Shown piece after piece: positions 1 through 64,000 of a DNA stretch of 64,000 nt. Numbering within the stretch: position 1 is the first letter of the stretch; every line of letters begins with the position of its first letter. The notes below the pieces were generated by a model. It did not search any database. It was not told the DNA's origin and saw only the letters and a program-made list of their open reading frames with translations. The translations under genes and the position numbers were made by a program. This stretch comes from Peteryoungia desertarenae (lineage in GTDB: Bacteria; Pseudomonadota; Alphaproteobacteria; Rhizobiales; Rhizobiaceae), in assembly GCF_005860795.2 (NCBI RefSeq), contig NZ_CP058351.1, forward strand, positions 124,001 through 188,000, read 5' to 3'.

Positions 1-361
1 GCACCACCCCGTCGAGAGGATGGCAGCGGATCATCTCCTCCGTCTCGATCGCGAGCATATTGCGAAACAGCATGGATGTCGGCTTCATATTGCTCTCATC
101 GACCGAGAGCGAAGGCATCTGGACGGGGAAGCCACCTGCCTGGAGGACCCCGCGCTTCACATCCTGGACGCGCTCGGGAAAATGGGCATGGCACGTGTTC
201 AATTCGGACCAGGTGTCCATGATCCCGATGACTGGCCGACCGCGAAACTCTTCCTCGGCATAGCCAAGCTGCATCAGCCGCGAGCGATGACCCATGCTGC
301 GCAGATCATCGGGTTCAAACCATCGGGCTGATCGAAGACTTTCAGGTGTTTTCCGTCTCAT
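1..361 (-). CDS. IlvD/Edd-family sugar-acid dehydratase, N-terminal part (cut by window edge)
   Basis: About 120 codons are visible, read leftwards from an ATG at 361-359 behind a GGAAG ribosome site. The peptide begins MRRKTPESLRSARWF and contains GHRSRLMQLGY, DTWSELNTCHAHF and VKRGVLQAGGFPVQMPSLS. These are the N-terminal landmarks of the IlvD/Edd dehydratases that act on pentonates and hexonates; the Cys in the NTCHAHF segment is the expected first Fe-S ligand. Such enzymes remove water from an aldonate to give a 2-keto-3-deoxy acid in the cytoplasm. The gene is divergent from a TRAP transporter and shares its 277-bp control region, which carries two GntR-type palindromes. The substrate (for example arabonate, xylonate or galactonate) cannot be told from this fragment. 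The branched-chain amino acid enzyme IlvD is less likely because of the sugar-acid neighbours. Confidence 0.85.
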   Translation of the reverse strand, partial: MRRKTPESLRSARWFEPDDLRSMGHRSRLMQLGYAEEEFRGRPVIGIMDTWSELNTCHAHFPERVQDVKRGVLQAGGFPVQMPSLSVDESNMKPTSMLFRNMLAIETEEMIRCHPLDGVV

Positions 362-464
362 GTCATCTTCCGCTTCTATGCGCATCGGCGAGGGTCTTGC
401 TGCTTCGCCCTTGGCGACCCTTTTTGGCCCATGCCTGATGCCGGGCTGCCCATGCATTCAAGAG

Positions 465-494
465 AGAAATGCACTGATGCATCAGTGCATTTCT
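465..494. promoter_or_regulatory. 30-bp perfect palindrome, putative GntR operator 1
   Basis: The two 15-base halves (left half AGAAATGCACTGATG) are exact reverse complements, with the core CTGATGCATCAG at 474-485. FCD-type GntR regulators bind short palindromes of this kind. The site lies about 100 bp upstream of the dehydratase and 145 bp upstream of the TRAP binding protein. Related cores occur at 574-585 and 5296-5307, and an FCD-GntR gene is at 3640-4335. The assignment to that regulator is inferred. Confidence 0.6.
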
Positions 495-569
495 TGTTAT
501 CTCTACGCAGAGGTTGACTGCAGATGCAAGAGGGCGTTTAGAAAATTTCATCGATTTCAGTATCTTGTT

Positions 570-597
570 GACACTAATGCATTAGCGCAATAGTGTC
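570..597. promoter_or_regulatory. Putative GntR operator 2 upstream of dctP
   Basis: The perfect palindrome CTAATGCATTAG at 574-585 matches operator 1 at most core positions. It overlaps a wider inverted repeat, GACACTA (570-576) with TAGTGTC (591-597). It sits 54 bp upstream of the likely dctP start, a good position for repression by the local GntR protein. Confidence 0.5.
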
Positions 598-638
598 GGC
601 CCACGGCTGGAGGAGCCGCCATGTTTTGGAGGAAAGTT

Positions 639-1613
639 ATGAGAGTAATTACATTAGGTTTTTTGGCGGCCGTTTCAGGCCTCATCTCCGCACTGCCATT
701 GGCTGCTGCCGATTACACGCTGAGCATCAATACGGCTCTGACAACGGATGATCCGCTCTACAAGGGGCTTGAGAGTTTCCGCGATTCTGTGGCGACCCGC
801 AGCAACGGTGTTCTGGAAATCAAGCTCTTCCCGAACTCGCAGCTCGGCCCCGACGAGGACGTGCTCGAGCAGGCGCGGGCTGGGGTGCCTGTTGCCGTCG
901 TCGTTGATGGAGGCCGACTTGCGGTGTTCCAGAAGGAATTTGGTGTTCTTGGCGCGCCCTATCTCGCTTCTGGCTATGAGGGTATGCGCAAGGTTGTTAC
1001 CGATCCGGTTTTCGAGGAATGGGTATCTGCTCTGCGTCAAGCCTCCGGCCACCAGATCCTGTCATTCAATTGGTGGCAGGGGGAGCGTCACTTGTGGACG
1101 AAGGAGCCGGTCACGACGCCGGCCGATCTGTCAGGAAACCGTATGCGGACGCCGGGCGCTCCTGTCTGGGTTGAGACCATCAAGGCCATGGGCGCAACGC
1201 CCACACCGATGCCCTTTGCCGAGGTTTACTCGGCGCTTCAGCAAAATGTCATCGATTCTGCAGAGGCGCAGCTCCCGGCGGGGAAGGGGGCCAAGCTGTT
1301 TGAAGTCACCAGCGTCCTGACCAAGACTGGGCACATCAACCTGATCACCGGCTTGGTGACAAGTGCGGCCTGGTTTGACAGTCTTCCGACAGATCTTCAG
1401 GTCATGCTGCGTGAAGAGGCGTTGAAAGCTGGCGACGTTGCATCCTACGGAACCCGCGACGTGCTTGCCCGCATCGAAGAGGAGCTGAAAGCTGGCGGCA
1501 TGACGATCGCCGAGATCGATGTAACGCCATTCCGAGAGGCGACAGCGAGTGTCTATGATGTTTTGGGCTATGCCGACCTTCGTGACAAGCTGCAGGCGAT
1601 TGCAGCGCAATAA
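639..1613 (+). CDS. dctP: TRAP transporter substrate-binding protein (DctP family)
   Basis: This 324-residue periplasmic protein would capture a carboxylate, probably a sugar acid, and deliver it to the DctQM permease encoded next. The start at 639 is preferred over the in-frame ATG at 621 because GGAGGAAAG directly precedes it. A signal peptide of about 24 residues ends near LAAA-DYT. Family landmarks are the RMRTPGAP segment, whose Arg near residue 170 would clamp the substrate carboxylate, and ALQQNVIDSAEAQL. Length is normal for DctP. A short GC-rich hairpin follows the stop codon, a common way of making more binding protein than permease. Solute identity is inferred only from the dehydratase and lactonase neighbours. 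Confidence 0.9.
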   Translation: MRVITLGFLAAVSGLISALPLAAADYTLSINTALTTDDPLYKGLESFRDSVATRSNGVLEIKLFPNSQLGPDEDVLEQARAGVPVAVVVDGGRLAVFQKEFGVLGAPYLASGYEGMRKVVTDPVFEEWVSALRQASGHQILSFNWWQGERHLWTKEPVTTPADLSGNRMRTPGAPVWVETIKAMGATPTPMPFAEVYSALQQNVIDSAEAQLPAGKGAKLFEVTSVLTKTGHINLITGLVTSAAWFDSLPTDLQVMLREEALKAGDVASYGTRDVLARIEEELKAGGMTIAEIDVTPFREATASVYDVLGYADLRDKLQAIAAQ

Positions 1614-1623
1614 CTAATCGGCG

Positions 1624-1645
1624 GGGGCCTCAAGGCCCCTGTTTT
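1624..1645 (+). terminator. Intra-operon hairpin (attenuator) between dctP and dctQ
   Basis: GGGGCC (1624-1629), loop TCAA, GGCCCC (1634-1639), then TGTTTTC. The weak stem and short T-run suggest partial termination or mRNA stabilisation in the 50-bp gap. Confidence 0.45.
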
Positions 1646-1663
1646 CTCATTTCAGGGTCTCCC

Positions 1664-2179
1664 ATGTTTAAAAGATTGGCTGCGCTGGAGCTTCTTGTTT
1701 CGGCATTCATCCTTCCCAGTATTGTGGTTCTCGTCTTCGTTGCGGCGATCATGCGTAGCTTTGGCTATCCTCTCATCTGGTCCATGGATCTCGCCCAGCT
1801 TTTGTTTATCTGGCTGTGTTTCCTCGGAGCCACGCGCGCCATGCGTGAAAAGGCCCATATTGGCATTGATCTTGCCGTGCGCTGGCTCAAGCCCCGGTCC
1901 CGGCTGAAACTTGAATTTGCGATTTCTCTGATCATCCTTGTGTTTCTTGCCTTTCTCATGATCGAGGGCTGCCGCCTCACGATTTTGAACACCGAGCGCA
2001 GATTTGGCGACAGTGGCCTGTCCTATGCCTGGGTTACCGCGGCGGTGCCGCTGGGTTGCCTGATGATTGCCGCGGCTCTCCTCAAGAATATGGTCGAGGC
2101 CTGGCGACAGAGGCCTGATGTGGGGAGCTTCGTCTATTCCCGCATTGAATTCGAGCCGCCAGTCGAACGGGATGCCTGA
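1664..2179 (+). CDS. dctQ: TRAP transporter small permease (DctQ family)
   Basis: A 171-residue inner-membrane protein with about four hydrophobic helices, the normal size and topology for the small TRAP subunit. The segment WSMDLAQLLFIWLCFLGAT followed by MREKAHIGIDLAV is typical of DctQ. It would pair with DctM (next gene) to form the Na+- or H+-coupled permease fed by DctP. Its stop overlaps or abuts the dctM start, indicating translational coupling. Confidence 0.9.
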   Translation: MFKRLAALELLVSAFILPSIVVLVFVAAIMRSFGYPLIWSMDLAQLLFIWLCFLGATRAMREKAHIGIDLAVRWLKPRSRLKLEFAISLIILVFLAFLMIEGCRLTILNTERRFGDSGLSYAWVTAAVPLGCLMIAAALLKNMVEAWRQRPDVGSFVYSRIEFEPPVERDA

Positions 2180-2180
2180 C

Positions 2181-3461
2181 ATGGGACTGATCACATTCAT
2201 CTTCTTTGCCTTCATGCTGGTCGGAATGCCGGTCGCCTTCGCCATCGGCATTGCCGGTTTCGTCTTCTTTCTGAACGATCCGGCAATGCCGGTATCGATT
2301 GCCGTTCAGAAGATTGCGACGATGAGCCAGAGTTTTCCGCTCCTGGCTGTCCCGTTTTTTGTCCTTGCCGGACATCTGATGAATGTCAGTGGCATCACCG
2401 ACAGGCTGTTCAGGTTTTCGTCGGTCGCCGTCGGCTGGATGGCGGGAGGTCTGGCGCAGGTTACCATTGTCTTGTCGACTGTAATGGGTGGTGTTTCCGG
2501 CTCTGCTGTCGCGGATGCGGCAATGCAAGCGCGCATCTTGGGGCCGACCATGATCGCCAAGGGTTACGGACGCGGTTTTTCGGCTGCCGCCATTGCCGTC
2601 AGCTCTCTGATCACGGCCACCATACCGCCGAGCATTGGCTTGATTCTCTATGGTTATGTTGGAAATGTCTCGATCGGTCGCTTGTTCCTCGCCGGCATCA
2701 TCCCCGGTGTGCTGATCATGACCGGCCTGATGGTCACGACCTACATCATTGCAAAGCGTCGCAATTATGTGGTTGCCGATACCGAGCCGCCGACATTCGG
2801 CGCCCTCATGCACGCATTGTGGGATGCCAAATGGGCGTTGTTTTTCCCCGTCGCGCTGGTCCTGACAATTCGTGGTGGTGTCTTTACACCTTCCGAAGTC
2901 GGCGCCTTCGCGGTCGTCTACGCCGTCTTCGTTGGCGTTTTCGCCCATCGGGAGCTCGACTTCGAGCGCGTCAAGCTCGCCTTCGCCAATGCCATTTCCG
3001 ACATTGGTCTGATCATGATCATCATCCTGATGTCCGGGATGGTGGGCTTTGCAATCATCTATCTCCAGGTGCCTCAGGATGTTTCGAGCTGGATGCTGTC
3101 CGGCATCGAAAATCCGGTGGTCATTGTTCTCTTGATCCTGCTGTTCCTGCTGATTGCTGGCTTTTTTATCGAAAGCACCGTCCTGGTCCTGCTGCTGACG
3201 CCGATCTTCGTGCCGATCATCACCAAGATCGGCCTTGATCCCGTTCACTTCGGCATTCTGATGATGAGCATCGTGACTTTGGGCGGCATGACACCACCTG
3301 TCGGTGTTGCGATGTATGCGGTCTGCTCGCTGATGAATGTCAAGATTGAGGAATATCTGATCGAGGCGCTGCCGTTCCTCTTCACGGTTCTGGCTGTTAT
3401 TGTGGCGCTCCTGTTCCTGCCGGGCCTCGTATTGTGGCTCCCGGAATTGGCCTTTGGTTGA
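2181..3461 (+). CDS. dctM: TRAP transporter large permease (DctM family)
   Basis: This 426-residue integral membrane protein carries the transport pathway of the TRAP system. The start at 2181 gives MGLITFIFFAFMLVGMPVAF, which matches the usual DctM N-terminus; an alternative ATG at 2172 overlaps the dctQ stop. Family segments seen are FFVLAGHLMNVSGIT, the GGVSGSAVADA loop, TATIPPSIGLILYG and GGMTPPVGVAMY. The frame opens as far upstream as 2067, but that part is antisense-like and overlaps dctQ. Third gene of the dctPQM operon. Confidence 0.92.
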   Translation: MGLITFIFFAFMLVGMPVAFAIGIAGFVFFLNDPAMPVSIAVQKIATMSQSFPLLAVPFFVLAGHLMNVSGITDRLFRFSSVAVGWMAGGLAQVTIVLSTVMGGVSGSAVADAAMQARILGPTMIAKGYGRGFSAAAIAVSSLITATIPPSIGLILYGYVGNVSIGRLFLAGIIPGVLIMTGLMVTTYIIAKRRNYVVADTEPPTFGALMHALWDAKWALFFPVALVLTIRGGVFTPSEVGAFAVVYAVFVGVFAHRELDFERVKLAFANAISDIGLIMIIILMSGMVGFAIIYLQVPQDVSSWMLSGIENPVVIVLLILLFLLIAGFFIESTVLVLLLTPIFVPIITKIGLDPVHFGILMMSIVTLGGMTPPVGVAMYAVCSLMNVKIEEYLIEALPFLFTVLAVIVALLFLPGLVLWLPELAFG

Positions 3462-3639
3462 TCGCACATTCATCCAGACAGATCATCGGAATATGCGATC
3501 ATGCAGCGAAAGAGATCGTGAGAGCCTCCTTCAAAGCCGGATCCACGGCTTGCATGAGCGGAACGAGATGTGCATCTAGTCACTGTCGGCGAAGCGGACA
3601 CGGATTTGGGCCAGGGCAGGACGAGCAAAGGATATTCTA

Positions 3640-4335
3640 TTGAAGGTCAAATCGAGAGTGGGAGGTCTTGATCGCTGGCGTCAGGTTGGACCTCAGATCC
3701 TGGAAATCCTGCGCATGCGGATACTCTCGCTGAAAATGCCACCCGGCACGGTGATTTCACGGCTCGCGCTGCAAAGCGAGTTCAACGTAAGCCAGACGCC
3801 AGTGCGTGATGCCTTGATCCGGCTGGAGGAGGAAGGTCTCGTTGAGGTCTTTCCGCAGTTTGCAACAGTGGTCTCGAAAATCGATGTGAAGCTGGCAATG
3901 GAGGCCCATTTCCTGCGCCTCTCAATCGAGCTCGAGGCTGTCAGGCGGTTGGCGGCCAATCACCCGGGCGAGACGGCCCAAGCGCTGGAAGCCATCCTGT
4001 TGGAGCAACAGGAGGCGATGTCCCTGACGACCTATGATCGCTTCGATCAGCTCGACAAGGAATTTCACCGCGTCTTGTTCGAGAAAGCCGACATAGTCGG
4101 GCTTTGGGAGACGGTTCGGCGCCAAAGTGTTCACCTGGACCGATTGCGCATGCTCAACCTGCCCATGCCGGGCAAGCTTCATCAGGTGCTGACAGATCAC
4201 AAGGCGATCATCGAAGCGGTGAGGGCCGGGAACGGGGATGCTGCAGTCACAGCGCTGCGTGCCCATCTATCAGGCACCTTGTCGATTGTCGACGACATCT
4301 GCAACAACCATCCGGACTATGTGAAGCGCGCCTAG
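3640..4335 (+). CDS. GntR-family regulator with FCD domain
   Basis: A 231-residue repressor-type protein starting at TTG with AAAGGAT upstream. Residues about 20-85 form the winged HTH (LALQSEFNVSQTPVRDALIRL, then EEEGLVEVFP). Residues about 95-220 form the all-helical FCD ligand domain with the expected Asp and His metal ligands in LDKEFHRVLFE, LTDHKAIIEA and ALRAHLSG. It lies between the TRAP operon and the convergent lactonase gene, so it probably controls both and the dehydratase through the CTGATGCATCAG-like sites. A degenerate inverted repeat, AGATGTGCATCT near 3566-3577, may allow autoregulation. The ligand is likely a pathway sugar acid (inference). Confidence 0.88.
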   Translation: MKVKSRVGGLDRWRQVGPQILEILRMRILSLKMPPGTVISRLALQSEFNVSQTPVRDALIRLEEEGLVEVFPQFATVVSKIDVKLAMEAHFLRLSIELEAVRRLAANHPGETAQALEAILLEQQEAMSLTTYDRFDQLDKEFHRVLFEKADIVGLWETVRRQSVHLDRLRMLNLPMPGKLHQVLTDHKAIIEAVRAGNGDAAVTALRAHLSGTLSIVDDICNNHPDYVKRA

Positions 4336-4344
4336 CAGAGGCGA

Positions 4345-5172
4345 TCAGTCAGTCCTGCGAGCCCGTAACACGTGACCTGACATGTCGCTTACATTGGCGG
4401 GCGCTGTTCGCCGGGTGGTGATCAGCAGGCCATCACCCTGGTGCACCAGCTTTGTTGGATGGGTTACAGGAACCGGGATCGGCTCCAGCATATCGCCCGT
4501 CGGTGCAAAGCGGAGGATCTGAGATCCCCCCACGCCTGCAATCCAGTAGACACCGGAATCATCCACAAAAGCTCCGTCCGGACGTCCCTCGACATGCTCC
4601 GTTCTTGCGAAGACGCGTTTGTTGCTCGGGTTGCCGGACGCCAGGTCATAGTCGCAGACCCAGATGGTCTGGATGGAGGGGTGGGAATCCGAAAAATACA
4701 TGCGCGCCCGATCGGCATCGAAGGCCAGGCCGTTCGGCGTCCACAAGCCGTCGAAGAAGCGCTTGTGCGTCAGATCTCTCTCGACGCAGAAGAGTGCGCC
4801 TGCCGGCTCGGTAATGTCGCGATGCATGGTGCCGGCCCAGAACCGTCCAACCGGATCCAGCGCACAATCGTTGAAACGCATGTCATTGCGAGTTTCAGGG
4901 GAACAAGCTTGCTGGAAAAGCCCTGTCTGGGGATTGAAGATGAAGAGACCGGAGGCAAGGCCCGCGAGAAGCGTGCCGTCGTCACGCAGAGCGATGCAGC
5001 CTATGATTTCCGGGGTTTGCCATGTTTCGGTTGCGCCGGTTCCCGTGTGCGATCGCAAGAGCCGCCAGCCTTCGGTATCAACCCACCAAAGATAGTGTCC
5101 GTCCTTTGAAAGAACGGGGCTTTCACCAAGATGCCCCCAGGTGTCAGAAAGAATTTCGAATGAGAATGTCAT
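4345..5172 (-). CDS. SMP-30/gluconolactonase/LRE-family lactonase
   Basis: This 275-residue six-bladed beta-propeller hydrolase would open an aldonolactone to the free sugar acid, one step before the dehydratase. The metal and active-site set is complete: Glu17 in GESP, Asn101 in RFNDCALD, Asn147 in TPNGLAFD and Asp199 in RPDGAFVDD, at spacings like those of human SMP-30. There is no signal peptide, so it is cytoplasmic. Its promoter region carries a third GntR-like operator at 5296-5307. It converges on the GntR gene with 9 bp between stops. The exact lactone is unknown. Confidence 0.9.
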   Translation of the reverse strand: MTFSFEILSDTWGHLGESPVLSKDGHYLWWVDTEGWRLLRSHTGTGATETWQTPEIIGCIALRDDGTLLAGLASGLFIFNPQTGLFQQACSPETRNDMRFNDCALDPVGRFWAGTMHRDITEPAGALFCVERDLTHKRFFDGLWTPNGLAFDADRARMYFSDSHPSIQTIWVCDYDLASGNPSNKRVFARTEHVEGRPDGAFVDDSGVYWIAGVGGSQILRFAPTGDMLEPIPVPVTHPTKLVHQGDGLLITTRRTAPANVSDMSGHVLRARRTD

Positions 5173-5295
5173 ATGGCAGTCTGCTTTGCCTCGTCATTCT
5201 TGCAGTATTTGCAAACGTCAGATTCTATGGCTCCCTGTCTACGGAGGGATGACGAAAATACAGACAAGACAATGAAAAGGTTGAGAAACATGATT

Positions 5296-5307
5296 CTGAT
5301 GCACTAG
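5296..5307. promoter_or_regulatory. Putative GntR operator 3 upstream of the lactonase
   Basis: CTGATGCACTAG matches the perfect core CTGATGCATCAG at 474-485 in ten of twelve positions. It lies 124 bp upstream of the leftward lactonase start. The rest of the 5310-5417 gap shows nothing recognisable. Confidence 0.45.
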
Positions 5308-5417
5308 CATATCTCAAATGCACCTTCAAATCCTAAATCTCCTGAGGAAGTCGCAATTTTGGATCAAGACAAGGGCGCCGTCATGGTGGTTGCCTACAGG
5401 ATCTGAGTGACCTGCCT

Positions 5418-5672
5418 CTAGGCCGCTCGTTTACGAGCCCTGTAGCCTCGTCTGCGCTTTTGACGGAGCAGTTTCAGGAAGAGGGCGATTGCGGCCTGCT
5501 CTTCATCGAAGGCTGCAAGTTTTTCGCGGCCTCTGGTGCCGATGCGCCCCCATTTGCGACGCAGCAGAGTGTTGCCAAACAGATCCCGGTCTAGCTCCAG
5601 GGCGTAAAACCGGGCCATGTTGCGATGGGAATCGACCCGTTCGATGTAAATTTGAAGGTTCTCTATCAACAT
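5418..5672 (-). CDS. Small WGR-domain protein
   Basis: An 84-residue protein made almost entirely of one WGR domain: MARFYALELDRDLFGNTLL, then RRKWGRIGTRGRE with the name-giving Trp-Gly-Arg, ending in a basic tail (RQKRRRGYRARKRAA). WGR domains occur in PARPs and in bacterial MolR-type proteins and are thought to bind nucleic acid; in rhizobia they are often solitary, as here. The frame opens at 5756, but the start at 5672 (MLIENLQIYIERVD) matches the usual N-terminus. No operon partner is evident and the function is unknown. Confidence 0.7.
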   Translation of the reverse strand: MLIENLQIYIERVDSHRNMARFYALELDRDLFGNTLLRRKWGRIGTRGREKLAAFDEEQAAIALFLKLLRQKRRRGYRARKRAA

Positions 5673-5885
5673 GGGGCAAGTCTTGCCCAGGGACGGAAAA
5701 GCGTCCAACGACACTTTTGAATCGAAGCGCCGCAATCGATTCATCCGATTGATCAATTGGTTGCGCGGACAACCTTACCGCCAATTCTCGTGACCCGGGA
5801 GCCATGACTGCAGGCTTTGCCTATGCGGTGACGCTCAATAAAGCCTCGTTCCGGTATTGACTATGATCGATTTAAAGATAACGTA

Positions 5886-5907
5886 TGACGAAATACGAAA
5901 ATCGTCA
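5886..5907. promoter_or_regulatory. Putative TetR operator (TGACGA-N10-TCGTCA)
   Basis: The perfect half-sites TGACGA (5886-5891) and TCGTCA (5902-5907) are separated by 10 bp and lie 9 bp upstream of the tetR start. The position suggests autoregulation of the tetR-RND operon. Confidence 0.5.
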
Positions 5908-5915
5908 GTCATTAA

Positions 5916-6533
5916 ATGATGAGCGCCATGACCCCGGTAGAGCACAGAGCCGATCCCTCACATGTGGAGACCGTCGAACGGATTGTCGATGCAGCCGAAC
6001 GCGTCTTCCGCCACTATGGATATTCGAAGACGACTGTTGCCGACATCGCCAAGGAGCTGGGGATGTCGACGGCCAACATCTACCGCTTCTTTTCCTCAAA
6101 GGTTGAGATCCACCAGGCACTCTGCGCCCGGATGCTGGGCGACAGCATGCAATTGGCCATCCAGATCGCGGCAAGGCCGGTAAGCGCCACTGATCGGCTG
6201 CGCGAGTTCAGCCTTCGACAGTATCAATTCATGGTTGAACGGATGCTTGACCAGGAAAAGGTGCACGAGATGGTCCTCGTGGCCATTGAGCGCGACTGGG
6301 ATGTCATCGATCGCTATGTCGATGAGCTCCAGGTGATTGCCGCAGGGATCATAGCCGAAGGCATAGCTGCAGGTGAGTTTCGCAATATGGACCCGGCTCA
6401 GGCGGCGCAACTGTTCTTTTCTGCGACCATCAGTCTGCACCACCCAATGATCATTTCCGAATGTACCCGTAAATCCAATCGGGCCTCTCCCGAGGACCTG
6501 ACAGATTTTGCCTTGCGGGCCCTCAGGGCCTGA
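5916..6533 (+). CDS. TetR-family regulator of the adjacent RND pump
   Basis: A 205-residue protein with an N-terminal HTH at about residues 20-70 (VDAAERVFRHYGYSKTTVADI, then AKELGMSTANIYRFFSSK) and a helical ligand domain behind it. ATGs at 5916, 5919 and 5928 are all possible starts. It precedes the RND adaptor gene by 45 bp on the same strand and has an inverted repeat just upstream, so it probably represses its own operon until a pump substrate binds. The inducer is unknown. Confidence 0.88.
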   Translation: MMSAMTPVEHRADPSHVETVERIVDAAERVFRHYGYSKTTVADIAKELGMSTANIYRFFSSKVEIHQALCARMLGDSMQLAIQIAARPVSATDRLREFSLRQYQFMVERMLDQEKVHEMVLVAIERDWDVIDRYVDELQVIAAGIIAEGIAAGEFRNMDPAQAAQLFFSATISLHHPMIISECTRKSNRASPEDLTDFALRALRA

Positions 6534-6578
6534 ACGGCGTCCACCACCGAATGGTTCATCATGCTCAGGGAGCAAACC

Positions 6579-7724
6579 ATGCCTGTCTTCGGCCAGACCA
6601 CGAAATTCCTGTTGCCGCTTGCCTTCGTCATCTCCCTCGCGGGGTGTTCGAATGAGGTCGAAGAGACGGTCCAGGCCCCTGAACTCAGACCCGTCAAGGT
6701 CATCGAAATGGCGTCCGTGTCAACGACCCGCGCCTTGCGCTATTCGGGTTCCGTCACGGCACGGAGCGAAGCTGCCACTGGCTTTCGTGTCGCGGGCAAG
6801 ATCGTCGAGCGCAGCGTGGAGATCGGAGACAGGGTGCAAGCGGGCGATGTGATGGCACGTCTTGATGCAACAGATTTCGGTCTTCAGGTCCAGAGTGCCG
6901 AGGCCAATCTTGAAGCGGCAGAAAGACAGGTCGAAACCAGCGAATTTGCGCTGAAACGCACCGAACAACTCTTTCGCCAGCAGGTGACGACAAAGGCACA
7001 GCTTGAACAGGCCCAATTGGCCTACAACCAGTCAATCGCCAGCCGCAACAGTGCGAAGGCCGTTCTCGAGCAGACCCGTAACCAGGTGGAATACAGCCGG
7101 CTGACGGCTGACCGGGACGGGATTGTCACGGCCATCGATGCCGATGCCGGTCAGGTGGTCGCCGCCGGCAGTCCCGTGGTCACGGTGGCCGCCGATGGTG
7201 AACGTGATGTCGTCATCGCAGTTCCGGAAACTGACATTCTCGCCTTCAGCGCGGGAAAGCCGGTTGATGTCACCTTCTGGTCCAATCGATCGCTCAAGCT
7301 TCCCGGAACCGTGCGCGAGGTGGCCGGAAGCGCCGATCGGCTGTCACGGACCTTCACGGTTCGAATTGGTCTGCCGTCGGATCCTTCCGTGCTCCTTGGA
7401 ATGACTGCCACGGTCGAGGCGACAGCACCGGTTGCCGCGCCCTATTACGATGTACCCCTTGCTGCCCTTTCCCGTGACGAGGCCGATGCCATGATTGTCT
7501 GGACGGTCAACAGGGTCGACGGAACCGTGCAGGCTCGGCCCGTGACGGTTGAGGAATTCTCCGACACCGGTGTCAAGGTCACGGATGGACTTCGAACCGG
7601 TGATCTGGTGGTTATCGCCGGGACACAGTTTCTCTCTCAGAACATGCGGGTGAGGCTTGCAGATGAAGAACTGGCCCGCTCGGCCCAGTTAACTGATCGA
7701 CCTCGCATCGTCGCAACGCGCTGA
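6579..7724 (+). CDS. RND efflux periplasmic adaptor lipoprotein (HlyD/MexA type)
   Basis: This 381-residue adaptor links the inner-membrane RND pump to an outer-membrane channel. The start at 6579 has AGGGAG upstream and gives a lipoprotein signal, with the lipobox SLAGC placing the acylated Cys at residue 23; the ATG at 6561 is less likely. Expected domain order is visible: a barrel-sandwich half (SVEIGDRVQAGDVMARLDATD), a coiled-coil hairpin rich in Glu, Gln and Ala (about 90-170), the second half-motif (DRDGIVTAIDADAGQVVAAG), then beta-barrel and membrane-proximal regions. It is the middle gene of tetR-adaptor-permease. No outer-membrane factor is encoded here. Confidence 0.9.
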   Translation: MPVFGQTTKFLLPLAFVISLAGCSNEVEETVQAPELRPVKVIEMASVSTTRALRYSGSVTARSEAATGFRVAGKIVERSVEIGDRVQAGDVMARLDATDFGLQVQSAEANLEAAERQVETSEFALKRTEQLFRQQVTTKAQLEQAQLAYNQSIASRNSAKAVLEQTRNQVEYSRLTADRDGIVTAIDADAGQVVAAGSPVVTVAADGERDVVIAVPETDILAFSAGKPVDVTFWSNRSLKLPGTVREVAGSADRLSRTFTVRIGLPSDPSVLLGMTATVEATAPVAAPYYDVPLAALSRDEADAMIVWTVNRVDGTVQARPVTVEEFSDTGVKVTDGLRTGDLVVIAGTQFLSQNMRVRLADEELARSAQLTDRPRIVATR

Positions 7725-7771
7725 CTGATCGCGCCCGGCCGAAACCCCAAACCCTATCCGGACTTATCGCC

Positions 7772-10700
7772 ATGAACACTCAGCCTGTTGAGCGGGGCTC
7801 ATTCAACTTGTCCAGATGGGCGATTGAGCACCCAAGCATTGCCCGTTTCCTGTTCGGTCTCATCCTCATCTCCGGGTTGTTCGGCTTGATGCGGATGGGC
7901 CAGAAGGAAGATCCGGATTTCACCTTCCGCGTCATGGTGGTGCAGGTCTTCTGGCCCGGCGCCTCGATCACCGACATGCAGGACCAGGTGGTCAACAAGA
8001 TCGAGCGCAAGCTGCAGGAAACTCCGCATCTCGACTGGGTGCGGTCCTATACACGCGCCGGATCCTCCATCATCACCGTGCAGATGGAGGGCTATACCAA
8101 TGCAGAGCAGGTTGCCGAGTCCTTCTATCAGGTGCGCAAGAAGGTCGGCGATATCGAGAACGAATTGCCCGAAGGTGTGGTCGGCCCCTTTTTCAATGAC
8201 GAATTCGGGGACACGTTCATCACGCTCTACTCCCTGTCTGGCGAGGGCTATGATTATCCGGAGTTGAAGCGTTTCGCGATCAAGGCGCGGGATGTGCTGC
8301 TGTCGACCCCTGGCGTGGAAAAAGCCGTGATCCTCGGCGACCAGCCGCAGAAGATCTTTATCGATGTGTCGTCGAAGGTTCTGGCCGAACGCGGTCTGAC
8401 ATTCAATGATATCGAGGCCGCTCTTGCCGGACGAAATGCCATCGATCCGGCAGGTTCGATCGACACCGGATCCCATTCCGTCAGGATTTCCGTTGATGGC
8501 GGTTTCACGACGGCGGAAGACATTCGCGAACTGACCCTGCGTACGGGTAATCAGGTGACGCGACTTGGCGATATCGCCTCCGTCAGCGAAGGGCTGGAAG
8601 AACCCTTCCAGCGCAAGTTTCGCTTCAATGGCCGGGATTCCGTTCAGGTCGGAGTCGTGATGGCAAAGGGATTCAAGGTCACCGATGTCGGAACCGATGT
8701 GCGCGAAACTCTTCGCCAGTTCGAGGCAACCCTGCCGCTCGGACTTGAGGTAAGCCAGATTTCCGACCAGCCTGAAGTTGTCCGCGAAGCCATGGGCGAA
8801 TTTGCCACGGCCCTTGGCGAAGCTCTGGTCATTGTCCTCGTCATCTCCCTGCTTTCGATCGGCTGGCGCTCGGGTTTTGTCATTGCCATCGCGATCCCGC
8901 TGGTGCTCGCTGCGACCTTCGCGATCATGTACGAGATCGGGATCGACCTGCAGCGTATCTCGCTCGGGGCGCTCATCATTGCCCTTGGCCTTCTGGTTGA
9001 TGACGCGATGATCGTTGTCGAACTGATGGAGCGCAAGCTCGAAGAAGGCCTGGACAAGATCGACGCGGCAAGCTTTGCCTATCGCTCTACGGCTTTTCCT
9101 ATGCTGACCGGCACGATGATCACGACCGCGGGCTTCATTCCGGTCGGGTTTGCGGCATCGACGGCGGGCGAATATGTCAGTTCGCTGTTTTATGTCGTCG
9201 GCATTTCCCTGATGATTTCCTGGTTCGTCGCCGTCTATTTCACGCCCTGGCTCGGCTTCATGATCCTGAAACAGCGGCATCAGGATGGTGCGAGCCATGA
9301 TGTCTATGACAAGCCGGTCTATCGGCGCCTGAGAGCCCTGGTGGCCTGGTGCGTTCGACATCGCATCCTGGTCATTGTCCTGACCCTTGCCACCTTCGCC
9401 GCAAGCCTCTGGTCCTTCCAGTTCATTCCGAAGAACTTCTTTCCGCAATCATCGCGTCCGGAAATCCTCGTGGATCTGTGGTTGCCGGAGGGAACTTCGA
9501 TTGCCGAAGTCGAAAGACAGGCACGGATGCTGGAAGCGGAAATCCTCAAGGATGAGGACCAGCGCTTCGTCGCCACCTATATCGGCGAGGGCGCCCCCCG
9601 CTTCTTCCTGCCCCTCGATCAGCAGTTGCGCAATCCCAATTTCGCCCAGTTGCTTGTCATGGCACGCAATGTCGAGGCGCGCGAGCGTTTGATCGTCAAG
9701 ATCCGTGATTTGCTGGCTGAAAACCATCCTTCGGTCCGTGGCAAGGTCGACAGGCTTTTTCTGGGTCCCCCGACAGGCTGGCCGGTGCAGATGCGTGTGA
9801 CGGGTCCTGATCGTGAAGAAGTCCGTCGGATTGCCGATGCCGTGAAAATGGCCTTCAACGAGGAGCCGCTTCTCCAGTCCGTCCATGATGACTGGCTCGA
9901 GCCTGTGCCAGCCATGAAACTCACCATCGACCAGGATCGGGCAAGAGCGCTGGGTGTCAGTTCGCAGCGGCTTCGCCAGATGCTGCAGGCATCCATGAGT
10001 GGTGCTCCCCTTGCCGATTTCCGCGCCGGGGAAGAGACGGTCTCGATCGTGGTCCGCGAACCCGAAGACAGCCGCACGATCCTGACTGCCGTCAACTCGG
10101 TCTATATTCCGACGGACCTTGGAACCTTCGTGCCGCTGTCCCAGGTTGCAAGGATCGAGCCTGTGCTGGAGCAGGGGATCGAGTGGCGCCGGGACCGTCT
10201 GCCGACCATCACGGTTCGCGCAACGGTTCCTGATGATGTTCAGTCCAACGATGTCGCGCTTGCCCTTTTCGAGCGGCTTGAGCCTCTCCGTTCTGGCCTT
10301 GACGACGGTTACCGGATTGAAATCCAGGGTGGTGCCGAAGACAGTGCGGAGAGCCAGCAATCGATTGCCGCAAAGGCGCCATTGATGCTGCTGGTGATCG
10401 TCGTCCTGCTGATGATCCAGTTGCAGCATTTCGGCAAGGCCATGCTGGTGCTTGCAACCGGACCGCTGGGTGTCATCGGTGCGGCTGCCGCGCTCCTTCT
10501 GTCGGGCGCGCCCTTCGGTTTCGTAGCAATCCTGGGTGTGATCGCCCTTCTCGGCATCATCATCCGCAATTCCATCATCCTGATCGACCAGATCGACCAG
10601 GATATTGCGGCCGGGATGGAGCGCACGGAAGCGATTGTCGGCTCGGCCGTTCGCCGCTTCCGACCGATCATGTTGACGGCTCTGACTGCGGTCCTGGCCC

Positions 10701-10852
10701 TCATTCCGATCTCGCGCGGCGTCTTCTGGGGTCCGCTTGCCTATTCGATGATGGGCGGCATTCTGGTGGGTACGGTCCTGACCATTCTTGTCCTGCCAGC
10801 CGCCTATGCACTCTTCTTCGGTCGCACTCCCCAATCATCAGCGACCGAGTGA
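7772..10852 (+). CDS. RND efflux permease (AcrB/HAE-type)
   Basis: A 1026-residue inner-membrane proton-driven exporter of full family length, with 12 predicted helices and two large periplasmic loops. The proton-relay acidic pair is present in transmembrane helix 4 (GLLVDDAMIVVELMERKL, Asp410-Asp411). The C-terminal half has the matching GVIALLGIIIRNSIILIDQI segment. Together with the adaptor upstream it forms a drug or hydrophobic-compound pump. It is shorter than E. coli AcrB by about 20 residues but shows no break. A strong terminator follows. Confidence 0.93.
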   Translation: MNTQPVERGSFNLSRWAIEHPSIARFLFGLILISGLFGLMRMGQKEDPDFTFRVMVVQVFWPGASITDMQDQVVNKIERKLQETPHLDWVRSYTRAGSSIITVQMEGYTNAEQVAESFYQVRKKVGDIENELPEGVVGPFFNDEFGDTFITLYSLSGEGYDYPELKRFAIKARDVLLSTPGVEKAVILGDQPQKIFIDVSSKVLAERGLTFNDIEAALAGRNAIDPAGSIDTGSHSVRISVDGGFTTAEDIRELTLRTGNQVTRLGDIASVSEGLEEPFQRKFRFNGRDSVQVGVVMAKGFKVTDVGTDVRETLRQFEATLPLGLEVSQISDQPEVVREAMGEFATALGEALVIVLVISLLSIGWRSGFVIAIAIPLVLAATFAIMYEIGIDLQRISLGALIIALGLLVDDAMIVVELMERKLEEGLDKIDAASFAYRSTAFPMLTGTMITTAGFIPVGFAASTAGEYVSSLFYVVGISLMISWFVAVYFTPWLGFMILKQRHQDGASHDVYDKPVYRRLRALVAWCVRHRILVIVLTLATFAASLWSFQFIPKNFFPQSSRPEILVDLWLPEGTSIAEVERQARMLEAEILKDEDQRFVATYIGEGAPRFFLPLDQQLRNPNFAQLLVMARNVEARERLIVKIRDLLAENHPSVRGKVDRLFLGPPTGWPVQMRVTGPDREEVRRIADAVKMAFNEEPLLQSVHDDWLEPVPAMKLTIDQDRARALGVSSQRLRQMLQASMSGAPLADFRAGEETVSIVVREPEDSRTILTAVNSVYIPTDLGTFVPLSQVARIEPVLEQGIEWRRDRLPTITVRATVPDDVQSNDVALALFERLEPLRSGLDDGYRIEIQGGAEDSAESQQSIAAKAPLMLLVIVVLLMIQLQHFGKAMLVLATGPLGVIGAAAALLLSGAPFGFVAILGVIALLGIIIRNSIILIDQIDQDIAAGMERTEAIVGSAVRRFRPIMLTALTAVLALIPISRGVFWGPLAYSMMGGILVGTVLTILVLPAAYALFFGRTPQSSATE

Positions 10853-10854
10853 GG

Positions 10855-10896
10855 GCAGGGAGGCGCATCCCCAATTGTGCCTCCCTGCATATTTTT
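10855..10896 (+). terminator. Rho-independent terminator after the RND operon
   Basis: GCAGGGAGGCGCA (10855-10867) pairs with TGTGCCTCCCTGC (10876-10888), with one G-T wobble and an 8-nt loop, followed by ATATTTTT. It begins 3 bases after the permease stop. Confidence 0.8.
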
Positions 10897-11355
10897 ACCA
10901 GTTGATAAAATCTGGCGGATTAGCCATCAGGCTGGCAGATTGCCCGTCGTTCCCGAAAACTGTCATTTTGCGACGCACAAACAGCTGAAACCCCTCCAAA
11001 TACGGCTCTATGTAGAATCGCTTAAATTCATTCTTTTCGCCTTTTTGCTGCCCAATTGGCGATAAAATTGCATCGCAATAAGGGAAAAACGGCGAATTCC
11101 CGTTCGAATTTGGCAAATTTCGCGAAAATTTCTCTCTTTACAACGTTTTTTAAGCGACTAAGACAATGCGCAATCAGCTACCGCTCATGAGGTCTTGATT
11201 GTCCATTTGCGACATTCGGGAGGGGATCGTGCGTGCTGTGGGAACCGCGGCTGGTCGTCGCGATCAAAAGCACTTGGCGCCGAACAAACGGCGCCTCAGG
11301 ACCACAATCGGCGCCCTTGCCCCGGCGGTAAGACGGCGCCCACGGGAGAATGACC
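10897..11355 (+). promoter_or_regulatory. Long dppA leader with four GGCGCC elements
   Basis: This 460-bp stretch has no convincing gene. Its left part is A/T-rich and probably holds the dpp promoter. In the last 80 bp the self-complementary hexamer GGCGCC occurs four times, at 11276-11281, 11290-11295, 11310-11315 and 11335-11340. The first two form a 7-bp hairpin (GGCGCCG, loop AACAAA, CGGCGCC). The last lies 3 bp before the GGGAG ribosome site, so alternative pairings could hide or expose it. Confidence 0.4.
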
Positions 11356-12951
11356 ATGAAATACAAGTTCGGTTTTGCCGCAGCCCTGCTCGCGGCCACC
11401 TTCCTTTCGACAGCTGCCAGCGCAAAGACCTTCGTCTATTGCTCGGAAGGTTCGCCGGAAGGCTTTGATCCCGGCATGTATACGGCCGGCACGACCTTTG
11501 ACGCGTCTGCCCATCCGATCTACAGCCGTCTGATGGAATTCAAGCCTGGAACAACCGAAGCGGAACCGGGCCTGGCGGAAAGCTACGAAGTGAACGAGGA
11601 CGGCACGGAATATACGTTCAAGCTGCGTCCGGGCGTCAAATTCCATACGACCGAGTTCTTCACGCCGTCGCGTGACATGAATGCCGATGACGTCATCTTC
11701 TCGCTCGAGCGCCAGATCAATGCTGACCATCCCTGGAATCAGTATGTTGCCGGCACTTCCTGGGAATATGCGGCAGGCATGGGCTTCCCGGACCTGATCA
11801 AGTCGATCGAGAAGGTCGACGACATGACGGTCAAGTTCGTGCTGAACCGTCCGGAGGCACCCTTTCTTGCAAACCTGGCCATGCCTTTTGCCTCGATCGC
11901 TTCCAAGGAATATGCAGACCAGCTCGAAGCCGAAGGCAAGAAGGAACAACTGAACCAGATGCCGGTAGGCACCGGTCCCTTCTCCTTCGTCGCCTATCAG
12001 CAGGATGCCGTCATTCGCTACAAGAAGAATGCGGATTACTGGGGAGGCGCGCCGAAGATCGATGACCTGGTCTTCGCGATCACGACGGATGCGGCTGTCC
12101 GTTATCAGAAGCTCAAGGCTGGCGAATGCCACCTGATGCCATTCCCGAATGCGGCTGACGTAGCCGCCATGAAGGAAGATCCGGCTTTGACTGTCCTGGA
12201 ACAGGAAGGGCTGAATGTCGCCTATCTTGCCTACAACACCACCCAGGCGCCTTTCGACAAGGCCGAAGTGCGTCAGGCTCTCAACATGGCGATCAACAAG
12301 GAAGCCATTGTTGATGCTGTCTTCCAGGGCATGGCAACACCTGCCAAGAACCCGATCCCGCCGACAATGTGGTCCTATAACGAGAACACGCCAGCTGACA
12401 CCTATGACCTGGATGCGGCCAGGAAGGCACTGGAAGACGCTGGCGTTACCGATCTTTCCATGAAGATCTGGGCCATGCCGGTCTCGCGTCCCTATATGCT
12501 GAACGCGCGCCGTGCTGCCGAAATCATCCAGGATGATTTCTCCAAGATCGGTGTCGACGTCGAAATCGTCTCCTATGAATGGGCCGAATATCTCGACCGC
12601 TCCAAGGCGAAGGACCGTGACGGTGCCGTGATGCTGGGCTGGACCGGTGACAATGGCGATCCGGACAACTTCCTGGACACGCTTCTGGGCTGCGATGCCG
12701 TCGGTGGCAACAATCGCGCCCAGTGGTGCAACGAGGAGTTCGATCAGCTCGTCAAGAAGGCGAAGGTCACCTCGGATCAGGCAGAACGCGCCAGGCTCTA
12801 TGAAGAGGCTCAGCTCGTCTTCAAGCGTGAAGCCCCCTGGGCAACCATCGACCACTCGCTCTCGGTTGTTCCGATGCGCAAGGAAGTCACCGGCTTTACC
12901 CAGAGCCCGCTTGGCGACTTCACCTTCGAAAACGTCGATATCGCCGAGTAA
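11356..12951 (+). CDS. dppA: Dipeptide ABC transporter periplasmic binding protein
   Basis: A 531-residue periplasmic binding protein that would deliver di- and tripeptides to DppBCDF. A Sec signal of 23 residues ends in TAASA-KT. The mature N-terminus (KTFVYCSEGSPEGFDPGMYT) and GWTGDNGDPDNFLDTLLGCD follow E. coli DppA closely along the whole length, and the total length is also close to E. coli DppA (about 535). The ATG at 11356 is preferred to that at 11350 because of its spacing from GGGAG. First gene of dppABCDF. A heme-binding role, known for E. coli DppA, is possible but not shown. Confidence 0.93.
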   Translation: MKYKFGFAAALLAATFLSTAASAKTFVYCSEGSPEGFDPGMYTAGTTFDASAHPIYSRLMEFKPGTTEAEPGLAESYEVNEDGTEYTFKLRPGVKFHTTEFFTPSRDMNADDVIFSLERQINADHPWNQYVAGTSWEYAAGMGFPDLIKSIEKVDDMTVKFVLNRPEAPFLANLAMPFASIASKEYADQLEAEGKKEQLNQMPVGTGPFSFVAYQQDAVIRYKKNADYWGGAPKIDDLVFAITTDAAVRYQKLKAGECHLMPFPNAADVAAMKEDPALTVLEQEGLNVAYLAYNTTQAPFDKAEVRQALNMAINKEAIVDAVFQGMATPAKNPIPPTMWSYNENTPADTYDLDAARKALEDAGVTDLSMKIWAMPVSRPYMLNARRAAEIIQDDFSKIGVDVEIVSYEWAEYLDRSKAKDRDGAVMLGWTGDNGDPDNFLDTLLGCDAVGGNNRAQWCNEEFDQLVKKAKVTSDQAERARLYEEAQLVFKREAPWATIDHSLSVVPMRKEVTGFTQSPLGDFTFENVDIAE

Positions 12952-12965
12952 AGCGAAACCATGTT

Positions 12966-13040
12966 CGGTTCCTCTGCAATGTCAGGAACCGACCCACCAG
13001 AGACCGTCGGGTGAAGCCCGGCGGTCTGCGGTTTTGGGAG
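12966..13040 (+). terminator. Two hairpins between dppA and dppB
   Basis: Hairpin one is CGGTTCCT (12966-12973) with AGGAACCG (12984-12991). Hairpin two is AGACCGTCGGG (13001-13011) with CCCGGCGGTCT (13017-13027), one G-T pair, followed by GCGGTTTTGGG. They fill a 178-bp gap inside the operon and probably protect dppA mRNA or partly terminate transcription. Confidence 0.5.
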
Positions 13041-13129
13041 TTGTCCGTCGACCGTGGCTCTGCGGGCGCGATTGCCGACACGGATGGACCAACTCCCGCT
13101 TTTCCAAGGATTAACAACAGGTCGTTTTC

Positions 13130-14134
13130 ATGTTTGGCTTTCTGTTGCGCCGATTGGCAGTCTTGATCCCGACGTTCCTCGGGGTCTCCATCATTGCCTT
13201 CGCCTTCATTCGTCTCCTGCCCGGCGATCCGGTCGCACTTTTATCCGGCGAACGCGTGATGTCGGAAGAGCGCCATGCGCAGATCAGCGCGCAGCTTGGT
13301 CTCGATCGTCCACTTGTGGTCCAGTATTTTGACTATCTCGGCGATGTCCTGACGGGAGACTTCGGTACGTCGATTGTCTCGAAAAGCTCGATCACCGACC
13401 AGTTCTTTGCGCTTTTTCCCGCAACAGTCGAATTGTCGCTCTGTGCGATCCTGATTGCGATTGCGGTTGGCGTTCCCGCCGGAGTGATTGCCGCGATCAA
13501 GCGCGGCTCTGCTTTTGACCAGACGATGATGGGCATTGCCCTTGTCGGCTATTCCATGCCGATCTTCTGGTGGGGTCTGCTGCTGATCATTCTCTTTTCG
13601 GGCATTCTCCAATGGACACCGGTCTCGGGCCGCATTTCCCTGATGTTCTACTTTCCGCCCGTAACCGGCTTCATGCTGATCGACAGTCTGCTGTCGGGAC
13701 AAAAGGGCGCCTTCAGTTCCGCCGTCAGCCATCTGATCCTGCCATCGATCGTTCTTGCGACAATCCCGCTGGCCGTGATTGCGCGTCAGACCCGGTCAGC
13801 CATGCTGGAAGTCCTGTCCGAGGACTATATCCGCACGGCCCGCGCCAAGGGGCTTTCTCCCTTCCGGGTCGTCAGCCTTCATGCGCTTAGAAACGCAATG
13901 ATCCCGGTCATCACGACGATCGGGCTTCAGATCGGCGTGATGCTGGCTGGTGCGATCCTGACAGAGACGATCTTCTCCTGGCCGGGCATCGGCAAATGGA
14001 TGGTCGATAGCGTCTTCCGCCGCGACTACCCGGTCATCCAGGGAGGGCTGCTGCTGATTGCCGGCATCATCATGATCGTCAACCTGATTGTTGATCTGCT
14101 CTACGGTCTGATCAACCCACGTATCCGCCACTAG
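13130..14134 (+). CDS. dppB: Dipeptide ABC transporter permease DppB
   Basis: A 334-residue inner-membrane permease with six helices, starting MFGFLLRRLAVLIPTFLGVS. The N-terminal segment and the cytoplasmic EAA loop (VLSEDYIRTARAKGLSPFRV), which docks on the ATPases, are typical of the DppB/OppB family. It forms the pore with DppC, encoded 14 bp downstream. Confidence 0.93.
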   Translation: MFGFLLRRLAVLIPTFLGVSIIAFAFIRLLPGDPVALLSGERVMSEERHAQISAQLGLDRPLVVQYFDYLGDVLTGDFGTSIVSKSSITDQFFALFPATVELSLCAILIAIAVGVPAGVIAAIKRGSAFDQTMMGIALVGYSMPIFWWGLLLIILFSGILQWTPVSGRISLMFYFPPVTGFMLIDSLLSGQKGAFSSAVSHLILPSIVLATIPLAVIARQTRSAMLEVLSEDYIRTARAKGLSPFRVVSLHALRNAMIPVITTIGLQIGVMLAGAILTETIFSWPGIGKWMVDSVFRRDYPVIQGGLLLIAGIIMIVNLIVDLLYGLINPRIRH

Positions 14135-14148
14135 AAGGGGTTCGTCTG

Positions 14149-15057
14149 ATGGCCGAGATGACTTCCGACCAGGCGCTCAGCAACGGTGCCATGCGCCGGC
14201 AGATGCTGTCCGAGTTCTGGTTCTATTTTTCCGAAAACCGGGGCGCCGTCATAGGCCTCGTGGTCTTTGTCGCCCTTGTTCTGACGGCGGTTTTTGCCGC
14301 TTTCATCGCGCCGCATTCGCCATTCGAACAATATCGCGACGCCGTGCTGCTTCCCCCTGCCTGGCTCGAGGGTGGCAGCTGGACTTATCCGCTTGGGACC
14401 GATCCGGTTGGTCGTGACATTCTTTCGCGTCTGATCTATGGCGCGCAATATTCGCTGTTCATCGGCGTTTTCGTCACCACCCTGTCCTTGTCCAGCGGCA
14501 TCGCGATCGGGCTGATCGCCGGCTATTATGGGGGCTGGCTCGATACGCTGATCATGCGATTGATGGATATCATCCTGGCCTTTCCTTCGCTGCTTCTGGC
14601 GCTTGTTCTCGTGGCCATTCTGGGACCCGGCCTCACCAATGGCATGATCGCGATTGCGCTCGTCCTGCAGCCGCATTTCGTGCGGCTGACGCGTGCCGCC
14701 GTGATGACGGAGATGACACGGGAATATGTAACGGCGGCGAAACTGGCGGGAGCCGGTCCCTTCCGGCTGATGTTCAAGACGATCCTTCCCAATTGCATGG
14801 CGCCCTTGATTGTCCAGGCAACGCTGTCCTTTTCCAATGCCATTCTGGATGCCGCAGCGCTGGGCTTCCTCGGTATGGGTGCCCAGCCTCCCGCGCCGGA
14901 ATGGGGCACGATGCTGGCCGAGGCGCGTGAATTCATCCTGCGCGCCTGGTGGGTTGTCACATTCCCGGGCCTTGCCATCCTGATCACCGTGCTTTCGATC
15001 AATCTGATGGGCGATGGTCTTCGCGATGCGCTTGATCCCAAGATGAAGAGGTCCTGA
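14149..15057 (+). CDS. dppC: Dipeptide ABC transporter permease DppC
   Basis: A 302-residue permease partner of DppB. It has the N-terminal OppC-type region, the conserved YPLGTDPVGRDILSRLIYGA segment and an EAA loop (MTREYVTAAKLAGAGPFRLM). The extended C-terminus ends LRDALDPKMKRS, the usual DppC ending. Its stop is one base before the dppD start, so translation is probably coupled. Confidence 0.93.
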   Translation: MAEMTSDQALSNGAMRRQMLSEFWFYFSENRGAVIGLVVFVALVLTAVFAAFIAPHSPFEQYRDAVLLPPAWLEGGSWTYPLGTDPVGRDILSRLIYGAQYSLFIGVFVTTLSLSSGIAIGLIAGYYGGWLDTLIMRLMDIILAFPSLLLALVLVAILGPGLTNGMIAIALVLQPHFVRLTRAAVMTEMTREYVTAAKLAGAGPFRLMFKTILPNCMAPLIVQATLSFSNAILDAAALGFLGMGAQPPAPEWGTMLAEAREFILRAWWVVTFPGLAILITVLSINLMGDGLRDALDPKMKRS

Positions 15058-15058
15058 C

Positions 15059-15904
15059 ATGGCGCTGCTGGAAATCGAAAATCTGACCGTTGAGTTCGAG
15101 ACCGCGTCGGGATGGTTCAAGGCGGTCGACGGGATATCGCTTTCTATCGAGCCGGGTGAGGTTCTGGCGATCGTTGGTGAAAGCGGATCGGGCAAATCCG
15201 TGGCCATGCTTGCGGTCATGGGGCTCCTGCCCTGGACCGCGAAGATCACGGCAGACCGCATGTTGTTTCAGGGCCGCGATATCCAGGCCATTCCCGCTGC
15301 CGAGCGGCGCAAGTTGATCGGCAAGGATGTGGCGATGATCTTTCAGGAGCCGGTCGCAAGCCTCAATCCCTGCTTTACGGTGGGTTTCCAGATCGAGGAA
15401 GTGCTCCGCCTTCACCTCAATCTTGGAAGGGCAGAAGCCCGCAAGCGCGCAATCGACCTCTTCCGCCAGGTCGGACTTCCCGATCCGGCAGAGCGCCTCA
15501 GCCATTTCCCGCATCAGCTGTCCGGCGGCCAGTGCCAGCGGGTGATGATAGCAATGGCCATTGCCTGCAGTCCGAAGCTTCTCATTGCCGATGAGCCGAC
15601 AACGGCACTCGATGTGACCATCCAGAAGCAGATCCTTGATCTTTTGATGTCGCTTCAGGCGGAAACAGGCATGGGCCTGATCATGATCACCCATGACATG
15701 GGCGTGGTGGCCGAAACGGCGGACCGGGTGATCGTTCAATACAAGGGCAGAAAGATGGAGGAGGCCGACGTGCTGTCCCTTTTCGAAGCCCCCAAGAACC
15801 CCTACACGCGGGCGCTGCTCTCGGCACTGCCGGAAAACGCCACAGGAAAACGATTGACCACCGTTTCGGATTTCATGATGGCAGATGCGGGAGGTGCCGA
15901 ATGA
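15059..15904 (+). CDS. dppD: Dipeptide ABC transporter ATPase DppD
   Basis: A 281-residue ATPase with Walker A GESGSGKS, the signature LSGGQCQRV, Walker [13 protein letters not shown] and a switch His in MITHDMGVV. The C-terminal region carries the oligopeptide-family extension ([14 protein letters not shown]), though it is about 45 residues shorter than E. coli DppD. It energises import together with DppF, whose gene overlaps it by 4 bp. Confidence 0.92.
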
Positions 15905-16770
15905 GCGCGATCGAAAACGCCAGAAGGTCGAACAACATGCTGGAGATCCGCGACGTGAAGCGGGACTACCGCGTTCCACAGGGCCTCTTCAAGTCGGACA
16001 AGATCGTACATGCCGTCAAGGGTGTGTCATTCGCGCTTGAAGCTGGCAAGACCCTGGCAATTGTCGGTGAAAGTGGCTGCGGCAAGTCAACCCTTGCCCG
16101 GATCCTCACCTTCATTGATGAGCCCACCTCCGGTGACATCATCATCGATGGTGCGAAGGTCGATACGCGGCCGGGTCATCTGACCAGCGAGATGCGTCAG
16201 AAAGTACAGATCGTCTTCCAGAATCCCTATGGATCGCTCAATCCGCGCCAGAAGGTTGGCGATGTGCTGGGCGAGCCGCTTTTGATCAATACGAAGATGA
16301 CGGCGGCAGAACGGCGCGAAAAGGCAACCGAGATGCTGGTGAAGGTCGGTCTGGGCCCGGAGCACTACAACCGTTACCCGCATATGTTTTCGGGGGGACA
16401 GCGTCAGCGTATCGCGATCGCGCGCGCCCTGATGCTCAATCCGAAGTTGCTGGTGCTGGATGAACCGGTCTCGGCACTTGACCTGTCGGTCCAGGCGCAG
16501 GTCCTGAACCTTCTGACCGATCTGCAGGAAGAATTCGGTCTGACCTATGTCTTCATCAGCCATGATCTTTCGGTGGTTCGTCACATCGCCGATGAGGTGA
16601 TGGTGATGTATTTCGGGGAAGCGGTGGAATATGGAAGCCGTGACAGGGTCTTTGCAGATCCGCAGCACGACTATACACGGTCGCTTTTCGCCGCGACGCC
16701 ACGCGCGGATGTCGAAACGATCAGGGCACGTCTGGCAAAGCGCCGCAGCGCCACTTTCGAAAGGGCTTGA
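15901..16770 (+). CDS. dppF: Dipeptide ABC transporter ATPase DppF
   Basis: A 289-residue ATPase, last gene of dppABCDF. Motifs are Walker A GESGCGKST, signature FSGGQRQRIAIARAL, Walker B LLVLDEPVSALD and switch His in ISHDLSVVRHIAD. A second ATG 36 bases in (MLEIRDVKRDY) is a possible alternative start, but the 15901 start overlaps the dppD stop as ATGA and keeps the coupling. It ends 22 bp before a convergent gene. Confidence 0.92.
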   Translation: MSAIENARRSNNMLEIRDVKRDYRVPQGLFKSDKIVHAVKGVSFALEAGKTLAIVGESGCGKSTLARILTFIDEPTSGDIIIDGAKVDTRPGHLTSEMRQKVQIVFQNPYGSLNPRQKVGDVLGEPLLINTKMTAAERREKATEMLVKVGLGPEHYNRYPHMFSGGQRQRIAIARALMLNPKLLVLDEPVSALDLSVQAQVLNLLTDLQEEFGLTYVFISHDLSVVRHIADEVMVMYFGEAVEYGSRDRVFADPQHDYTRSLFAATPRADVETIRARLAKRRSATFERA

Positions 16771-16792
16771 GAGCTGTGGTCGTTGACGCCGC

Positions 16793-18571
16793 TCATCGCC
16801 CTGAAGATAGATCGTGAGCGGCCCTGCGAAGAATATCAATGACTTCGGTACGCACCGAAGGCGGGCTCAGCGTGTGATCGGCGTTTTCCAGAATGATGTG
16901 GCGCAGATGGCCGAATGCAGCAGCGCCCCTGAGGTCCTTGCCGAAATACAAGACGTGCTGGTCAAGGCTGCCATCGGTTCTGCAGATGACGAATGTGACA
17001 GGAACCCGTCGCCTCTCCAATGTCTTCAGAAGTGCGAACAATTCGCCTTTCAGCCGTCCCAATCGGGTCAGGCCACCGAGATAGGGTGAGAAAATTCGCG
17101 AGAGATAGGCGCGGGCATAGCCGGTTATATGCCGCGATGCCTGAACCATATTGATCTCACCGGCGAGAAGCCGGCGATAGGTTTGCGTACTGAAGGCCCG
17201 GCGCTTGTAGTCACCGATGGGTCGCGCTCCGGCCTTCAGGGTGGTTTCGATGTCCTCATCCGGATCGAGAACAAGCCGCAACTGGTTGATCGAGACGACG
17301 CCAGCCACATCAGGGCTCTCTGCCCCTGCATAAAGTGCTGAATGGGCGCCACTGCAGCCTCCGGCCAGAAGGATGGGTGCCTTGATGAGTTTTCGAACAT
17401 GAGCGATGACGATCTGCACGTCATCAAGCTGTCTTCTTGAATAGATGACCTGCTCCGGCCCCTCAGGATGGGCCGGGCTGTCCCCGATGTTGGAAAGATC
17501 GACCCTGAAGGTTGCTATGCCATCAAGCGCCAGGTGTCTGGCAGCCTCGACCCAGAGCCCGCCCCAGCCCGTATGCGGTGCATAGGCCATGTTCAGAAAG
17601 ACAATGACGGCGCTGGGCGTGTCATGCGCCGGTTGGCAAAAAACCCCAAAGAGACCCGTATCCAGTTGCTCGGCGGTTTCGCAAAAACCATCGCCATTCA
17701 GGTGTCTGACAGTATCGACCGGAGCAGGGGAGGCATCTGTTTCAGGCTTGGTCTCGTTGAGTTGCTGTGTCCACAGAGCGATCTTGTCGATGAGCTCCAG
17801 GGGCATCGGCGAAGTGACAACGCCGTCCAGCATGGCACCATAATGGTCAAAGTCGAGGCTCTCGACCGGCACTCCCCGGCTCTTCAGCTGGTCGGTGATC
17901 TGCCTGTCGGAGAGATTGTCCGGACGGGCGAGGACAAGAACGGGTCGATCATCGGGAAGATCCGTTAACTCGACATCGAGCGACTTCACGTCCATGGCGA
18001 GTTGCGGATCCATGACGTAAGCAGCAAGCACTGTTGCGCCGGATGGATAGCCAAATTCTATGTCGATACCGTCTTCAATGACTTTTTCACGGAGTGCCAC
18101 TTCCCGAAGATAGCGACGGCCATTCAGGGACGCGCCTGCAAGGATCACTCCGGCGAGATCGGGATCACGGCATCCGGCCTTCACGGCAACGGCTGCCCCG
18201 ATCCCCATTCCGTAATAGACAATCCTGTCACATCCGCTCCGTTGTCGAAGCTCTGCTCCGGCCGCAAGAGCTGCCACAATCCAGCTTTCGAAGCTCACAG
18301 GCCCTTCAAGAGGAAGAGAATCGCCTTCTCCCGGATAATCGAACCGGATCGATGAAATCCCGTTCCTTGCCATTTCGGCGGCAACCAGCCGGTGAAACTT
18401 TCGTGTGCACAATTCATCGAAACCCCAGGGATTGCAGAAGACAACTCCGGTGGAGCCATCAGCGTGATGCACATGGCCGAGCATCCTGTTGAAAGCGACC
18501 GGTATTGCATAGGGAGAAGCCGACTTTTGATGATTGTCGCCTTGTCCCAGTTCTGCGTTTTTCCTGTCCAT
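16793..18571 (-). CDS. Two-domain alpha/beta-hydrolase-like protein
   Basis: This 592-residue protein has two alpha/beta-hydrolase folds in tandem. Domain 1 (about 20-270) has CNPWGFDEL and FDYPGEGDS, like hydrolases associated with exopolysaccharide or exosortase loci. Its nucleophile elbow reads YGMGIG, with Gly where Ser is expected. Domain 2 (about 310-590) has NMAYAPHTGWGGLW, FRVDLSNIGDS and an elbow AGGCSGA, placing Cys at the nucleophile position with Ser next to it, and a late ENADHTLS that would supply the catalytic His. There is no signal peptide. Domain 1 may be a non-catalytic partner. It stands alone and the substrate is unknown. Confidence 0.75.
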   Translation of the reverse strand: MDRKNAELGQGDNHQKSASPYAIPVAFNRMLGHVHHADGSTGVVFCNPWGFDELCTRKFHRLVAAEMARNGISSIRFDYPGEGDSLPLEGPVSFESWIVAALAAGAELRQRSGCDRIVYYGMGIGAAVAVKAGCRDPDLAGVILAGASLNGRRYLREVALREKVIEDGIDIEFGYPSGATVLAAYVMDPQLAMDVKSLDVELTDLPDDRPVLVLARPDNLSDRQITDQLKSRGVPVESLDFDHYGAMLDGVVTSPMPLELIDKIALWTQQLNETKPETDASPAPVDTVRHLNGDGFCETAEQLDTGLFGVFCQPAHDTPSAVIVFLNMAYAPHTGWGGLWVEAARHLALDGIATFRVDLSNIGDSPAHPEGPEQVIYSRRQLDDVQIVIAHVRKLIKAPILLAGGCSGAHSALYAGAESPDVAGVVSINQLRLVLDPDEDIETTLKAGARPIGDYKRRAFSTQTYRRLLAGEINMVQASRHITGYARAYLSRIFSPYLGGLTRLGRLKGELFALLKTLERRRVPVTFVICRTDGSLDQHVLYFGKDLRGAAAFGHLRHIILENADHTLSPPSVRTEVIDILRRAAHDLSSGR

Positions 18572-18777
18572 GACTGGGTCGACACCATTCTCATTGGATC
18601 TTCAGAGGATCCGTCGGATCCTTTGGTCTTACCTATGAATGGCCTTCCTTAAGATATAAGCAAAAATCAATATCAAACCCAACACTGCATCACGAATTCC
18701 GTCCTCCAGTCGGGGGCGCCTCATAAGGCCGGACTGGGGGAAGAAAAGCCGGTTGTTCATGGCTTCCCAGTCCCGAG

Positions 18778-19387
18778 GGCACTGCCAAGTTGTTTGATCG
18801 GCCTGTTGCGGCTATCGGTTCGGCACGAAGAGGCCTGGCCCAATTCGAGGGCTGAAGGGGTTTCGTTTTCCGCGTGCAGCCATCGCCCATGCGGTCTGGG
18901 CCTGTCACCGCTTTGCCCTGAGCACGGCCGATGTGAAGGATCTGCTTGCCAAGCGCGGGGTCATCGTCAGCCGGGAAGCTGTTCGCCTCTGGGTCAACCG
19001 CCTTGGCCGGCAGTTTGGCCAGCCGCGTCCTCGTGACGAACAAGCTTGGCAGCGACGTCTCACCCATCCGGACCATCGCTCCAGACGCCGATCATCGGGC
19101 GCACAAGGATTTGAACAACAGGATCGAAAACGCCCACCGGTTGACCCGGAAATGCCAGAAGATCATGGGTGGGTTCAAGACGCCGCGTCAGGCACAGCGC
19201 TTCCTGTCAGCCCATGACCAAATCAACACGATCTTCCGTCTCCGCCGCTGCGCTCGGACTGCCGTCCCATACCGCCATGCAAGGGCCGATGCATTCAGCC
19301 TGTGGGCTGACTATGCCGCTGAGATGGCTGCCTGAAGCTCCCGCCACCGCGGCATGTGCAACCAAAGCCAGACAACTTGGCAATGCC
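18778..19387 (+). mobile_element. Defective IS6-type element, copy 1 (610 bp, internal deletion)
   Basis: Terminal inverted repeats GGCACTGCCAAGTTGTTTG (18778-18796) and CAGACAACTTGGCAATGCC (19369-19387) differ at two positions. Inside, a transposase HTH (KRGVIVSREAVRLWVNRLG, about 18951-19008) is joined in a different frame to the C-terminal part (LNNRIENAHRLTRKCQKIMG). The middle, with the first catalytic Asp, is deleted and only VTNKL remains around the second. The element cannot encode a working DDE transposase. A copy about 99% identical lies inverted at 20594-21200 with the same deletion. Confidence 0.75.
18933..19335 (+). pseudogene. IS6-family transposase remnant (copy 1)
   Basis: The HTH half is read from 18933 and the C-terminal half from the 18946 frame. 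The junction falls just after the HTH, so deletion and frame change coincide. The residues corresponding to the catalytic Glu region (NNRIENAHR) survive, but the upstream Asp-containing WHLDE-type segment is absent. Confidence 0.75.
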
Positions 19388-19437
19388 GCATGACTGTCTC
19401 TTCATGACAGGGCAAACCGCACCAAGGAACAGAACGG

Positions 19438-19872
19438 TCACGATACCGGCCAGCCTATGTCGGTGTGAACAAAGTCTTCGCCCTTATAGGCAACTTTGGT
19501 CCGGTAGGCTCTGGCGCAAGCGTAGCTGAAACAGTCACCCATGTTCAGCTTGGCCGGATGATTGATGATCTTGCCAAACCGTTGCGCGGCCTCGACGGCC
19601 TTGGTCCCGACGTCGCCGGATACAGGAACCTCGCGCGCCTCCAAGTCTGCGATAAATTGTTCGACAAGGCTGCGTGCTGTTTCGAACATTTCAGGTGTTG
19701 TCGGATTGTCCTTCCCGGCCAGACGGCGAGCGACGGAGAGGGTCGCTTCAAGCCTCATGACCGCGGAGACGTAATAGGGGCCACCTTCCCGGTCCAGACG
19801 TTCCATTAGGGCCACACAGTCCGGCTCGTTCGTGATGATTGACACGGCCACCGACGCATCAATAAACAACAT
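19438..19872 (-). CDS. vapC: VapC-type PIN-domain toxin
   Basis: A 144-residue PIN ribonuclease toxin. The acidic catalytic set is intact: Asp5 (MLFIDAS), Glu42 (RLEATLS), Asp113 (NMGDCFSYA) and the GEDFVHTDIG ending. The start at 19872 overlaps the antitoxin stop by one base (TGATG), which fixes it against the longer frame opening at 19890. VapC toxins cleave tRNA or rRNA when not held by VapB. The module lies between two inverted defective IS6 elements. Confidence 0.9.
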   Translation of the reverse strand: MLFIDASVAVSIITNEPDCVALMERLDREGGPYYVSAVMRLEATLSVARRLAGKDNPTTPEMFETARSLVEQFIADLEAREVPVSGDVGTKAVEAAQRFGKIINHPAKLNMGDCFSYACARAYRTKVAYKGEDFVHTDIGWPVS

Positions 19873-20114
19873 CAGTCTTCCTCGCCCCACATTTCATCGG
19901 ATTCCTGCTTGTGGTCGCCGGGATGAAATGGACCTGCGGCCTGAGCCATGGCCAAGGTCTTTGCCAAGCGATCTCGGACTTGCATATTGGCCTTGCGATT
20001 GGCGATTGCGTTCTTGAGCGCATCTTTCACCGCATCGACCTTGGTGGATTTCGTGAGGCTGACAAGCTCACTTGTCAGTCTGTCGACTTCGGGGTCTTTG
20101 ATGTAGAGCGGCAT
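19872..20114 (-). CDS. vapB: VapB-type antitoxin (PSK/Rv0623-like)
   Basis: An 80-residue antitoxin. The N-terminus (MPLYIKDPEVDRLTSELVSL) is a ribbon-helix-helix-like DNA-binding segment of the Rv0623 family, and the acidic C-terminus (QESDEMWGEED) would wrap the toxin. The start at 20114 has AAAGGA upstream; the longer frame from 20255 has no family similarity before that. It is followed directly by vapC, and an operator-like set of repeats lies just upstream. Confidence 0.88.
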   Translation of the reverse strand: MPLYIKDPEVDRLTSELVSLTKSTKVDAVKDALKNAIANRKANMQVRDRLAKTLAMAQAAGPFHPGDHKQESDEMWGEED

Positions 20115-20120
20115 GGCAGC

Positions 20121-20148
20121 ATATCCTTTCGAGGATATTATCATATCC
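20121..20148. promoter_or_regulatory. vapBC operator-like repeats
   Basis: Three alternating half-sites, ATATCC (20121-20126), GGATAT (20133-20138) and ATATCC (20143-20148), form overlapping inverted repeats 6 bp upstream of vapB. This is the expected place for VapBC autoregulation. Confidence 0.55.
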
Positions 20149-20288
20149 AATTTTGCATATGCTCGCCAGCAAAATGTTGATCCAACAGGCAAAGCCGAAT
20201 ACGGCGGGAAGGGGTGTTCGAGTGGAGCGGGCGCGGGGCAGTGTATACTGACCAAGAACCGGTCAGGTCTTTCGCCCTTTGCTTCCGG

Positions 20289-20580
20289 TCATGCGGTTTG
20301 CAAGCGAGCGATCTTACTCCACATTTGCATGGCTGCGGTTCTCAGTTCACGGTGATGGCGGGACGGAATATCGTGGCCTGGAATGTGGAAGAAATTGGCG
20401 ACCGGGTCATGGATGGAGACGAAACGCTGGAGATGTCGAGCTGATGTGAATTGTCCACCCGGTTATTCAATCTCTTGTGCGGACGGTGTTCGACGCCCGG
20501 CACGATGTCGCCTTTGGGCGCGCCGCAGGATTCAAGCTTGTCGGTGAGCATCACACCGGATGCATGACACTGCCCCTTCA
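20289..20580 (-). pseudogene. Older IS6-family transposase C-terminal fragment
   Basis: The reverse strand encodes VMLTDKLESCGAPKGDIVPG, then VEHRPHKRLNNRVDNSHQ, and after a frame change and lost segment QRFVSIHDPVANFFHIPG, then HHRELRTAAMQMWSKIARL ending at 20289. These are the second Asp and Glu regions of an IS6-type DDE enzyme, but different in sequence from the adjacent defective copies. The stretch 20150-20288 next to it shows nothing recognisable. Confidence 0.65.
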
Positions 20581-20593
20581 GGGGCTTTCGCAT

Positions 20594-21200
20594 GGCATTG
20601 CCAAGTTGTCTGGCTTTGGTTGCACATGCCGCGGTGGCGGGAGCTTCAGGCAGCCATCTCAGCGGCATAGTCAGCCCACAGGCTGAATGCATCGGCCCTT
20701 GCATGGCGGTATGGGACGGCAGTCCGAGCGCAGCGGCGGAGATGGAAGATCGTGTTGATTTGGTCATGGGCTGACAGGAAGCGCTGTGCCTGACGCGGCG
20801 TCTTGAACCCACCCATGATCTTCTGGCATTTCCGGGTCAACCGGTGGGCGTTTTCGATCCTGTTGTTCAAACCCTTGTGCGCCCGATGATCGGCGTCTGG
20901 AGCGATGGTCCGGATGGGTGAGACGTCGCTGCCAAGCTTGTTCGTCACGAGGACGCGGCTGGCCAAACTGACGACCAAGGCGGTTGACCCAGAGGCGAAC
21001 AGCTTCCCGGCTGACGATGACCCCGCGCTTGGCAAGCAGATCCTTCACATCGGCCGTGCTCAGGGCAAAGCGGTGACAGGCCCAGACCGCATGGGCGATG
21101 GCTGCACGCGGAAAACGAAACCCCTTCAGCCCTCGAATTGGGCCAGGCCTCTTCGTGCCGAACCGATAGCCGCAACAGGCCGATCAAACAACTTGGCAAT
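20594..21200 (-). mobile_element. Defective IS6-type element, copy 2 (inverted)
   Basis: The reverse complement matches 18778-19387 almost base for base; only a few substitutions were seen (for example in the segment after the HTH). It has the same internal deletion, so the deletion predates duplication. The end at 20594-20612 is GGCATTGCCAAGTTGTCTG. The other end keeps CAAACAACTTGGCA and then diverges where another IS end begins at 21201. Confidence 0.72.
20646..21048 (-). pseudogene. IS6-family transposase remnant (copy 2)
   Basis: Same broken reading frames as copy 1: HTH half (KRGVIVSREAVRLWVNRLG) and C-terminal half (LNNRIENAHRLTRK) in different frames with the catalytic middle missing. 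Confidence 0.72.
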
Positions 21201-21256
21201 CTGAAGCTTCCGCCATGGCGGCATCTGCAACCAACGCCGAGCAATCTGGCAATGCC
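21201..21256 (+). repeat. Orphan right end of a related IS6-type element
   Basis: These 56 bp, from CTGAAGCTTCCGCC to CTGGCAATGCC, match the right end of copy 1 (19332-19387) with about ten differences. They abut the truncated end of copy 2, so one element interrupted or recombined with another. Confidence 0.55.
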
Positions 21257-21305
21257 GTCCCGGCACGGTCGCCAATGCAGCAGCTGTCATCACAGCATCT
21301 GGCCC

Positions 21306-21776
21306 TTAAGGCAGATAGCCGTAGGAAATTTTGGGGCTGTCGAAGATCATCGTCGAGCGAATGGTCTTGATTTCCGCGAGACGGTCAAATTCCTGCCAGA
21401 TCAGGCGCTTGAAATCCGCCATGTCGCGGACCGAAACCTTCAGAAGAAAATCGAAATCGCCAGCAACGGCATGGATTTCCACTACTTCGACCATGCGCTT
21501 CACAAGGTTGATGAAACGTTCTCCGACCTGCGGCGTGGTCCGGTCCAGCGTGATCTCGACATAGGCCTGCAGGCCGAGGCCGACGCTTTGCGGATCGATG
21601 ACGACCGTCTGGCGGATGATCCCCGAGGCGTAAAGTCTAGAAAGACGACGGGACATGGGTGCCGCAGTCAGTCCGACGCGCTCGGCCAGTTCCGCATTGC
21701 TCATCCGCGCATCACCGCGCAGGGCATCAATGATCTTGCGATCGATACGATCGAGGTCCGGGGGAGATTGGGTCAT
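21306..21776 (-). CDS. Lrp/AsnC-family regulator
   Basis: A 156-residue feast/famine regulator with the HTH at about residues 5-60 (IDRKIIDALRGDARMSNAEL, then AERVGLTAAPMSRRLSRL) and a C-terminal RAM ligand domain (EIHAVAGDFDFLLKVSVRD). The start at 21776 (MTQSPPDLDRID) is chosen over the frame opening at 21869. It is divergent from the aminotransferase gene with about 180 bp between starts, so it probably controls that gene in response to an amino acid (inference). Confidence 0.9.
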   Translation of the reverse strand: MTQSPPDLDRIDRKIIDALRGDARMSNAELAERVGLTAAPMSRRLSRLYASGIIRQTVVIDPQSVGLGLQAYVEITLDRTTPQVGERFINLVKRMVEVVEIHAVAGDFDFLLKVSVRDMADFKRLIWQEFDRLAEIKTIRSTMIFDSPKISYGYLP

Positions 21777-21954
21777 GGAAGCGCTCGCGAACTGATTATT
21801 GCCTGATCCTGAGCAAGTTTCTATGGCCGCAAGCCGATTTCGCGCAAGGCCTTGCATTTTGTTTCCCATGCCGCCGATAAATCATAGGCGACTTTGCGGT
21901 GATCTGTTGCTATCTCTTTTGCACAGGATCACACGCTTGAGACGAAGGTTCTCC

Positions 21955-23127
21955 ATGTTCGATACGCTCGCTTCCCAGCCGAACGACCCCTTGCTGGCCC
22001 TGATCGGGCTTTATAATTCCGACAAACGTGCCGACAAGATCGACCTTGGGGTGGGCGTCTATCGCGATGACCAGGGTCGCACACCGGTGCTCAAGGCGGT
22101 CAAGGAAGCCGAAAAGCAGCTGCTTGCCACCCAGGAAAGCAAATCCTATGTGGCGCCCGAAGGGGACCGGCAGTTTCTTGATCTGCTCTGGCATCTGGTC
22201 GAAGGCGGACAAACCGGCCGGTTTGCGGCAGGTGTCCAGACGCCGGGCGGATCGGGTGCCTTGCGCCTTGCCTCGGACCTTTTGGCCCGGGCAGGCGCGA
22301 GACGGCTTCTTCTCGGTGTGCCGACCTGGCCCAATCACCCGGGCATTTTTGGTGCGACCGGGCTCAATGTTGAAACCTACCCCTTTTTCGATGTCCCGAC
22401 CCAGTCGATCCGCTTCGCGGGCATGATCAAGGCCTTGAGCGGTGCACAGAAGGGTGATGCGGTCCTCCTGCATGCCAGCTGCCATAATCCGACGGGAGCG
22501 CCACTGAGCGCTGCCCAATGGGACGACCTGGCGGCCGTCATCGCGGAGCGAAAGCTGATCCCATTGATTGACTCGGCCTATCAGGGGTTTGGTGAAGGGA
22601 TCGAGGAGGACGTGTACGGTCTGCGCAAGGTTTTGAGGGCGGCCGATGAGGCACTGGTGGCCGTGTCCTGCTCCAAGTCGTTCGGGATCTATCGTGAACG
22701 CACAGGTGCGATCTTCGCCGTTGCGGGTGACGCGCGGACGGCAGAGATCGCACGCTCCAACCTCGTGACCATGGCCCGTACCAGCTATTCCATGCCTCCG
22801 GATCATGGTGCTGCGGTCGTGCGCACCATCCTGTCGTCTGAAGAACTCAGGCGGGTCTGGATGGAAGAGCTTGACAGCATGCGGAACCGGCTGAATGGGT
22901 TAAGGCGGGAACTCTCCGCAGCGCTTGCCGACAGCTGGCAATTGGCACCCCAGATCGATGAACAGGAAGGCATGTTTTCCCTGCTTCCCCTGGACCAGGC
23001 CGATGTCCTGAAGCTGCGCGAGGAGCACGGTCTTTACATGCCCACGTCTGGCCGCATCAATATTGCCGGTCTGAAAAGTGCCGATATCGGGCGAGTGGCC
23101 GAAATCCTGAAGCCGCTTCTTCGCTGA
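21955..23127 (+). CDS. Class I aspartate/aromatic amino acid aminotransferase
   Basis: A 390-residue PLP enzyme of the AspC/TyrB subgroup, cytoplasmic. Landmarks are GVGVYRDDQGRTPVLKAV, the ASCHNPTGAPLS Asn-Pro-Thr-Gly segment, the PLP-phenol Asp and Tyr in LIDSAYQGFGEG, and the Schiff-base Lys in VSCSKSFGIYRERTG. It would transfer amino groups between aspartate or aromatic amino acids and 2-oxoglutarate. The start at 21955 gives MFDTLASQPNDPLL, the usual N-terminus; the frame upstream to 21799 overlaps the divergent regulator. Substrate preference between AspC and TyrB types is not settled. Confidence 0.9.
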   Translation: MFDTLASQPNDPLLALIGLYNSDKRADKIDLGVGVYRDDQGRTPVLKAVKEAEKQLLATQESKSYVAPEGDRQFLDLLWHLVEGGQTGRFAAGVQTPGGSGALRLASDLLARAGARRLLLGVPTWPNHPGIFGATGLNVETYPFFDVPTQSIRFAGMIKALSGAQKGDAVLLHASCHNPTGAPLSAAQWDDLAAVIAERKLIPLIDSAYQGFGEGIEEDVYGLRKVLRAADEALVAVSCSKSFGIYRERTGAIFAVAGDARTAEIARSNLVTMARTSYSMPPDHGAAVVRTILSSEELRRVWMEELDSMRNRLNGLRRELSAALADSWQLAPQIDEQEGMFSLLPLDQADVLKLREEHGLYMPTSGRINIAGLKSADIGRVAEILKPLLR

Positions 23128-23146
23128 CGATCGGAAAGATCAGACC

Positions 23147-23758
23147 ATGACGAACACACCTGCCGAACGGCACCGCCTCTATGAGGATGTGCTGGCGATG
23201 ATCCTTGGCACACTTTTCGTCTCCTTCGGGACATTGATCTATACCCATGCCATGCTGACGGTCGGCTCATCGGCGGGGCTGGCTCTGCTCCTGTCCTATG
23301 TCACGAACTGGGGCTTCGGCCCGATCTTCTTTGTCGTCAACCTGCCCTTCTACATTCTTGCGGTCAGACGCATGGGATGGGCCTTCACGATCCGAACCTT
23401 CACCGCAGTGGCCCTTGTCTCGCTGCTTTCGAAGCTGAACAGTCAATGGGTCGATTTCGGTTACCTCGATCCGCTCTATGCGACGATCATCGGGGGAGGG
23501 CTCATCGGCACGGGGCTGCTGATGCTGTTTCGTCACCGAACGGGTCTTGGCGGCATCAATATTCTGGCGATCTATCTGCAGGAGAAGACCGGTCTCAGGG
23601 CCGGCTATTTTCTCCTTGGTGTGGATCTTTCGATCCTTGCTGCCGCCTTCTTCATCTTGCCAGCAGACCGCTTGGCTCTTTCTATCCTTGGTGCTGCAAT
23701 CACCAATCTGATCATCGCGATCAACCACAGGCCCGGTCGCTATATGGGGCTGAGCTGA
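23147..23758 (+). CDS. YitT-family membrane protein
   Basis: A 203-residue inner-membrane protein with about five or six helices and the YitT-type repeats LGTLFVSFGTLIYTHAML, GSSAGLALLLSY and TGLGGINILAIYLQEKTGL. It starts 19 bp after the aminotransferase stop, so the two are probably co-transcribed. Function in this family is not established; an amino-acid or organic-acid transport role is only a guess from the neighbour. Confidence 0.8.
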   Translation: MTNTPAERHRLYEDVLAMILGTLFVSFGTLIYTHAMLTVGSSAGLALLLSYVTNWGFGPIFFVVNLPFYILAVRRMGWAFTIRTFTAVALVSLLSKLNSQWVDFGYLDPLYATIIGGGLIGTGLLMLFRHRTGLGGINILAIYLQEKTGLRAGYFLLGVDLSILAAAFFILPADRLALSILGAAITNLIIAINHRPGRYMGLS

Positions 23759-23828
23759 CGAGACCGCTTACAGGGCGGCATCGACAATGATCTGGGGACT
23801 GCCTCTGGTACAGGGTTCGATCCGGGCT

Positions 23829-24240
23829 TCAACCCGCCAAGGCGTCGCGCAACAATGCCGGCGTGATGGCGTCATGGGTCGTGCCAGACGACACGAGCTT
23901 GCCGCTGCCCTCCGGAAAGCTGGCCCAGGTCTCGAAAGCCAAGGTCCGTGAACCCCAAGGAGGCCAATATACCATCGATTTCGACCGGTTCCTGATCTGC
24001 AACCTGCCAGTTTGTCCCCTGCTTGGCAGCAAGAAGGACGGATTCGTAGACGGTCAGCACCGCATTGGCAGCGGTATCCTGGGGCATATAGCAGATCGGG
24101 TTTGCCGTCATCTGGCCGTCCAGATGTACGACACCGTCACCCTTGATCAGTCCGGCGAGATTGATAAGCCTGCGACCAGTAAGAGCCCTATAGCGATCCC
24201 GTCCGCTCAGTGCGGTTTCACGGGATGTCAATGTGGTCAT
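23829..24240 (-). pseudogene. Decayed iron-siderophore ABC transporter ATPase (FecE/FepC-like)
   Basis: The reverse strand begins MTTLTSRETALSG, lacks the whole Walker A segment, then reads GLIKGDGVVHLDGQM, ICYMPQDTAANAVLTVYESV and the signature LSGGQRQ. After that Walker B is missing and the frame changes to SSGTTHDAITPALLRDALAG. These are the surviving pieces of a siderophore-type import ATPase with at least two deletions. It cannot function. Confidence 0.75.
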
Positions 24241-24372
24241 TGTGCCAACTGCGATTGCCGGGGGCGCCCGACAGGGGCTTTTGCCTCTGTCGAGCATATG
24301 CCTGTCTCGTGTGGGATCAGACGATCTCCGAACTGATCTGGCCGCTTGGCCCGAAGCCGACCGGCGCCCTGA

Positions 24373-24668
24373 TCAATGTCCGGCCTTCAGCGAGGCGAAG
24401 TAACTGGGACGATATTCCACAGGCAGAAAACGCTCATGCATCTCCCGGAAGGTCTGGTCCGCATCGTTATCCTTGAACAGGTCCGGATGCAGCCACTTGG
24501 CGATCTGCTGGATCGCGACGAACTGGTCGGGCTGTTGTAGAACTGATGCCAGATTGCATGCACATTGCCGTCCTGCACGGCCTTGACGTCGGTGAAGGCC
24601 GGACGTGCCATCAGGACGGCGGGCTTCTTGGATGCCTCTGCCTGGTCGGCTCGATTCTTGGTCCGCAC
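24373..24668 (-). pseudogene. Decayed iron-siderophore binding protein, C-terminal fragment
   Basis: The reverse strand reads RPAFTDVKAVQDGNVHAIWH then QFYNSP, loses one base near 24532-24538, and continues in the next frame as QFVAIQQIAKWLHPDLF, DADQTFREMHERFLPVEY and YFASLKAGH before a stop at 24373-24375. This is the end of a FecB/FhuD-like periplasmic protein. The gap to the ATPase remnant (24241-24372) holds no permease, so the permease gene or genes were lost. Confidence 0.75.
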
Positions 24669-24686
24669 CCTGTTCCCTTATCTCAG

Positions 24687-24696
24687 ATACTAGTAT
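24687..24696. promoter_or_regulatory. ATACTAGTAT palindrome, putative GntR operator
   Basis: A perfect 10-bp palindrome in an A/T-rich context, 35 bp upstream of the GntR gene start. FCD-GntR repressors of hexuronate pathways bind similar short palindromes. Autoregulation is inferred. Confidence 0.4.
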
Positions 24697-24730
24697 ATTA
24701 ATTTTCGGAGGACTGGAGGAGGGTGACTAT

Positions 24731-25468
24731 ATGACGGGCGATAAGGTCGGGCAGCGTGTTCGTCGCGCACCTGCACTTGCTCCGGACAGAAGTGCCCGCT
24801 CCACGGCACCGCGCGCGGCAAGCAGGATCTATGACGCCCTGCATTCGGATATCGTACATATGCGGTTGCGTCCGAAGACACCCCTGATCGAAAAGGAACT
24901 CTGCGAGCGTTTTGCCGTCAGTCGGACACCGGTTCGAGAGGCGCTTCTCAGGCTTTCAGACGAAGGGCTTGTTGACATATTTCCGCAATCGGGAACCTAT
25001 GTCGCGCGCATACCGCGCCGCGCCCTTTATGAGGCGATCCTGATCAGGCGTGCGCTTGAAGCAACATCCTTGACCCTCGCCATGGTCGCATCAACGCCGT
25101 CAGATTTGATGAGACTGGCTGACAATCTCGACAGGCTGAAGGCTGCCGCAAGGACAGGGGACATCGAAGCCTTCCACCTGATCGACACCGCGTTTCATCG
25201 ATCCATTGCCGAGATCGCCGGTTATCCGGGTATCTGGAATGTGGTCCAGCAGGTGAAGAGCCAGATCGATCGCTACAGGACGCTCACCCTGCCGCGCGAT
25301 GGTCGCCTTGATCTCGTCGTAGAGGAACATCAGGCCATTCTCGATGCCATGAAACAGTCAGACTGCAAGGCCGCCGTTGAAGCCATGGATCGGCATATCG
25401 GGCGCCTCCTCCAGGAAGTCGAAAACCACCGGGATCTCGATCCCGAGCTTTTCATCGTTGAAACCTAG
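24731..25468 (+). CDS. GntR-family regulator with FCD domain (keto-deoxy sugar cluster)
   Basis: A 245-residue regulator. The start at 24731 follows GGAGGAGGG; upstream residues in the same frame (from 24605) overlap siderophore debris. The winged HTH spans about 35-95 (ELCERFAVSRTPVREALLRL, then SDEGLVDIFPQSGTYV). The FCD domain has its Asp and His ligands in LIDTAFHRSIAE, VVEEHQAILDAM and AMDRHIGRLL. It is followed at 47 bp by kduD and then kdgK on the same strand and probably controls them. The ligand is likely a hexuronate or keto-deoxy acid (inference). Confidence 0.88.
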   Translation: MTGDKVGQRVRRAPALAPDRSARSTAPRAASRIYDALHSDIVHMRLRPKTPLIEKELCERFAVSRTPVREALLRLSDEGLVDIFPQSGTYVARIPRRALYEAILIRRALEATSLTLAMVASTPSDLMRLADNLDRLKAAARTGDIEAFHLIDTAFHRSIAEIAGYPGIWNVVQQVKSQIDRYRTLTLPRDGRLDLVVEEHQAILDAMKQSDCKAAVEAMDRHIGRLLQEVENHRDLDPELFIVET

Positions 25469-25515
25469 GCCCCGCCAACCAGGGATGCCCGCATAAACCT
25501 ATCAGGAGTTATAGT

Positions 25516-26271
25516 ATGTCGCTTTCATTTGATCTTTCTGGGCGAACAGCCATTGTTACCGGTGCCAATACCGGCATCGGTCAGGGCATTGCCGTTGCGC
25601 TTGCAAAGGCCGGGGCCAGCGTCCTCGGTGTCGGTCGCTCCTCGATGGCAGAAACAGAGGCGATGATTGCCCAAGGTCGCGGACGCTTTGCGAGCTACTC
25701 CGCCGATCTGGGCAGTATCGAGCCCGTCAACCAGATTGTCGAGGCAGCTCTCGATGAGTTCGGCTCCGTCGATATTCTCGTCAACAATGCCGGCATCATT
25801 CGCCGCGCCGACGCCATCGACTTCACCGAAGAAGACTGGGATGCGGTGATGGACATCAATCTGAAGACCGCCTTCTTCCTGTCCCAGGCCGTTGCAAAGC
25901 GGATGATACTGAACGGCAAGGGCAAGATTATCAACATTGCCTCCATGCTGTCGTTTCAGGGTGGCATCCGCATTCCGTCTTACACGGCATCGAAAAGCGG
26001 GCTGGCCGGTTTGACGCGACTGCTTGCCTGTGAATGGGCGTCCAAGGGCATCAATGTGAACGCGATTGCGCCGGGCTATTTCGTGACCAATAACACGACC
26101 GCCTTGCGAGAGGACCAGAAGCGCTCGACCGAGATCCTTGGTCGCATTCCGGCTGGCCGATGGGGTGTGCCGGAAGAACTTGGTGGTGCCGCTGTCTTTC
26201 TGGCCTCTGACGCTGCGGCTTATGTCCATGGCATCGTGCTTCCCGTCGATGGTGGCTGGCTTGCCCGCTGA
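25516..26271 (+). CDS. kduD: 2-dehydro-3-deoxy-D-gluconate 5-dehydrogenase
   Basis: A 251-residue SDR-family enzyme that interconverts 2,5-diketo-3-deoxygluconate and 2-keto-3-deoxygluconate with NAD(H), in the cytoplasm. The cofactor motif is TGANTGIGQG, the NNAG segment is LVNNAGIIRRADAI, the Ser lies in INIASMLSFQGG and the catalytic Tyr-Lys in PSYTASKSG. These segments, RIPAGRWGVPEEL and the C-terminus VDGGWLAR are nearly those of E. coli KduD. It lies between the GntR regulator and kdgK. Confidence 0.9.
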   Translation: MSLSFDLSGRTAIVTGANTGIGQGIAVALAKAGASVLGVGRSSMAETEAMIAQGRGRFASYSADLGSIEPVNQIVEAALDEFGSVDILVNNAGIIRRADAIDFTEEDWDAVMDINLKTAFFLSQAVAKRMILNGKGKIINIASMLSFQGGIRIPSYTASKSGLAGLTRLLACEWASKGINVNAIAPGYFVTNNTTALREDQKRSTEILGRIPAGRWGVPEELGGAAVFLASDAAAYVHGIVLPVDGGWLAR

Positions 26272-26295
26272 GAAAGCATAGTGAAGGAACCACAG

Positions 26296-27201
26296 ATGAA
26301 GCGCATCGTTGCTATCGGCGAATGCATGGGTGAACTTTCCGAAACCGGGACGGCTGGTCTTCTCGCCATGGGCTTTGCCGGCGATACGCTGAACACGGCC
26401 TGGTATCTTAGACATCTTCTCCCCAAAGACTGGCAGATCGATTACCTCACGGCCGTCGGGACAGATGCGATGTCTGCGCGGATGCTGAGCTTCCTCGACG
26501 GTGAGGGCATTGGCACAAGTTACATAAGGCGCATCGCAGACAAGACGATCGGGCTCTATTACATCCAGCTCAAGGATGGCGAACGGAGCTTTGCCTACTG
26601 GCGATCGGATAGTGCTGCGAAACGTCTGGCAGATGATCCACTGGTCCTGGAAAGGGCACTCGCAGGCGCAAGGCTGGCCTATGTCTCTGGTATCAGCTTT
26701 GCCATCCTGCCTGAAACCAGTCGCAACACCTTGATGGAAGCGCTGACCGTTTTCCGCGCCGGTGGCGGCAAGGTCGTCTTCGATCCCAATCTCCGACCCA
26801 GGTTGTGGGAAACCGCCGAGATCATGTGTCAGTGGATTACCAGGGTCGCCGGCATCTCAGACCTTTGCCTGCCGTCATATGACGATGAGGCGACCTGGTT
26901 TGGAGATGATGGTCCAGACGAGACGGCGAAACGCTATCGATCAGCGGGTGCCGTCCAGGTTGTTGTCAAAAATGGTGCTGATCCTGTCATTGCAACATCG
27001 GCGCGTGGCGTAGAGAGCTTTTCGATCGAAGCGGCAAGCTCTGTTGTCGACACGACGGCGGCCGGTGACAGCTTCAACGCAGGCTATCTGTCCGCAATCC
27101 TCTCCGGGCGCCCTTTGTCAGATGCCATATCTGCAGGTGCTGCATTGGCGAATCGCGTGATTGCCCAGAGGGGAGCCCTGGTCGCCAGCGCCTTCGGCTG
27201 A
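26296..27201 (+). CDS. kdgK: 2-keto-3-deoxygluconate kinase (PfkB family)
   Basis: A 301-residue sugar kinase that makes KDPG from 2-keto-3-deoxygluconate, feeding the lower Entner-Doudoroff pathway. It starts MKRIVAIGECMGELSETG at the ATG at 26296, behind GAAGGAA; a GTG at 26281 is less likely. The PfkB signature DTTAAGDSFNAGYLSAIL carries the catalytic Asp. It lies 24 bp after kduD, so the pair forms one operon. It could also take the product of the IlvD/Edd-type dehydratase at the left edge if that enzyme uses a hexonate (inference). Confidence 0.9.
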   Translation: MKRIVAIGECMGELSETGTAGLLAMGFAGDTLNTAWYLRHLLPKDWQIDYLTAVGTDAMSARMLSFLDGEGIGTSYIRRIADKTIGLYYIQLKDGERSFAYWRSDSAAKRLADDPLVLERALAGARLAYVSGISFAILPETSRNTLMEALTVFRAGGGKVVFDPNLRPRLWETAEIMCQWITRVAGISDLCLPSYDDEATWFGDDGPDETAKRYRSAGAVQVVVKNGADPVIATSARGVESFSIEAASSVVDTTAAGDSFNAGYLSAILSGRPLSDAISAGAALANRVIAQRGALVASAFG

Positions 27202-27204
27202 GCC

Positions 27205-27369
27205 TCACGACCCGGTGATCGTGAAGTAAATCCAGGCCAGTGCAAAACTTGCAACTAGTCCCGCCCATGTGACGAGTCGCTTCGCAGCCGGTGCCATCTG
27301 TTTGCGGGAGGATTTTTCCTTTGGCTCCTTGGGTTCCGGTGGGCGTTCAAACTTGATGACATTCGACAT
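27205..27369 (-). CDS. Small single-pass membrane protein, hypothetical
   Basis: A 54-residue protein: a charged N-terminus (MSNVIKFERPPEPKEPKEK) followed by one helix (WAGLVASFALAWIYFTI). It ends 3 bp from the convergent kdgK stop. Proteins of this shape are common in rhizobia, but no function is known. The start at 27369 is chosen because the extension to 27402 adds no plausible ribosome site. Confidence 0.55.
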   Translation of the reverse strand: MSNVIKFERPPEPKEPKEKSSRKQMAPAAKRLVTWAGLVASFALAWIYFTITGS

Positions 27370-27871
27370 GGATTTCCAACTCGCAAGCGGGGGGTGACGC
27401 AACAGGAAAAGACTATAATCTTTTCCTCAACCAAGTCCTACCGACAATTGATGAGGATGCTCCGTCATCAGCGAATCGTCGGTGACGGAATTGCTGTTGC
27501 CATTCATATCGCCACCTCTGAAACGCACTCCCCAGGGTCTGGACCCGGTTTCGTCCCCAAAGAGCTGCATTTCCATTGCGAGCGATCACCGCTCAGCTGT
27601 GACCTGTGATCGCTTTGAGCGACTTGCAAAGAATGAAAATGCGTCATGCGACAGGATTGTCGCAATTCTGATAAAAATCACCCTTCAATAATGACATTTA
27701 CGTGAGCGAAAGCGCTTGCGTGATCCTATCACGCTCGTTAGCGTCTGCGAAAGTAAGGCTTTAACACAGGGCGCGGGGGCGCATATTCCTGAGCGGCAGA
27801 CAGCATTTTCAATGCTGCCCTCCGCTTATGAGGCTGTGGTCGTCGTGGGCGAGCATTCATAGGACAGAAAA
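27370..27871. other. Intergenic 500 bp with operator-like palindromes
   Basis: No convincing gene. CGAAAGCGCTTGCG at 27707-27720 has the AAGCGCTT centre seen in many LacI-family operators. It runs into GCGTGAT (27718-27724), CCT, ATCACGC (27728-27734), a perfect 7-bp inverted repeat. These lie about 140 bp upstream of the PAS-XRE gene; a LacI-type regulator is encoded at 29099. Any link is inferred. Confidence 0.35.
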
Positions 27872-28927
27872 TTGTCAGAGACGCTGGGGGATAGGGCCGT
27901 TGCAACGGGACGGATGGTGGCCGGGGTGTCATCCATGCATTTTCTCAAACTCGTGGAGCAACACCAGAATATCGGTTTCTGGTCTTGCGAGGTGGAAAGC
28001 GGTCTCTCAAGCGCCTCACTGGGCGTCTTCAAACTGTTGTTGATCGATCCGACCGAAAACTTCAGCCTGGCCGCAATGATCGCCCTACTGCATCCGCAGG
28101 ATAGGGGGTTAAACGACGATCTCTGGGAGAAGGTGAAGGCGGGAACACCCAGTCACCGGACCTTCAGGATCATCCGCCATGATCGGAGTGTCCGCTGGGT
28201 CGAAAGCATGATCGAGGTTCTGCTGGACAGGGACGGCAAACCCACGCGTGCGCTCGGCATGCTCGTCGACATTACCGAGCAGCACGAATTGAGGCAGTCG
28301 CTGGAACTGTGCCAGGAGCGTTATCGGGTGCTCGTCCGATCGGTTGCGCGAATGGAATGGCGGACCGATCAGAGGGGGAGGCCGCAATTCAACAGTGCCT
28401 GGACGGCGATTACGGGACAGACTGAGACAGACGCCACCAATGAGGGTTGGCTGAACGCGGTTCATCCGGACGACAGGCATCGGACAATTCGGCTGTGGCG
28501 GGAGGCGCATGATTTGCAGGCGACCTTTTCCGCGTCGTTCCGACTGGCGCGCGTGTCGGGTCAATATGACTGGTTTCACGTCAGGGCCGTTCCCATGATG
28601 CGCAATGACAGGTCGGTGGTCGAATGGGTTGGCGTTCTCCTGCAACAGGATGAGTTCAACCTTGTGCCAAGGGATGAGGCGGTTGAGGCGGACTTCATCA
28701 ATGCCAGACAGATCAGGGCGGCAAGGGCAAGCCTGAACTGGACGCTGGAGGAACTTTCCAGCCGTTCGGGGGTGTCCGTCTCGTCCATTCGCCGAATTGA
28801 AGGCGAAGCGCAGCATGTGACACGCAAATCTTCGCTGGAAGCCCTTCGAAAGGCATTCGAGAAGCAAGGGATCGAATTTACCCGAAACGACAGCGGTCGC
28901 TGCAGTATAGCATTCATTGCAGATTGA
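27872..28927 (+). CDS. PAS-PAS-XRE one-component regulator
   Basis: A 351-residue protein with two PAS-like sensor domains (about 25-135 ending ALGMLVDITEQHEL, and about 140-255 with MEWRTDQRGRPQFNSAWTAI and HPDDRHRTIRLWREA). A C-terminal XRE-type HTH follows (about 272-340, RQIRAARASLNWTLEELSSR, then SGVSVSSIRRIEGEA). The start is TTG at 27872 with AGGACAG upstream; the ATG at 27914 is the alternative. There are no membrane segments and no kinase domain, so signal sensing and DNA binding are in one soluble chain. Targets and signal are unknown; it precedes a LacI regulator. Confidence 0.75.
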   Translation: MSETLGDRAVATGRMVAGVSSMHFLKLVEQHQNIGFWSCEVESGLSSASLGVFKLLLIDPTENFSLAAMIALLHPQDRGLNDDLWEKVKAGTPSHRTFRIIRHDRSVRWVESMIEVLLDRDGKPTRALGMLVDITEQHELRQSLELCQERYRVLVRSVARMEWRTDQRGRPQFNSAWTAITGQTETDATNEGWLNAVHPDDRHRTIRLWREAHDLQATFSASFRLARVSGQYDWFHVRAVPMMRNDRSVVEWVGVLLQQDEFNLVPRDEAVEADFINARQIRAARASLNWTLEELSSRSGVSVSSIRRIEGEAQHVTRKSSLEALRKAFEKQGIEFTRNDSGRCSIAFIAD

Positions 28928-29098
28928 GTTGTTGCTATGCGATAAATGGATGAATTTGCCTGCAAGACGTACTTCTGTCTTGCAGCTTCGTTTCGCCGTG
29001 TTATTGTCACTGCAGTCAGCTGCAACGTTACTGTTGGCGCAAAGGATCGTTGGCATGAAAAAACTTCATGTTTTTTCCCGTTGCGCGGCGAAGCGCCC

Positions 29099-30130
29099 AT
29101 GACGACGATTGCCGATGTGGCTCAGCGCGCAGGCGTATCTCCTTCAACTGTCTCACACGTCATCAATGGCACGCGTATTGTCAGCAAGGCTTCGACGGAA
29201 GCCGTTGAAAAGGCGATCATTGAAACCGGTTACTCGATGAACGGCCTCGCGAGATCGCTTGCACGGTCCCGCAGCAACAGTATCGGCGTCGCAGTACCGG
29301 CGATCGGCAATTCCTATTTTGCCGAGATCATTCGCGCAATCGAGCTCGAACTCCTGGCGGTTCGGACCACGGTTTTCCTGATTGATACCGGCGATGACCC
29401 TGAAAGTGAGTTGAACCGCATCAGGGCGCTTCACCAGCATCGGGTGGATGGGGTCATTCTGGCACCGACGGGACGAGGCGAAGGGAGTGCCATGCATTAC
29501 CTCCACCAGAATGGTGTGCCAACCGTCCTGATCGATCGCCTTCAATGTTCGAACCTGGATCAGGTGGGGATCGACAATACCAATGCCGTCTTCACTCTGT
29601 TTGACCATCTCGCGCGACTTGGCCATCATGCGATCGGCTTTGTGGCAGGGCAATCAGGAGTTGCAACGACTGAGAGCCGTATCGCGGGGTTCAAAGCCGC
29701 GATCATGGCGCATAATCTGCCGGCTGAAGACTGTCCCTCGACGACTGGATGTCCCACAATAGATGATGCAGCCCTTGCAACCGGCCAACTCATGCGGTCG
29801 TCGCGCCCTCCAACAGCGCTCATCGGTGGCAATAATGTTGCAACGCTCGGTATCTTGCGGTGTCTCAACAAGCTTGGCCTCAGCGTTCCAGACGATCTGG
29901 CTGTGGTGAGCTTTGACGATTTTGAGTGGGCAGACTGTTTTAAGCCGCAACTGACCGTGCTGCGTCAGCCGGCACGCCAGATCGGCGAACAGGCTGCAAG
30001 GCTGCTTTTGAGCCGTATTGCAGGAGATGTGTCGGGGCCACGGTCTATCGAGCTTCAGCCAGAATTCGTTATTCGCAGATCATGCGGGTCAATTGCTGTA
30101 TGTCGCGGAAAAAATGGACATTCTACCTGA
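29099..30130 (+). CDS. LacI-family regulator
   Basis: A 343-residue repressor. The HTH and hinge lie at residues 2-58 (TTIADVAQRAGVSPSTVSHV, then INGTRIVSKAS). The periplasmic-binding-protein-like core carries VDGVILAPTGRGEG, GHHAIGFVAGQSG, ALIGGNNVATLGILR and LAVVSFDDFEW. The start at 29099 begins the usual MTTIADVAQ; the upstream frame from 28946 is not conserved. The C-terminus (IAVCRGKNGHST) is a little longer than usual. No sugar genes follow directly, so its target is unknown. Confidence 0.88.
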   Translation: MTTIADVAQRAGVSPSTVSHVINGTRIVSKASTEAVEKAIIETGYSMNGLARSLARSRSNSIGVAVPAIGNSYFAEIIRAIELELLAVRTTVFLIDTGDDPESELNRIRALHQHRVDGVILAPTGRGEGSAMHYLHQNGVPTVLIDRLQCSNLDQVGIDNTNAVFTLFDHLARLGHHAIGFVAGQSGVATTESRIAGFKAAIMAHNLPAEDCPSTTGCPTIDDAALATGQLMRSSRPPTALIGGNNVATLGILRCLNKLGLSVPDDLAVVSFDDFEWADCFKPQLTVLRQPARQIGEQAARLLLSRIAGDVSGPRSIELQPEFVIRRSCGSIAVCRGKNGHST

Positions 30131-30529
30131 GCTCGCTGAACCTGGGACTGGCTCTCATATGCGGTTTCAGGACTGTTCCAGCTCCCAACAGCTTCTGTTT
30201 CTGCACTTGTCTGGAATCCAGCGCTTTTCGCCGCAAATGCGCTGTTGGCGTGATCTTTCGCATTGAGAGACCGAGAACTGGATATAGGACACCAAAAACA
30301 CTTCGGAAAAGGCCCTTCTGGCAAAACCGCTGCGCAGCCGAAGAAGGCTTCGCCCAAGCCTGGCCCCCGCATTGAAGAGCCCTCCAAGGCTATGTCCAGG
30401 CTCCGTCAATTCTGTTCTTCTTCATCAAAATCGCCGCGAGCATGAAGCCCGAAATAGTCTTGTTCAAAGCCCCCTTTGGCTGAACAGGATTAGCTTCAGA
30501 TCTGGAAGCAGGATATTCGTTCACATTTA
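30131..30529. other. 400-bp non-coding gap
   Basis: Only short frames without family features on either strand, and no insertion-sequence end. It separates the convergent LacI and RpiR genes. Nothing recognisable was seen. Confidence 0.4.
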
Positions 30530-31435
30530 TCAGGCTGATGAGGACAGATAGGCCGACATTGCTGCAGCCAGTCGGCCGGCGCGCTCGATATGGGCGGGAT
30601 CGGAAACCAGAAATTCCGAGACAAGGGCTTCGATGAGAGCAAGCGCGGGCAATGAGGATGAAGGCAAGAGTGGATGCGGTGCCGGTGCAAGAAGCAATGT
30701 CGTGGCCATTGCTGCCAGAGGTGACGCGATGGAATCGGTCAGCGCCACAATGCCAGCACCTGCCCGCTTTGCTGCGTTGGCGAGCTCAGTGACATCTGCC
30801 GAATAGCGTGGAAAGGCGAGTGCGATGACGAGATCGCCTTTACCCGCACTCATCAGCCGACCTGCGGCCACTTCCGTTCCGCCATATTGCACGACATTGA
30901 CCACGCCATCGCGATAGGGTTGGAGGCCAAGGGTGAGCATGGCTGCAAGATGCGATGACAGCCCGAAGCCCATCACCCAGACGTTGCGTGCCTCCTTGAT
31001 CGACATGGCGACCTCGCGGATCGTGTGAGCCGTCTGCGGATCTGTCAGGGCTTCAATGGATCGAAGACCGTTTGCGAGACTTGCTTCTGCCGCCCCATGT
31101 CCTGCGCTGCCCTTGTCCAGTTCCGCACCAAGCTTGTTTACCGGCGCAATGAGCGCATGCACGGTCTCGCCGACAGCCGCGCGAAATTCGGCATAGCCGG
31201 AGAGACCGAGATCACGCACGTATCGACTGATCGTGCTTGCGGAAATCGTTGATTGCCGGGCGACCTCTTCGATCCCGTGGGTGGCAACGAATATCGGGTC
31301 TCGCAAGATGAATTCCGACAGGCCGCGCTGGGAAGGCGAGCCTTCGGCCAGAAGAGACAGAACCTTCTTTCCGAGCGGAGAGGCGTTGAAGCGGCGGTCG
31401 GCTTCTGCTGACCAGGAGGACGGAGATGGTGACAT
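30530..31435 (-). CDS. RpiR/MurR-family regulator (HTH-SIS)
   Basis: A 301-residue regulator: HTH_6 at about residues 15-90 (VARQSTISASTISRYVRDLG) and a SIS phosphosugar-binding domain at about 120-290 (NVWVMGFGLSSHLAAMLTLG, and KGDLVIALAFPRYSADVTEL). The start at 31435 (MSPSPSSWSAEADR) is favoured over 31510. It is divergent from the amino-acid ABC operon with 80 bp between starts and probably regulates it. RpiR proteins usually sense phosphorylated sugars, but several control amino-acid or polyamine-like uptake. Confidence 0.88.
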   Translation of the reverse strand: MSPSPSSWSAEADRRFNASPLGKKVLSLLAEGSPSQRGLSEFILRDPIFVATHGIEEVARQSTISASTISRYVRDLGLSGYAEFRAAVGETVHALIAPVNKLGAELDKGSAGHGAAEASLANGLRSIEALTDPQTAHTIREVAMSIKEARNVWVMGFGLSSHLAAMLTLGLQPYRDGVVNVVQYGGTEVAAGRLMSAGKGDLVIALAFPRYSADVTELANAAKRAGAGIVALTDSIASPLAAMATTLLLAPAPHPLLPSSSLPALALIEALVSEFLVSDPAHIERAGRLAAAMSAYLSSSA

Positions 31436-31515
31436 GATTTTTTTCACCCATTGACTATCTGAAAATCTACTGCCATCGTCAAGCCACAGGAAACAAAACA
31501 GGGAGGTCATTTCCT

Positions 31516-32292
31516 ATGCGCTTAAAGACAGCATGCTCTGTGATTACACTTCTTCTTGCCGCCAGCGTAGCCCATGCGGACACGCTGCGCATCGGCGTCG
31601 AGGGCAACTATCCGCCCTTCAGCCAGGTCTCCGCCGACGGCACGCTGTCCGGGTTCGACATCGAGATTGCCCAGGCGCTATGTGACGAGATGAAGGTCAC
31701 CTGCGAAATGGTGCAGCAGGAATGGGATGGCATGATCCCGGCACTGAACGCCAAGAAATTCGACATTATCGTAGCCTCCATGACCATCACGGAAAAGCGC
31801 AAACAGGTCGTCGACTTCTCCGATCCCTATTATGATGTGCCTTCGCGCTTCATTGCCAAAGAGGGTGCTTTCACCGGCTATTCGCCCGAGGATCTCAAGG
31901 GCAAGACGATCATCGTGCTGCGCAACAGCCCCCGCGCTGACTATGTTGCGGCGACCTATCCCGATAGCGAAACACTACTCGTCGACAAGGAAACCGCCGT
32001 CTATCTGGAGCTTGCGGCGGGCCGCGGTGACATCGCGTTCGGATCGTCGGTGGTCTCCAGCGAAAGCTTCCTCAAGCAGTCTGAGGGCAAGGGTTTCGCG
32101 CAGGTTGGCGAAGCCATTTCCCTGACCCAAAGCACGGATGGCGGCGTTGGCATTGCCCTTCGCAAGGGAGAGGACGAGCTGAAGTCGAACATCAACACTG
32201 CGCTTGCCGAAGTGATGAGGAACGGGACCTACAAGAGGCTCTCGGCCAAGTATTTCGACTTCGACATCATGCCGAAGCCGGTCCAGCCCTGA
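31516..32292 (+). CDS. Amino-acid ABC transporter periplasmic binding protein (family 3)
   Basis: A 258-residue periplasmic protein with a signal peptide of about 22 residues ending SVAHA-DT. The start of the mature protein, LRIGVEGNYPPFSQVSADGT, and the SGFDIEIAQAL and IVASMTITEKRKQVVDFSDP segments place it in the polar/basic amino-acid family (HisJ/ArgT-like). First gene of a five-gene operon with two permeases, a hydrolase and an ATPase. A strong hairpin follows its stop. The ligand is unknown; the hydrolase suggests an N-acyl or otherwise modified amino acid (inference). Confidence 0.9.
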   Translation: MRLKTACSVITLLLAASVAHADTLRIGVEGNYPPFSQVSADGTLSGFDIEIAQALCDEMKVTCEMVQQEWDGMIPALNAKKFDIIVASMTITEKRKQVVDFSDPYYDVPSRFIAKEGAFTGYSPEDLKGKTIIVLRNSPRADYVAATYPDSETLLVDKETAVYLELAAGRGDIAFGSSVVSSESFLKQSEGKGFAQVGEAISLTQSTDGGVGIALRKGEDELKSNINTALAEVMRNGTYKRLSAKYFDFDIMPKPVQP

Positions 32293-32303
32293 CATGTAAA
32301 CGT

Positions 32304-32342
32304 GCATGCTGCCCCACCACATGATGTGGTGGGGCAGCATGC
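32304..32342 (+). repeat. 39-nt near-perfect stem-loop after the binding-protein gene
   Basis: The left arm GCATGCTGCCCCACCACAT (32304-32322) and right arm ATGTGGTGGGGCAGCATGC (32324-32342) are exact reverse complements around one base. There is no T-run. It begins 12 bp after the stop codon and probably protects the binding-protein mRNA from 3' decay while limiting read-through to the permease genes. Confidence 0.7.
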
Positions 32343-32354
32343 CTGGGAGGCCTC

Positions 32355-33044
32355 ATGTTCCATGGATATCTGCCCATGATCCTTGCGGGGCTCGGCGTCA
32401 CCTTGTCGGTGGCTTCGGTCTCGCTACTGGTTGCCTGCGTCTTCGGTCTGGCTGGCGCCGTCGCAAAGCTATCGCCGTCTCCGCTATTGCGTGCTGTTGC
32501 GAATGCCTACACGACCATTGTCCGCTCGCTGCCCGACCTGCTCCTCATGCTCGGGGTGTTTTACGGCGGTCAGATCCTGCTCAACCGGCTGGCTGATGCG
32601 CAAGGATGGGGATATATCGAAATCAATCCCTTTGCCGCTGGCACGATTACGCTCGGCTTTGTTTTCGGAGCCTATCTCACCGAGACGTTTCGCGGGGCGA
32701 TCCTTGCCATTCCCCGTGGCCAGATCGAGGCCGGCCATGCCTGCGGAATGACACGCTTGCAGGTGCTCGCCAACATCACCACGCCGCAGATGATCCGACA
32801 CGCCATCCCGGGCTTTACCAACAACTGGCTGGTCATGTTGAAGGCGACCGCGCTTGTTTCGATCATCGGCCTCGATGACATGGTGCATCGGGCGGGCCTG
32901 GCATCCGCAGCCACCCGGGCACCCTTTACCTTCTACGCTTTGACCGGGGCCATCTATCTCGCCGTGACCACAGTCTCGATCCTGGTCCTTTCGATGGTCG
33001 AGCGACGTTTCTCACGTGGCGTTCGTCGGGAGGCCCTTCGATGA
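32355..33044 (+). CDS. Amino-acid ABC transporter permease 1 (HisQ/HisM type)
   Basis: A 229-residue membrane protein with about five helices. TTIVRSLPDLLLMLGVFYGG and the EAA-type loop (IPRGQIEAGHACGMTRLQVL) are typical of His/Glu/Gln-type permeases. It pairs with the next permease, whose start overlaps its stop (ATGA). Confidence 0.9.
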   Translation: MFHGYLPMILAGLGVTLSVASVSLLVACVFGLAGAVAKLSPSPLLRAVANAYTTIVRSLPDLLLMLGVFYGGQILLNRLADAQGWGYIEINPFAAGTITLGFVFGAYLTETFRGAILAIPRGQIEAGHACGMTRLQVLANITTPQMIRHAIPGFTNNWLVMLKATALVSIIGLDDMVHRAGLASAATRAPFTFYALTGAIYLAVTTVSILVLSMVERRFSRGVRREALR

Positions 33045-33772
33045 TCAATTGGCAAATCGTATCCGAGACGCTGCCCTTCTTCATTGATGGCCTGTGGATC
33101 ACGCTGCTTCTTCTCGTGATGTCGATCTCGGCTGGCCTCGTTCTGTCGATCCCCCTGTCGATCGCACGTGCCTCGAGCAATCCCTGGCTGCGGATACCGG
33201 TGTGGACATATACCTATGTGATCCGGGGCACACCGCTCCTGGTGCAGCTCTTCATCATCTATTACGGCCTGCCCCAGTTCGAAGCGATCCGCGAGAGCGG
33301 GATCTGGCCCGTGCTGCGTAGCCCCTGGTTCTGCGCCTGGCTTGCCTTCACATTGAACACCACAGCCTATACGACGGAAATGTTTGCGGGCGCCATCCGG
33401 GCGACCCCGGCTGGCGAGATCGAAGCGGCGAGAGCGATGGGACTGGCACGGCACCAGGTGCTACGCGACGTATTCTGGCCCGGTGCATGGCGACGGGCTC
33501 TTCCGCAATATGGCAATGAGGTCGTGCAGATGATGCACGCGACAGCGCTTGCCAGCACCGTCACCATCGTCGAGGTTCTGCGCGTCGCGCGCGACGTCTA
33601 TACCAACTATCTCGTGCTGCCGGAGAGCTTCGGCATGGCGGCCGTCTTCTACCTGACACTCACCATCATTCTCACCCAGATGTTCCGCCTGATGGAGCGT
33701 CACTATCTTCGCCACCTCGATCCACGCGCAAGCACAACCAGGTTGGTGGCCGCGGAACCCGCTCATGCATGA
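33041..33772 (+). CDS. Amino-acid ABC transporter permease 2 (HisQ/HisM type)
   Basis: A 243-residue membrane protein with the VIRGTPLLVQLFIIYYGLPQ segment and EAA loop (TPAGEIEAARAMGLARHQVL). It forms the heterodimeric pore with permease 1. It overlaps the next gene by 8 bp, evidence that the hydrolase belongs to the operon. Confidence 0.9.
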   Translation: MINWQIVSETLPFFIDGLWITLLLLVMSISAGLVLSIPLSIARASSNPWLRIPVWTYTYVIRGTPLLVQLFIIYYGLPQFEAIRESGIWPVLRSPWFCAWLAFTLNTTAYTTEMFAGAIRATPAGEIEAARAMGLARHQVLRDVFWPGAWRRALPQYGNEVVQMMHATALASTVTIVEVLRVARDVYTNYLVLPESFGMAAVFYLTLTIILTQMFRLMERHYLRHLDPRASTTRLVAAEPAHA

Positions 33773-34877
33773 ACATTTTATCGACATTCCAGGACGCGCG
33801 ACGGGCACCATCCATCGGCTGACCTGGTTCAGCTTCGGAGACGGCAATGACGGGCCGCATGTCTATGTCCAGGGCGGCCTTCATGCCGATGAGGGGCCGG
33901 GCATGCTGGTCGCGCGGCTTCTGGTCGATCGCTTGATCGAGGAAGATAGGGCGGGCAAGATCCGCGGACGGGTGACAGTCGTGCCGGCGGCCAATCCGCT
34001 TGCACTCGGGCAGTTCCTGCATGGGGATCAGCAGGGCCGTTTCGATCACTATGACGGCCGTAACTTCAACCGCGACTATCCGGATCTGACTGCGCAGGCC
34101 ATCGCGCAGCTCAAGGACGCACTCACCAAGGACCCTCAGTCGAATACGGCCCGGATCCGACAGGCGCTGCTTCAGGCGCTCGAAACGATTGCGCCGTCGG
34201 CGCCCAGCGACCGGTTGCGCCATGCGCTGATGAGGCTTGCTCTTCCGGCCGACGTGGTCATCGATCTGCATTGCGACGGCGAGGCAGAGTTGCATCTTTA
34301 CACCCAGCCCGCCTCGCTTGAGAGCATCTTGCCGCTGGCCGCACTGGCGCGCTGCCGCGCGGTGCTGGTGGCGGACGTCTCCGGAGGTGAGCCGTTCGAC
34401 GAGGCTCTGACAAGGCCGTGGGGCGCGATCGCTGAGGCCTTTCCCGATAAACCTGTCTCTCAGGGCTGCGTCAGTTGCACACTCGAACTAAGGGGACGCA
34501 TGGATGTCGACCGCAAGGTGGCGGGAGCCGATGCGAAATCCTTGGTGGACTATCTTCGGCATATCGGCGTAATCGCCGGGAAGCCGATTCTCCCGGCGCT
34601 CTCCTGCGAGGCCACTCCGCTTGCCGGTTCCGAGGCCCTGGTCGCGCCGGTTTCGGGGCTTGTCTCCTATACGGTGTCCCTAGGCCACCACGTCCGTCAA
34701 GGCGAAGTCGTTGCCGAAATCACCGATCCCGTGACGGGGGACCTGCATCCCGTCGCCGCCGGCACATCGGGCGTCTTCTATGCGCGCCCGGCCACTCGGA
34801 TCGCGGAAATCAACAAGCGGCTCGGCAAGATCGCCGGTACTCGTCCTTTCCGCAGTGGCCCACTCCTCAGCCCGTGA
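33765..34877 (+). CDS. Succinylglutamate desuccinylase/aspartoacylase-family zinc hydrolase
   Basis: A 370-residue M14-like zinc hydrolase, no signal peptide. The zinc ligands are visible: His40 and Glu43 in [10 protein letters not shown], and His169 in [26 protein letters not shown] is the substrate-loop segment of the AstE/AspA/DoeB group. The C-terminal 80 residues form a biotinyl-like beta-sandwich ([20 protein letters not shown]). Such enzymes remove acyl groups from the amino group of aspartate, succinylglutamate or N-acetyl-diaminobutyrate. Set between permease and ATPase genes, it probably deacylates the imported amino acid. The exact substrate cannot be read from the sequence. Confidence 0.85.
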
Positions 34878-34885
34878 GACCAACC

Positions 34886-35653
34886 ATGACGACCATGCTT
34901 TCCGCAAACAGCATTCACAAGTCCTTCGGTGCCGTCGAGGTGCTGAAGGGCGTGTCTTTGAGCGCCAGCAAGGGCGACGTTATCTCCATGATCGGTTCTT
35001 CCGGATCGGGGAAGAGCACGTTCTTGCGGTGCCTCAACTTTCTCGAGCGCCCAACTTCGGGAACGATCACCCTGGACGCTAAACCGCTCATCTGCCGCAA
35101 GGACCGCAATGGTGACCTGTTCGTGGTCGATGAGGCTGCGCTTTGCGCCTACCGGGCACGCGTCGCCATGGTCTTCCAGCAATTCAATCTCTGGGCGCAC
35201 ATGACTGCCCGCGAAAACGTGATGCTCGGCCCGACCCGCGTCAAGGGACTCAAGCGATCGGAAGCGGGCGAACAGGCAGACTTCTATCTTGCCAAGGTCG
35301 GACTGTCGCATAGGCGGGATGCCTATCCGGCGTTCCTCTCGGGTGGCGAGCAACAGCGCGTGGCGATCGCCCGGGCGCTTGCCATGGAGCCTGAACTCAT
35401 TCTGTTCGACGAGCCGACCAGTGCGCTCGATCCAGAGCTCGTCGGCGAAGTGCTGCGTGTCATGCGAAGCCTGGCGGAAGAAGGGCGTACGATGATCGTC
35501 GTGACGCATGAAATGAACTTTGCCCGCGAAGTGTCCAACAAGGTCTTGTTTCTCAGCCAGGGGGTGGTGGCCGAAGAAGGCGATCCACAGGACGTCCTTC
35601 GCGCTCCGCAAACTGACAGGTTACGCGCATTTCTGGCGGCGCAGGCCGTCTGA
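34886..35653 (+). CDS. Amino-acid ABC transporter ATPase (HisP/GlnQ type)
   Basis: A 255-residue ATPase with Walker [20 protein letters not shown], signature [16 protein letters not shown], Walker [15 protein letters not shown] and switch His in [12 protein letters not shown]. ATGs at 34886 and 34895 are both possible starts; the frame open from 34475 overlaps the hydrolase and is not real. It energises the two permeases upstream. An insert around residues 65-90 ([17 protein letters not shown]) matches HisP-type rather than GlnQ-type members. Confidence 0.92.
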
Positions 35654-35749
35654 CAGGCATCTGTGCCACCCTTGACCAAGGATAATCAAGAACACGATTC
35701 GACAGCTGGAAAAGACCGTTATCCAATAGGCCGAGCTTGATATGCCTCA

Positions 35750-35777
35750 GTGTTGGTTTCCGCGCGGAAACCAACAC
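35750..35777. terminator. 28-bp perfect palindrome after the amino-acid ABC operon
   Basis: GTGTTGGTTTCCGC and its exact reverse complement are joined without a spacer. It lies 97 bp after the ATPase stop and no T-run follows, so it is either a factor-dependent terminator hairpin or a dimeric protein site. The rest of 35654-35954 shows nothing coding. Confidence 0.45.
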
Positions 35778-35954
35778 CTGGATGGTAATTGGCCATTCCA
35801 ACGCCATCGCTGCCTCTCCGGACAAAACGATGCTAACGGACTGCACTGACCTCACAAGCGGTGTCTGACCCCAGAGAAGTAACCGGTATCGCCTTCGATG
35901 CGGGCCCCACAGGGGCACAACGCCCCTGGGAGACCCCATAGACACCGTCACAAC

Positions 35955-36491
35955 TCAGACGGGGCCGGTGTATTCACCGCGTGCGGGATAGGATTTCTCG
36001 ATTGCGAAATCGACGGCCTTGATCAGTTCGGAAAAGTGCGGCCTGACGAAAGGCATGGTCTGCACCGACATGTAGTAGAGGGTCTGGTCCGGGTTTACGA
36101 GAAACAGCCCGGGCTCTGAGAACAATGCGGGCTCCTCGATTCCGATGGAGGTTTTTCCACGGGATGTCGAGATATAGAGGCCCCAATCTCGTGCCTCTTT
36201 CAAAGTGAGTTGATAGGCAACCCGCAAGGCCTTTGCATCAATCTTTCGTGCCATCTCAGCGGCCCGCTCATATGTGTCCGTCGAGATTGCGAGGGTCGAG
36301 ATGCCGCGTTCGGCAAAGGACGGGGTCAGGCGCTCAAGCTCGGCAAGGTAGGTCGCGCAGATGGGACAGTGCAGACCACGATAGAAACAGAGCACAGTGC
36401 CGCGGGCTGAACCCTCAGTAGAAAGAATGAACTGCTTGCCTGTGATGGTAGGCAAGGAGAGGTCGGGTGTTTTCTGGCGGGGTATGAGCAT
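35955..36491 (-). CDS. AhpC/TSA-type peroxiredoxin-like protein
   Basis: A 178-residue thioredoxin-fold protein. The active-site region FYRGLHCPICATYLAELERL has Cys42 and Cys45 as CPIC, resembling the peroxiredoxin-like family with a CxxC rather than the single Cys of classic AhpC. No signal peptide. It would reduce peroxides or act as a disulfide reductase in the cytoplasm. It is divergent from an AraC regulator with 97 bp between starts, which probably controls it. Confidence 0.82.
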   Translation of the reverse strand: MLIPRQKTPDLSLPTITGKQFILSTEGSARGTVLCFYRGLHCPICATYLAELERLTPSFAERGISTLAISTDTYERAAEMARKIDAKALRVAYQLTLKEARDWGLYISTSRGKTSIGIEEPALFSEPGLFLVNPDQTLYYMSVQTMPFVRPHFSELIKAVDFAIEKSYPARGEYTGPV

Positions 36492-36588
36492 CTGGAATCT
36501 CCTGTCTGCGAAACTTAGTTGAGATCATGATCATGCTAGTGCACTATCGAACGGTAAGAATCCCATTTATCCGACTGAGAGTCTCGTT

Positions 36589-37308
36589 GTGTCTCAAAGC
36601 ATTCTTGATCGACTTGCGCATCTTGTTGATGGGTTATCGATCGTCTCCGTCTGCATTGGCTCCGATCCCGATGCTGCCCTGTCGATCTCTCCTGATGCCT
36701 CCCGCGTCACCATAGGTTCGAGTGAGGTGGCTGCGGTGACAGTGATCATCCACCCAGGTCGTGTGGCGAAACCGTTGCAAGCCTTGCGCGGCAAGTCCTA
36801 TCAGTGCACCGGGGAAATGCAGTTCCTCGCGAGCCTGTTGGTCGAAGAGGCTACCACTCCCCGATGCGGTGCGCAGGCGTTGCTTGCGGCCTATGCGCGG
36901 GCTCTGATCATTCATGTCTTGCGGGATGAACTGGCGTCCGGCCGGATGAAGACCGGGCTACTTGCCGGTCTGGCTGATGCTCGGCTGTCCAAGGCGCTGG
37001 TTGCGATCCACGGTGATCCGGGGCGACGTTGGAACATTGAGGGATTGGCTGAACGCGCGGGCATGTCGCGCGCCGCCTTCATGCGGTCGTTCAACGCTTG
37101 TGTAGGTGAGACGCCAATGGGCTATCTCAGGCGCTGGCGCCTGGAATGTGCACGTGAAGCCCTTTTGGCAGGAGAACGCGTTGCCCGTGTTGCGAACATT
37201 TACGGCTATGCTTCGGTCGATGCCTTCTCTCGGGCGTTCCGCGCGGCAGAAGGCATGCTGCCATCAGAGTTGAGAACGAGATCGGGTCCGGCAGGAGCAA
37301 GCGAATGA
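36589..37308 (+). CDS. AraC-family regulator (cupin-AraC type)
   Basis: A 239-residue regulator starting at GTG. The N-terminal half is short and sensor-like. The C-terminal double HTH spans about 135-230 (WNIEGLAERAGMSRAAFMRS, MGYLRRWRLECAREALL and RVANIYGYASVDAFSRAFRA). It is divergent from the peroxiredoxin gene. The start could also lie upstream, since no strong ribosome site precedes the GTG. Confidence 0.82.
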   Translation: MSQSILDRLAHLVDGLSIVSVCIGSDPDAALSISPDASRVTIGSSEVAAVTVIIHPGRVAKPLQALRGKSYQCTGEMQFLASLLVEEATTPRCGAQALLAAYARALIIHVLRDELASGRMKTGLLAGLADARLSKALVAIHGDPGRRWNIEGLAERAGMSRAAFMRSFNACVGETPMGYLRRWRLECAREALLAGERVARVANIYGYASVDAFSRAFRAAEGMLPSELRTRSGPAGASE

Positions 37309-37343
37309 GGGATCGGTCGTCGACCCATGATACCGTCATCCTC

Positions 37344-37667
37344 TCATGCCAGCATCTGCAGCCCGTGTTTTTGCACGATTGACAAAAGCTTGAGCGCCGG
37401 TCCGCTCGGTCGCTTGGCGCCGGTCTCCCATTTCTGGACCGTCGATTGGCTGGTGTTCAGATAGCGGGCAAAGACCGGCTGGCTTACATGATTGTTCTCG
37501 CGCAGTGCCTTGATCTCACCAGGTGTCAGTTCCCGTGGAATGACCAGGCAGTCCTCATCGAAGGTTCTCATGGTTTCCTTGTCGATGGTGCCAGCGGCAT
37601 ACATACCCTCGACCGCGCTATGGATCGCCTCAAATGCATCGCTCTTGAACTTGCGCTTAGTTGTCAT
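37344..37667 (-). CDS. XRE-type antitoxin of a RelE-like module
   Basis: A 107-residue protein with a C-terminal HTH (IKALRENNHVSQPVFARYLN, then TSQSTVQKWETGAKRPSG). The N-terminus (MTTKRKFKSDAFEAIHSAV) would contact the toxin. It follows and overlaps the toxin gene by 11 bp, so order is toxin then antitoxin, as in HigBA-like modules. The start at 37667 is preferred; the upstream frame to 37814 is antisense to the toxin frame. Confidence 0.85.
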   Translation of the reverse strand: MTTKRKFKSDAFEAIHSAVEGMYAAGTIDKETMRTFDEDCLVIPRELTPGEIKALRENNHVSQPVFARYLNTSQSTVQKWETGAKRPSGPALKLLSIVQKHGLQMLA

Positions 37668-38016
37668 GGTCCACCTCCAGCAATGCACCGCTCTCGATTT
37701 CAGCGTCGAGGTCGCCCTTCGTCTTGCGCCGATAGAGATCGGCGAGCGTTCGAAACGCAACCAACTCGTCGTCCTCGATGTTCGCCCGATCCTTCTTAGC
37801 GAAGAGATAGGCAAACACCCAGAACTCCCGGGTCTTTGCCAGAACGATTGATCGGTGCATGTTGTCGTTCAACCGCTTCTTGAAGACGCCTCCGCCAAGG
37901 TCGTCGGCCTGTCCGAGAGCAACCTGACGGATCGCCTTCGACAGAGCCTTGTCTGAAATGCGCGCCTTCTTCGCTGCCTTGGCAAACCACGCGGTTTTGA
38001 ACACTCGTTCTGACAT
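37657..38016 (-). CDS. RelE-like toxin (PF06296-type)
   Basis: A 119-residue basic protein: MSERVFKTAWFAKAAKKARI, then LGQADDLGGGVFKKRLN, and EFWVFAYLFAKKDRANIEDDE. This is the RelE/ParE-superfamily group usually encoded with an XRE antitoxin, acting as an mRNA interferase. The start is at 38016; the frame upstream to 38031 runs into the operator. A perfect inverted repeat lies right at the promoter. Confidence 0.85.
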   Translation of the reverse strand: MSERVFKTAWFAKAAKKARISDKALSKAIRQVALGQADDLGGGVFKKRLNDNMHRSIVLAKTREFWVFAYLFAKKDRANIEDDELVAFRTLADLYRRKTKGDLDAEIESGALLEVDHDN

Positions 38017-38022
38017 CGCTTT

Positions 38023-38043
38023 ATATAGCACTTGGTGCTATAT
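38023..38043. promoter_or_regulatory. Operator of the RelE-XRE module
   Basis: ATATAGCAC (38023-38031), TTG, GTGCTATAT (38035-38043): perfect 9-bp arms, 6 bp upstream of the toxin start. It is very likely the antitoxin binding site. Confidence 0.65.
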
Positions 38044-38192
38044 CCATCAAGGCAGGGCCGGGACCTATGCCGCTTCCCATACCTGATTCAAAATCCGGGC
38101 GGCAAGGGCCGCCTTATCCTGCGGCAGAAAGCGGCCGTAGGGAGGCGTCGCCTTAACCGCGTGGTTGGGATCGGCTTGATATTCGGGCTGTC

Positions 38193-38906
38193 ATGACCGA
38201 AGCCCCACCTGCCCATTTCAGACGCCACCGCGTTCCCGCTGAGATAATTGCCCATGCCGTGTGGCTCTATTATCGGTTTCCGCTCAGCTTCCGCGACGTT
38301 GAGGATCTTTTGGCGGAACGCGGCATCAACGTCTCATTCCAGACAGTCTGAGAGTGGGCGGCAAAGTTTGGCCAGAAGTTTGCTCATCAACTCCGCCGCC
38401 GCTCACGAGACCACTTTGCCGACAAGTGGCAGCTCGATGAAATGGTGGTGACGATCAAGGGAAAGAAATGCTGGCTATGGCGTGCCGTCGATGCCAACGG
38501 TTACGTCCTCGATGCTCTCTTGCAAAGCCGGAGGAACAAGCGGGCAGCCCTGCGGCTCATGCGCAAGCTGCTCAAGGTTCAGGGTACCACCCCATGGGTC
38601 ATGATCACCGACAAGATGCGGTCCTACTCTGCAGCAAAGGCCGAATTGATGCCGGGCGTCGAGCATCGGTCCCACAAGGGCATCAATAATCGCGCCGAGA
38701 ATTCACATCTTGCCGTGCGGCGACGAGAGCGACGCATGATGCGCTTCAAGTCGGCGCGGCAATGCCAGCGCTTTGTCTCAACTCATGGCCAGATCGCCAA
38801 TCTCTTCCTTCTTCACCGCAAACATCTAACCGCCGCCGATCATCGCCAGCTTCGGGCCCACGCCATCGCAACTTGGCGGGAAATCGCTTTGTTAATTGAC
38901 GCGTAA
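38193..38906 (+). pseudogene. IS6-family transposase with a single in-frame stop
   Basis: A 237-codon frame, complete except for TGA at 38349-38351 (codon 53), where homologues have Arg (TVREWAAKFG). One C-to-T change would explain it. The DDE residues are intact: WQLDEMVVTIKG, VMITDKMRSYSAAK and NNRAENSHLAVRRRER. After the stop the frame is open to TAA at 38904-38906, so a downstream start (38442) would give a protein with two of the three acidic residues. Terminal inverted repeats could not be placed. Confidence 0.82.
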
Positions 38907-38968
38907 AATTCTACACGAAGGAACTATCGCGTCTCAAAATCAGTTAAGACGACGCCTCCACGCACGGT

Positions 38969-39015
38969 GTAACGACAGTGTCTTTACGGAGATCTTGTAA
39001 AGATATTGTCGTTAC
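38969..39015. promoter_or_regulatory. Inverted repeat at the tacAT promoter
   Basis: GTAACGACAGTGTCTTTAC (38969-38987) and GTAAAGATATTGTCGTTAC (38997-39015) are reverse complements with two mismatches and a 9-bp spacer. They end 28 bp upstream of the antitoxin start and probably bind the TacA-TacT complex. Confidence 0.6.
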
Positions 39016-39043
39016 GCTATATAGGTGCAAACAGGAGTTTGCC

Positions 39044-39834
<791 letters not shown>

Positions 39835-39988
39835 GCGGTACGCCTTAAAATTTCGGTTGATGCAATTCATCTTGCTTCTAACTCGCTGAATTTACGGCAG
39901 AAGGTCCCGACATTAAATGAGGGCCGCGACTTCAGATTCCTTCAAGAGTCAGGCTACGCGTTACTTCCTTCCGGTCCAAGTGCACCCC

Positions 39989-40450
39989 TCAGGCGATCGC
40001 GGAGCCCTCTTCGCCGAGCTTCATGACTATCAAGGGGTGGGGGCGCCCTTGGTCGTCGGTTGGCTTTCGTCCGATTTCACGAAACCCCACCGCCCCATAG
40101 AAGCTTATAGCGTTTTCGTTCTGGGCATATACATCGACCGTGAGCTCCGCTCGTGACTGCTTGGCCGCATCTACCAGACGTCGTCCGATCCCCATCCGAT
40201 GAGCCTCGGGGTCGACGAACAAGCCCCCCACGAAGTCTCCGATGAGGGCAATAAATCCGGCGATCTTCTTACCAACCTCGATCACAAGGATTTCCGCGTT
40301 CGGCATGTAGATCTCTCTGACTTTGATGGCATCAGCATCGAGCTTCTCCGAGCTGAGAAAAGGGTGACCTACTTCTGAAGCCTGACGCCAGATTTTCAGG
40401 CAGGGCTCGAGGTCGGTGAGGGGGGCATAGGGTCTAACTTGTACCAGCAT
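39989..40450 (-). CDS. GNAT-family N-acetyltransferase
   Basis: A 153-residue acetyltransferase, YjaB-like: IWRQASEVGHPFLSSEKLD at the N-terminus, acetyl-CoA loop DPEAHRMGIGRRLVDAAKQ, and VYAQNENAISFYGAVGF at the end. It differs clearly from the TacT toxin nearby and has no antitoxin partner. Substrate unknown. Confidence 0.85.
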   Translation of the reverse strand: MLVQVRPYAPLTDLEPCLKIWRQASEVGHPFLSSEKLDADAIKVREIYMPNAEILVIEVGKKIAGFIALIGDFVGGLFVDPEAHRMGIGRRLVDAAKQSRAELTVDVYAQNENAISFYGAVGFREIGRKPTDDQGRPHPLIVMKLGEEGSAIA

Positions 40451-40524
40451 TGGGGTGAGCTCCAGAACTCTAGATTCGCAACAAGGAGGGTCGGCGAATT
40501 GAAAGCGCGCCTTATTACAAATTC

Positions 40525-40550
40525 AAACATATGTTTCAATCGCATGTTTG
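40525..40550. promoter_or_regulatory. Putative TetR operator AAACATATGTTT
   Basis: A perfect 12-bp palindrome (40525-40536) with a further ATGTTTG half-site at 40544-40550, 35 bp upstream of the TetR gene. Autoregulation is inferred. Confidence 0.5.
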
Positions 40551-40584
40551 ACATTTTCGGCGCGCGCGAATAGTTGGAGAAGCG

Positions 40585-41283
40585 ATGAGCACGATCCCAC
40601 CTTCGAGTCCTCGCCGCCAGGATGGCGCCGCAACGCGCGAGCAATTGCTGCGCGCCGCGTGTGAGATATTCGCCGAACACGGCTTTGATCGCGCCAGCGG
40701 ACGTCAAATCACGGCTCGCGCAGGCGCGAACGTTGCTGCGATCAACTATCACTTCGGCGGGTTCGAGACCTTGTATGCAGAGGTGCTGGCCGCTGCCCAT
40801 GCAAAAATCGTAGGGCTTGACGAACTTATCGAGATTGAAGGCGGTCCGGGTCATGCAGCGACCAAGTTGCGCGCCTTGATAGACCTGGCAGTCAAATCGG
40901 TGACCTCTCTAGACGAGACGAACTGGGCGCTTCGGATACTGAGACGAGAGTTCCAAGCTCCGTCACCTGCGTTCCACATTCTGGAGGATCGGGAAATGCT
41001 CCCCAAGCGAGCCGCCGCCCGCCGTCTGGTAGCGGAAATCGCTGGCTGGCCAGAAGACGATCCTCGTGTCGCAAGGATCGTCTTAAGCATTCTGTCGCCC
41101 GTGGATGCGGTTCTGTTAGGAGACCCAGATGTCATGTTGCGCAGTTACACCGCTCTCTCAGAGGAGCCTGTCGCAGCGACAAAACTGGCAGAGCATCTCT
41201 TTGCCTTTGCTCTGGGAGGGATCGCCGCCGTAACGGGCAAAAGCGACCTCTTAGCCCACCTGCCGCCGCCGCTTGAAATCTAA
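40585..41283 (+). CDS. TetR-family regulator (CerR/DUF1956 type)
   Basis: A 232-residue regulator: HTH at about residues 15-65 (LLRAACEIFAEHGFDRASGR, then ITARAGANVAAINYHFGG) and a C-terminal domain of the CerR type. It has TTGGAGAAGCG before the ATG. It converges on the DUF1349 gene and its target is unknown. Confidence 0.85.
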   Translation: MSTIPPSSPRRQDGAATREQLLRAACEIFAEHGFDRASGRQITARAGANVAAINYHFGGFETLYAEVLAAAHAKIVGLDELIEIEGGPGHAATKLRALIDLAVKSVTSLDETNWALRILRREFQAPSPAFHILEDREMLPKRAAARRLVAEIAGWPEDDPRVARIVLSILSPVDAVLLGDPDVMLRSYTALSEEPVAATKLAEHLFAFALGGIAAVTGKSDLLAHLPPPLEI

Positions 41284-41424
41284 TCGCAAAGAGCGGCGGG
41301 GGAGGCGTGACCAACCAACGAAGCTGTGCGGTGTCAGCGGTAGCTGAGCGAAAGATCAGCTTGCTGAACCCACCCCTCCCATCCGCAGTGTATTTCTCTT
41401 GAGTAAATTTAGCACCGGGACGCC

Positions 41425-42015
41425 TTACGCAATGGTTTCGTCGTGCAACGCCTGTTCGACAGGCGGTGTGATATGAAATTCGGTGAAGGTGACCCTCAAT
41501 TGGGATCGCTGGGGCGAGCAAGCCATCGGTCCAAGCTGCGCCGGCCCCTCGGGAAAATTTGCCACTCGTAGCAGCTGCCATCGGCTCCGCACGTTGCGGA
41601 ACTGGACGATGACGGCGGCGCCTTTCCGCGTGATCCGTAGTCGATGCGATTGTTCAGACGTCGGCAGGCCAAAAGTCGACCAATCCGATGTTTGTCGCGT
41701 AACAACGACCGACATGTTGAGCATCCCGTCGGTGACTTCGATACCCGCTTTGATCCAATGAGCCTCGTCCTGGCGCAACATCAGCCCTGCCTGGTCGTAC
41801 AGTGCCTGGAAGTCTCCTTTGAACGTAAGGTAAGCGGTGAAGTCGCCGTCTACCCCAGTCAGGAACGCGTGCCCATTGTCTCGCCGGAAGCCGTAGAGCG
41901 TGTCCCGCCAAAAATCAGTTTGTGACCCCGTCTCAAGCGTGAGTTCCTCATCGGACTGAGTATAGATTGCAGGGGGATTAAGCCAGTTACCCGCATTCAG
42001 TTGTCGAACTGTCAT
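41425..42015 (-). CDS. DUF1349 (concanavalin-A-like) protein
   Basis: A 196-residue beta-sandwich protein of the DUF1349 family. Seen segments are NPPAIYTQSDEELTLETGSQ, TDFWRDTLYGFRRDNGHAFL, QAGLMLRQDEAHWIKAGIE and a C-terminal TFTEFHITPP. Members are small cytoplasmic proteins of unknown role, sometimes named regulators of enolase; a carbohydrate link is plausible from the fold. No signal peptide. The 41284-41424 gap to the TetR gene holds nothing clear. Confidence 0.78.
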   Translation of the reverse strand: MTVRQLNAGNWLNPPAIYTQSDEELTLETGSQTDFWRDTLYGFRRDNGHAFLTGVDGDFTAYLTFKGDFQALYDQAGLMLRQDEAHWIKAGIEVTDGMLNMSVVVTRQTSDWSTFGLPTSEQSHRLRITRKGAAVIVQFRNVRSRWQLLRVANFPEGPAQLGPMACSPQRSQLRVTFTEFHITPPVEQALHDETIA

Positions 42016-42137
42016 TGGAAGTTTTCCTCTTTAGGAAGAAGGGGCATGTCTCGCTCCAAGCTCGTTTGCGGAGCTGAGGCAATGAGGTGGCATCGTCAAC
42101 TTAACGAAGCGTGGACTTCAATATGGGATTCTCGGCC

Positions 42138-42215
42138 ATGACTGACCGCGATCCACTTTACCGTCGCCATCGTTTTCTCGCCGAGATCATCGCCCATGCT
42201 GTGTGGCTGTGGGGC
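42138..42215 (+). pseudogene. IS6-family transposase N-terminal fragment
   Basis: MTDRDPLYRRHRFLAEIIAH AVWLW resembles the start of the transposase at 38193 (RRHRVPAEIIAHAVWLYYRF) and then breaks off into unrelated sequence. Confidence 0.6.
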
Positions 42216-42840
42216 CAGTCGCGATCGATCTGGCTGCGGGTCAGTTCACCCCTGCGGCTTGACATGGTCATGTCTCCCGGGCCGCCGCATGAGGCCCGCT
42301 CGTGATTGTCCGTCCGCCAGTTCCCCGATAGCGTTCCTGATCCCCTGATGCAAGCCTCAGGTCATGAGACGGACAGCCTGAGCCGGACAGTTCCCGTGCG
42401 GCCTTGACAGAGAGCAGGAGCCTGCCATCTGGCTTTGATGCCGTTGGCATTGCGGTCCTTCGGCAAGGCGCGCCCAGGCAGGTTGTGCGCCATGGTGCAA
42501 CCTTCACCCATGCCATGGCCTGACCTCAAGCCGGATTGCCTCCAGTGTGGAGGTGTGTCGGATCAATGGCGTGCTTGGGGCGTGCTCAGCCCTGCCACTC
42601 TCCCTTGCCTTGTCCTGCTGTCTTGACGGAGGACTGACAGGGGTCGCGTCAGGTGCAGCATCGACGCGCCCATGAATTTCCCCGACATGGCCGCCCGGAT
42701 TATCCGGGCTTTGTGGCCATGCCTTCCTCGCGCAAACAAATTCCCGGTCGCTCTGATGCCGAAGTCGGCATAACTGGGGAATTTTACTTCGGCATTTCTG
42801 GGGAAAATTCATGCGGCATTGACACCAGCGCCTTGACCGG
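42216..42840. other. Unassigned DNA between remnants
   Basis: No gene supported. Frames are short and carry no family features. The stretch lies between an IS6 fragment and an ArdC fragment and is probably mobile-element debris. Confidence 0.4.
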
Positions 42841-43086
42841 TTGAAGAGCACTGACCGGCGCCATCAGGCCTATCAGTTTGAGCAACTCGTTGCAGAAATC
42901 ACGGCCTGCTTCCTCTCAGCCGATCTTGGGGTCACAGCCAGTGTCAGGCCCGAAAGCTCCTCCTACCTTGCAAGCTGCCTAGCCGTCATGAAGGAGGACA
43001 GCCGCGCCATCTTACGGGCGGCCTCCAAGGCACAGGCTGCTGCTGACTACCTGCATTCCCTGCAGGATCAGAAGACGACAGCCTAA
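42841..43086 (+). pseudogene. ArdC-type antirestriction protein, C-terminal fragment
   Basis: About 80 residues: YQFEQLVAEITACFLSADLG, PESSSYLASCLAVMKEDSRA and AASKAQAAADYLHSLQ. These match the end of the zincin-like domain of ArdC proteins found on plasmids and integrative elements. The catalytic HExxH part and the DNA-binding N-terminus are missing. Confidence 0.7.
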
Positions 43087-43281
43087 GCCGGAGCTACTCC
43101 GCACCAATCCGTGCCTCAAGCTTTTGCAGATGTTCTGTGCAGACAAGCTTGACGAGGTCCAGCAATATGGCGGTTCGTTCGGCAAGCCAGGTGAGGGCCT
43201 CTTCGCTGATCTCGTAATGCGGGGAGTAGACTGGTAAGCCTGGTCAACGAGACGAGCGATGCGCTTTTGAAGATTTAAGAG

Positions 43282-43448
43282 CGTATCGGCAAAATTGCCG
43301 AAGCAATCATCGTTATTGCCGGTGCCTATCGCGAACAGTCGTCAGGATTGAAGGAGATCAATTGCGCGATCGACGACATGGACAAGGCGACGCAGCGCAA
43401 TGCTGCAATGGTCGAGGAGGCGTCGGCGGCTTTCCGTTGCCTGGGAAA
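43282..43448 (+). pseudogene. Chemotaxis receptor signalling-domain fragment
   Basis: About 55 residues: IVIAGAYREQSSGLKEINCA, then MDKATQRNAAMVEEASAA. This is the descending half of an MCP signalling hairpin, cut on both sides; an IS5 remnant follows. It resembles the corresponding part of the intact receptor at 52782 ([20 protein letters not shown]). Confidence 0.65.
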
Positions 43449-43795
43449 GTGGCGGATCGCTTGGGTGTTGCACGCCATGTCCGCAAGAAGCGTTGTCCCA
43501 GGCTGCAACCCGCTGAGCGAGCTTTCGGCCATGGCAGCGTCAGCAGTGTGGCCTTCAGTCGACGACAGCCAACCTGGCCGTCCATCGGCATCGAGGAGCG
43601 GATGGATTTTTTGGGGGCAGGCCGCCACGGGAACAACCCGTGCAAGGATCGGCAGAGCCCCCTTTTGAGCGTTGGCACCGTGCTGGGGAACGCGAACGCA
43701 GGAGCCTCCGATCATCACGATGTGACCCGCATAATGCTTAAACACGGCATCAAGAAGTTGATCCCAGAGACGAGACACTGAACTTCGCCGGGGCT
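43449..43795 (-). pseudogene. IS5-family (IS1031-type) transposase remnant
   Basis: The reverse strand reads VSRLWDQLLDAVFKHYAGHI, then QHGANAQKG, QKIHPLLDADGRPGWLSSTE and LSGLQPGTTLLADMA. These align with the middle of IS5/IS1031-type transposases, but the first catalytic Asp appears changed (MIGGSCVRV) and segments are missing. It has cut the receptor fragment beside it. The 43796-44133 stretch beyond shows nothing firm. Confidence 0.65.
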
Positions 43796-44133
43796 GCGCG
43801 GTCCGCAGGAGGGGCGGTTTTGGTTTGAATAGCGGTAGCATGTTTGCTTCAGGCTGTCGAAAAGCTGCTCCCAGCAGATCCCGAAGTTTATCATTTGCCT
43901 GCGCAGTTAGAACCCGCATCAGCCAGTCCGGCGACGAGAACGGATCATGAAGAGCTTCAAATCGCAGCGACACCTACCGCAAGTTCATGCATGAAAGGCT
44001 TTCCCACGCCTTGGTGCATCCGAAGCCCTCCACGTTTCCGTCGTTTGGGCAAAGCCTTTCGCCTTACCGATAGCAATCGCTCTGTTTGGGCCGCCGAACA
44101 GTCAGCGACCGCGCCCATTGTCGCAATGGACAA

Positions 44134-45075
44134 TCAATCCGGCGCTCTCTGATAGCGGTCGCTCTCAAGGTCTCTCATGATGTCGCCAATCCAGTCCAGC
44201 TTCGTGTTCTTCTCGTTTCGCCGGTGACGCACGAGCGATATGGTAAAGCGGCGGATTTCAAGTGGAGGCTCGCGGCAATCAAGGTCGAAGGAGGCTGAGA
44301 ATTGTCGGACCAGCGTTGCGGGGAGCGTTGCCACCAGATCGCTGGCGGCAAGTGTTGCCAGGGCTGGGAAAAATTGCGGGACGGCGCAAACGACATTGCG
44401 AGTCTTTCCAAGTCTCTCCAGCGATCGGTCCACAATGCCGGAAAGATCTCCGTTGGGTGAGACAACCAGATGGCGGGCAGTGAGGTATCGCCTGAGACTA
44501 AATCCTTCCTCAAAAAGGGGGTGACCACGTCTTGCCACGGTCAGGTATCGCTCCTCATTCAGCGGGGTGGCGAGGACGGTGGCTGGCAGATCCCAGAAGA
44601 AGCCAATGGCAAGATCAAGTTCGCCCGTCTCAAGGGCATCGAGCGCATCACGGCGACCAAGGGCCCGCGCTGCCAACTTCAGTCCCGGCGCTTCAGCCTG
44701 AATGCGGGCAACCAGTTGCGGAATCAGTACGGCCATCTCGCTGTCATAGGCGCCGAGCCTCAGCACGCCGGATGCGCTTGCCGGATCGAATAACTCGGGC
44801 GATGCGAGGGCGCCGTTGAGCGCATCAACCGCCTTTCTGATCTGCGGCTCCAGCCGAATGGCGACGGCGGTGGGCTCCATGCCATGCGGCTTCCTGAGGA
44901 ATAATGCGTCGCCGAACGTATCCCGGAGCCGCTTCAGGGCGTGGCTGATCGACGATTGCGTCAGGCCCATGCGGTCGGCGACCAACACCGCCTTGCGGTC
45001 GCGCATCAGGTTGAGAAAGACCAGCAGGACGGTAAGGTCCAGTCTCCTCAGTTTTATTTCATCGATATCTGACAT
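44134..45075 (-). CDS. LysR-family regulator
   Basis: A 313-residue activator-type protein with the N-terminal winged HTH (RRLDLTVLLVFLNLMRDRKA, then GLTQSSISHALKRLRDTFGD). Its effector domain carries GVLRLGAYDSEMAVLIPQLV and ELDLAIGFFWDLP. It is divergent from the 45150 operon; only 74 bp lie between starts. The inverted repeat TGAA-N11-TTCA (45075-45093) overlaps its own start codon and is a candidate LysR box. Confidence 0.9.
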   Translation of the reverse strand: MSDIDEIKLRRLDLTVLLVFLNLMRDRKAVLVADRMGLTQSSISHALKRLRDTFGDALFLRKPHGMEPTAVAIRLEPQIRKAVDALNGALASPELFDPASASGVLRLGAYDSEMAVLIPQLVARIQAEAPGLKLAARALGRRDALDALETGELDLAIGFFWDLPATVLATPLNEERYLTVARRGHPLFEEGFSLRRYLTARHLVVSPNGDLSGIVDRSLERLGKTRNVVCAVPQFFPALATLAASDLVATLPATLVRQFSASFDLDCREPPLEIRRFTISLVRHRRNEKNTKLDWIGDIMRDLESDRYQRAPD

Positions 45076-45149
45076 GAACCATATTCGTTTTCATTCAATG
45101 TCACGCCGCTTTAACACTGACCTCCAAGACAGGCAAGTGGAGCCATGGC

Positions 45150-45800
45150 ATGCGTATCGCAATCATTGGAAAAGGGAATGTCGGCAGCGCCATCGCGTAC
45201 GGCCTGAAGGGCAAGCGCCATTCGGTGACGCTTGGCGTGCGCAACCCGCAGGCCGCCGCGACGCAGGAATTGGCCGTTGCAGCCGGTGCCAGGACAGCCA
45301 GTCCACAAGACGCTGCGGCCGCGGCGGACATCGTCATCCTGGCCCTGCCATGGGCGGCGGCCGAAACGGCCGTAAAGGCACTGGGTGACCTGTCAGGCAA
45401 GATTGTCATCGACTGTACGAACCCGCTCGGCATGGTCGATGGTTCGCTTGGCCTGACCGTCGGCCATTCGAATTCGGGCGGCGAAATCGTCCAGGGCTGG
45501 TTGCCCTCTTCCCACGTGGTGAAGACCCTCAATCAGGTTGGCGCGGAGGTTATGGCGGACAAGTCCGGCCTTCCGCTGCGACCAGTCATGTTCATGGCAG
45601 GCAATGACGATATTGCCAAGACGCAGGTTGCGGCCCTGCTGACAGACCTTGGCTTCGAGGCTTTCGATGCGGGCGACATCACCAGGGCGCGCATTCTCGA
45701 ACCCTATGCCCTGGTCTGGATCAATCAGGCCCTCTTGCGCGGCAAGGGGCGAAACTGGGCCTTTGCCGCCGTTTCCCGAAAGGAGAATCAAGATGGGTGA
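45150..45800 (+). CDS. NADP oxidoreductase, F420-dependent-type (NAD(P)-binding)
   Basis: A 216-residue Rossmann-fold protein: IIGKGNVGSAIAYGLKGKRH binds the nucleotide and VIDCTNPLGMVDGSLGLTVG follows. Similar to archaeal F420H2:NADP oxidoreductases; in proteobacteria these relatives probably use NADP(H) with another partner. First gene of a tight operon; the next gene overlaps its stop by 8 bp. Confidence 0.85.
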   Translation: MRIAIIGKGNVGSAIAYGLKGKRHSVTLGVRNPQAAATQELAVAAGARTASPQDAAAAADIVILALPWAAAETAVKALGDLSGKIVIDCTNPLGMVDGSLGLTVGHSNSGGEIVQGWLPSSHVVKTLNQVGAEVMADKSGLPLRPVMFMAGNDDIAKTQVAALLTDLGFEAFDAGDITRARILEPYALVWINQALLRGKGRNWAFAAVSRKENQDG

Positions 45801-46170
45801 CAGGCTTGAAGGTGCATGCCATTGCGGCAGTATCCGGCTTGCACTGCCGCGTTCTGCAGCGGGCGTTCTCGCCTGCCATTGCCTGGACTGCCGCAAGATG
45901 CACGGAAACTACAATGCGTTCATCGCTTCACCAATTGAGGACGTGACACTCGAAGGCGATGAAGCGTTGGTCTGGTACCAGTCTTCGAATAGTTCGCGCC
46001 GCGCCTTTTGCAGAACATGCGGAAGTCGAGTCCTGAAGGAAGTCACACCGGCAGGACGATGGCTGATCTCTGCTGGCCTGATCGACGGTTCTACAGGCAA
46101 ACACATCATTAAGAACCTCTGGGAGCAATCGAAGCCGGACTGGTACGACCTGCCACCGGTAACGGCATGA
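45793..46170 (+). CDS. GFA/CENP-V-family protein
   Basis: A 125-residue zinc protein of the glutathione-dependent formaldehyde-activating fold. Cysteines at 9, 11 (GACHCGS), 28, 30, 33 (ACHCLDCRK) and 73, 76 (FCRTCGSR) supply the two zinc sites. The start at 45793 overlaps the previous gene; the frame upstream is a shadow. Members bind glutathione-aldehyde adducts or are of unknown role. Confidence 0.85.
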   Translation: MGDRLEGACHCGSIRLALPRSAAGVLACHCLDCRKMHGNYNAFIASPIEDVTLEGDEALVWYQSSNSSRRAFCRTCGSRVLKEVTPAGRWLISAGLIDGSTGKHIIKNLWEQSKPDWYDLPPVTA

Positions 46171-46667
46171 GCGATCCCGTCACCATTGTTCTGCGCCGCA
46201 AGGTCAAGCCTGGCCGCGAAGCCGACTATGAGGCCTGGCTCAAACGACTGACCGAAGGTGCGGCCAGCCGGTTTTCTGGTTATCTCGGCGCGGAATTCCA
46301 TCGGCCCGGCGCGAATGGTGCCTATCGCAGCGTGTTCCGGTTTGACAGCATCGACCGTCTCGATGCCTTTGAGCGCTCCGATTTCCGCATGCAAATGTTG
46401 AACGAAGCCGAGCCGCTGTTTGACGCGGATGCCGCCTGGGAGCGCATGACCGGCCTGGAATTCTGGTTCGATCCGCCAGCGGATACGAAAGTGCCGCAGC
46501 CATCACCGCATCGCATGGCGCTTGGCCCCTTCATGACCGGTTGGCCAATTGCACTCCGCGTGCTCGTCACCGTGACAATCCAGGTCGGACTGATGACCTA
46601 CGTCATCATGCCGCGTCTGACACCGATGATCACCCGCTTCATCGACCCCAAGACCAAGACACTCTAG
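46167..46667 (+). CDS. ABM-domain protein with C-terminal membrane helix
   Basis: A 166-residue protein: an antibiotic-biosynthesis-monooxygenase-type ferredoxin-like domain (about 5-100, TIVLRRKVKPGREADYEAWL), then one hydrophobic helix (ALRVLVTVTIQVGLMTYVIM). The architecture suggests a membrane-tethered enzyme or quinone-modifying protein. It overlaps the GFA gene by 4 bp. Confidence 0.82.
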   Translation: MSDPVTIVLRRKVKPGREADYEAWLKRLTEGAASRFSGYLGAEFHRPGANGAYRSVFRFDSIDRLDAFERSDFRMQMLNEAEPLFDADAAWERMTGLEFWFDPPADTKVPQPSPHRMALGPFMTGWPIALRVLVTVTIQVGLMTYVIMPRLTPMITRFIDPKTKTL

Positions 46668-46679
46668 AAAGGAAACACC

Positions 46680-47417
46680 ATGACTGCTGCCATTGACACT
46701 TACGGCAAGAAGAAAGTTCTGATGATCGCTGCCAATCCGGGCACATCGCCAACCACCGGCTGGCCGATCGGCTTCTGGTGGGCGGAACTGACCCACCCCT
46801 ATTGGGTCTTCACGGAAGCCGGCTATGAGGTCGATATCATATCGCCCAAGGGCGGCGACCTGCAGGCCGACGGCTTCTCCGATCCGGAAGATCAATCGGG
46901 CTACTCCGCCCATGATCTGATCTCGCTCGGCTTCAAGAAGTCCGCAACCCATTCGGCAAAGCTGAAGGGCACCAAATCCATCGCCGAGGTCAGCCTTGAC
47001 GGCTACGACGCGATCTTCCTCGCCGGCGGTCAATCGCCGATGGTGACCATGATCGACGATGCCGACCTGCATGCCTTTGTCGCCAAGGCTTATGAAGCAG
47101 GCAAGATTGTCGCCATCGTCTGCCACGGCACCTGTGTGCTCCTGAAGACAACGCTCTCCAACGGCGACCTGCTCGTGAAGGGCAAGACCTGGACTGGCTT
47201 TGCCAATTCCGAGGAAGCCTATGCCGATGCCTTTGTCGGCCAGAAGATCCAGCCCTTCTGGATTGAGGAGGAGGCGAAAAAGATCGAGGGCACGAACTTC
47301 ATCGTCGATTCCATGTTCAAGCCCTTCGCCATCCGCGACGGAAACCTGATCACCGGCCAGCAGCAATATTCCGGCGGCGCGGCGGCGCAACTCGTCGTCG
47401 AGACGCTTGGCCGCTGA
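46680..47417 (+). CDS. DJ-1/PfpI-family protein (Hsp31-like)
   Basis: A 245-residue class I glutamine-amidotransferase-like protein. The nucleophile elbow is AIVCHGTCVLL with Cys148. It carries TGWPIGFWWAELTHPYWVFT near the start and IFLAGGQSPMVTMIDD before the elbow, as in Hsp31/glyoxalase III-type members. It probably detoxifies methylglyoxal or repairs glycated proteins. It lies 12 bp after the ABM gene. Confidence 0.88.
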   Translation: MTAAIDTYGKKKVLMIAANPGTSPTTGWPIGFWWAELTHPYWVFTEAGYEVDIISPKGGDLQADGFSDPEDQSGYSAHDLISLGFKKSATHSAKLKGTKSIAEVSLDGYDAIFLAGGQSPMVTMIDDADLHAFVAKAYEAGKIVAIVCHGTCVLLKTTLSNGDLLVKGKTWTGFANSEEAYADAFVGQKIQPFWIEEEAKKIEGTNFIVDSMFKPFAIRDGNLITGQQQYSGGAAAQLVVETLGR

Positions 47418-47440
47418 ACCGGACCCGAAGGGTACATCCC

Positions 47441-48586
47441 ATGACCGACAAGCCCGCGCACCTGCTGTCCGTCGCCCATGCCGAAGGCCGCAAGACGACG
47501 TGGTTCGAACTGTTCTTCGACCTCGTTTTCGTGACGGCGGTGGCGGGCTTGGCCTCCCGTTTCGGCGAACACTACACTCTCGCCGGCGCCGTCGAATTCG
47601 CCTTCCTGTTTCTCGTGTTGTGGTGGCTCTGGCTCGGACATACCTTCCACGCCACCCGGTTCGACGAGGACAGGCTTCATCAGCGCCTGACCGGTTTAGC
47701 CCAGATGCTGGCCATGGTAATTGTCGCCTATGGCACAGGAGACGCCTTTGGCGAACGGGTTAGAGCCTTCGCGCTCGGCATCGCTGCCTTCAAGGCCCTG
47801 CTTGCCATGTCCTACCTGTCTCAATCGCATCGGGCGGGTCTGGACCGCCTCGTAAAGTTGTACGCCGCGATTTACAGTCTGCAGGCGCTCGCCTGGACAA
47901 GCTCCGTACTTGTCGATCCCGACACACGCCTCATGCTCTGGATTGCAGCTTTCGCGCTCGATGTCGTGTCGCCCTTTATCGTGGCAAAGGAAACATGGCG
48001 CGCACCGCCGCATCCCGAACACCTGCCGGAGCGTTTCGGCCTGTTTACGATCATCCTGCTTGGAGAGAGCTTTGCCTCTGCCGCGCATGGCCTTGATCAT
48101 GCAGGGCACCTTACCGGTGAGGGGTTGGCGGTAGCAGCTTGCGGCACGGCACTCGCCTTCCTGTTCTGGACCGGCTATTTCCATCGCGCCCGCGGTTCCT
48201 CCGAACGGCATGTGGCTGATGCGGCTTCGGGCCAGAAACTGCGCCTGTGGGCCTATGGCCATATCCCGCTTTATCTCGGAATCGCCGGCATGGCGGCAGG
48301 CACGCTGTTCATGGCCCACCACACCCATCCGCATGGCGCCGAGCCGTGGCTCTATAGTGGGGCGGCTGCCATGGCGATGTTCGGCGTCACACTGGTGGCG
48401 GTCGCTTCGCGACCTGGCGATGCAAAGCCTGGTTCTGCGCGGCCCTATATCGCCATCGCCCTGCTGACGGCGTTCGGTGGCGGCATCGGTCTGATTGGCG
48501 GCGCTCCAATCATGGCGCTGGCGATCCTACTGTTAGCCTGCCTTCAGGTTTTCGTTTCCGTGCGGGCCGCAAACAGAATGGAATAG
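47441..48586 (+). CDS. Low-temperature-requirement A (LtrA) family membrane protein
   Basis: A 381-residue protein with about ten hydrophobic helices. The LtrA start (TTWFELFFDLVFVTAVAGLA), the FLVLWWLWLGHTFHATRFD segment and the FGLFTIILLGESF motif are present. Function of the family is poorly known. Last gene of the LysR-linked operon, 23 bp after the DJ-1 gene. Confidence 0.85.
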   Translation: MTDKPAHLLSVAHAEGRKTTWFELFFDLVFVTAVAGLASRFGEHYTLAGAVEFAFLFLVLWWLWLGHTFHATRFDEDRLHQRLTGLAQMLAMVIVAYGTGDAFGERVRAFALGIAAFKALLAMSYLSQSHRAGLDRLVKLYAAIYSLQALAWTSSVLVDPDTRLMLWIAAFALDVVSPFIVAKETWRAPPHPEHLPERFGLFTIILLGESFASAAHGLDHAGHLTGEGLAVAACGTALAFLFWTGYFHRARGSSERHVADAASGQKLRLWAYGHIPLYLGIAGMAAGTLFMAHHTHPHGAEPWLYSGAAAMAMFGVTLVAVASRPGDAKPGSARPYIAIALLTAFGGGIGLIGGAPIMALAILLLACLQVFVSVRAANRME

Positions 48587-48880
48587 GCAGCAGGCCGCAG
48601 ACAATCGCTTGAAGAGCGGATTTCTTCGTTGAGAACACCCGGCTACCATACTCAATGACAGTGTTTTCAGGCCCCCTTGTATCAAGGCTGGCCGTTCCCA
48701 GCGGCCCGGCTCCGCCAATTGTCTTTGCAATGCTCCCCGCTATCGATCGCTTATGAAGACAGGGGTCCCTGAAAGGGCTGCCATTCGCTCCAATTGAACT
48801 AGGTCCATAAAGTGTGGAGATCGGACCTCTGCCGAGCAGGAACCAGTTGGCCGGCAATGCGGAACCTGGCCAACCTTGTT
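48587..48880. other. Intergenic 300 bp
   Basis: No gene supported. It contains GGTCC-N16-GGACC-type repeats near 48811-48836 but no clear insertion-sequence end or terminator. Confidence 0.35.
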
Positions 48881-49693
48881 TCAACCGCTCATTAACGTCT
48901 TGATGCCGCCGATGAAGGTTCCATCATCCTGGCTCTTTCGCGCGTCCAACAAACGGTCGGCATCTTCTCCTGCGCGGAAACGCAAACGATCTCCTTCCTC
49001 ATGCGCGGCATCCCAAATAACCTGCGCGACTATTTCAGGCGCGGAAGGATTTGAAGCCAATTTGCCGAACAGGCGTCCCATAGCCTCGGCAGTCGGTGCA
49101 TAGTCCGAAAGGTCTTCATCAATTGCGAAATCGAAAGACCGGCCGCCGAAGTTCGTCTTGATCATGCCGGGTTCGACAATGCGCACCCGAATGCCAAGCG
49201 GTTCGAGCTCGTAGTGCAGGGCCTCGGACAGGCCTTCGACTGCGAACTTGGTGCCGTGGTACAGGGTGCCGAGGGGAAAGGTGATCTGACCGCCTATGGA
49301 AGAGATATTGATGACCGTACCGGAACGATTCTTGCGCATATGGGGCAGAACGGCCTTGGTCACTTCAAGAAGCCCGACAACATTGGTGTCGAACTGCCGC
49401 CGGATACGCTCCATCGTGAACGCCTCAAGCGCACCGTAAGCGCCGTAGCCCGCGTTGTTAAGCAGCACGTCGATCTTACCGAACCTCTCAATGCCCGCCG
49501 CCACCGCCGCCGGGATTGAGACCGCATCTGTTACATCCAGCCGCGTCACCAGCACATTGTCCAGATTGGCAAGCGCGCTGTCTTCGGACGGAGCACGCAT
49601 CGTGGCGATGACGTTCCAACCGTTTGCCTGAAAGTGCCGCGCCGTTGCCAGGCCGATGCCCGAAGAGGCCCCTGTGATCAAAATGGTTTTCAT
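48881..49693 (-). CDS. SDR-family oxidoreductase 1
   Basis: A 270-residue classical short-chain dehydrogenase. The cofactor motif is ITGASSGIGLATA, the NNAG segment LLNNAGYGAYG, the Ser lies in INISSIGG and the active site is Tyr-x-x-x-Lys in LYHGTKFAVEG. It follows SDR 2 on the same strand with a 10-bp gap, and both are divergent from an AraC regulator. Substrate unknown. Confidence 0.88.
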   Translation of the reverse strand: MKTILITGASSGIGLATARHFQANGWNVIATMRAPSEDSALANLDNVLVTRLDVTDAVSIPAAVAAGIERFGKIDVLLNNAGYGAYGALEAFTMERIRRQFDTNVVGLLEVTKAVLPHMRKNRSGTVINISSIGGQITFPLGTLYHGTKFAVEGLSEALHYELEPLGIRVRIVEPGMIKTNFGGRSFDFAIDEDLSDYAPTAEAMGRLFGKLASNPSAPEIVAQVIWDAAHEEGDRLRFRAGEDADRLLDARKSQDDGTFIGGIKTLMSG

Positions 49694-49703
49694 CTATGCC
49701 TCC

Positions 49704-50573
49704 TCAAGCATTCAAATCGAGCATCTGCTCGATGCCGAAATTGGTGAAGACGTTCCGCGTGACGCCGTGGAGCACATCGTTGTAGCGCTCGATCTCAGGG
49801 CCGACGCCGACATAGTCGACGACGGTGCGAAAAGGCTTCTTCCCAAAGGGCAGATCCAGGAGTGCGACGATTGCTTCCGCAATGCGCTCCGGACGCTGCT
49901 CGGGCGTCGCCGCGAGCATCCCGGCCAACCCGGCGCTGGAGATCGCCGGCACTCCGGCGAAGTCACCATACTCGGTCTCGCGTGCAGGATCGTTCGGAGC
50001 GACCATACCATCAAAGAAAGCGGTGGGCATCGCGCCGGGCTCGATCAGGCAGGACTCGATACCGAACCCGGAAAGCTCCGTCCGATAGCATTCGACCATG
50101 GCTTCCAGTGCCCATTTCGATGCCGAATAGGTGCCGTAGAAGGGCGTTGCAATCCGCCCGATCAAACTCGAAGTATAGAGAATGGTGCCACGCCCCTGCG
50201 CCCGCAGATGCGGCAACGCCGCCCGCATGACCCGTTGAACGCCCATGACATTGACGTCGAATACCCGTGCCATGTCCTCGGGAGACATCAGTTCCTGGAT
50301 ACCATAGGAGCCAATGCCGGCATTGTTGAACAGGATATCGAGCCCGCCGAGCTGCGAGATGGCATCAGATACGCCGCGCTCGGTGCTGGCCGAGTCGGTC
50401 ACGTCCAATTCGACGATCTTAGCGCCCGCTGATTCGAGTTCTGCGACTGTCGCGGCATTTTTTCCGCTGCGACTACGGACGCTTCCGGCGACGACGTTGC
50501 CCCTTGCCAGGAGAGCCAGGGCCGTGGGCTTGCCAAAGCCACCTGCAATACCTGTAATGAGAACATTTTTCAT
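49704..50573 (-). CDS. SDR-family oxidoreductase 2
   Basis: A 289-residue short-chain dehydrogenase with the cofactor motif TGIAGGFGKPTAL, the NNAG segment LFNNAGIGSYG, the Ser in YTSSLIGRIA and Tyr-x-x-x-Lys in YSASKWALEAM. First gene of the two-gene operon. It is only moderately similar to SDR 1, so this is not a recent duplication. Divergent from the AraC regulator, with 162 bp between starts. Confidence 0.88.
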   Translation of the reverse strand: MKNVLITGIAGGFGKPTALALLARGNVVAGSVRSRSGKNAATVAELESAGAKIVELDVTDSASTERGVSDAISQLGGLDILFNNAGIGSYGIQELMSPEDMARVFDVNVMGVQRVMRAALPHLRAQGRGTILYTSSLIGRIATPFYGTYSASKWALEAMVECYRTELSGFGIESCLIEPGAMPTAFFDGMVAPNDPARETEYGDFAGVPAISSAGLAGMLAATPEQRPERIAEAIVALLDLPFGKKPFRTVVDYVGVGPEIERYNDVLHGVTRNVFTNFGIEQMLDLNA

Positions 50574-50735
50574 CTCTGCGATCCCTTCGTATCGATAGGG
50601 ACACGATACTCAGTGACGCCGTGGCAATCTTTACGATTTATCCGATTTTCTTGCACAATCCTCTATCTGTGAGGATTTTTCTAAATTTGCATTCGTCGCC
50701 ATGCTATGCATCGCAGCAGACCAACGGAGATTTCC

Positions 50736-51626
50736 ATGACGCAGGAAGCACTTCTGAACCAAGTGTCGTCCTTGCTGGATAAGTCAGGGTTACGTCAGGG
50801 TGCGTTGTTTCATGAGGTTAGCGGCATTCACCTCCTGCGCCACGAGGCTCCCACCAGCCAAAATGCAACCGTCTACAGTCCATTGCTTTGCCTCATCCTA
50901 CAGGGAGCCAAGGACGTGGGGACCAATGCGAAGACGATAACCGTGCGCGCCGGCCAGTCGCTGATCGTCAGCCATACCTTGCCGGTTGTCTCGCGGATTA
51001 CCGAAGCAGCGCCGGATTTGCCCTACGTTGCCCTTGTCTTCCCGCTTGACCTCGACCTGCTCCGCTCGCTGGCGCCGGCTGCATTACCCGCCTCGGGCGC
51101 CCGACCTTCGGAGCCGTTTTCGATTCATTTGTGCAACACCGATGATCAGATCGAGGACGCCATTCGTCGCTATCTCAGGCATTGTGAAACGAACCTGGAG
51201 CGACGACTGCTGGCCCCGATCACCGTCCGAGAAATCCACGCCCGATTGCTGATTGGACCGCACGGGGAGACACTACATAAGCTGCTGTGGCATGAGAGCG
51301 CGGCTAGTCGCATTTTTCAGGCCACGCAGGAGATACAAACGAATCTCGCCAGGACCATCGTCGTCAAGGAACTGGCCCGAGATGTCGGAATGAGCAGTTC
51401 GGCATTTTTCGAGCAATTCAAGGCAGTGACTGGTACATCTCCGCTGCAATATCAGAAGGACCTGCGCCTGCTCCGGGCGCGGGATGCGCTTAAGACTTCC
51501 AGTGCGAAAGTGTCGGAAATCGCATTCGGTGTTGGATACGAAAGCTCGGCACAATTTTCGAGGGAATACCTACGAAAATTTGGACGATCGCCAAGACAAG
51601 AGCGTGAATTCGTTGGGTTTGAGTGA
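50736..51626 (+). CDS. AraC-family regulator (AraC_N type)
   Basis: A 296-residue regulator with the AraC_N sensor domain (about 20-170, YSPLLCLILQGAKDVGTNAK and DLPYVALVFPLDLDLL). The C-terminal HTH pair covers about 195-290 (TIVVKELARDVGMSSSAFFE, TSPLQYQKDLRLLRARDAL and FGVGYESSAQFSREYLRKFG). The start at 50736 (MTQEALLNQ) has GGAGAT upstream. Regulators of this type usually control a divergent oxidoreductase, here the two SDR genes. Confidence 0.9.
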   Translation: MTQEALLNQVSSLLDKSGLRQGALFHEVSGIHLLRHEAPTSQNATVYSPLLCLILQGAKDVGTNAKTITVRAGQSLIVSHTLPVVSRITEAAPDLPYVALVFPLDLDLLRSLAPAALPASGARPSEPFSIHLCNTDDQIEDAIRRYLRHCETNLERRLLAPITVREIHARLLIGPHGETLHKLLWHESAASRIFQATQEIQTNLARTIVVKELARDVGMSSSAFFEQFKAVTGTSPLQYQKDLRLLRARDALKTSSAKVSEIAFGVGYESSAQFSREYLRKFGRSPRQEREFVGFE

Positions 51627-51789
51627 AACACCTCCAGGTCCAGCTTGCAATTTGCCGTCGAGGGTGTGTCATACGGTATCAATACGACGCAATCTCCGCT
51701 TTGGTAACATTCATTCGCAAAACACCTCGCCTTTTCCTGCCGTGGAGAGTTTCGGGCGCCTGCAGGCGCAAGAGAACCCCTGGAGATCG

Positions 51790-52400
51790 CCACGACCGGC
51801 TGTCTTTGGCGCATGCCGCCGAAGGGTTACCCGCCCCACTCGACCGTCCAGCACAATGTCCATGAATGGCGGGTACCGTCGCCTGGTCAGGCATCAATCA
51901 TCATCCCCTGATGGAGGCCTGGGAGCGGGAACGCGGAAAGCAAGTCTGACAGCTGGTTTGATTGTCAGGCAGAGCGTGGAAACCACGGAAAGCTGCGGCG
52001 CGCGGCGCTGGGATGCCTGGTAAAGCCAAAGGCGGCAAGCGCCAGATCATCCTCGATACACCCGGCAAGATGGTCGGCCTCATGGCGCACAATGCCGGCA
52101 TCGAGGATCGTGACGGTGCCCCGGTCTCCTGAAAACCGCATGCCAATGCTGGTCCTGTTCGCTGCATGTCTTTACCGATGCTGGTTGCGCTCGCGACAAA
52201 AGACAGCGACGGCTGAAGAAGATCGGGCGGTGGACGATCGAGATCACAACGCATCCACAAAAGGTCGAAGGCTTCGAGGTGCTGCTTGCGCCGTTGGCTC
52301 GTCGAGCTGACCTTCGCAAGGCATCGGTCGATGCAGAAGATTGCGAACGGACGCCGAGAAGTCAAACGCCGCGCCAGAGGCGTCGATCATCACCACCCGG
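51790..52400 (+). pseudogene. IS5-family transposase remnant with several frameshifts
   Basis: Pieces in different forward frames: PPKGYPPHSTVQHNVHEW, then ASLTAGLIVRQSVETTES, GGKRQIILDTPGKMVGLMAH, VFTDAGCARDKRQRRLKKIG, RWTIEI and LRRWLVELTFA. They fall in the order expected for an IS5-type transposase. The catalytic DSQSV segment is degraded (VRQSV). Ends could not be placed. Confidence 0.65.
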
Positions 52401-52781
52401 CGGCCTGCAGGGTTTGGATGGTGTACGAGGATCTTTGCGCCCGACGCGTCAAAACGCAGCAGAATGGGAGCAGTGCCCGGTTCAACTTGATCATCGTTGA
52501 ATACACGATTGGGTGAACGCAATGGCAAAAATCGCGCAGTTGGCACTCATACTCTTGGTGAGAAAACGTTCAAAACGGCCTCGTACCCCTCAGAACTTGT
52601 AGGGATTGCAATAAATCTAGGGGAATGAAGGTTGTTGTTCTGTTAATTTGCAGCAAGGACTTAAACTGTATGTATGTTAAGCGTATAAATACGTACGTCT
52701 TTTATTTAAATACATATTTAATGCGCGGCTTCCATTTTCCTTCTTGAAAAAATCCTACTACCACTCGATGAGGTCATACTC
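52401..52781. promoter_or_regulatory. A/T-rich upstream region of the chemotaxis receptor gene
   Basis: The last 150 bp are markedly A/T-rich (around TATGTTAAGCGTATAAATAC), unlike the surrounding coding DNA, and probably hold the receptor promoter. No gene is supported. Confidence 0.4.
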
Positions 52782-54968
52782 ATGTTTGATCGCATGCGCC
52801 TGAGCCACAAAATCTATGCCGGATTCGGATTTGTTATCTCGCTCCTCGCCGCATCCGTGCTTTTGTCACTCTGGACTGCCGAGCGCAGCACCGAGGAGTT
52901 CAACAGATATGCGTCCAACTCGGATCTTTGGGTTGGCGCCGAGCAGATGCAATCCTATATCCTCAGTGCCCGCGTGGCCTTCCTCAAATACAGGTTCCAG
53001 GACGACGATACGGCACGGCAGACTGTTTTTGACAATCTTTCAGCGGCCGAAAAATTCGCAGACACCATCATTGCATCGACGCCTTCTGATGAAGTTCGCC
53101 AATATATGACCACGCTCAAAGAGCGGGTGAACGCCTATCGTGGCGGGTTCACGCGCTTTCAGGCTCTGGAGCCACAGCGAGATCAGCTGGTCAATGAACA
53201 ACTGGATGTAATCGGTCCGGCGATACAGGTCGCTGTCTCTGAACTGGCCGGCTCTGTGGGTCGGACCGTTGAAGCCTCTTCGGGCGCTGACATCGATCGG
53301 TTGCGGGTATCGCTTACAACGCTCAGGCTTCAGGCGAACAAATATCTTCTCAACAATCGTGAGGAGGATTTCCGAGCGGCCAGAGACGCGGCGGAGGCCG
53401 CTCAGCAGGAGCTTGGCCTGCTCCGCAAAGCCGTCCAGGACGAGACCTTGCAGGTAGAGATAGACGATGTTGGAGCCAGCCTGACGGCTTATGATCTGGC
53501 GCTGCGTAACGTCTATGAGGTAATCACCGAGAGAAACGAAATCGCCTCCAGGGTGATGGACGCCAATGGTGGAGCCGCGTCCAGCGAAATCCACAGTTTG
53601 ACAACCTCCCTTGGGACGATCGAGGGCGAGATACAGTCGGAAATCCTGGCCTCCAAGGAACGCTCGGCAAAGTGGCTTCTTCTGCTGGGTTTGGGTGGTT
53701 TCACGCTATCGGTCGGGGCCGCTTACCTGATCTCCAACAGTCTCACGCGACCATTGGCTCGCATGACGAATGCCATGGGCGAATTGGCGAACAATCGGCT
53801 TCAGACCGAGATCCCCGGCATAGGGTTCAACAATGAAATAGGTTTTATGGCCTCGGCAGTGGCGGTTTTCCGCGACAATGCGATTGAACGTGTGCGGCTC
53901 GAAGGCGAGGCGCACAAGAACCAGAGCGAAGTCGAACGGGAACGCCTTGAGCGGGAACGTCAACAGGCGCTCGAGGCAGAGGAAATCCGCTTTGCCGTGG
54001 TAAGCCTCGGTCAGGCATTGGAGGAATTGTCGAAAGGCAAGCTCAACTTCAGGTTAAGCCAGGCTTTCGTCCCGAAGCTTGACCAGGTCCGTCTCGACTT
54101 CAATGCCGCGATGGAAACTTTGGAAGGTGCCATCCGCAGTGTTGGACAGAATGCCGAGGCGATTGCTTCCGGTTCAAACCAGATCCGAAGTGCAGCCGAC
54201 GATCTTTCAAGGCGAACCGAACAGCAGGCAGCTTCCGTCGAGGAGACGGCGGCCGCTCTCGAGCAGATCACTCAAACCGTAAATGATTCAAGTCGTCGCG
54301 CCGAAGAGGCCGGGGTCCTGGTGCGCGATACGCGCGCCGCAGCAGAACTGTCCGGGAACGTCGTCAGCCAAGCGGTTGATGCCATGCAGCAGATTGAAAC
54401 CTCTTCGCAGGAGATTTCGAGCATCATCAGCGTTATCGACGAGATCGCGTTCCAGACAAACTTGCTGGCACTCAATGCCGGTGTCGAGGCTGCCCGAGCC
54501 GGTGAAGCCGGCAAGGGGTTTGCCGTGGTGGCGCAGGAGGTCCGAGAACTTGCCCAGCGTTCGGCGACGGCTGCCAAGGAGATCAAACTGCTGATTTCAC
54601 GCTCGGGAGACCAGGTCCAGACGGGCGTGAAACTTGTTTCGGATACGGGCAACGCCCTGCGCGAGATTATTTCGCAGGTCAAGCTTGTCAGCAGCAATGT
54701 GGCCGCAATCGTTGATGCAGCCAAAGAACAGGCAGCTGCCTTGCGTGAGGTCAACAGTGCTGTTGCGATGCTCGATCAAAGCACCCAGCAGAACGCTGCC
54801 ATGGTTGAAGAGTCCACGGCAGCAAGTCATTCGCTTTCCAGGGAAGCTGAAGCACTCTTTTCGCTTGTATCGCGTTTCGACATAAGCGCGGATCAAGGCA
54901 TCATAAGTGCTGAAGGCAATACACGTTTGTCGAAGGTCGGGGCAGATCACCATGCCCAGGCAGCTTGA
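52782..54968 (+). CDS. Methyl-accepting chemotaxis protein
   Basis: A 728-residue receptor. Transmembrane helix 1 lies at about 11-33, a helical periplasmic sensor follows, helix 2 at about 297-318 ([19 protein letters not shown]), HAMP at about 320-372 and the signalling domain at about 440-690. The hairpin tip reads [20 protein letters not shown], then [20 protein letters not shown], as in the long cytoplasmic class typical of alphaproteobacteria. It ends DHHAQAA, with no CheR-tethering pentapeptide. It stands alone between insertion-sequence debris; the ligand is unknown. Confidence 0.92.
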
Positions 54969-55342
54969 TGACTGACTTGAGTTTGGCAAGACTTCCGTCA
55001 TGAAGGGCTGCTTCTGCAGCCCTACCGTGACGCTGTTGCGGTTCCGAAGCTCAAGCGCTTCTTCAAACTGTCAATGTGGTGTTTCGAAGGCTCAGGATTG
55101 GTTTCAAAAGCATGGCCGCCGCGCTTTGATTTCTGTGGGCGGGCTGCCTCGCCGATCACGATGATGGTCACCCACGGCTTACGCTGCACGAACGGTCAGC
55201 GCTGGAAGCGATGATGATCCTATGGACAATGATCACCTGATTGATCAGCATCTTCCTTAAGGATTGCCCGAGTGAAACCTCGTGTGGTGGGTTCCCAAGT
55301 CCGCGGACACCGTCTCCCATTCGTCAAATGTTGGAAGTCATA
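54969..55342. other. Unassigned DNA after the receptor gene
   Basis: No gene supported and no clear terminator. It leads into insertion-sequence fragments. Confidence 0.35.
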
Positions 55343-55470
55343 TGCCCTTCACGACCTGTCACATCTCCAAGATGGAAGTGCTATCCGACCGTGAGCGCCG
55401 CCATCGCTGGTTGACGGCCGAGAAACTGCCGATGGTGCGGGAAAACTACGAGCCTGATATCACGTGTTTA
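55343..55470 (+). pseudogene. IS66-type OrfA fragment
   Basis: HISKMEVLSDRERRHRWLTA, then EKLPMVRENYEPD, matches the start of IS66-family TnpA/OrfA proteins (typically VEVLTGPERRRRWS). The HTH that should follow is lost. Confidence 0.5.
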
Positions 55471-55489
55471 AGGCGAGCGGTCGCTAAAG

Positions 55490-55786
55490 GACAATTGCGA
55501 TGCTGAGCTTGGCGACATGGGAGCCCTGGCGCGTCTCCGGCCAGTGTTGTCGCTGAACGGGTCCGCGATGATCCTGGTGAACGAAGCGCCGTTTATGACC
55601 CTGCAAGACGCGATGACCCGCGATCAGCGTACCGCTTTCAAAGATCCGGACGTCGACGTAGAGGGAGGCGTCCTCAACCAGTTGGCTTCGCGTCTCATCC
55701 GAAACGCTTTTGGTGTTGCCACCAATGCTGACCATGCCCTCCCGCGACACGTGCTGCTCCACCTTCAGACCTGATGTGATCGGCAA
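55490..55786 (-). pseudogene. IS21-type IstA C-terminal fragment
   Basis: The reverse strand encodes EQHVSREGMVSIGGNTKSVS, then VDVRIFESGTLIAGHRVLQG. These are the C-terminal beta-strand segments of IS21-family IstA proteins. The integrase core and IstB are absent. Confidence 0.6.
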
Positions 55787-56117
55787 CGTCGACTGTCTGC
55801 AGGTTGTGTGCCTGCACGGTGCCTCGCGATAATATAGAAAACGCTAAAGGAAGCGGATCTTTATTTAGTTATCTGTTATAACCGGCAAGTCGCTATCCTG
55901 GCAGCCCCAGCAAGCTCGCTTGGTCCGGGACAGGGTTATCTCTGATGAAGAAATCATACGCTAAAGCGCCGGGTGAGTTGTCCGGCATCAGACCGGTCAA
56001 GCGGTTCAGCTGCAGGCGGCCTGTCACGGAAAGTGCAGAAAATCTTAATTGAACAATTAGCGCCTATTAAATCATTTGCGTCTAAGACGGACGTTGATTA
56101 CGCAGCTCGATCGTCTG

Positions 56118-57410
56118 ATGTCGTTTGTCAAAGACAGGAATGCAAATGTTGCGATCATGTTCGCACTTACCATTCCCATTCCGATCATTCTGTGCGGAGG
56201 CGCCCTCGACATCGGCCGGCATGAACTGATGCGGGTGCAGCTGCAGGATGCCGTCGACCGGGGTGTGCTTGCCGCAGCCTCCCTGACACAAACTCAGGAT
56301 TTCGAAGCCACGCTGTCGGACTATGTCAAGGCGCTCGATTTCGGTGATGCCGTTGCGCTGAGCAAGAAGGCCGACCTGTCTCTGAATGCCCGCCAGGTAT
56401 CAGTGACGGCTGAATACAAAATGCAAACCTATTTTCTCCCGTTGATTGGTATTGACGAGCTCACGGTCGTCGCTTCGGCGGAAGCCCGTGAAGCCAAGCG
56501 CAATATCGAATTATCGCTGATGCTCGACATGTCGGGCTCGATGATCACCAATGACCGTATCGGCAAACTCAAGAATGCGGCCAAGGCGTTCATCGACCAG
56601 GTTCTGACAGATGAGGCAGCCAAGCATACGACGATCAGTATCGTTCCATATGCGGGGCAGGTGAATATCGGAGAAAAGGTTTTCAATCGCCTTGGTGGAA
56701 GCTCGGCGCGTATGCATGGTTACAGCTCGTGTTTTGCCCTGACGGCGGATGACCACGATGGCTCTGCACCGGATTTCAGCAAGCGTCCCCAGGTTGCTCA
56801 CTACACGAACTGGAACTTTGGGCGTACGGACATGAACTGGTGGTGATGTCCCGATGAAACGACATCCATTACATATCATTCAAATGATGCTGCCTTCTTG
56901 AAAAGCAGGATCGATGAAATGGTGATGCATGACGGAACCGGAACGCATAATGCCATGCAATGGGGTTTTTGGCTGCTGGATCCGGGGTCCAGGAAAATCA
57001 CGGAGGCTGCTGTGAAAGGCGGCGTCATGGCGGAAGAATTCAAGGATCGTCCTGCAGCATTCGATGACACCGAGACCGTCAAATACATCGTTTTGATGAC
57101 AGATGGTGCCATTTCCGATCAATTCAGCCCCAGAGACCCAGATCGCGATCCGTTCAAGCTGCCACCGAACAACAAACGCGACTACGCCGCCAATGAGGCG
57201 GTCAAACGTTTCGAGGCTGCATGCCAGCAGGCAAAGGACAAGAATATTACCGTCTTTACAATTGGCTTTGAGGTGAACAGCACGGCAGAGGCTCAAATGA
57301 AGAAGTGTGCCAGCTCCGCGGCACATTTTTACAAGGTGAGCGGCCTTGCCATTGAAGATGCCTTCAAGTCGATATCGACGACCCTCAACAAGCTTCGGTT
57401 GACCCAGTGA
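56118..57410 (+). pseudogene. TadG-like pilus-assembly protein with vWA domain, in-frame stop
   Basis: A 430-codon frame broken only by TGA at 56844-56846. The N-terminus has the TadE/TadG-type helix (VAIMFALTIPIPIILCGGAL). The vWA MIDAS is LMLDMSGSM at about residues 134-142 and the later strand is YIVLMTDGAIS. The stop follows two Trp codons (DMNWW) and the same frame continues CPDETTSITYHSNDAAFL, where homologues commonly have a Trp-Cys-Pro run, so TGG to TGA is likely. A TTG at 56076 is an alternative start. It would be membrane-anchored and work with the two TadE genes downstream. It may be inactive or a sequencing artefact. Confidence 0.75.
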
Positions 57411-57946
57411 TGGCGAAAGGGTCGAAATTTCGTTCCCGTTGGTGCAGGCTCGCCACAGACCGCGGGGGATCAACGGCTGTCGAATTTGCCCTTGTCGCGC
57501 CTCTCTTCTTGTCCTTGCTGTTTTCGGCAATCGAAATGGGTTGGGTCATGACACAGTCCATGGTGCTGGAATCGGCTGTCAATCGTACGGCAAGATCCAT
57601 GCAGGTTAACGCCGGGACCGTGTCGGCGAAGGATTTCAAGGCGTCAGTGTGTGAGCATGCCAGCATCTTGAAGAACTGTGAAGAAAACCTGATCTTCGAG
57701 CTTTCTCCCGTTGGACAGAAGTCCGATATCCCTTCGGATCAGACTCCTTGTATCGACAGGGCGAACGCTGCCACTCCCGTGACCAAGTTCAATCCCGGCA
57801 GTGGCAATGAGATTGTTTTTGGTCGTGCCTGTTTTGTTGTGGATCCCCTGACACCCGGATTGGGTGTCGCCCTGTCCCTGCCGCTTGACGCATCTGGCGG
57901 GTTGCGACTAACGGCCCGTTTTGCCTTTGTGACGGAAGCCATATGA
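57410..57946 (+). CDS. TadE-family pilus-assembly pseudopilin-like protein 1
   Basis: A 178-residue protein with the TadE N-terminal motif (DRGGSTAVEFALVAPLFLSL), including the Glu at the membrane helix start, and a periplasmic C-terminal domain with several Cys. It overlaps the previous stop (TGATG) and the next start, so the three genes form one operon. It is thought to act in Flp pilus assembly; no tadA, cpaB or flp genes are in the window. Confidence 0.85.
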   Translation: MAKGSKFRSRWCRLATDRGGSTAVEFALVAPLFLSLLFSAIEMGWVMTQSMVLESAVNRTARSMQVNAGTVSAKDFKASVCEHASILKNCEENLIFELSPVGQKSDIPSDQTPCIDRANAATPVTKFNPGSGNEIVFGRACFVVDPLTPGLGVALSLPLDASGGLRLTARFAFVTEAI

Positions 57947-58458
57947 TGAAGGGGTTGGTCGGCGACAGAAGCGGGACGGCTGGCGTCGAATTCGCACTTT
58001 TGATTCCGATGCTGATCCTGCTTTTTCTCGGTACTATTACCCTGTTTGATCTTTACCGCGAATACTGGCGGCAGGTTCAGGCAACGCATATCGTCTCTGA
58101 TCTGATCTCTCGCGAGACGGTGGTCTCTGATGCCTATCTGACCAAGGTCTTCGATGTCTATTCGGGCCTCCTCAACGTTGAGGCAGCAGGCAAAGCCATG
58201 CGGATATCGAGTGTGACCTTCAACGGCAAGGATTACATTTCTGTCTGGACGGTTGAGAAGGGTGACCCAGATCTGATCCCGAAACAGAAGCTTTCAAATG
58301 CCGGGTTGCCGGCAATGTCCTCCACGGATACCGTCATCTATGTCGAGAGCTTCGGTACTCACAAACCCTTCAGCAGCTATCTGGGCTTTGCCAACATGAC
58401 CTTTGCCGAAGCGGCTGTTGCAAGACCTCGCTTCGTATCGGCGATCATCAAGGAATAG
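57943..58458 (+). CDS. TadE-family pilus-assembly pseudopilin-like protein 2
   Basis: A 171-residue protein with the TadE motif (DRSGTAGVEFALLIPMLILL) and one N-terminal membrane helix. Start by ATGA overlap with the previous gene; an ATG at 57946 is an alternative. Last gene of the TadG-TadE-TadE set. The 58459-58739 gap after it shows nothing recognisable. Confidence 0.85.
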   Translation: MMKGLVGDRSGTAGVEFALLIPMLILLFLGTITLFDLYREYWRQVQATHIVSDLISRETVVSDAYLTKVFDVYSGLLNVEAAGKAMRISSVTFNGKDYISVWTVEKGDPDLIPKQKLSNAGLPAMSSTDTVIYVESFGTHKPFSSYLGFANMTFAEAAVARPRFVSAIIKE

Positions 58459-58739
58459 GGAGCCATGCTTCGCTGTTTGACTGCCCTGTCAAACGGGGGC
58501 CGGGGCAGGGATCAGCACTTGAATGAGATGTGGTCTGCGATGAGCCCGGAGACCTTCTGTTCAGTCGTTCAGGCAGAACGCCACCCTCGTCAACCGCCAC
58601 CGTGATTGGGATGGATTGACCTTTGCCCGGATCGGACAGAACCCCCTGTCGCGGTCCCCGGTAGGGCGTCGCCAGGCGGTAAGGCATCGGTTTCTGGTGC
58701 CGACGGTCCCAGGTTCTGGTCATGGCGCCCCAGCCACGT

Positions 58740-59978
58740 TCACCGACTTTCCGCTTCGACACGGCGCAGAGTGGCCAGGACCTCATCCACCGTGATCCCG
58801 GGTTGCCAGAGCGCATCGTCGAGTGCCATCCAGAACCGCACCGCAGCCGTTGGGGAATCGGTATGTGGCTCCAGTTGATAGGTGCTCACTGCCGGATCGG
58901 CAATCTTGAACAGGGCCAGCCGCGCACAGTCATCAAGATCGCCGGTTTCGGTATCGAGCCGGGGCGGTATCGAACCCTTGATGTTGGAAAAGGCCACCTG
59001 CACCTTGGGGTCCATGGTCGCCGCGATGATCTGTGCCTGCGCCATCCTGATTTCGGGATTCGCCGAAGGCGGAAAGGCAAGACTGTCGACCACAACGGTC
59101 AGGAGCCAGTCGTTGCCGGGCGGCACGAGGCAGGCAATCTGATCGCGGCGGTTATCGCCGACCGGCGGCAGCTCGCCTTTCAGCCAGTCGCCCATCAGGT
59201 AAAACGCTGCCTTGCCCTCGATCAAGTCACTGGCCCCCTCACTCCAACTGCGCTTGCTCTTGTCGCGCGACAACAGCGGATTGAGATCCACAAGCGTCTG
59301 GACGACCTCCTTGAGGCGCGGATGCTGCAACACGGCCTGCCAGTCCGGTCGCTGATTGGCCTTGTCCGGCGGGCCGATCAAGTCTGCAAGCACGGCGCGC
59401 AGCAGGATGGCGCGCACCCAGTCATCGTCGGTGACAACCAGCGGCTCGATGCCCTGCTCCTTGAGCCGGCGTGCGGTCGCGACGATATCGGCCCAGCTCT
59501 TCGGCAGCGCAAGACCGTGGTCGGCAAGGACCGCCTTGTTGACCCAGAGCCAGTTTTCCACATGCACGCCGACGGGGACGAAATGGATCTTGCCCTTGTG
59601 GCTGATGCGGTCCAACACCACCGGTGCCAGAACATCGCTCCAGCCTGATGTCGGGGTCAGCGCATTGATCTCGGAAAACATGCCGAGTTCGATGAAATGC
59701 TTGGTGTCGCCGTCCTGATACCAGTGCAGGGCCGCAGGTGGGCGGCCATCGCCATAAAGCCGCATGAAGGTCTTGCGCAGCTCCACGCTGGTGGGCATAT
59801 GCACCACGGTCATGGTGCCGCCGCGGCGAGTGACTGCGCTCGAAATCTCCTGAAGCGCTGCCGTTTCGCCCTTCGAGTTCCAATGGGTCATCAGATCGGC
59901 TGCCTCGGGCTGCTGCCCGACCGTCTGGAAGAGCATGAATAGGCAGAGCGCCAGGCGATGGGGCATCAGGTTCAACAT
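58740..59978 (-). CDS. Orphan ABC-type solute-binding protein (family 1)
   Basis: A 412-residue periplasmic protein with a signal peptide of about 27 residues (ending PEAA-DLM). LMTHWNSKGETAALQEISSA at the start and YLMGDWLKGELPP in the middle place it with sugar-type binding proteins. No ABC permease or ATPase is nearby. It is downstream of the GGDEF-EAL gene on the same strand with about 100 bp between, so it may serve as that protein's ligand sensor rather than in transport (see findings). The ligand is unknown. Confidence 0.88.
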   Translation of the reverse strand: MLNLMPHRLALCLFMLFQTVGQQPEAADLMTHWNSKGETAALQEISSAVTRRGGTMTVVHMPTSVELRKTFMRLYGDGRPPAALHWYQDGDTKHFIELGMFSEINALTPTSGWSDVLAPVVLDRISHKGKIHFVPVGVHVENWLWVNKAVLADHGLALPKSWADIVATARRLKEQGIEPLVVTDDDWVRAILLRAVLADLIGPPDKANQRPDWQAVLQHPRLKEVVQTLVDLNPLLSRDKSKRSWSEGASDLIEGKAAFYLMGDWLKGELPPVGDNRRDQIACLVPPGNDWLLTVVVDSLAFPPSANPEIRMAQAQIIAATMDPKVQVAFSNIKGSIPPRLDTETGDLDDCARLALFKIADPAVSTYQLEPHTDSPTAAVRFWMALDDALWQPGITVDEVLATLRRVEAESR

Positions 59979-60067
59979 CGGTCTCTCGTTCGTCCGGCGA
60001 TCTTGGGCCGGTGTTTCGGTCAGGCATTGCAGGGCCCAATTTCAAGCCTCAATTTGAGGCAAGTGGT

Positions 60068-62167
60068 TCAAACAGGCGCTTCAGGCGGGCATTGGTTGGT
60101 GGAGAACCGGGCGCACCCGTCGCGGACCTCGTTTGCGGCGGTCGGTATCGGATGGGGCGGTCGCGTCGAAACCGGCGATCCACTCGCGCAGTTTCGGCTC
60201 CGGCATCGGCGGCGCAAACAGATAGCCCTGCACCATGGCGCAGTCGAGCTCGGCCAGGAACCGGAACTGCTCCTCCGTCTCGACCCCTCGGCCACGACGC
60301 TGCGGTTCAACCCCTTGGCCAGGGAAATGATGGACCGGACGATCTGCTCATTGGCATCGCTGACGCCGATATCCTTGACGAAGCTGCGGTCGATCTTGAT
60401 CTCGTCGAAGGTGAATTCGCGCAGATGGCTGAGCGAGGCAAAGCCGGTGCCGAAATCATCGAAAGCGATGCGCACGCCGCGCTGCGACAGCCCGTTGACC
60501 ACTTCGTGGATCGTATCGGCCGCGCGCGACACCAGCACATCCTCGGTGATTTCCATGGTGAAGGCCGAGCCTTCCAGGCCATGGCGCTCCAGCGTCTCGA
60601 TCACGCTGGAAAGCCCGGTGCGGCTCGCCAGCAGCGCCTCGGGCATGTTGACGGCCACATGCCTGATCGGCAGGCGCTCGTCGATCCAGCCGCGCATGTC
60701 GCGCCCGGCGGCATCCAGCATGAAGCGGGTGAGATCGGCAATCTTGCCGGCCCTTTGCACTGCCGGCAGGAACAGCGCCGGCGGCAGCAGGCCCTTCTGA
60801 CCATGACGCCAGCGCACCAGCGCCTCGACGCCGATGACGCTGCGCGTCGCCACATGGATTTTCGGCTGATAGAAGGCCTCGAATTCGCCAGCCGACAGGG
60901 CACGGTTGATATCGCGCAAGATGGCGGCTTCCTCGTCGGCGACCTCGCGCTGCCGCGGTGTGATCACATAGGTCGGCCTGCCGCCATTCCTGGCCTCGTA
61001 GAGCGCCTGGTCGGCATAGGCGAGCAGCCGGTCCGGCGTGTCGCGGGCCGATAGGCAGAGCGCACCACCGACCGAGGCCGAAATATCGACATCAAAGCCG
61101 GTTCTTCTCCAGGAAAATGTCAGTGTCTCGCGCACCCGTTCGACCAGGTCGGTCAGACCCTCGGTATCTCTGACCCCGCGCCCCAGGACGGCGAATTCGT
61201 CGCCGCCGAGCCGGGCTACAAGCCCCTTGGCGCCGACCCCCTTTGTCAGGCGTTCCGCCACATCAATCAGGAGCGCGTCGCCCGCATCATGGCCAAAGCT
61301 GTCATTGATCGACTTGAAACGGTTGATGTCGCAGACCACCACGGCAAAGCCTGCCTGCTCATGGGTGGCAGGAATGGTGCTTTCCAGCTCGGTATGGAAG
61401 CGGCGCCGATTGGCAATCCCCGTCAGGCTGTCGCTGAAGGCCTTGCGGCGCAGTTCCGCCGTCCTGTCTTCGGCCCGTTGATATTCGGCGCCGAGCCGGC
61501 GGATCAGCGGTCCGAAGATGAGCCCGGTTTCCAGCGCCAGGATCAGCAAGGTGGCGACCGTCAGTCCGATCTGGACCTGGCGCAGCTGCTGTGCCCTGAG
61601 CCGCGTCTCCGTCTCGATCTCCCGCATCGCTGCCTTGAAGCCGGAAATGATGCCGTCGCCGGTTTGCAGGGCAATATCGACGGCAACCGTGCCATTGTTG
61701 TGATAGCGCAGTTCCCGCAGAGTAAATTCTGAGACATTCTTGGCCCGGATCAGGGCAAAATCCAGCCAGTATTCCAGCCGGTGCGGCGGCTGGCGATAGA
61801 TCGCCACCACATGTTCGGGTATGCCACTGAAGGTCTGACCCTCGCCGGCATCGAGCAGCGCCTTCATCTGCCGGTTAAAGCCTTCGAGTTCGGCGGCGGC
61901 GCTGGCCAGTTTCCGGCGCAACGGCATCAGATCGGCATCACTGGCATCGCTGCGCTCGGAGGCGGCAATCACCATCCGGCTCGCCGTCATCACCGCCATG
62001 AATGCCTGCGTCTGCTGGCTGGCCACCGTGCCTATGCTCGCAGCCCCGGTCTGCATCTTGCCCGCCCAATGCATTAGCACAGCGCCACACAGGGCCACTG
62101 CCGCCAGAATGCCAATGGCCAGCAGGTAGTTTTTCCTGATCAGGGATATCTGGGATTGTATCGTCAT
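60068..62167 (-). CDS. Membrane GGDEF-EAL c-di-GMP protein, frameshifted near the end
   Basis: About 695 residues after correction. Helix 1 is at 14-34, a periplasmic sensor at 35-198, helix 2 at about 199-219, GGDEF at 240-400 and EAL behind it. The cyclase site is RLGGDEFAVLG (321-325) with no RxxD inhibitory site. The phosphodiesterase motifs EALVRW, EITEDVL, DDFGTGFASLSHL and KIDRSFV are intact. At VVAEG the frame breaks: the C-run 60284-60287 (plus strand) is one base short, and in the other frame VETEEQFRFLAELDCAMVQ GYLFAPP continues to a stop at 60081-60083. The start at 62167 is preferred to 62218. Confidence 0.88.
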   Translation of the reverse strand: MTIQSQISLIRKNYLLAIGILAAVALCGAVLMHWAGKMQTGAASIGTVASQQTQAFMAVMTASRMVIAASERSDASDADLMPLRRKLASAAAELEGFNRQMKALLDAGEGQTFSGIPEHVVAIYRQPPHRLEYWLDFALIRAKNVSEFTLRELRYHNNGTVAVDIALQTGDGIISGFKAAMREIETETRLRAQQLRQVQIGLTVATLLILALETGLIFGPLIRRLGAEYQRAEDRTAELRRKAFSDSLTGIANRRRFHTELESTIPATHEQAGFAVVVCDINRFKSINDSFGHDAGDALLIDVAERLTKGVGAKGLVARLGGDEFAVLGRGVRDTEGLTDLVERVRETLTFSWRRTGFDVDISASVGGALCLSARDTPDRLLAYADQALYEARNGGRPTYVITPRQREVADEEAAILRDINRALSAGEFEAFYQPKIHVATRSVIGVEALVRWRHGQKGLLPPALFLPAVQRAGKIADLTRFMLDAAGRDMRGWIDERLPIRHVAVNMPEALLASRTGLSSVIETLERHGLEGSAFTMEITEDVLVSRAADTIHEVVNGLSQRGVRIAFDDFGTGFASLSHLREFTFDEIKIDRSFVKDIGVSDANEQIVRSIISLAKGLNRSVVAEGSRRRSSSGSWPSSTAPWCRAICLRRRCRSRNCASGSPVSTRPPHPIPTAANEVRDGCARFSTNQCPPEAPV

Positions 62168-62299
62168 CAGAAACTCCAGGGCGGAGAATGTTGAATCGAA
62201 TGCTATTTGAGGATTCACTACAGGAGAAGTTAAATTCCCTGCCGAATGTCAATTTTAAGTAAAATAAATCTCAAGTGATCGAAGAAAAGTATTTTAGAC

Positions 62300-62620
62300 A
62301 ACAGAAAGACGCCCCTAATTTAACCTTGAGTTTCAATAGATCTGTCAAAATTATTCAAAGGTTGTGTTGAGACATAGACCTTGGATATGCAGAGCCAGGG
62401 ATTCAATCAGGCCGAATGGGGCTCTCATCACGTTGGATGGGGACCTGGAACTATAGTTGAATTTGCACAAAACCGTATTTCACCTCCGGTGATTGAGGGG
62501 AGGGAACTCGATGTCGGTTGCGACCTGCTCCGGATCAGCGATGGTGTCTCAGCATGTGCTGAAGACGACCCCGGTCTTGATCATGACGAAGCGCTATCCT
62601 GACAAGGCTGGAACGGACAC
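62300..62620. other. Intergenic 320 bp
   Basis: The left part is A/T-rich and probably includes the promoter of the leftward GGDEF-EAL gene. No gene or insertion-sequence end was recognised. Confidence 0.35.
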
Positions 62621-62744
62621 ATGAGGCTTGTCATGGCTGCCGCAGCTTTCCTGGCGAGGCTCGGGCCAATCTGCGCCGCGCGGCGGGTGGCAAACCGAGC
62701 AAGAGGAGTCCAGATCTTCCAGTCGCCGCATGACCCGGACCCAT

Positions 62745-63397
62745 GGATTTATGCCGGACTGCTGGCGCGTTACGGCGCGCTTCTTGAACCGCGCCTCCAT
62801 GAGGGCAACACGCAAATCTACAATGACTTCAAAGAGTTGCGTGTGGCGCGGCTGGCCCTCATCAAGGACAGGGCGGCCGCGAAGAACAGGGCCAAGACCC
62901 TTTCCAACCCGCTCCTGAAGAAACACAACACCGACAGGCTCAGGCAGATCGGGCGCCAGATCAAGGCAGTGGAGGAGGCCATCATGAGTCTGGTTGGCGA
63001 GGACGCAACCTGGCTGGCCCGGTTCTACATCCTCGTATCGATTCCTGGCCTCTCACAGATCACGGCCTTTACGCTCCTCATCGAGATGCCCGAGCTTGGT
63101 GACCTCAATGAAAAGGCTGCGGCAGCCCTTTCCGGTCTTGCTCCGATGAGCCGCCAGTCCGGACGATGGACCGGACGCGCCTTCATCGCCGGCGGAAGGG
63201 CCATCGTCCGCCAATCCCTCTACATGCCCGCTCTCGTTGCCTGTCGCTTCAACCCGGACCTCCGCGCCAAATACAGTCACCTCAAAGCCGCTGGAAAAGC
63301 GCCAGAAGTCGCCATCACCGCCATCATGCCAAAGCTCATCGTCCTCGCTAACGCAATGCTGAAAAACAATCGCAAATGGATCCCAAAACCAGCTTGA
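62745..63397 (+). pseudogene. IS110-family transposase, C-terminal part
   Basis: The frame is open from 62621, but similarity starts at about 62745 (YAGLLARYGALLEPRL). The DEDD catalytic domain (about 110 residues) is missing. The C-terminal domain is complete: FYILVSIPGLSQITAFTLLI and the serine-containing segment MSRQSGRWTGRAFIAGGR. A truncated element cannot transpose by itself. Confidence 0.78.
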
Positions 63398-63681
63398 TCA
63401 ATACGGATACTCTAACTGCAATAACTGAAAGCTCGGGGTTGGTTGCAATGGTGGTGATGAGGGCGCATCTTCGGAATGCTGGTTTAATTCCCATCAAGAG
63501 CGCCTGAGCTAAAACTGCCGATTGAGCGGCACCACTTGCCGAACACAGCGCGTACTGCAGGTATGAAGCTTGTAAAAGTGGGGCCTTCGGCAGCTATGCG
63601 CCGTCATTTTGGTTGTTCATGCATGGGGGGCGTGTGCCGAAACCGGACATCGTGGCCACCTTGGCTCCCCCCCTCTGCATT

Positions 63682-64000
63682 TTAGCGTGCAGCATTTGCG
63701 GAAAGCAGCCCGCGAAGGACGAGATCGAGATGTCGCTTCAGGAAATCGTCGCGATCGCCGAGGGACTGTTCACCAAACACCTTTTCGCCGATGGCCAGGA
63801 CTGCGATCGGGGCCACGATCATTCTTGGGTCAATGTTTTCGGCTGGAACACGCAATTCTCCTCGCGCTTCGGCTCGCTTCAGGATGGCTTTCATCGTTGC
63901 CATGCCCCTTGACAAAGCCACCTCTCGATACAGGGTGATCAGATGCGGGAAGCGCTCGCCCTCGCTGATGAGGATGCGCAGCAGCACACCGGCATCACCT
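63682..64000 (-). CDS. TetR-family regulator, C-terminal part (cut by window edge)
   Basis: About 106 residues read leftwards from the window edge: GDAGVLLRILISEGERFPHL, then ITLYREVALSRGMATMKAIL and a C-terminal helix set ending LLSANAAR. This matches the ligand domain of AcrR-like TetR proteins. The HTH lies beyond the right edge; the GTG at 63987 is not a true start because the frame continues to the edge. The 63398-63681 gap to its left shows nothing recognisable. Confidence 0.72.
   Translation of the reverse strand, partial: GDAGVLLRILISEGERFPHLITLYREVALSRGMATMKAILKRAEARGELRVPAENIDPRMIVAPIAVLAIGEKVFGEQSLGDRDDFLKRHLDLVLRGLLSANAAR

Follow-up and report, generated by a model that had tools for sequence, protein, structure and literature searches.

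Genes for a sugar-type solute-binding protein and a membrane GGDEF-EAL protein: a conserved pair that resembles NspS-MbaA in architecture

Introduction

A gene for a sugar-type solute-binding protein (SBP) stands directly beside a gene for a membrane GGDEF-EAL protein in Peteryoungia desertarenae, and the locus raises the question whether the two proteins act together as a receptor or whether the binding protein serves transport. MBP docks on the Tar chemotaxis receptor, and in the three-gene scrABC system of Vibrio parahaemolyticus (ScrB-ScrC) a periplasmic protein controls a GGDEF-EAL membrane protein. GltB of Pseudomonas aeruginosa also serves glucose uptake. As given in the accessible part of one report, this protein, which belongs to the family of the P. 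putida structure 5dvf, is a co-receptor in the GltB-GtrS/GltR system: it binds the GtrS sensor domain with a KD of 0.1 uM and no longer activates GtrS when residues of the glucose pocket are replaced by alanine (PMC7927077). Adjacency of SBP and receptor genes can mislead: the sensor kinases AgtS and AruS have SBP genes close by, and according to the available portion of another report their sensor domains showed no binding to these SBPs (PMC11113362). A survey of SBPs, in the excerpt at hand, counts cyclases and phosphodiesterases among the receptors that SBPs can activate (PMC9602780). In the accessible section of a review of c-di-GMP sensing, EIIA-Glc is the receptor named for sugar input, and SBP_bac_3 is the only binding-protein domain family said to have been studied (PMC8846402).

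Results

Gene arrangement and domains

The window, by which we mean the whole analysed stretch of 64,000 nucleotides (C2:124001-188000), belongs to a genome of 4.34 Mb in three contigs. The features considered here are as follows.

58740..59978, minus strand: binding-protein gene, 412 aa, GtsA/GltB glucose-binding family
60068..62167, minus strand: membrane GGDEF-EAL gene, ATG at 62167; 699-aa ORF, out of frame past residue ~628
62069..62125, minus strand: first membrane helix, residues ~15-33; hydrophobic stretch by eye, within model helix 3-70
61574..62065, minus strand: periplasmic sensor domain, residues ~35-198; modelled helical bundle
61505..61573, minus strand: second membrane helix, residues ~199-221; hydrophobic stretch by eye, within model helix 173-234
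60977..61441, minus strand: GGDEF domain; site intact (RLGGDEF), RxxD site absent (GAKG)
60284..60916, minus strand: in-frame part of the EAL domain (profile positions 2-210), with its EAL, N, E, DD, K and E residues
60207..60287, minus strand: EAL remainder, profile positions 210-236, in another frame; break at ~60284-60287

The receptor gene lies upstream and the binding-protein gene directly downstream on the same strand, so that the two are co-directed neighbours. This agrees with the sequence-only reading, which described an orphan binding protein that follows a GGDEF-EAL gene; a single query, a sugar permease of this genome, found no match within the 19 kb surrounding the two genes. Two paralogues of the binding protein in the same genome adjoin permease genes (L039, L040). 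A PF13416 search of the genome gave no match less than 8 kb from an EAL gene, the search being incomplete in that it also missed the window's own binding protein. Approximately 2-5 kb upstream of the receptor gene, just past the end of the window, there are HlyD, FtsX and ABC-ATPase genes, and this group is an export-type ABC system.

Pfam assigned GGDEF and EAL domains to the receptor and gave no match at E 0.001 for its first ~240 residues, which include the sensor of ~160 residues. In a model of the N-terminal 235 residues, two long helices that carry the hydrophobic stretches surround a helical domain; the stretches, judged by eye, and the model agree with the two membrane helices and 160-residue periplasmic domain proposed earlier. 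The modelled sensor may resemble a four-helix bundle of the Tar/NarQ kind, a type of match that is common among helical models.

The binding protein

The open frame of the binding protein comprises 433 codons and its N-terminus, inspected by eye, is signal-peptide-like. Pfam matched SBP_bac_1 (E 8.2e-11) and SBP_bac_8 (E 1.1e-10). The P. putida protein 5dvf was matched by phmmer at E 2.5e-36, and the AlphaFold2 model (mean pLDDT 89.2) matched 5xpj in Foldseek at E 9e-27. The nine best PDB rows are all glucose/galactose-binding proteins, and the fold search ranks the same set first. This result indicates that the binding protein is a member of the GtsA/GltB glucose-binding family, by both sequence and fold.

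The same result bears on the idea that the locus is a true, diverged NspS-MbaA polyamine system. Its architecture would fit, with an SBP encoded beside a two-pass GGDEF-EAL protein, and the available part of PMC9993111 places NspS-MbaA also in Sinorhizobium meliloti. The nearest solved relatives in sequence and fold, however, are glucose/galactose-binding rather than PotD-type, and the receptor gene comes before the SBP gene, the reverse of the nspS-mbaA order that the same portion of that report gives for V. cholerae (PMC9993111). We therefore regard a polyamine system as highly improbable.

The accessible text on the P. putida glucose-binding protein gives 12 glucose-contact residues (PMC7927077), of which 11 could be mapped, H379 lying outside the alignment. 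Six of the 11 are kept (W36, E41, W250, W270, D303 and K339, corresponding to W33, E38, W245, W265, D298 and K334 here). Four are changed (W35 to H, Q90 to H, K92 to Q, N301 to V), and G68 falls in a gap. W35, K92 and N301 are also absent from 26 other pair-side proteins taken from loci. Among 88 permease-linked relatives, W35 is kept in 58, Q90 in 71, K92 in 24 and N301 in 29. The ligand is probably sugar-like, as judged from the family, since four mapped contacts of the pocket (W35, Q90, K92, N301) are replaced here. Such partial change of the pocket is also seen in many permease-linked relatives. The earlier description of the system as sugar-responsive is thus likely from the family of the binding protein, but part of the glucose pocket is changed.

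Distribution of the pair

Loci were scored for permeases with two BPD_transp_1 proteins of the P. desertarenae genome and for ATPases with a MalK-like query (Pfam); flanks were 1.5 kb outside the named-genome set unless fetched longer. Across 199 genomes from the family, the window's protein itself came first at 940 bits, followed by four proteins (L005-L008) with 192-200 bits and 31-32% identity, and all four have a GGDEF-EAL gene directly upstream on the same strand. Matches occurred in 146 of these genomes, and context was read for 29 loci besides our own; in the 25 lower-scoring loci, no GGDEF-EAL gene was found within 1.5 kb (0/25) and a permease was present in 24. In the genus (63 genomes, 10 loci read, nine of them besides our own), the pair is present in 4/63 genomes, namely our own and three more (L043-L045).

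Among the best 80 of 560 confirmed loci in named genomes, which were chosen with two peptide patterns, one containing E141, there were 20 pairs, 53 loci with a permease, seven with neither partner and none with both. The 20 pairs come from Ensifer/Sinorhizobium, Rhizobium, other Rhizobiales, Ciceribacter, Rugamonas, a comamonad, Billgrantia, Litchfieldella and Marinobacterium. Neither permease query matched at any of these 20 loci, and some ABC ATPase match, one of them weak, was found at three.

A search of 397 genomes of the order with a window-type profile, with context read for 20 of 26 matches, gave three more and nearer pairs (L167-L169; full loci L186-L188) from two other families of the order. 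Their binding proteins are 32-35% identical to the window's, and two of their receptors, when aligned, are 46 and 41% identical to its receptor, the third having been read. At 15 of the 20 loci fetched, a permease stood in place of the pair. At phylum level, where 398 genomes were searched with a profile built from the larger group of pairs, scores of at least 720 bits occurred at three places, in two genomes only. Context was read for 30 loci (80 genomes); a permease is present at each of the next 28 loci fetched (at most 330 bits), and the protein in the window scored 232 bits with this profile.

The order receptor then binding protein, with no matching permease nearby, is thus found in Rhizobiaceae, two further families of the order, Halomonadaceae, Oceanospirillaceae, Oxalobacteraceae and Comamonadaceae. 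Chance adjacency was rejected on the ground that the same two genes stand together in alpha-, beta- and gammaproteobacteria. The pair of a sugar-type SBP and a GGDEF-EAL protein is real and conserved, and the type is widespread but rare. The sequence-only reading had proposed that conservation be examined across Rhizobiales and had held that failure of the two genes to co-occur in relatives would count against it; the genes do co-occur in relatives, in Rhizobiaceae and in two other families of the order.

Genes of this binding-protein family occur beside other receptors as well, as seen among the seven named loci that lack both partners, six of which had their surroundings read. At L120 and L123, response regulator and histidine kinase genes lie just upstream of the binding-protein gene, and at L087 hybrid kinases flank two binding proteins on both sides. 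A chemoreceptor gene is divergent from the binding-protein gene at L080 and L115, and at L125 no receptor was found among the ORFs read.

The receptors of the pairs are related through their sensors as well. The sensor domain of the window is homologous over its full length to the sensors of other pairs, and hhalign between the sensors of the two halves of the family gave E 1.3e-19. In the 199 family genomes, every full-length sensor that falls in the larger group (4 of 4) comes from a pair. When run against the genome of the window, the sensor profile of that group misses the window's sensor at E 1e-5, although hhalign reaches it.

Lineage of the pair-type binding proteins

A tree was built from 68 rows after thinning, and in it a single branch (support 100/97) sets 22 pair-side rows apart from 46 others. 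The rows consisted of 30 pair proteins thinned to 20, plus P0090 and P0091; 88 permease-linked proteins thinned to 33, plus four; and nine rows with neither partner, all kept. P0090 and P0091 are database proteins with sequence only (no gene context), 55-58% identical to the window's. The tree contains a long end branch (L188, 1.42) and an odd letter make-up in seven rows, including L186, L188 and P0090. In a first tree, made before the intermediate pairs were available, a three-row window clade stood on a stem of 2.43, the corresponding branch had an SH-aLRT of 91, and the pair label needed two changes with P0090 and P0091 labelled apart. That the window pair is a stray outlier of a transport clade was rejected, the tree grouping it with other pairs when L186-L188 were added. 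From these sequence comparisons, the pair type looks like one of single origin.

Three residues mark this lineage. W86, I125 and E141 are present in the window group, are kept in 99% or more of the larger pair-side set (26 proteins from loci plus P0001-P0089 less P0070, most of them without gene context), and occur in 1, 3 and 14% of the 88 permease-linked proteins, respectively. The frequency of E141 at the named loci is partly by construction, as E141 is in the selecting peptide pattern. All three residues hold in the three later-added pairs, which are outside the selection set. R124, F133, R221 and L356 were also considered as family marks and rejected, since they held in the discovery set and not in all three new pairs.

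These data bear on whether the binding protein works for an ABC importer whose other genes lie elsewhere, its place beside the receptor reflecting co-regulation only. It does come from a transport family, the permeases of its two paralogues in the genome could in theory be shared, and an ATPase match was seen at three named pair loci. Against this, none of the 20 named pair loci matched a permease query, the pair is kept over three classes of proteobacteria, and pair rows score at least 427 bits to a pair reference compared with at most 253 for 93 permease-linked rows, the exception being the window's own protein (198 bits). A permease partner elsewhere is unlikely because the pair-type binding proteins form a separate clade, and we consider the importer role as a whole quite improbable.

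State of the receptor in this strain

The catalytic residues are conserved in the receptors of the relatives. As stated in the sequence-only reading, the cyclase site of the window's copy is intact and the RxxD inhibitory site is missing, with GAKG in its place; the RxxD site is present in 22 of 27 pairs, and its loss is not a feature of the family. That reading had missed a break in the EAL frame: the domain is split over two frames, and the 716/699-aa ORF therefore ends in sequence that is out of frame. The break occurs in one of 27 pairs, the 26 other distinct pairs being intact at this place with the C-terminal QG motif kept. An EAL profile search found 21 EAL domains in the genome, and that of the window is the only listed one that continues in another frame.

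A general frame problem of the assembly was rejected as the cause. It is unlikely because, of the 119 ABC_tran matches listed in the genome, none carried on in another frame. The out-of-frame remainder of the EAL domain (the last ~26 profile positions) still matches the profile at E 3.9e-6, so that the break is either recent or an isolated sequence error; a single sequence error may be responsible.

A neighbouring Tad/VWA gene is split by an in-frame TGA, and upstream of the pair there is a truncated IS110 transposase that lacks its first ~100 profile positions. Together with the broken EAL frame, they suggest that the locus may be decaying. A decayed pair was also seen in another genome (G194, L135). 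It is accordingly possible, at somewhat less than even odds, that the window copy is a decaying pseudo-operon in which the receptor is broken and the pair functionless, the rest of the family working as a receptor. The rarity of the break, both in this genome and among the pairs, the absence of frame noise in the assembly, the two damaged neighbours and the decayed pair elsewhere favour decay. The intact SBP and GGDEF frames with their key residues, and the EAL remainder that still matches, speak against it. The receptor in this strain may thus be one-way (cyclase only) or decaying; with the EAL domain broken and RxxD lost, any protein expressed from the window copy would be expected to make c-di-GMP at most, without breaking it down.

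Discussion

We propose, with a probability of about 0.7 and by analogy with known systems, that the two genes encode a two-part receptor in which the SBP docks on the sensor and an outside sugar sets c-di-GMP. Judged by its N-terminus, the binding protein would be exported to the periplasm, where it would close on a ligand that, from its family, is most likely a sugar. The loaded protein would dock on the helical sensor, as in the MBP-Tar and GltB-GtrS precedents, and docking would shift the helices that run into the membrane. Such a shift would tip the receptor between cyclase (GGDEF) and phosphodiesterase (EAL) activity, and the outside sugar would thereby set c-di-GMP and, probably, the choice between swimming and settling.

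By architecture the pair looks like a sugar-type analogue of NspS-MbaA, known from V. cholerae and S. meliloti, with a periplasmic SBP encoded beside a two-helix GGDEF-EAL protein that has a periplasmic domain. It is not a member of that system on account of its binding protein, which belongs to the glucose-binding family, whereas NspS is a PotD-like protein that binds polyamines. Its genes also stand in the opposite order, and GGDEF and EAL domains intact in one frame, a mark of NspS-MbaA, are lacking in the window copy. The earlier proposal of an NspS-MbaA-like system built on a different SBP family therefore remains the best reading as regards likeness, supported by co-occurrence, by a permease-free lineage of its own and by the co-receptor precedent of GltB in the available part of PMC7927077, but not as regards membership.

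The pair shares with GltB-GtrS/GltR a glucose-binding protein of the 5dvf family beside a membrane sensor; there, however, the sensor is a histidine kinase that acts on gene regulation, whereas here the output would be c-di-GMP and no permease was found nearby. By description the pair is like ScrB-ScrC in joining a periplasmic protein to a GGDEF-EAL membrane protein, but the latter is a three-gene system with another type of periplasmic protein. The output of Tar, unlike that proposed here, is chemotaxis, and likeness of fold alone shows no function.

In the literature covered, most subscription journals lying outside it, we found no description of a glucose-family SBP paired with a GGDEF-EAL protein. 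The type thus looks like one without a prior description. The sequence-only reading held that it would be new in this group; the pair is not confined to the organism and is spread, though rare, over Proteobacteria.

A more specific history is that a widespread class of periplasmic sugar receptors for c-di-GMP arose once, when the SBP of a glucose importer was recruited by a four-helix-bundle GGDEF-EAL protein, and that the window receptor, having lost its phosphodiesterase end and product-inhibition site, is now a one-way sugar-gated cyclase with no brake. Taken as a whole, this history is unlikely. For the two-part receptor itself, a conserved sugar-type pair would let root-associated and other bacteria set attachment or motility by outside sugars, directly and without transport or metabolism, and the binding protein would offer a simple purified handle for finding the signal. 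The loci described here suggest that the glucose-binding family has been recruited by several types of receptor: c-di-GMP enzymes, histidine kinases and perhaps chemoreceptors.

Variants and remnants of the pair

At two of the fetched loci, a single receptor is followed by two binding proteins of the pair type in tandem, and at a third, in genome G194, the start of a receptor lies next to a fragment of a binding protein, which is a decayed pair.

L068, 1439-6182 (Litchfieldella anticariensis): one receptor, then two tandem binding proteins
L189, 4593-9482 (genome G633): one receptor, then two tandem binding proteins
L135, 1471-2038 (genome G194): pair remnant

The family to which these binding proteins belong also has orphans that adjoin receptors of other types, namely histidine kinases (loci L120, L123 and L087) and a Cache-type chemoreceptor (L080 and L115).

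Genes around the pair

A split gene and an incomplete transposase lie near the pair in the window, and a Tad-type gene is found beside the pair in a second genome, G029, whose nearest row in the first binding-protein tree is Rhizobium anhuiense.

Window, 56076-57410, + strand: Tad/VWA pilus-type gene in two halves, split by an in-frame TGA at 56844-56846
Window, 57407-58458: TadE-like genes following the split gene, the second one under the Pfam cut-off
Window, 62621-63397, + strand: IS110-type transposase, covering profile positions 101-342 of 343, with the first ~100 absent
L037, 9190-10545 (genome G029): Tad-type gene (PF13400), after the pair

The split Tad/VWA gene is the second broken gene close to the window pair. 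It is possible that the receptor is connected with pili or attachment, but a Tad neighbour was seen in two loci only, the window and L037.
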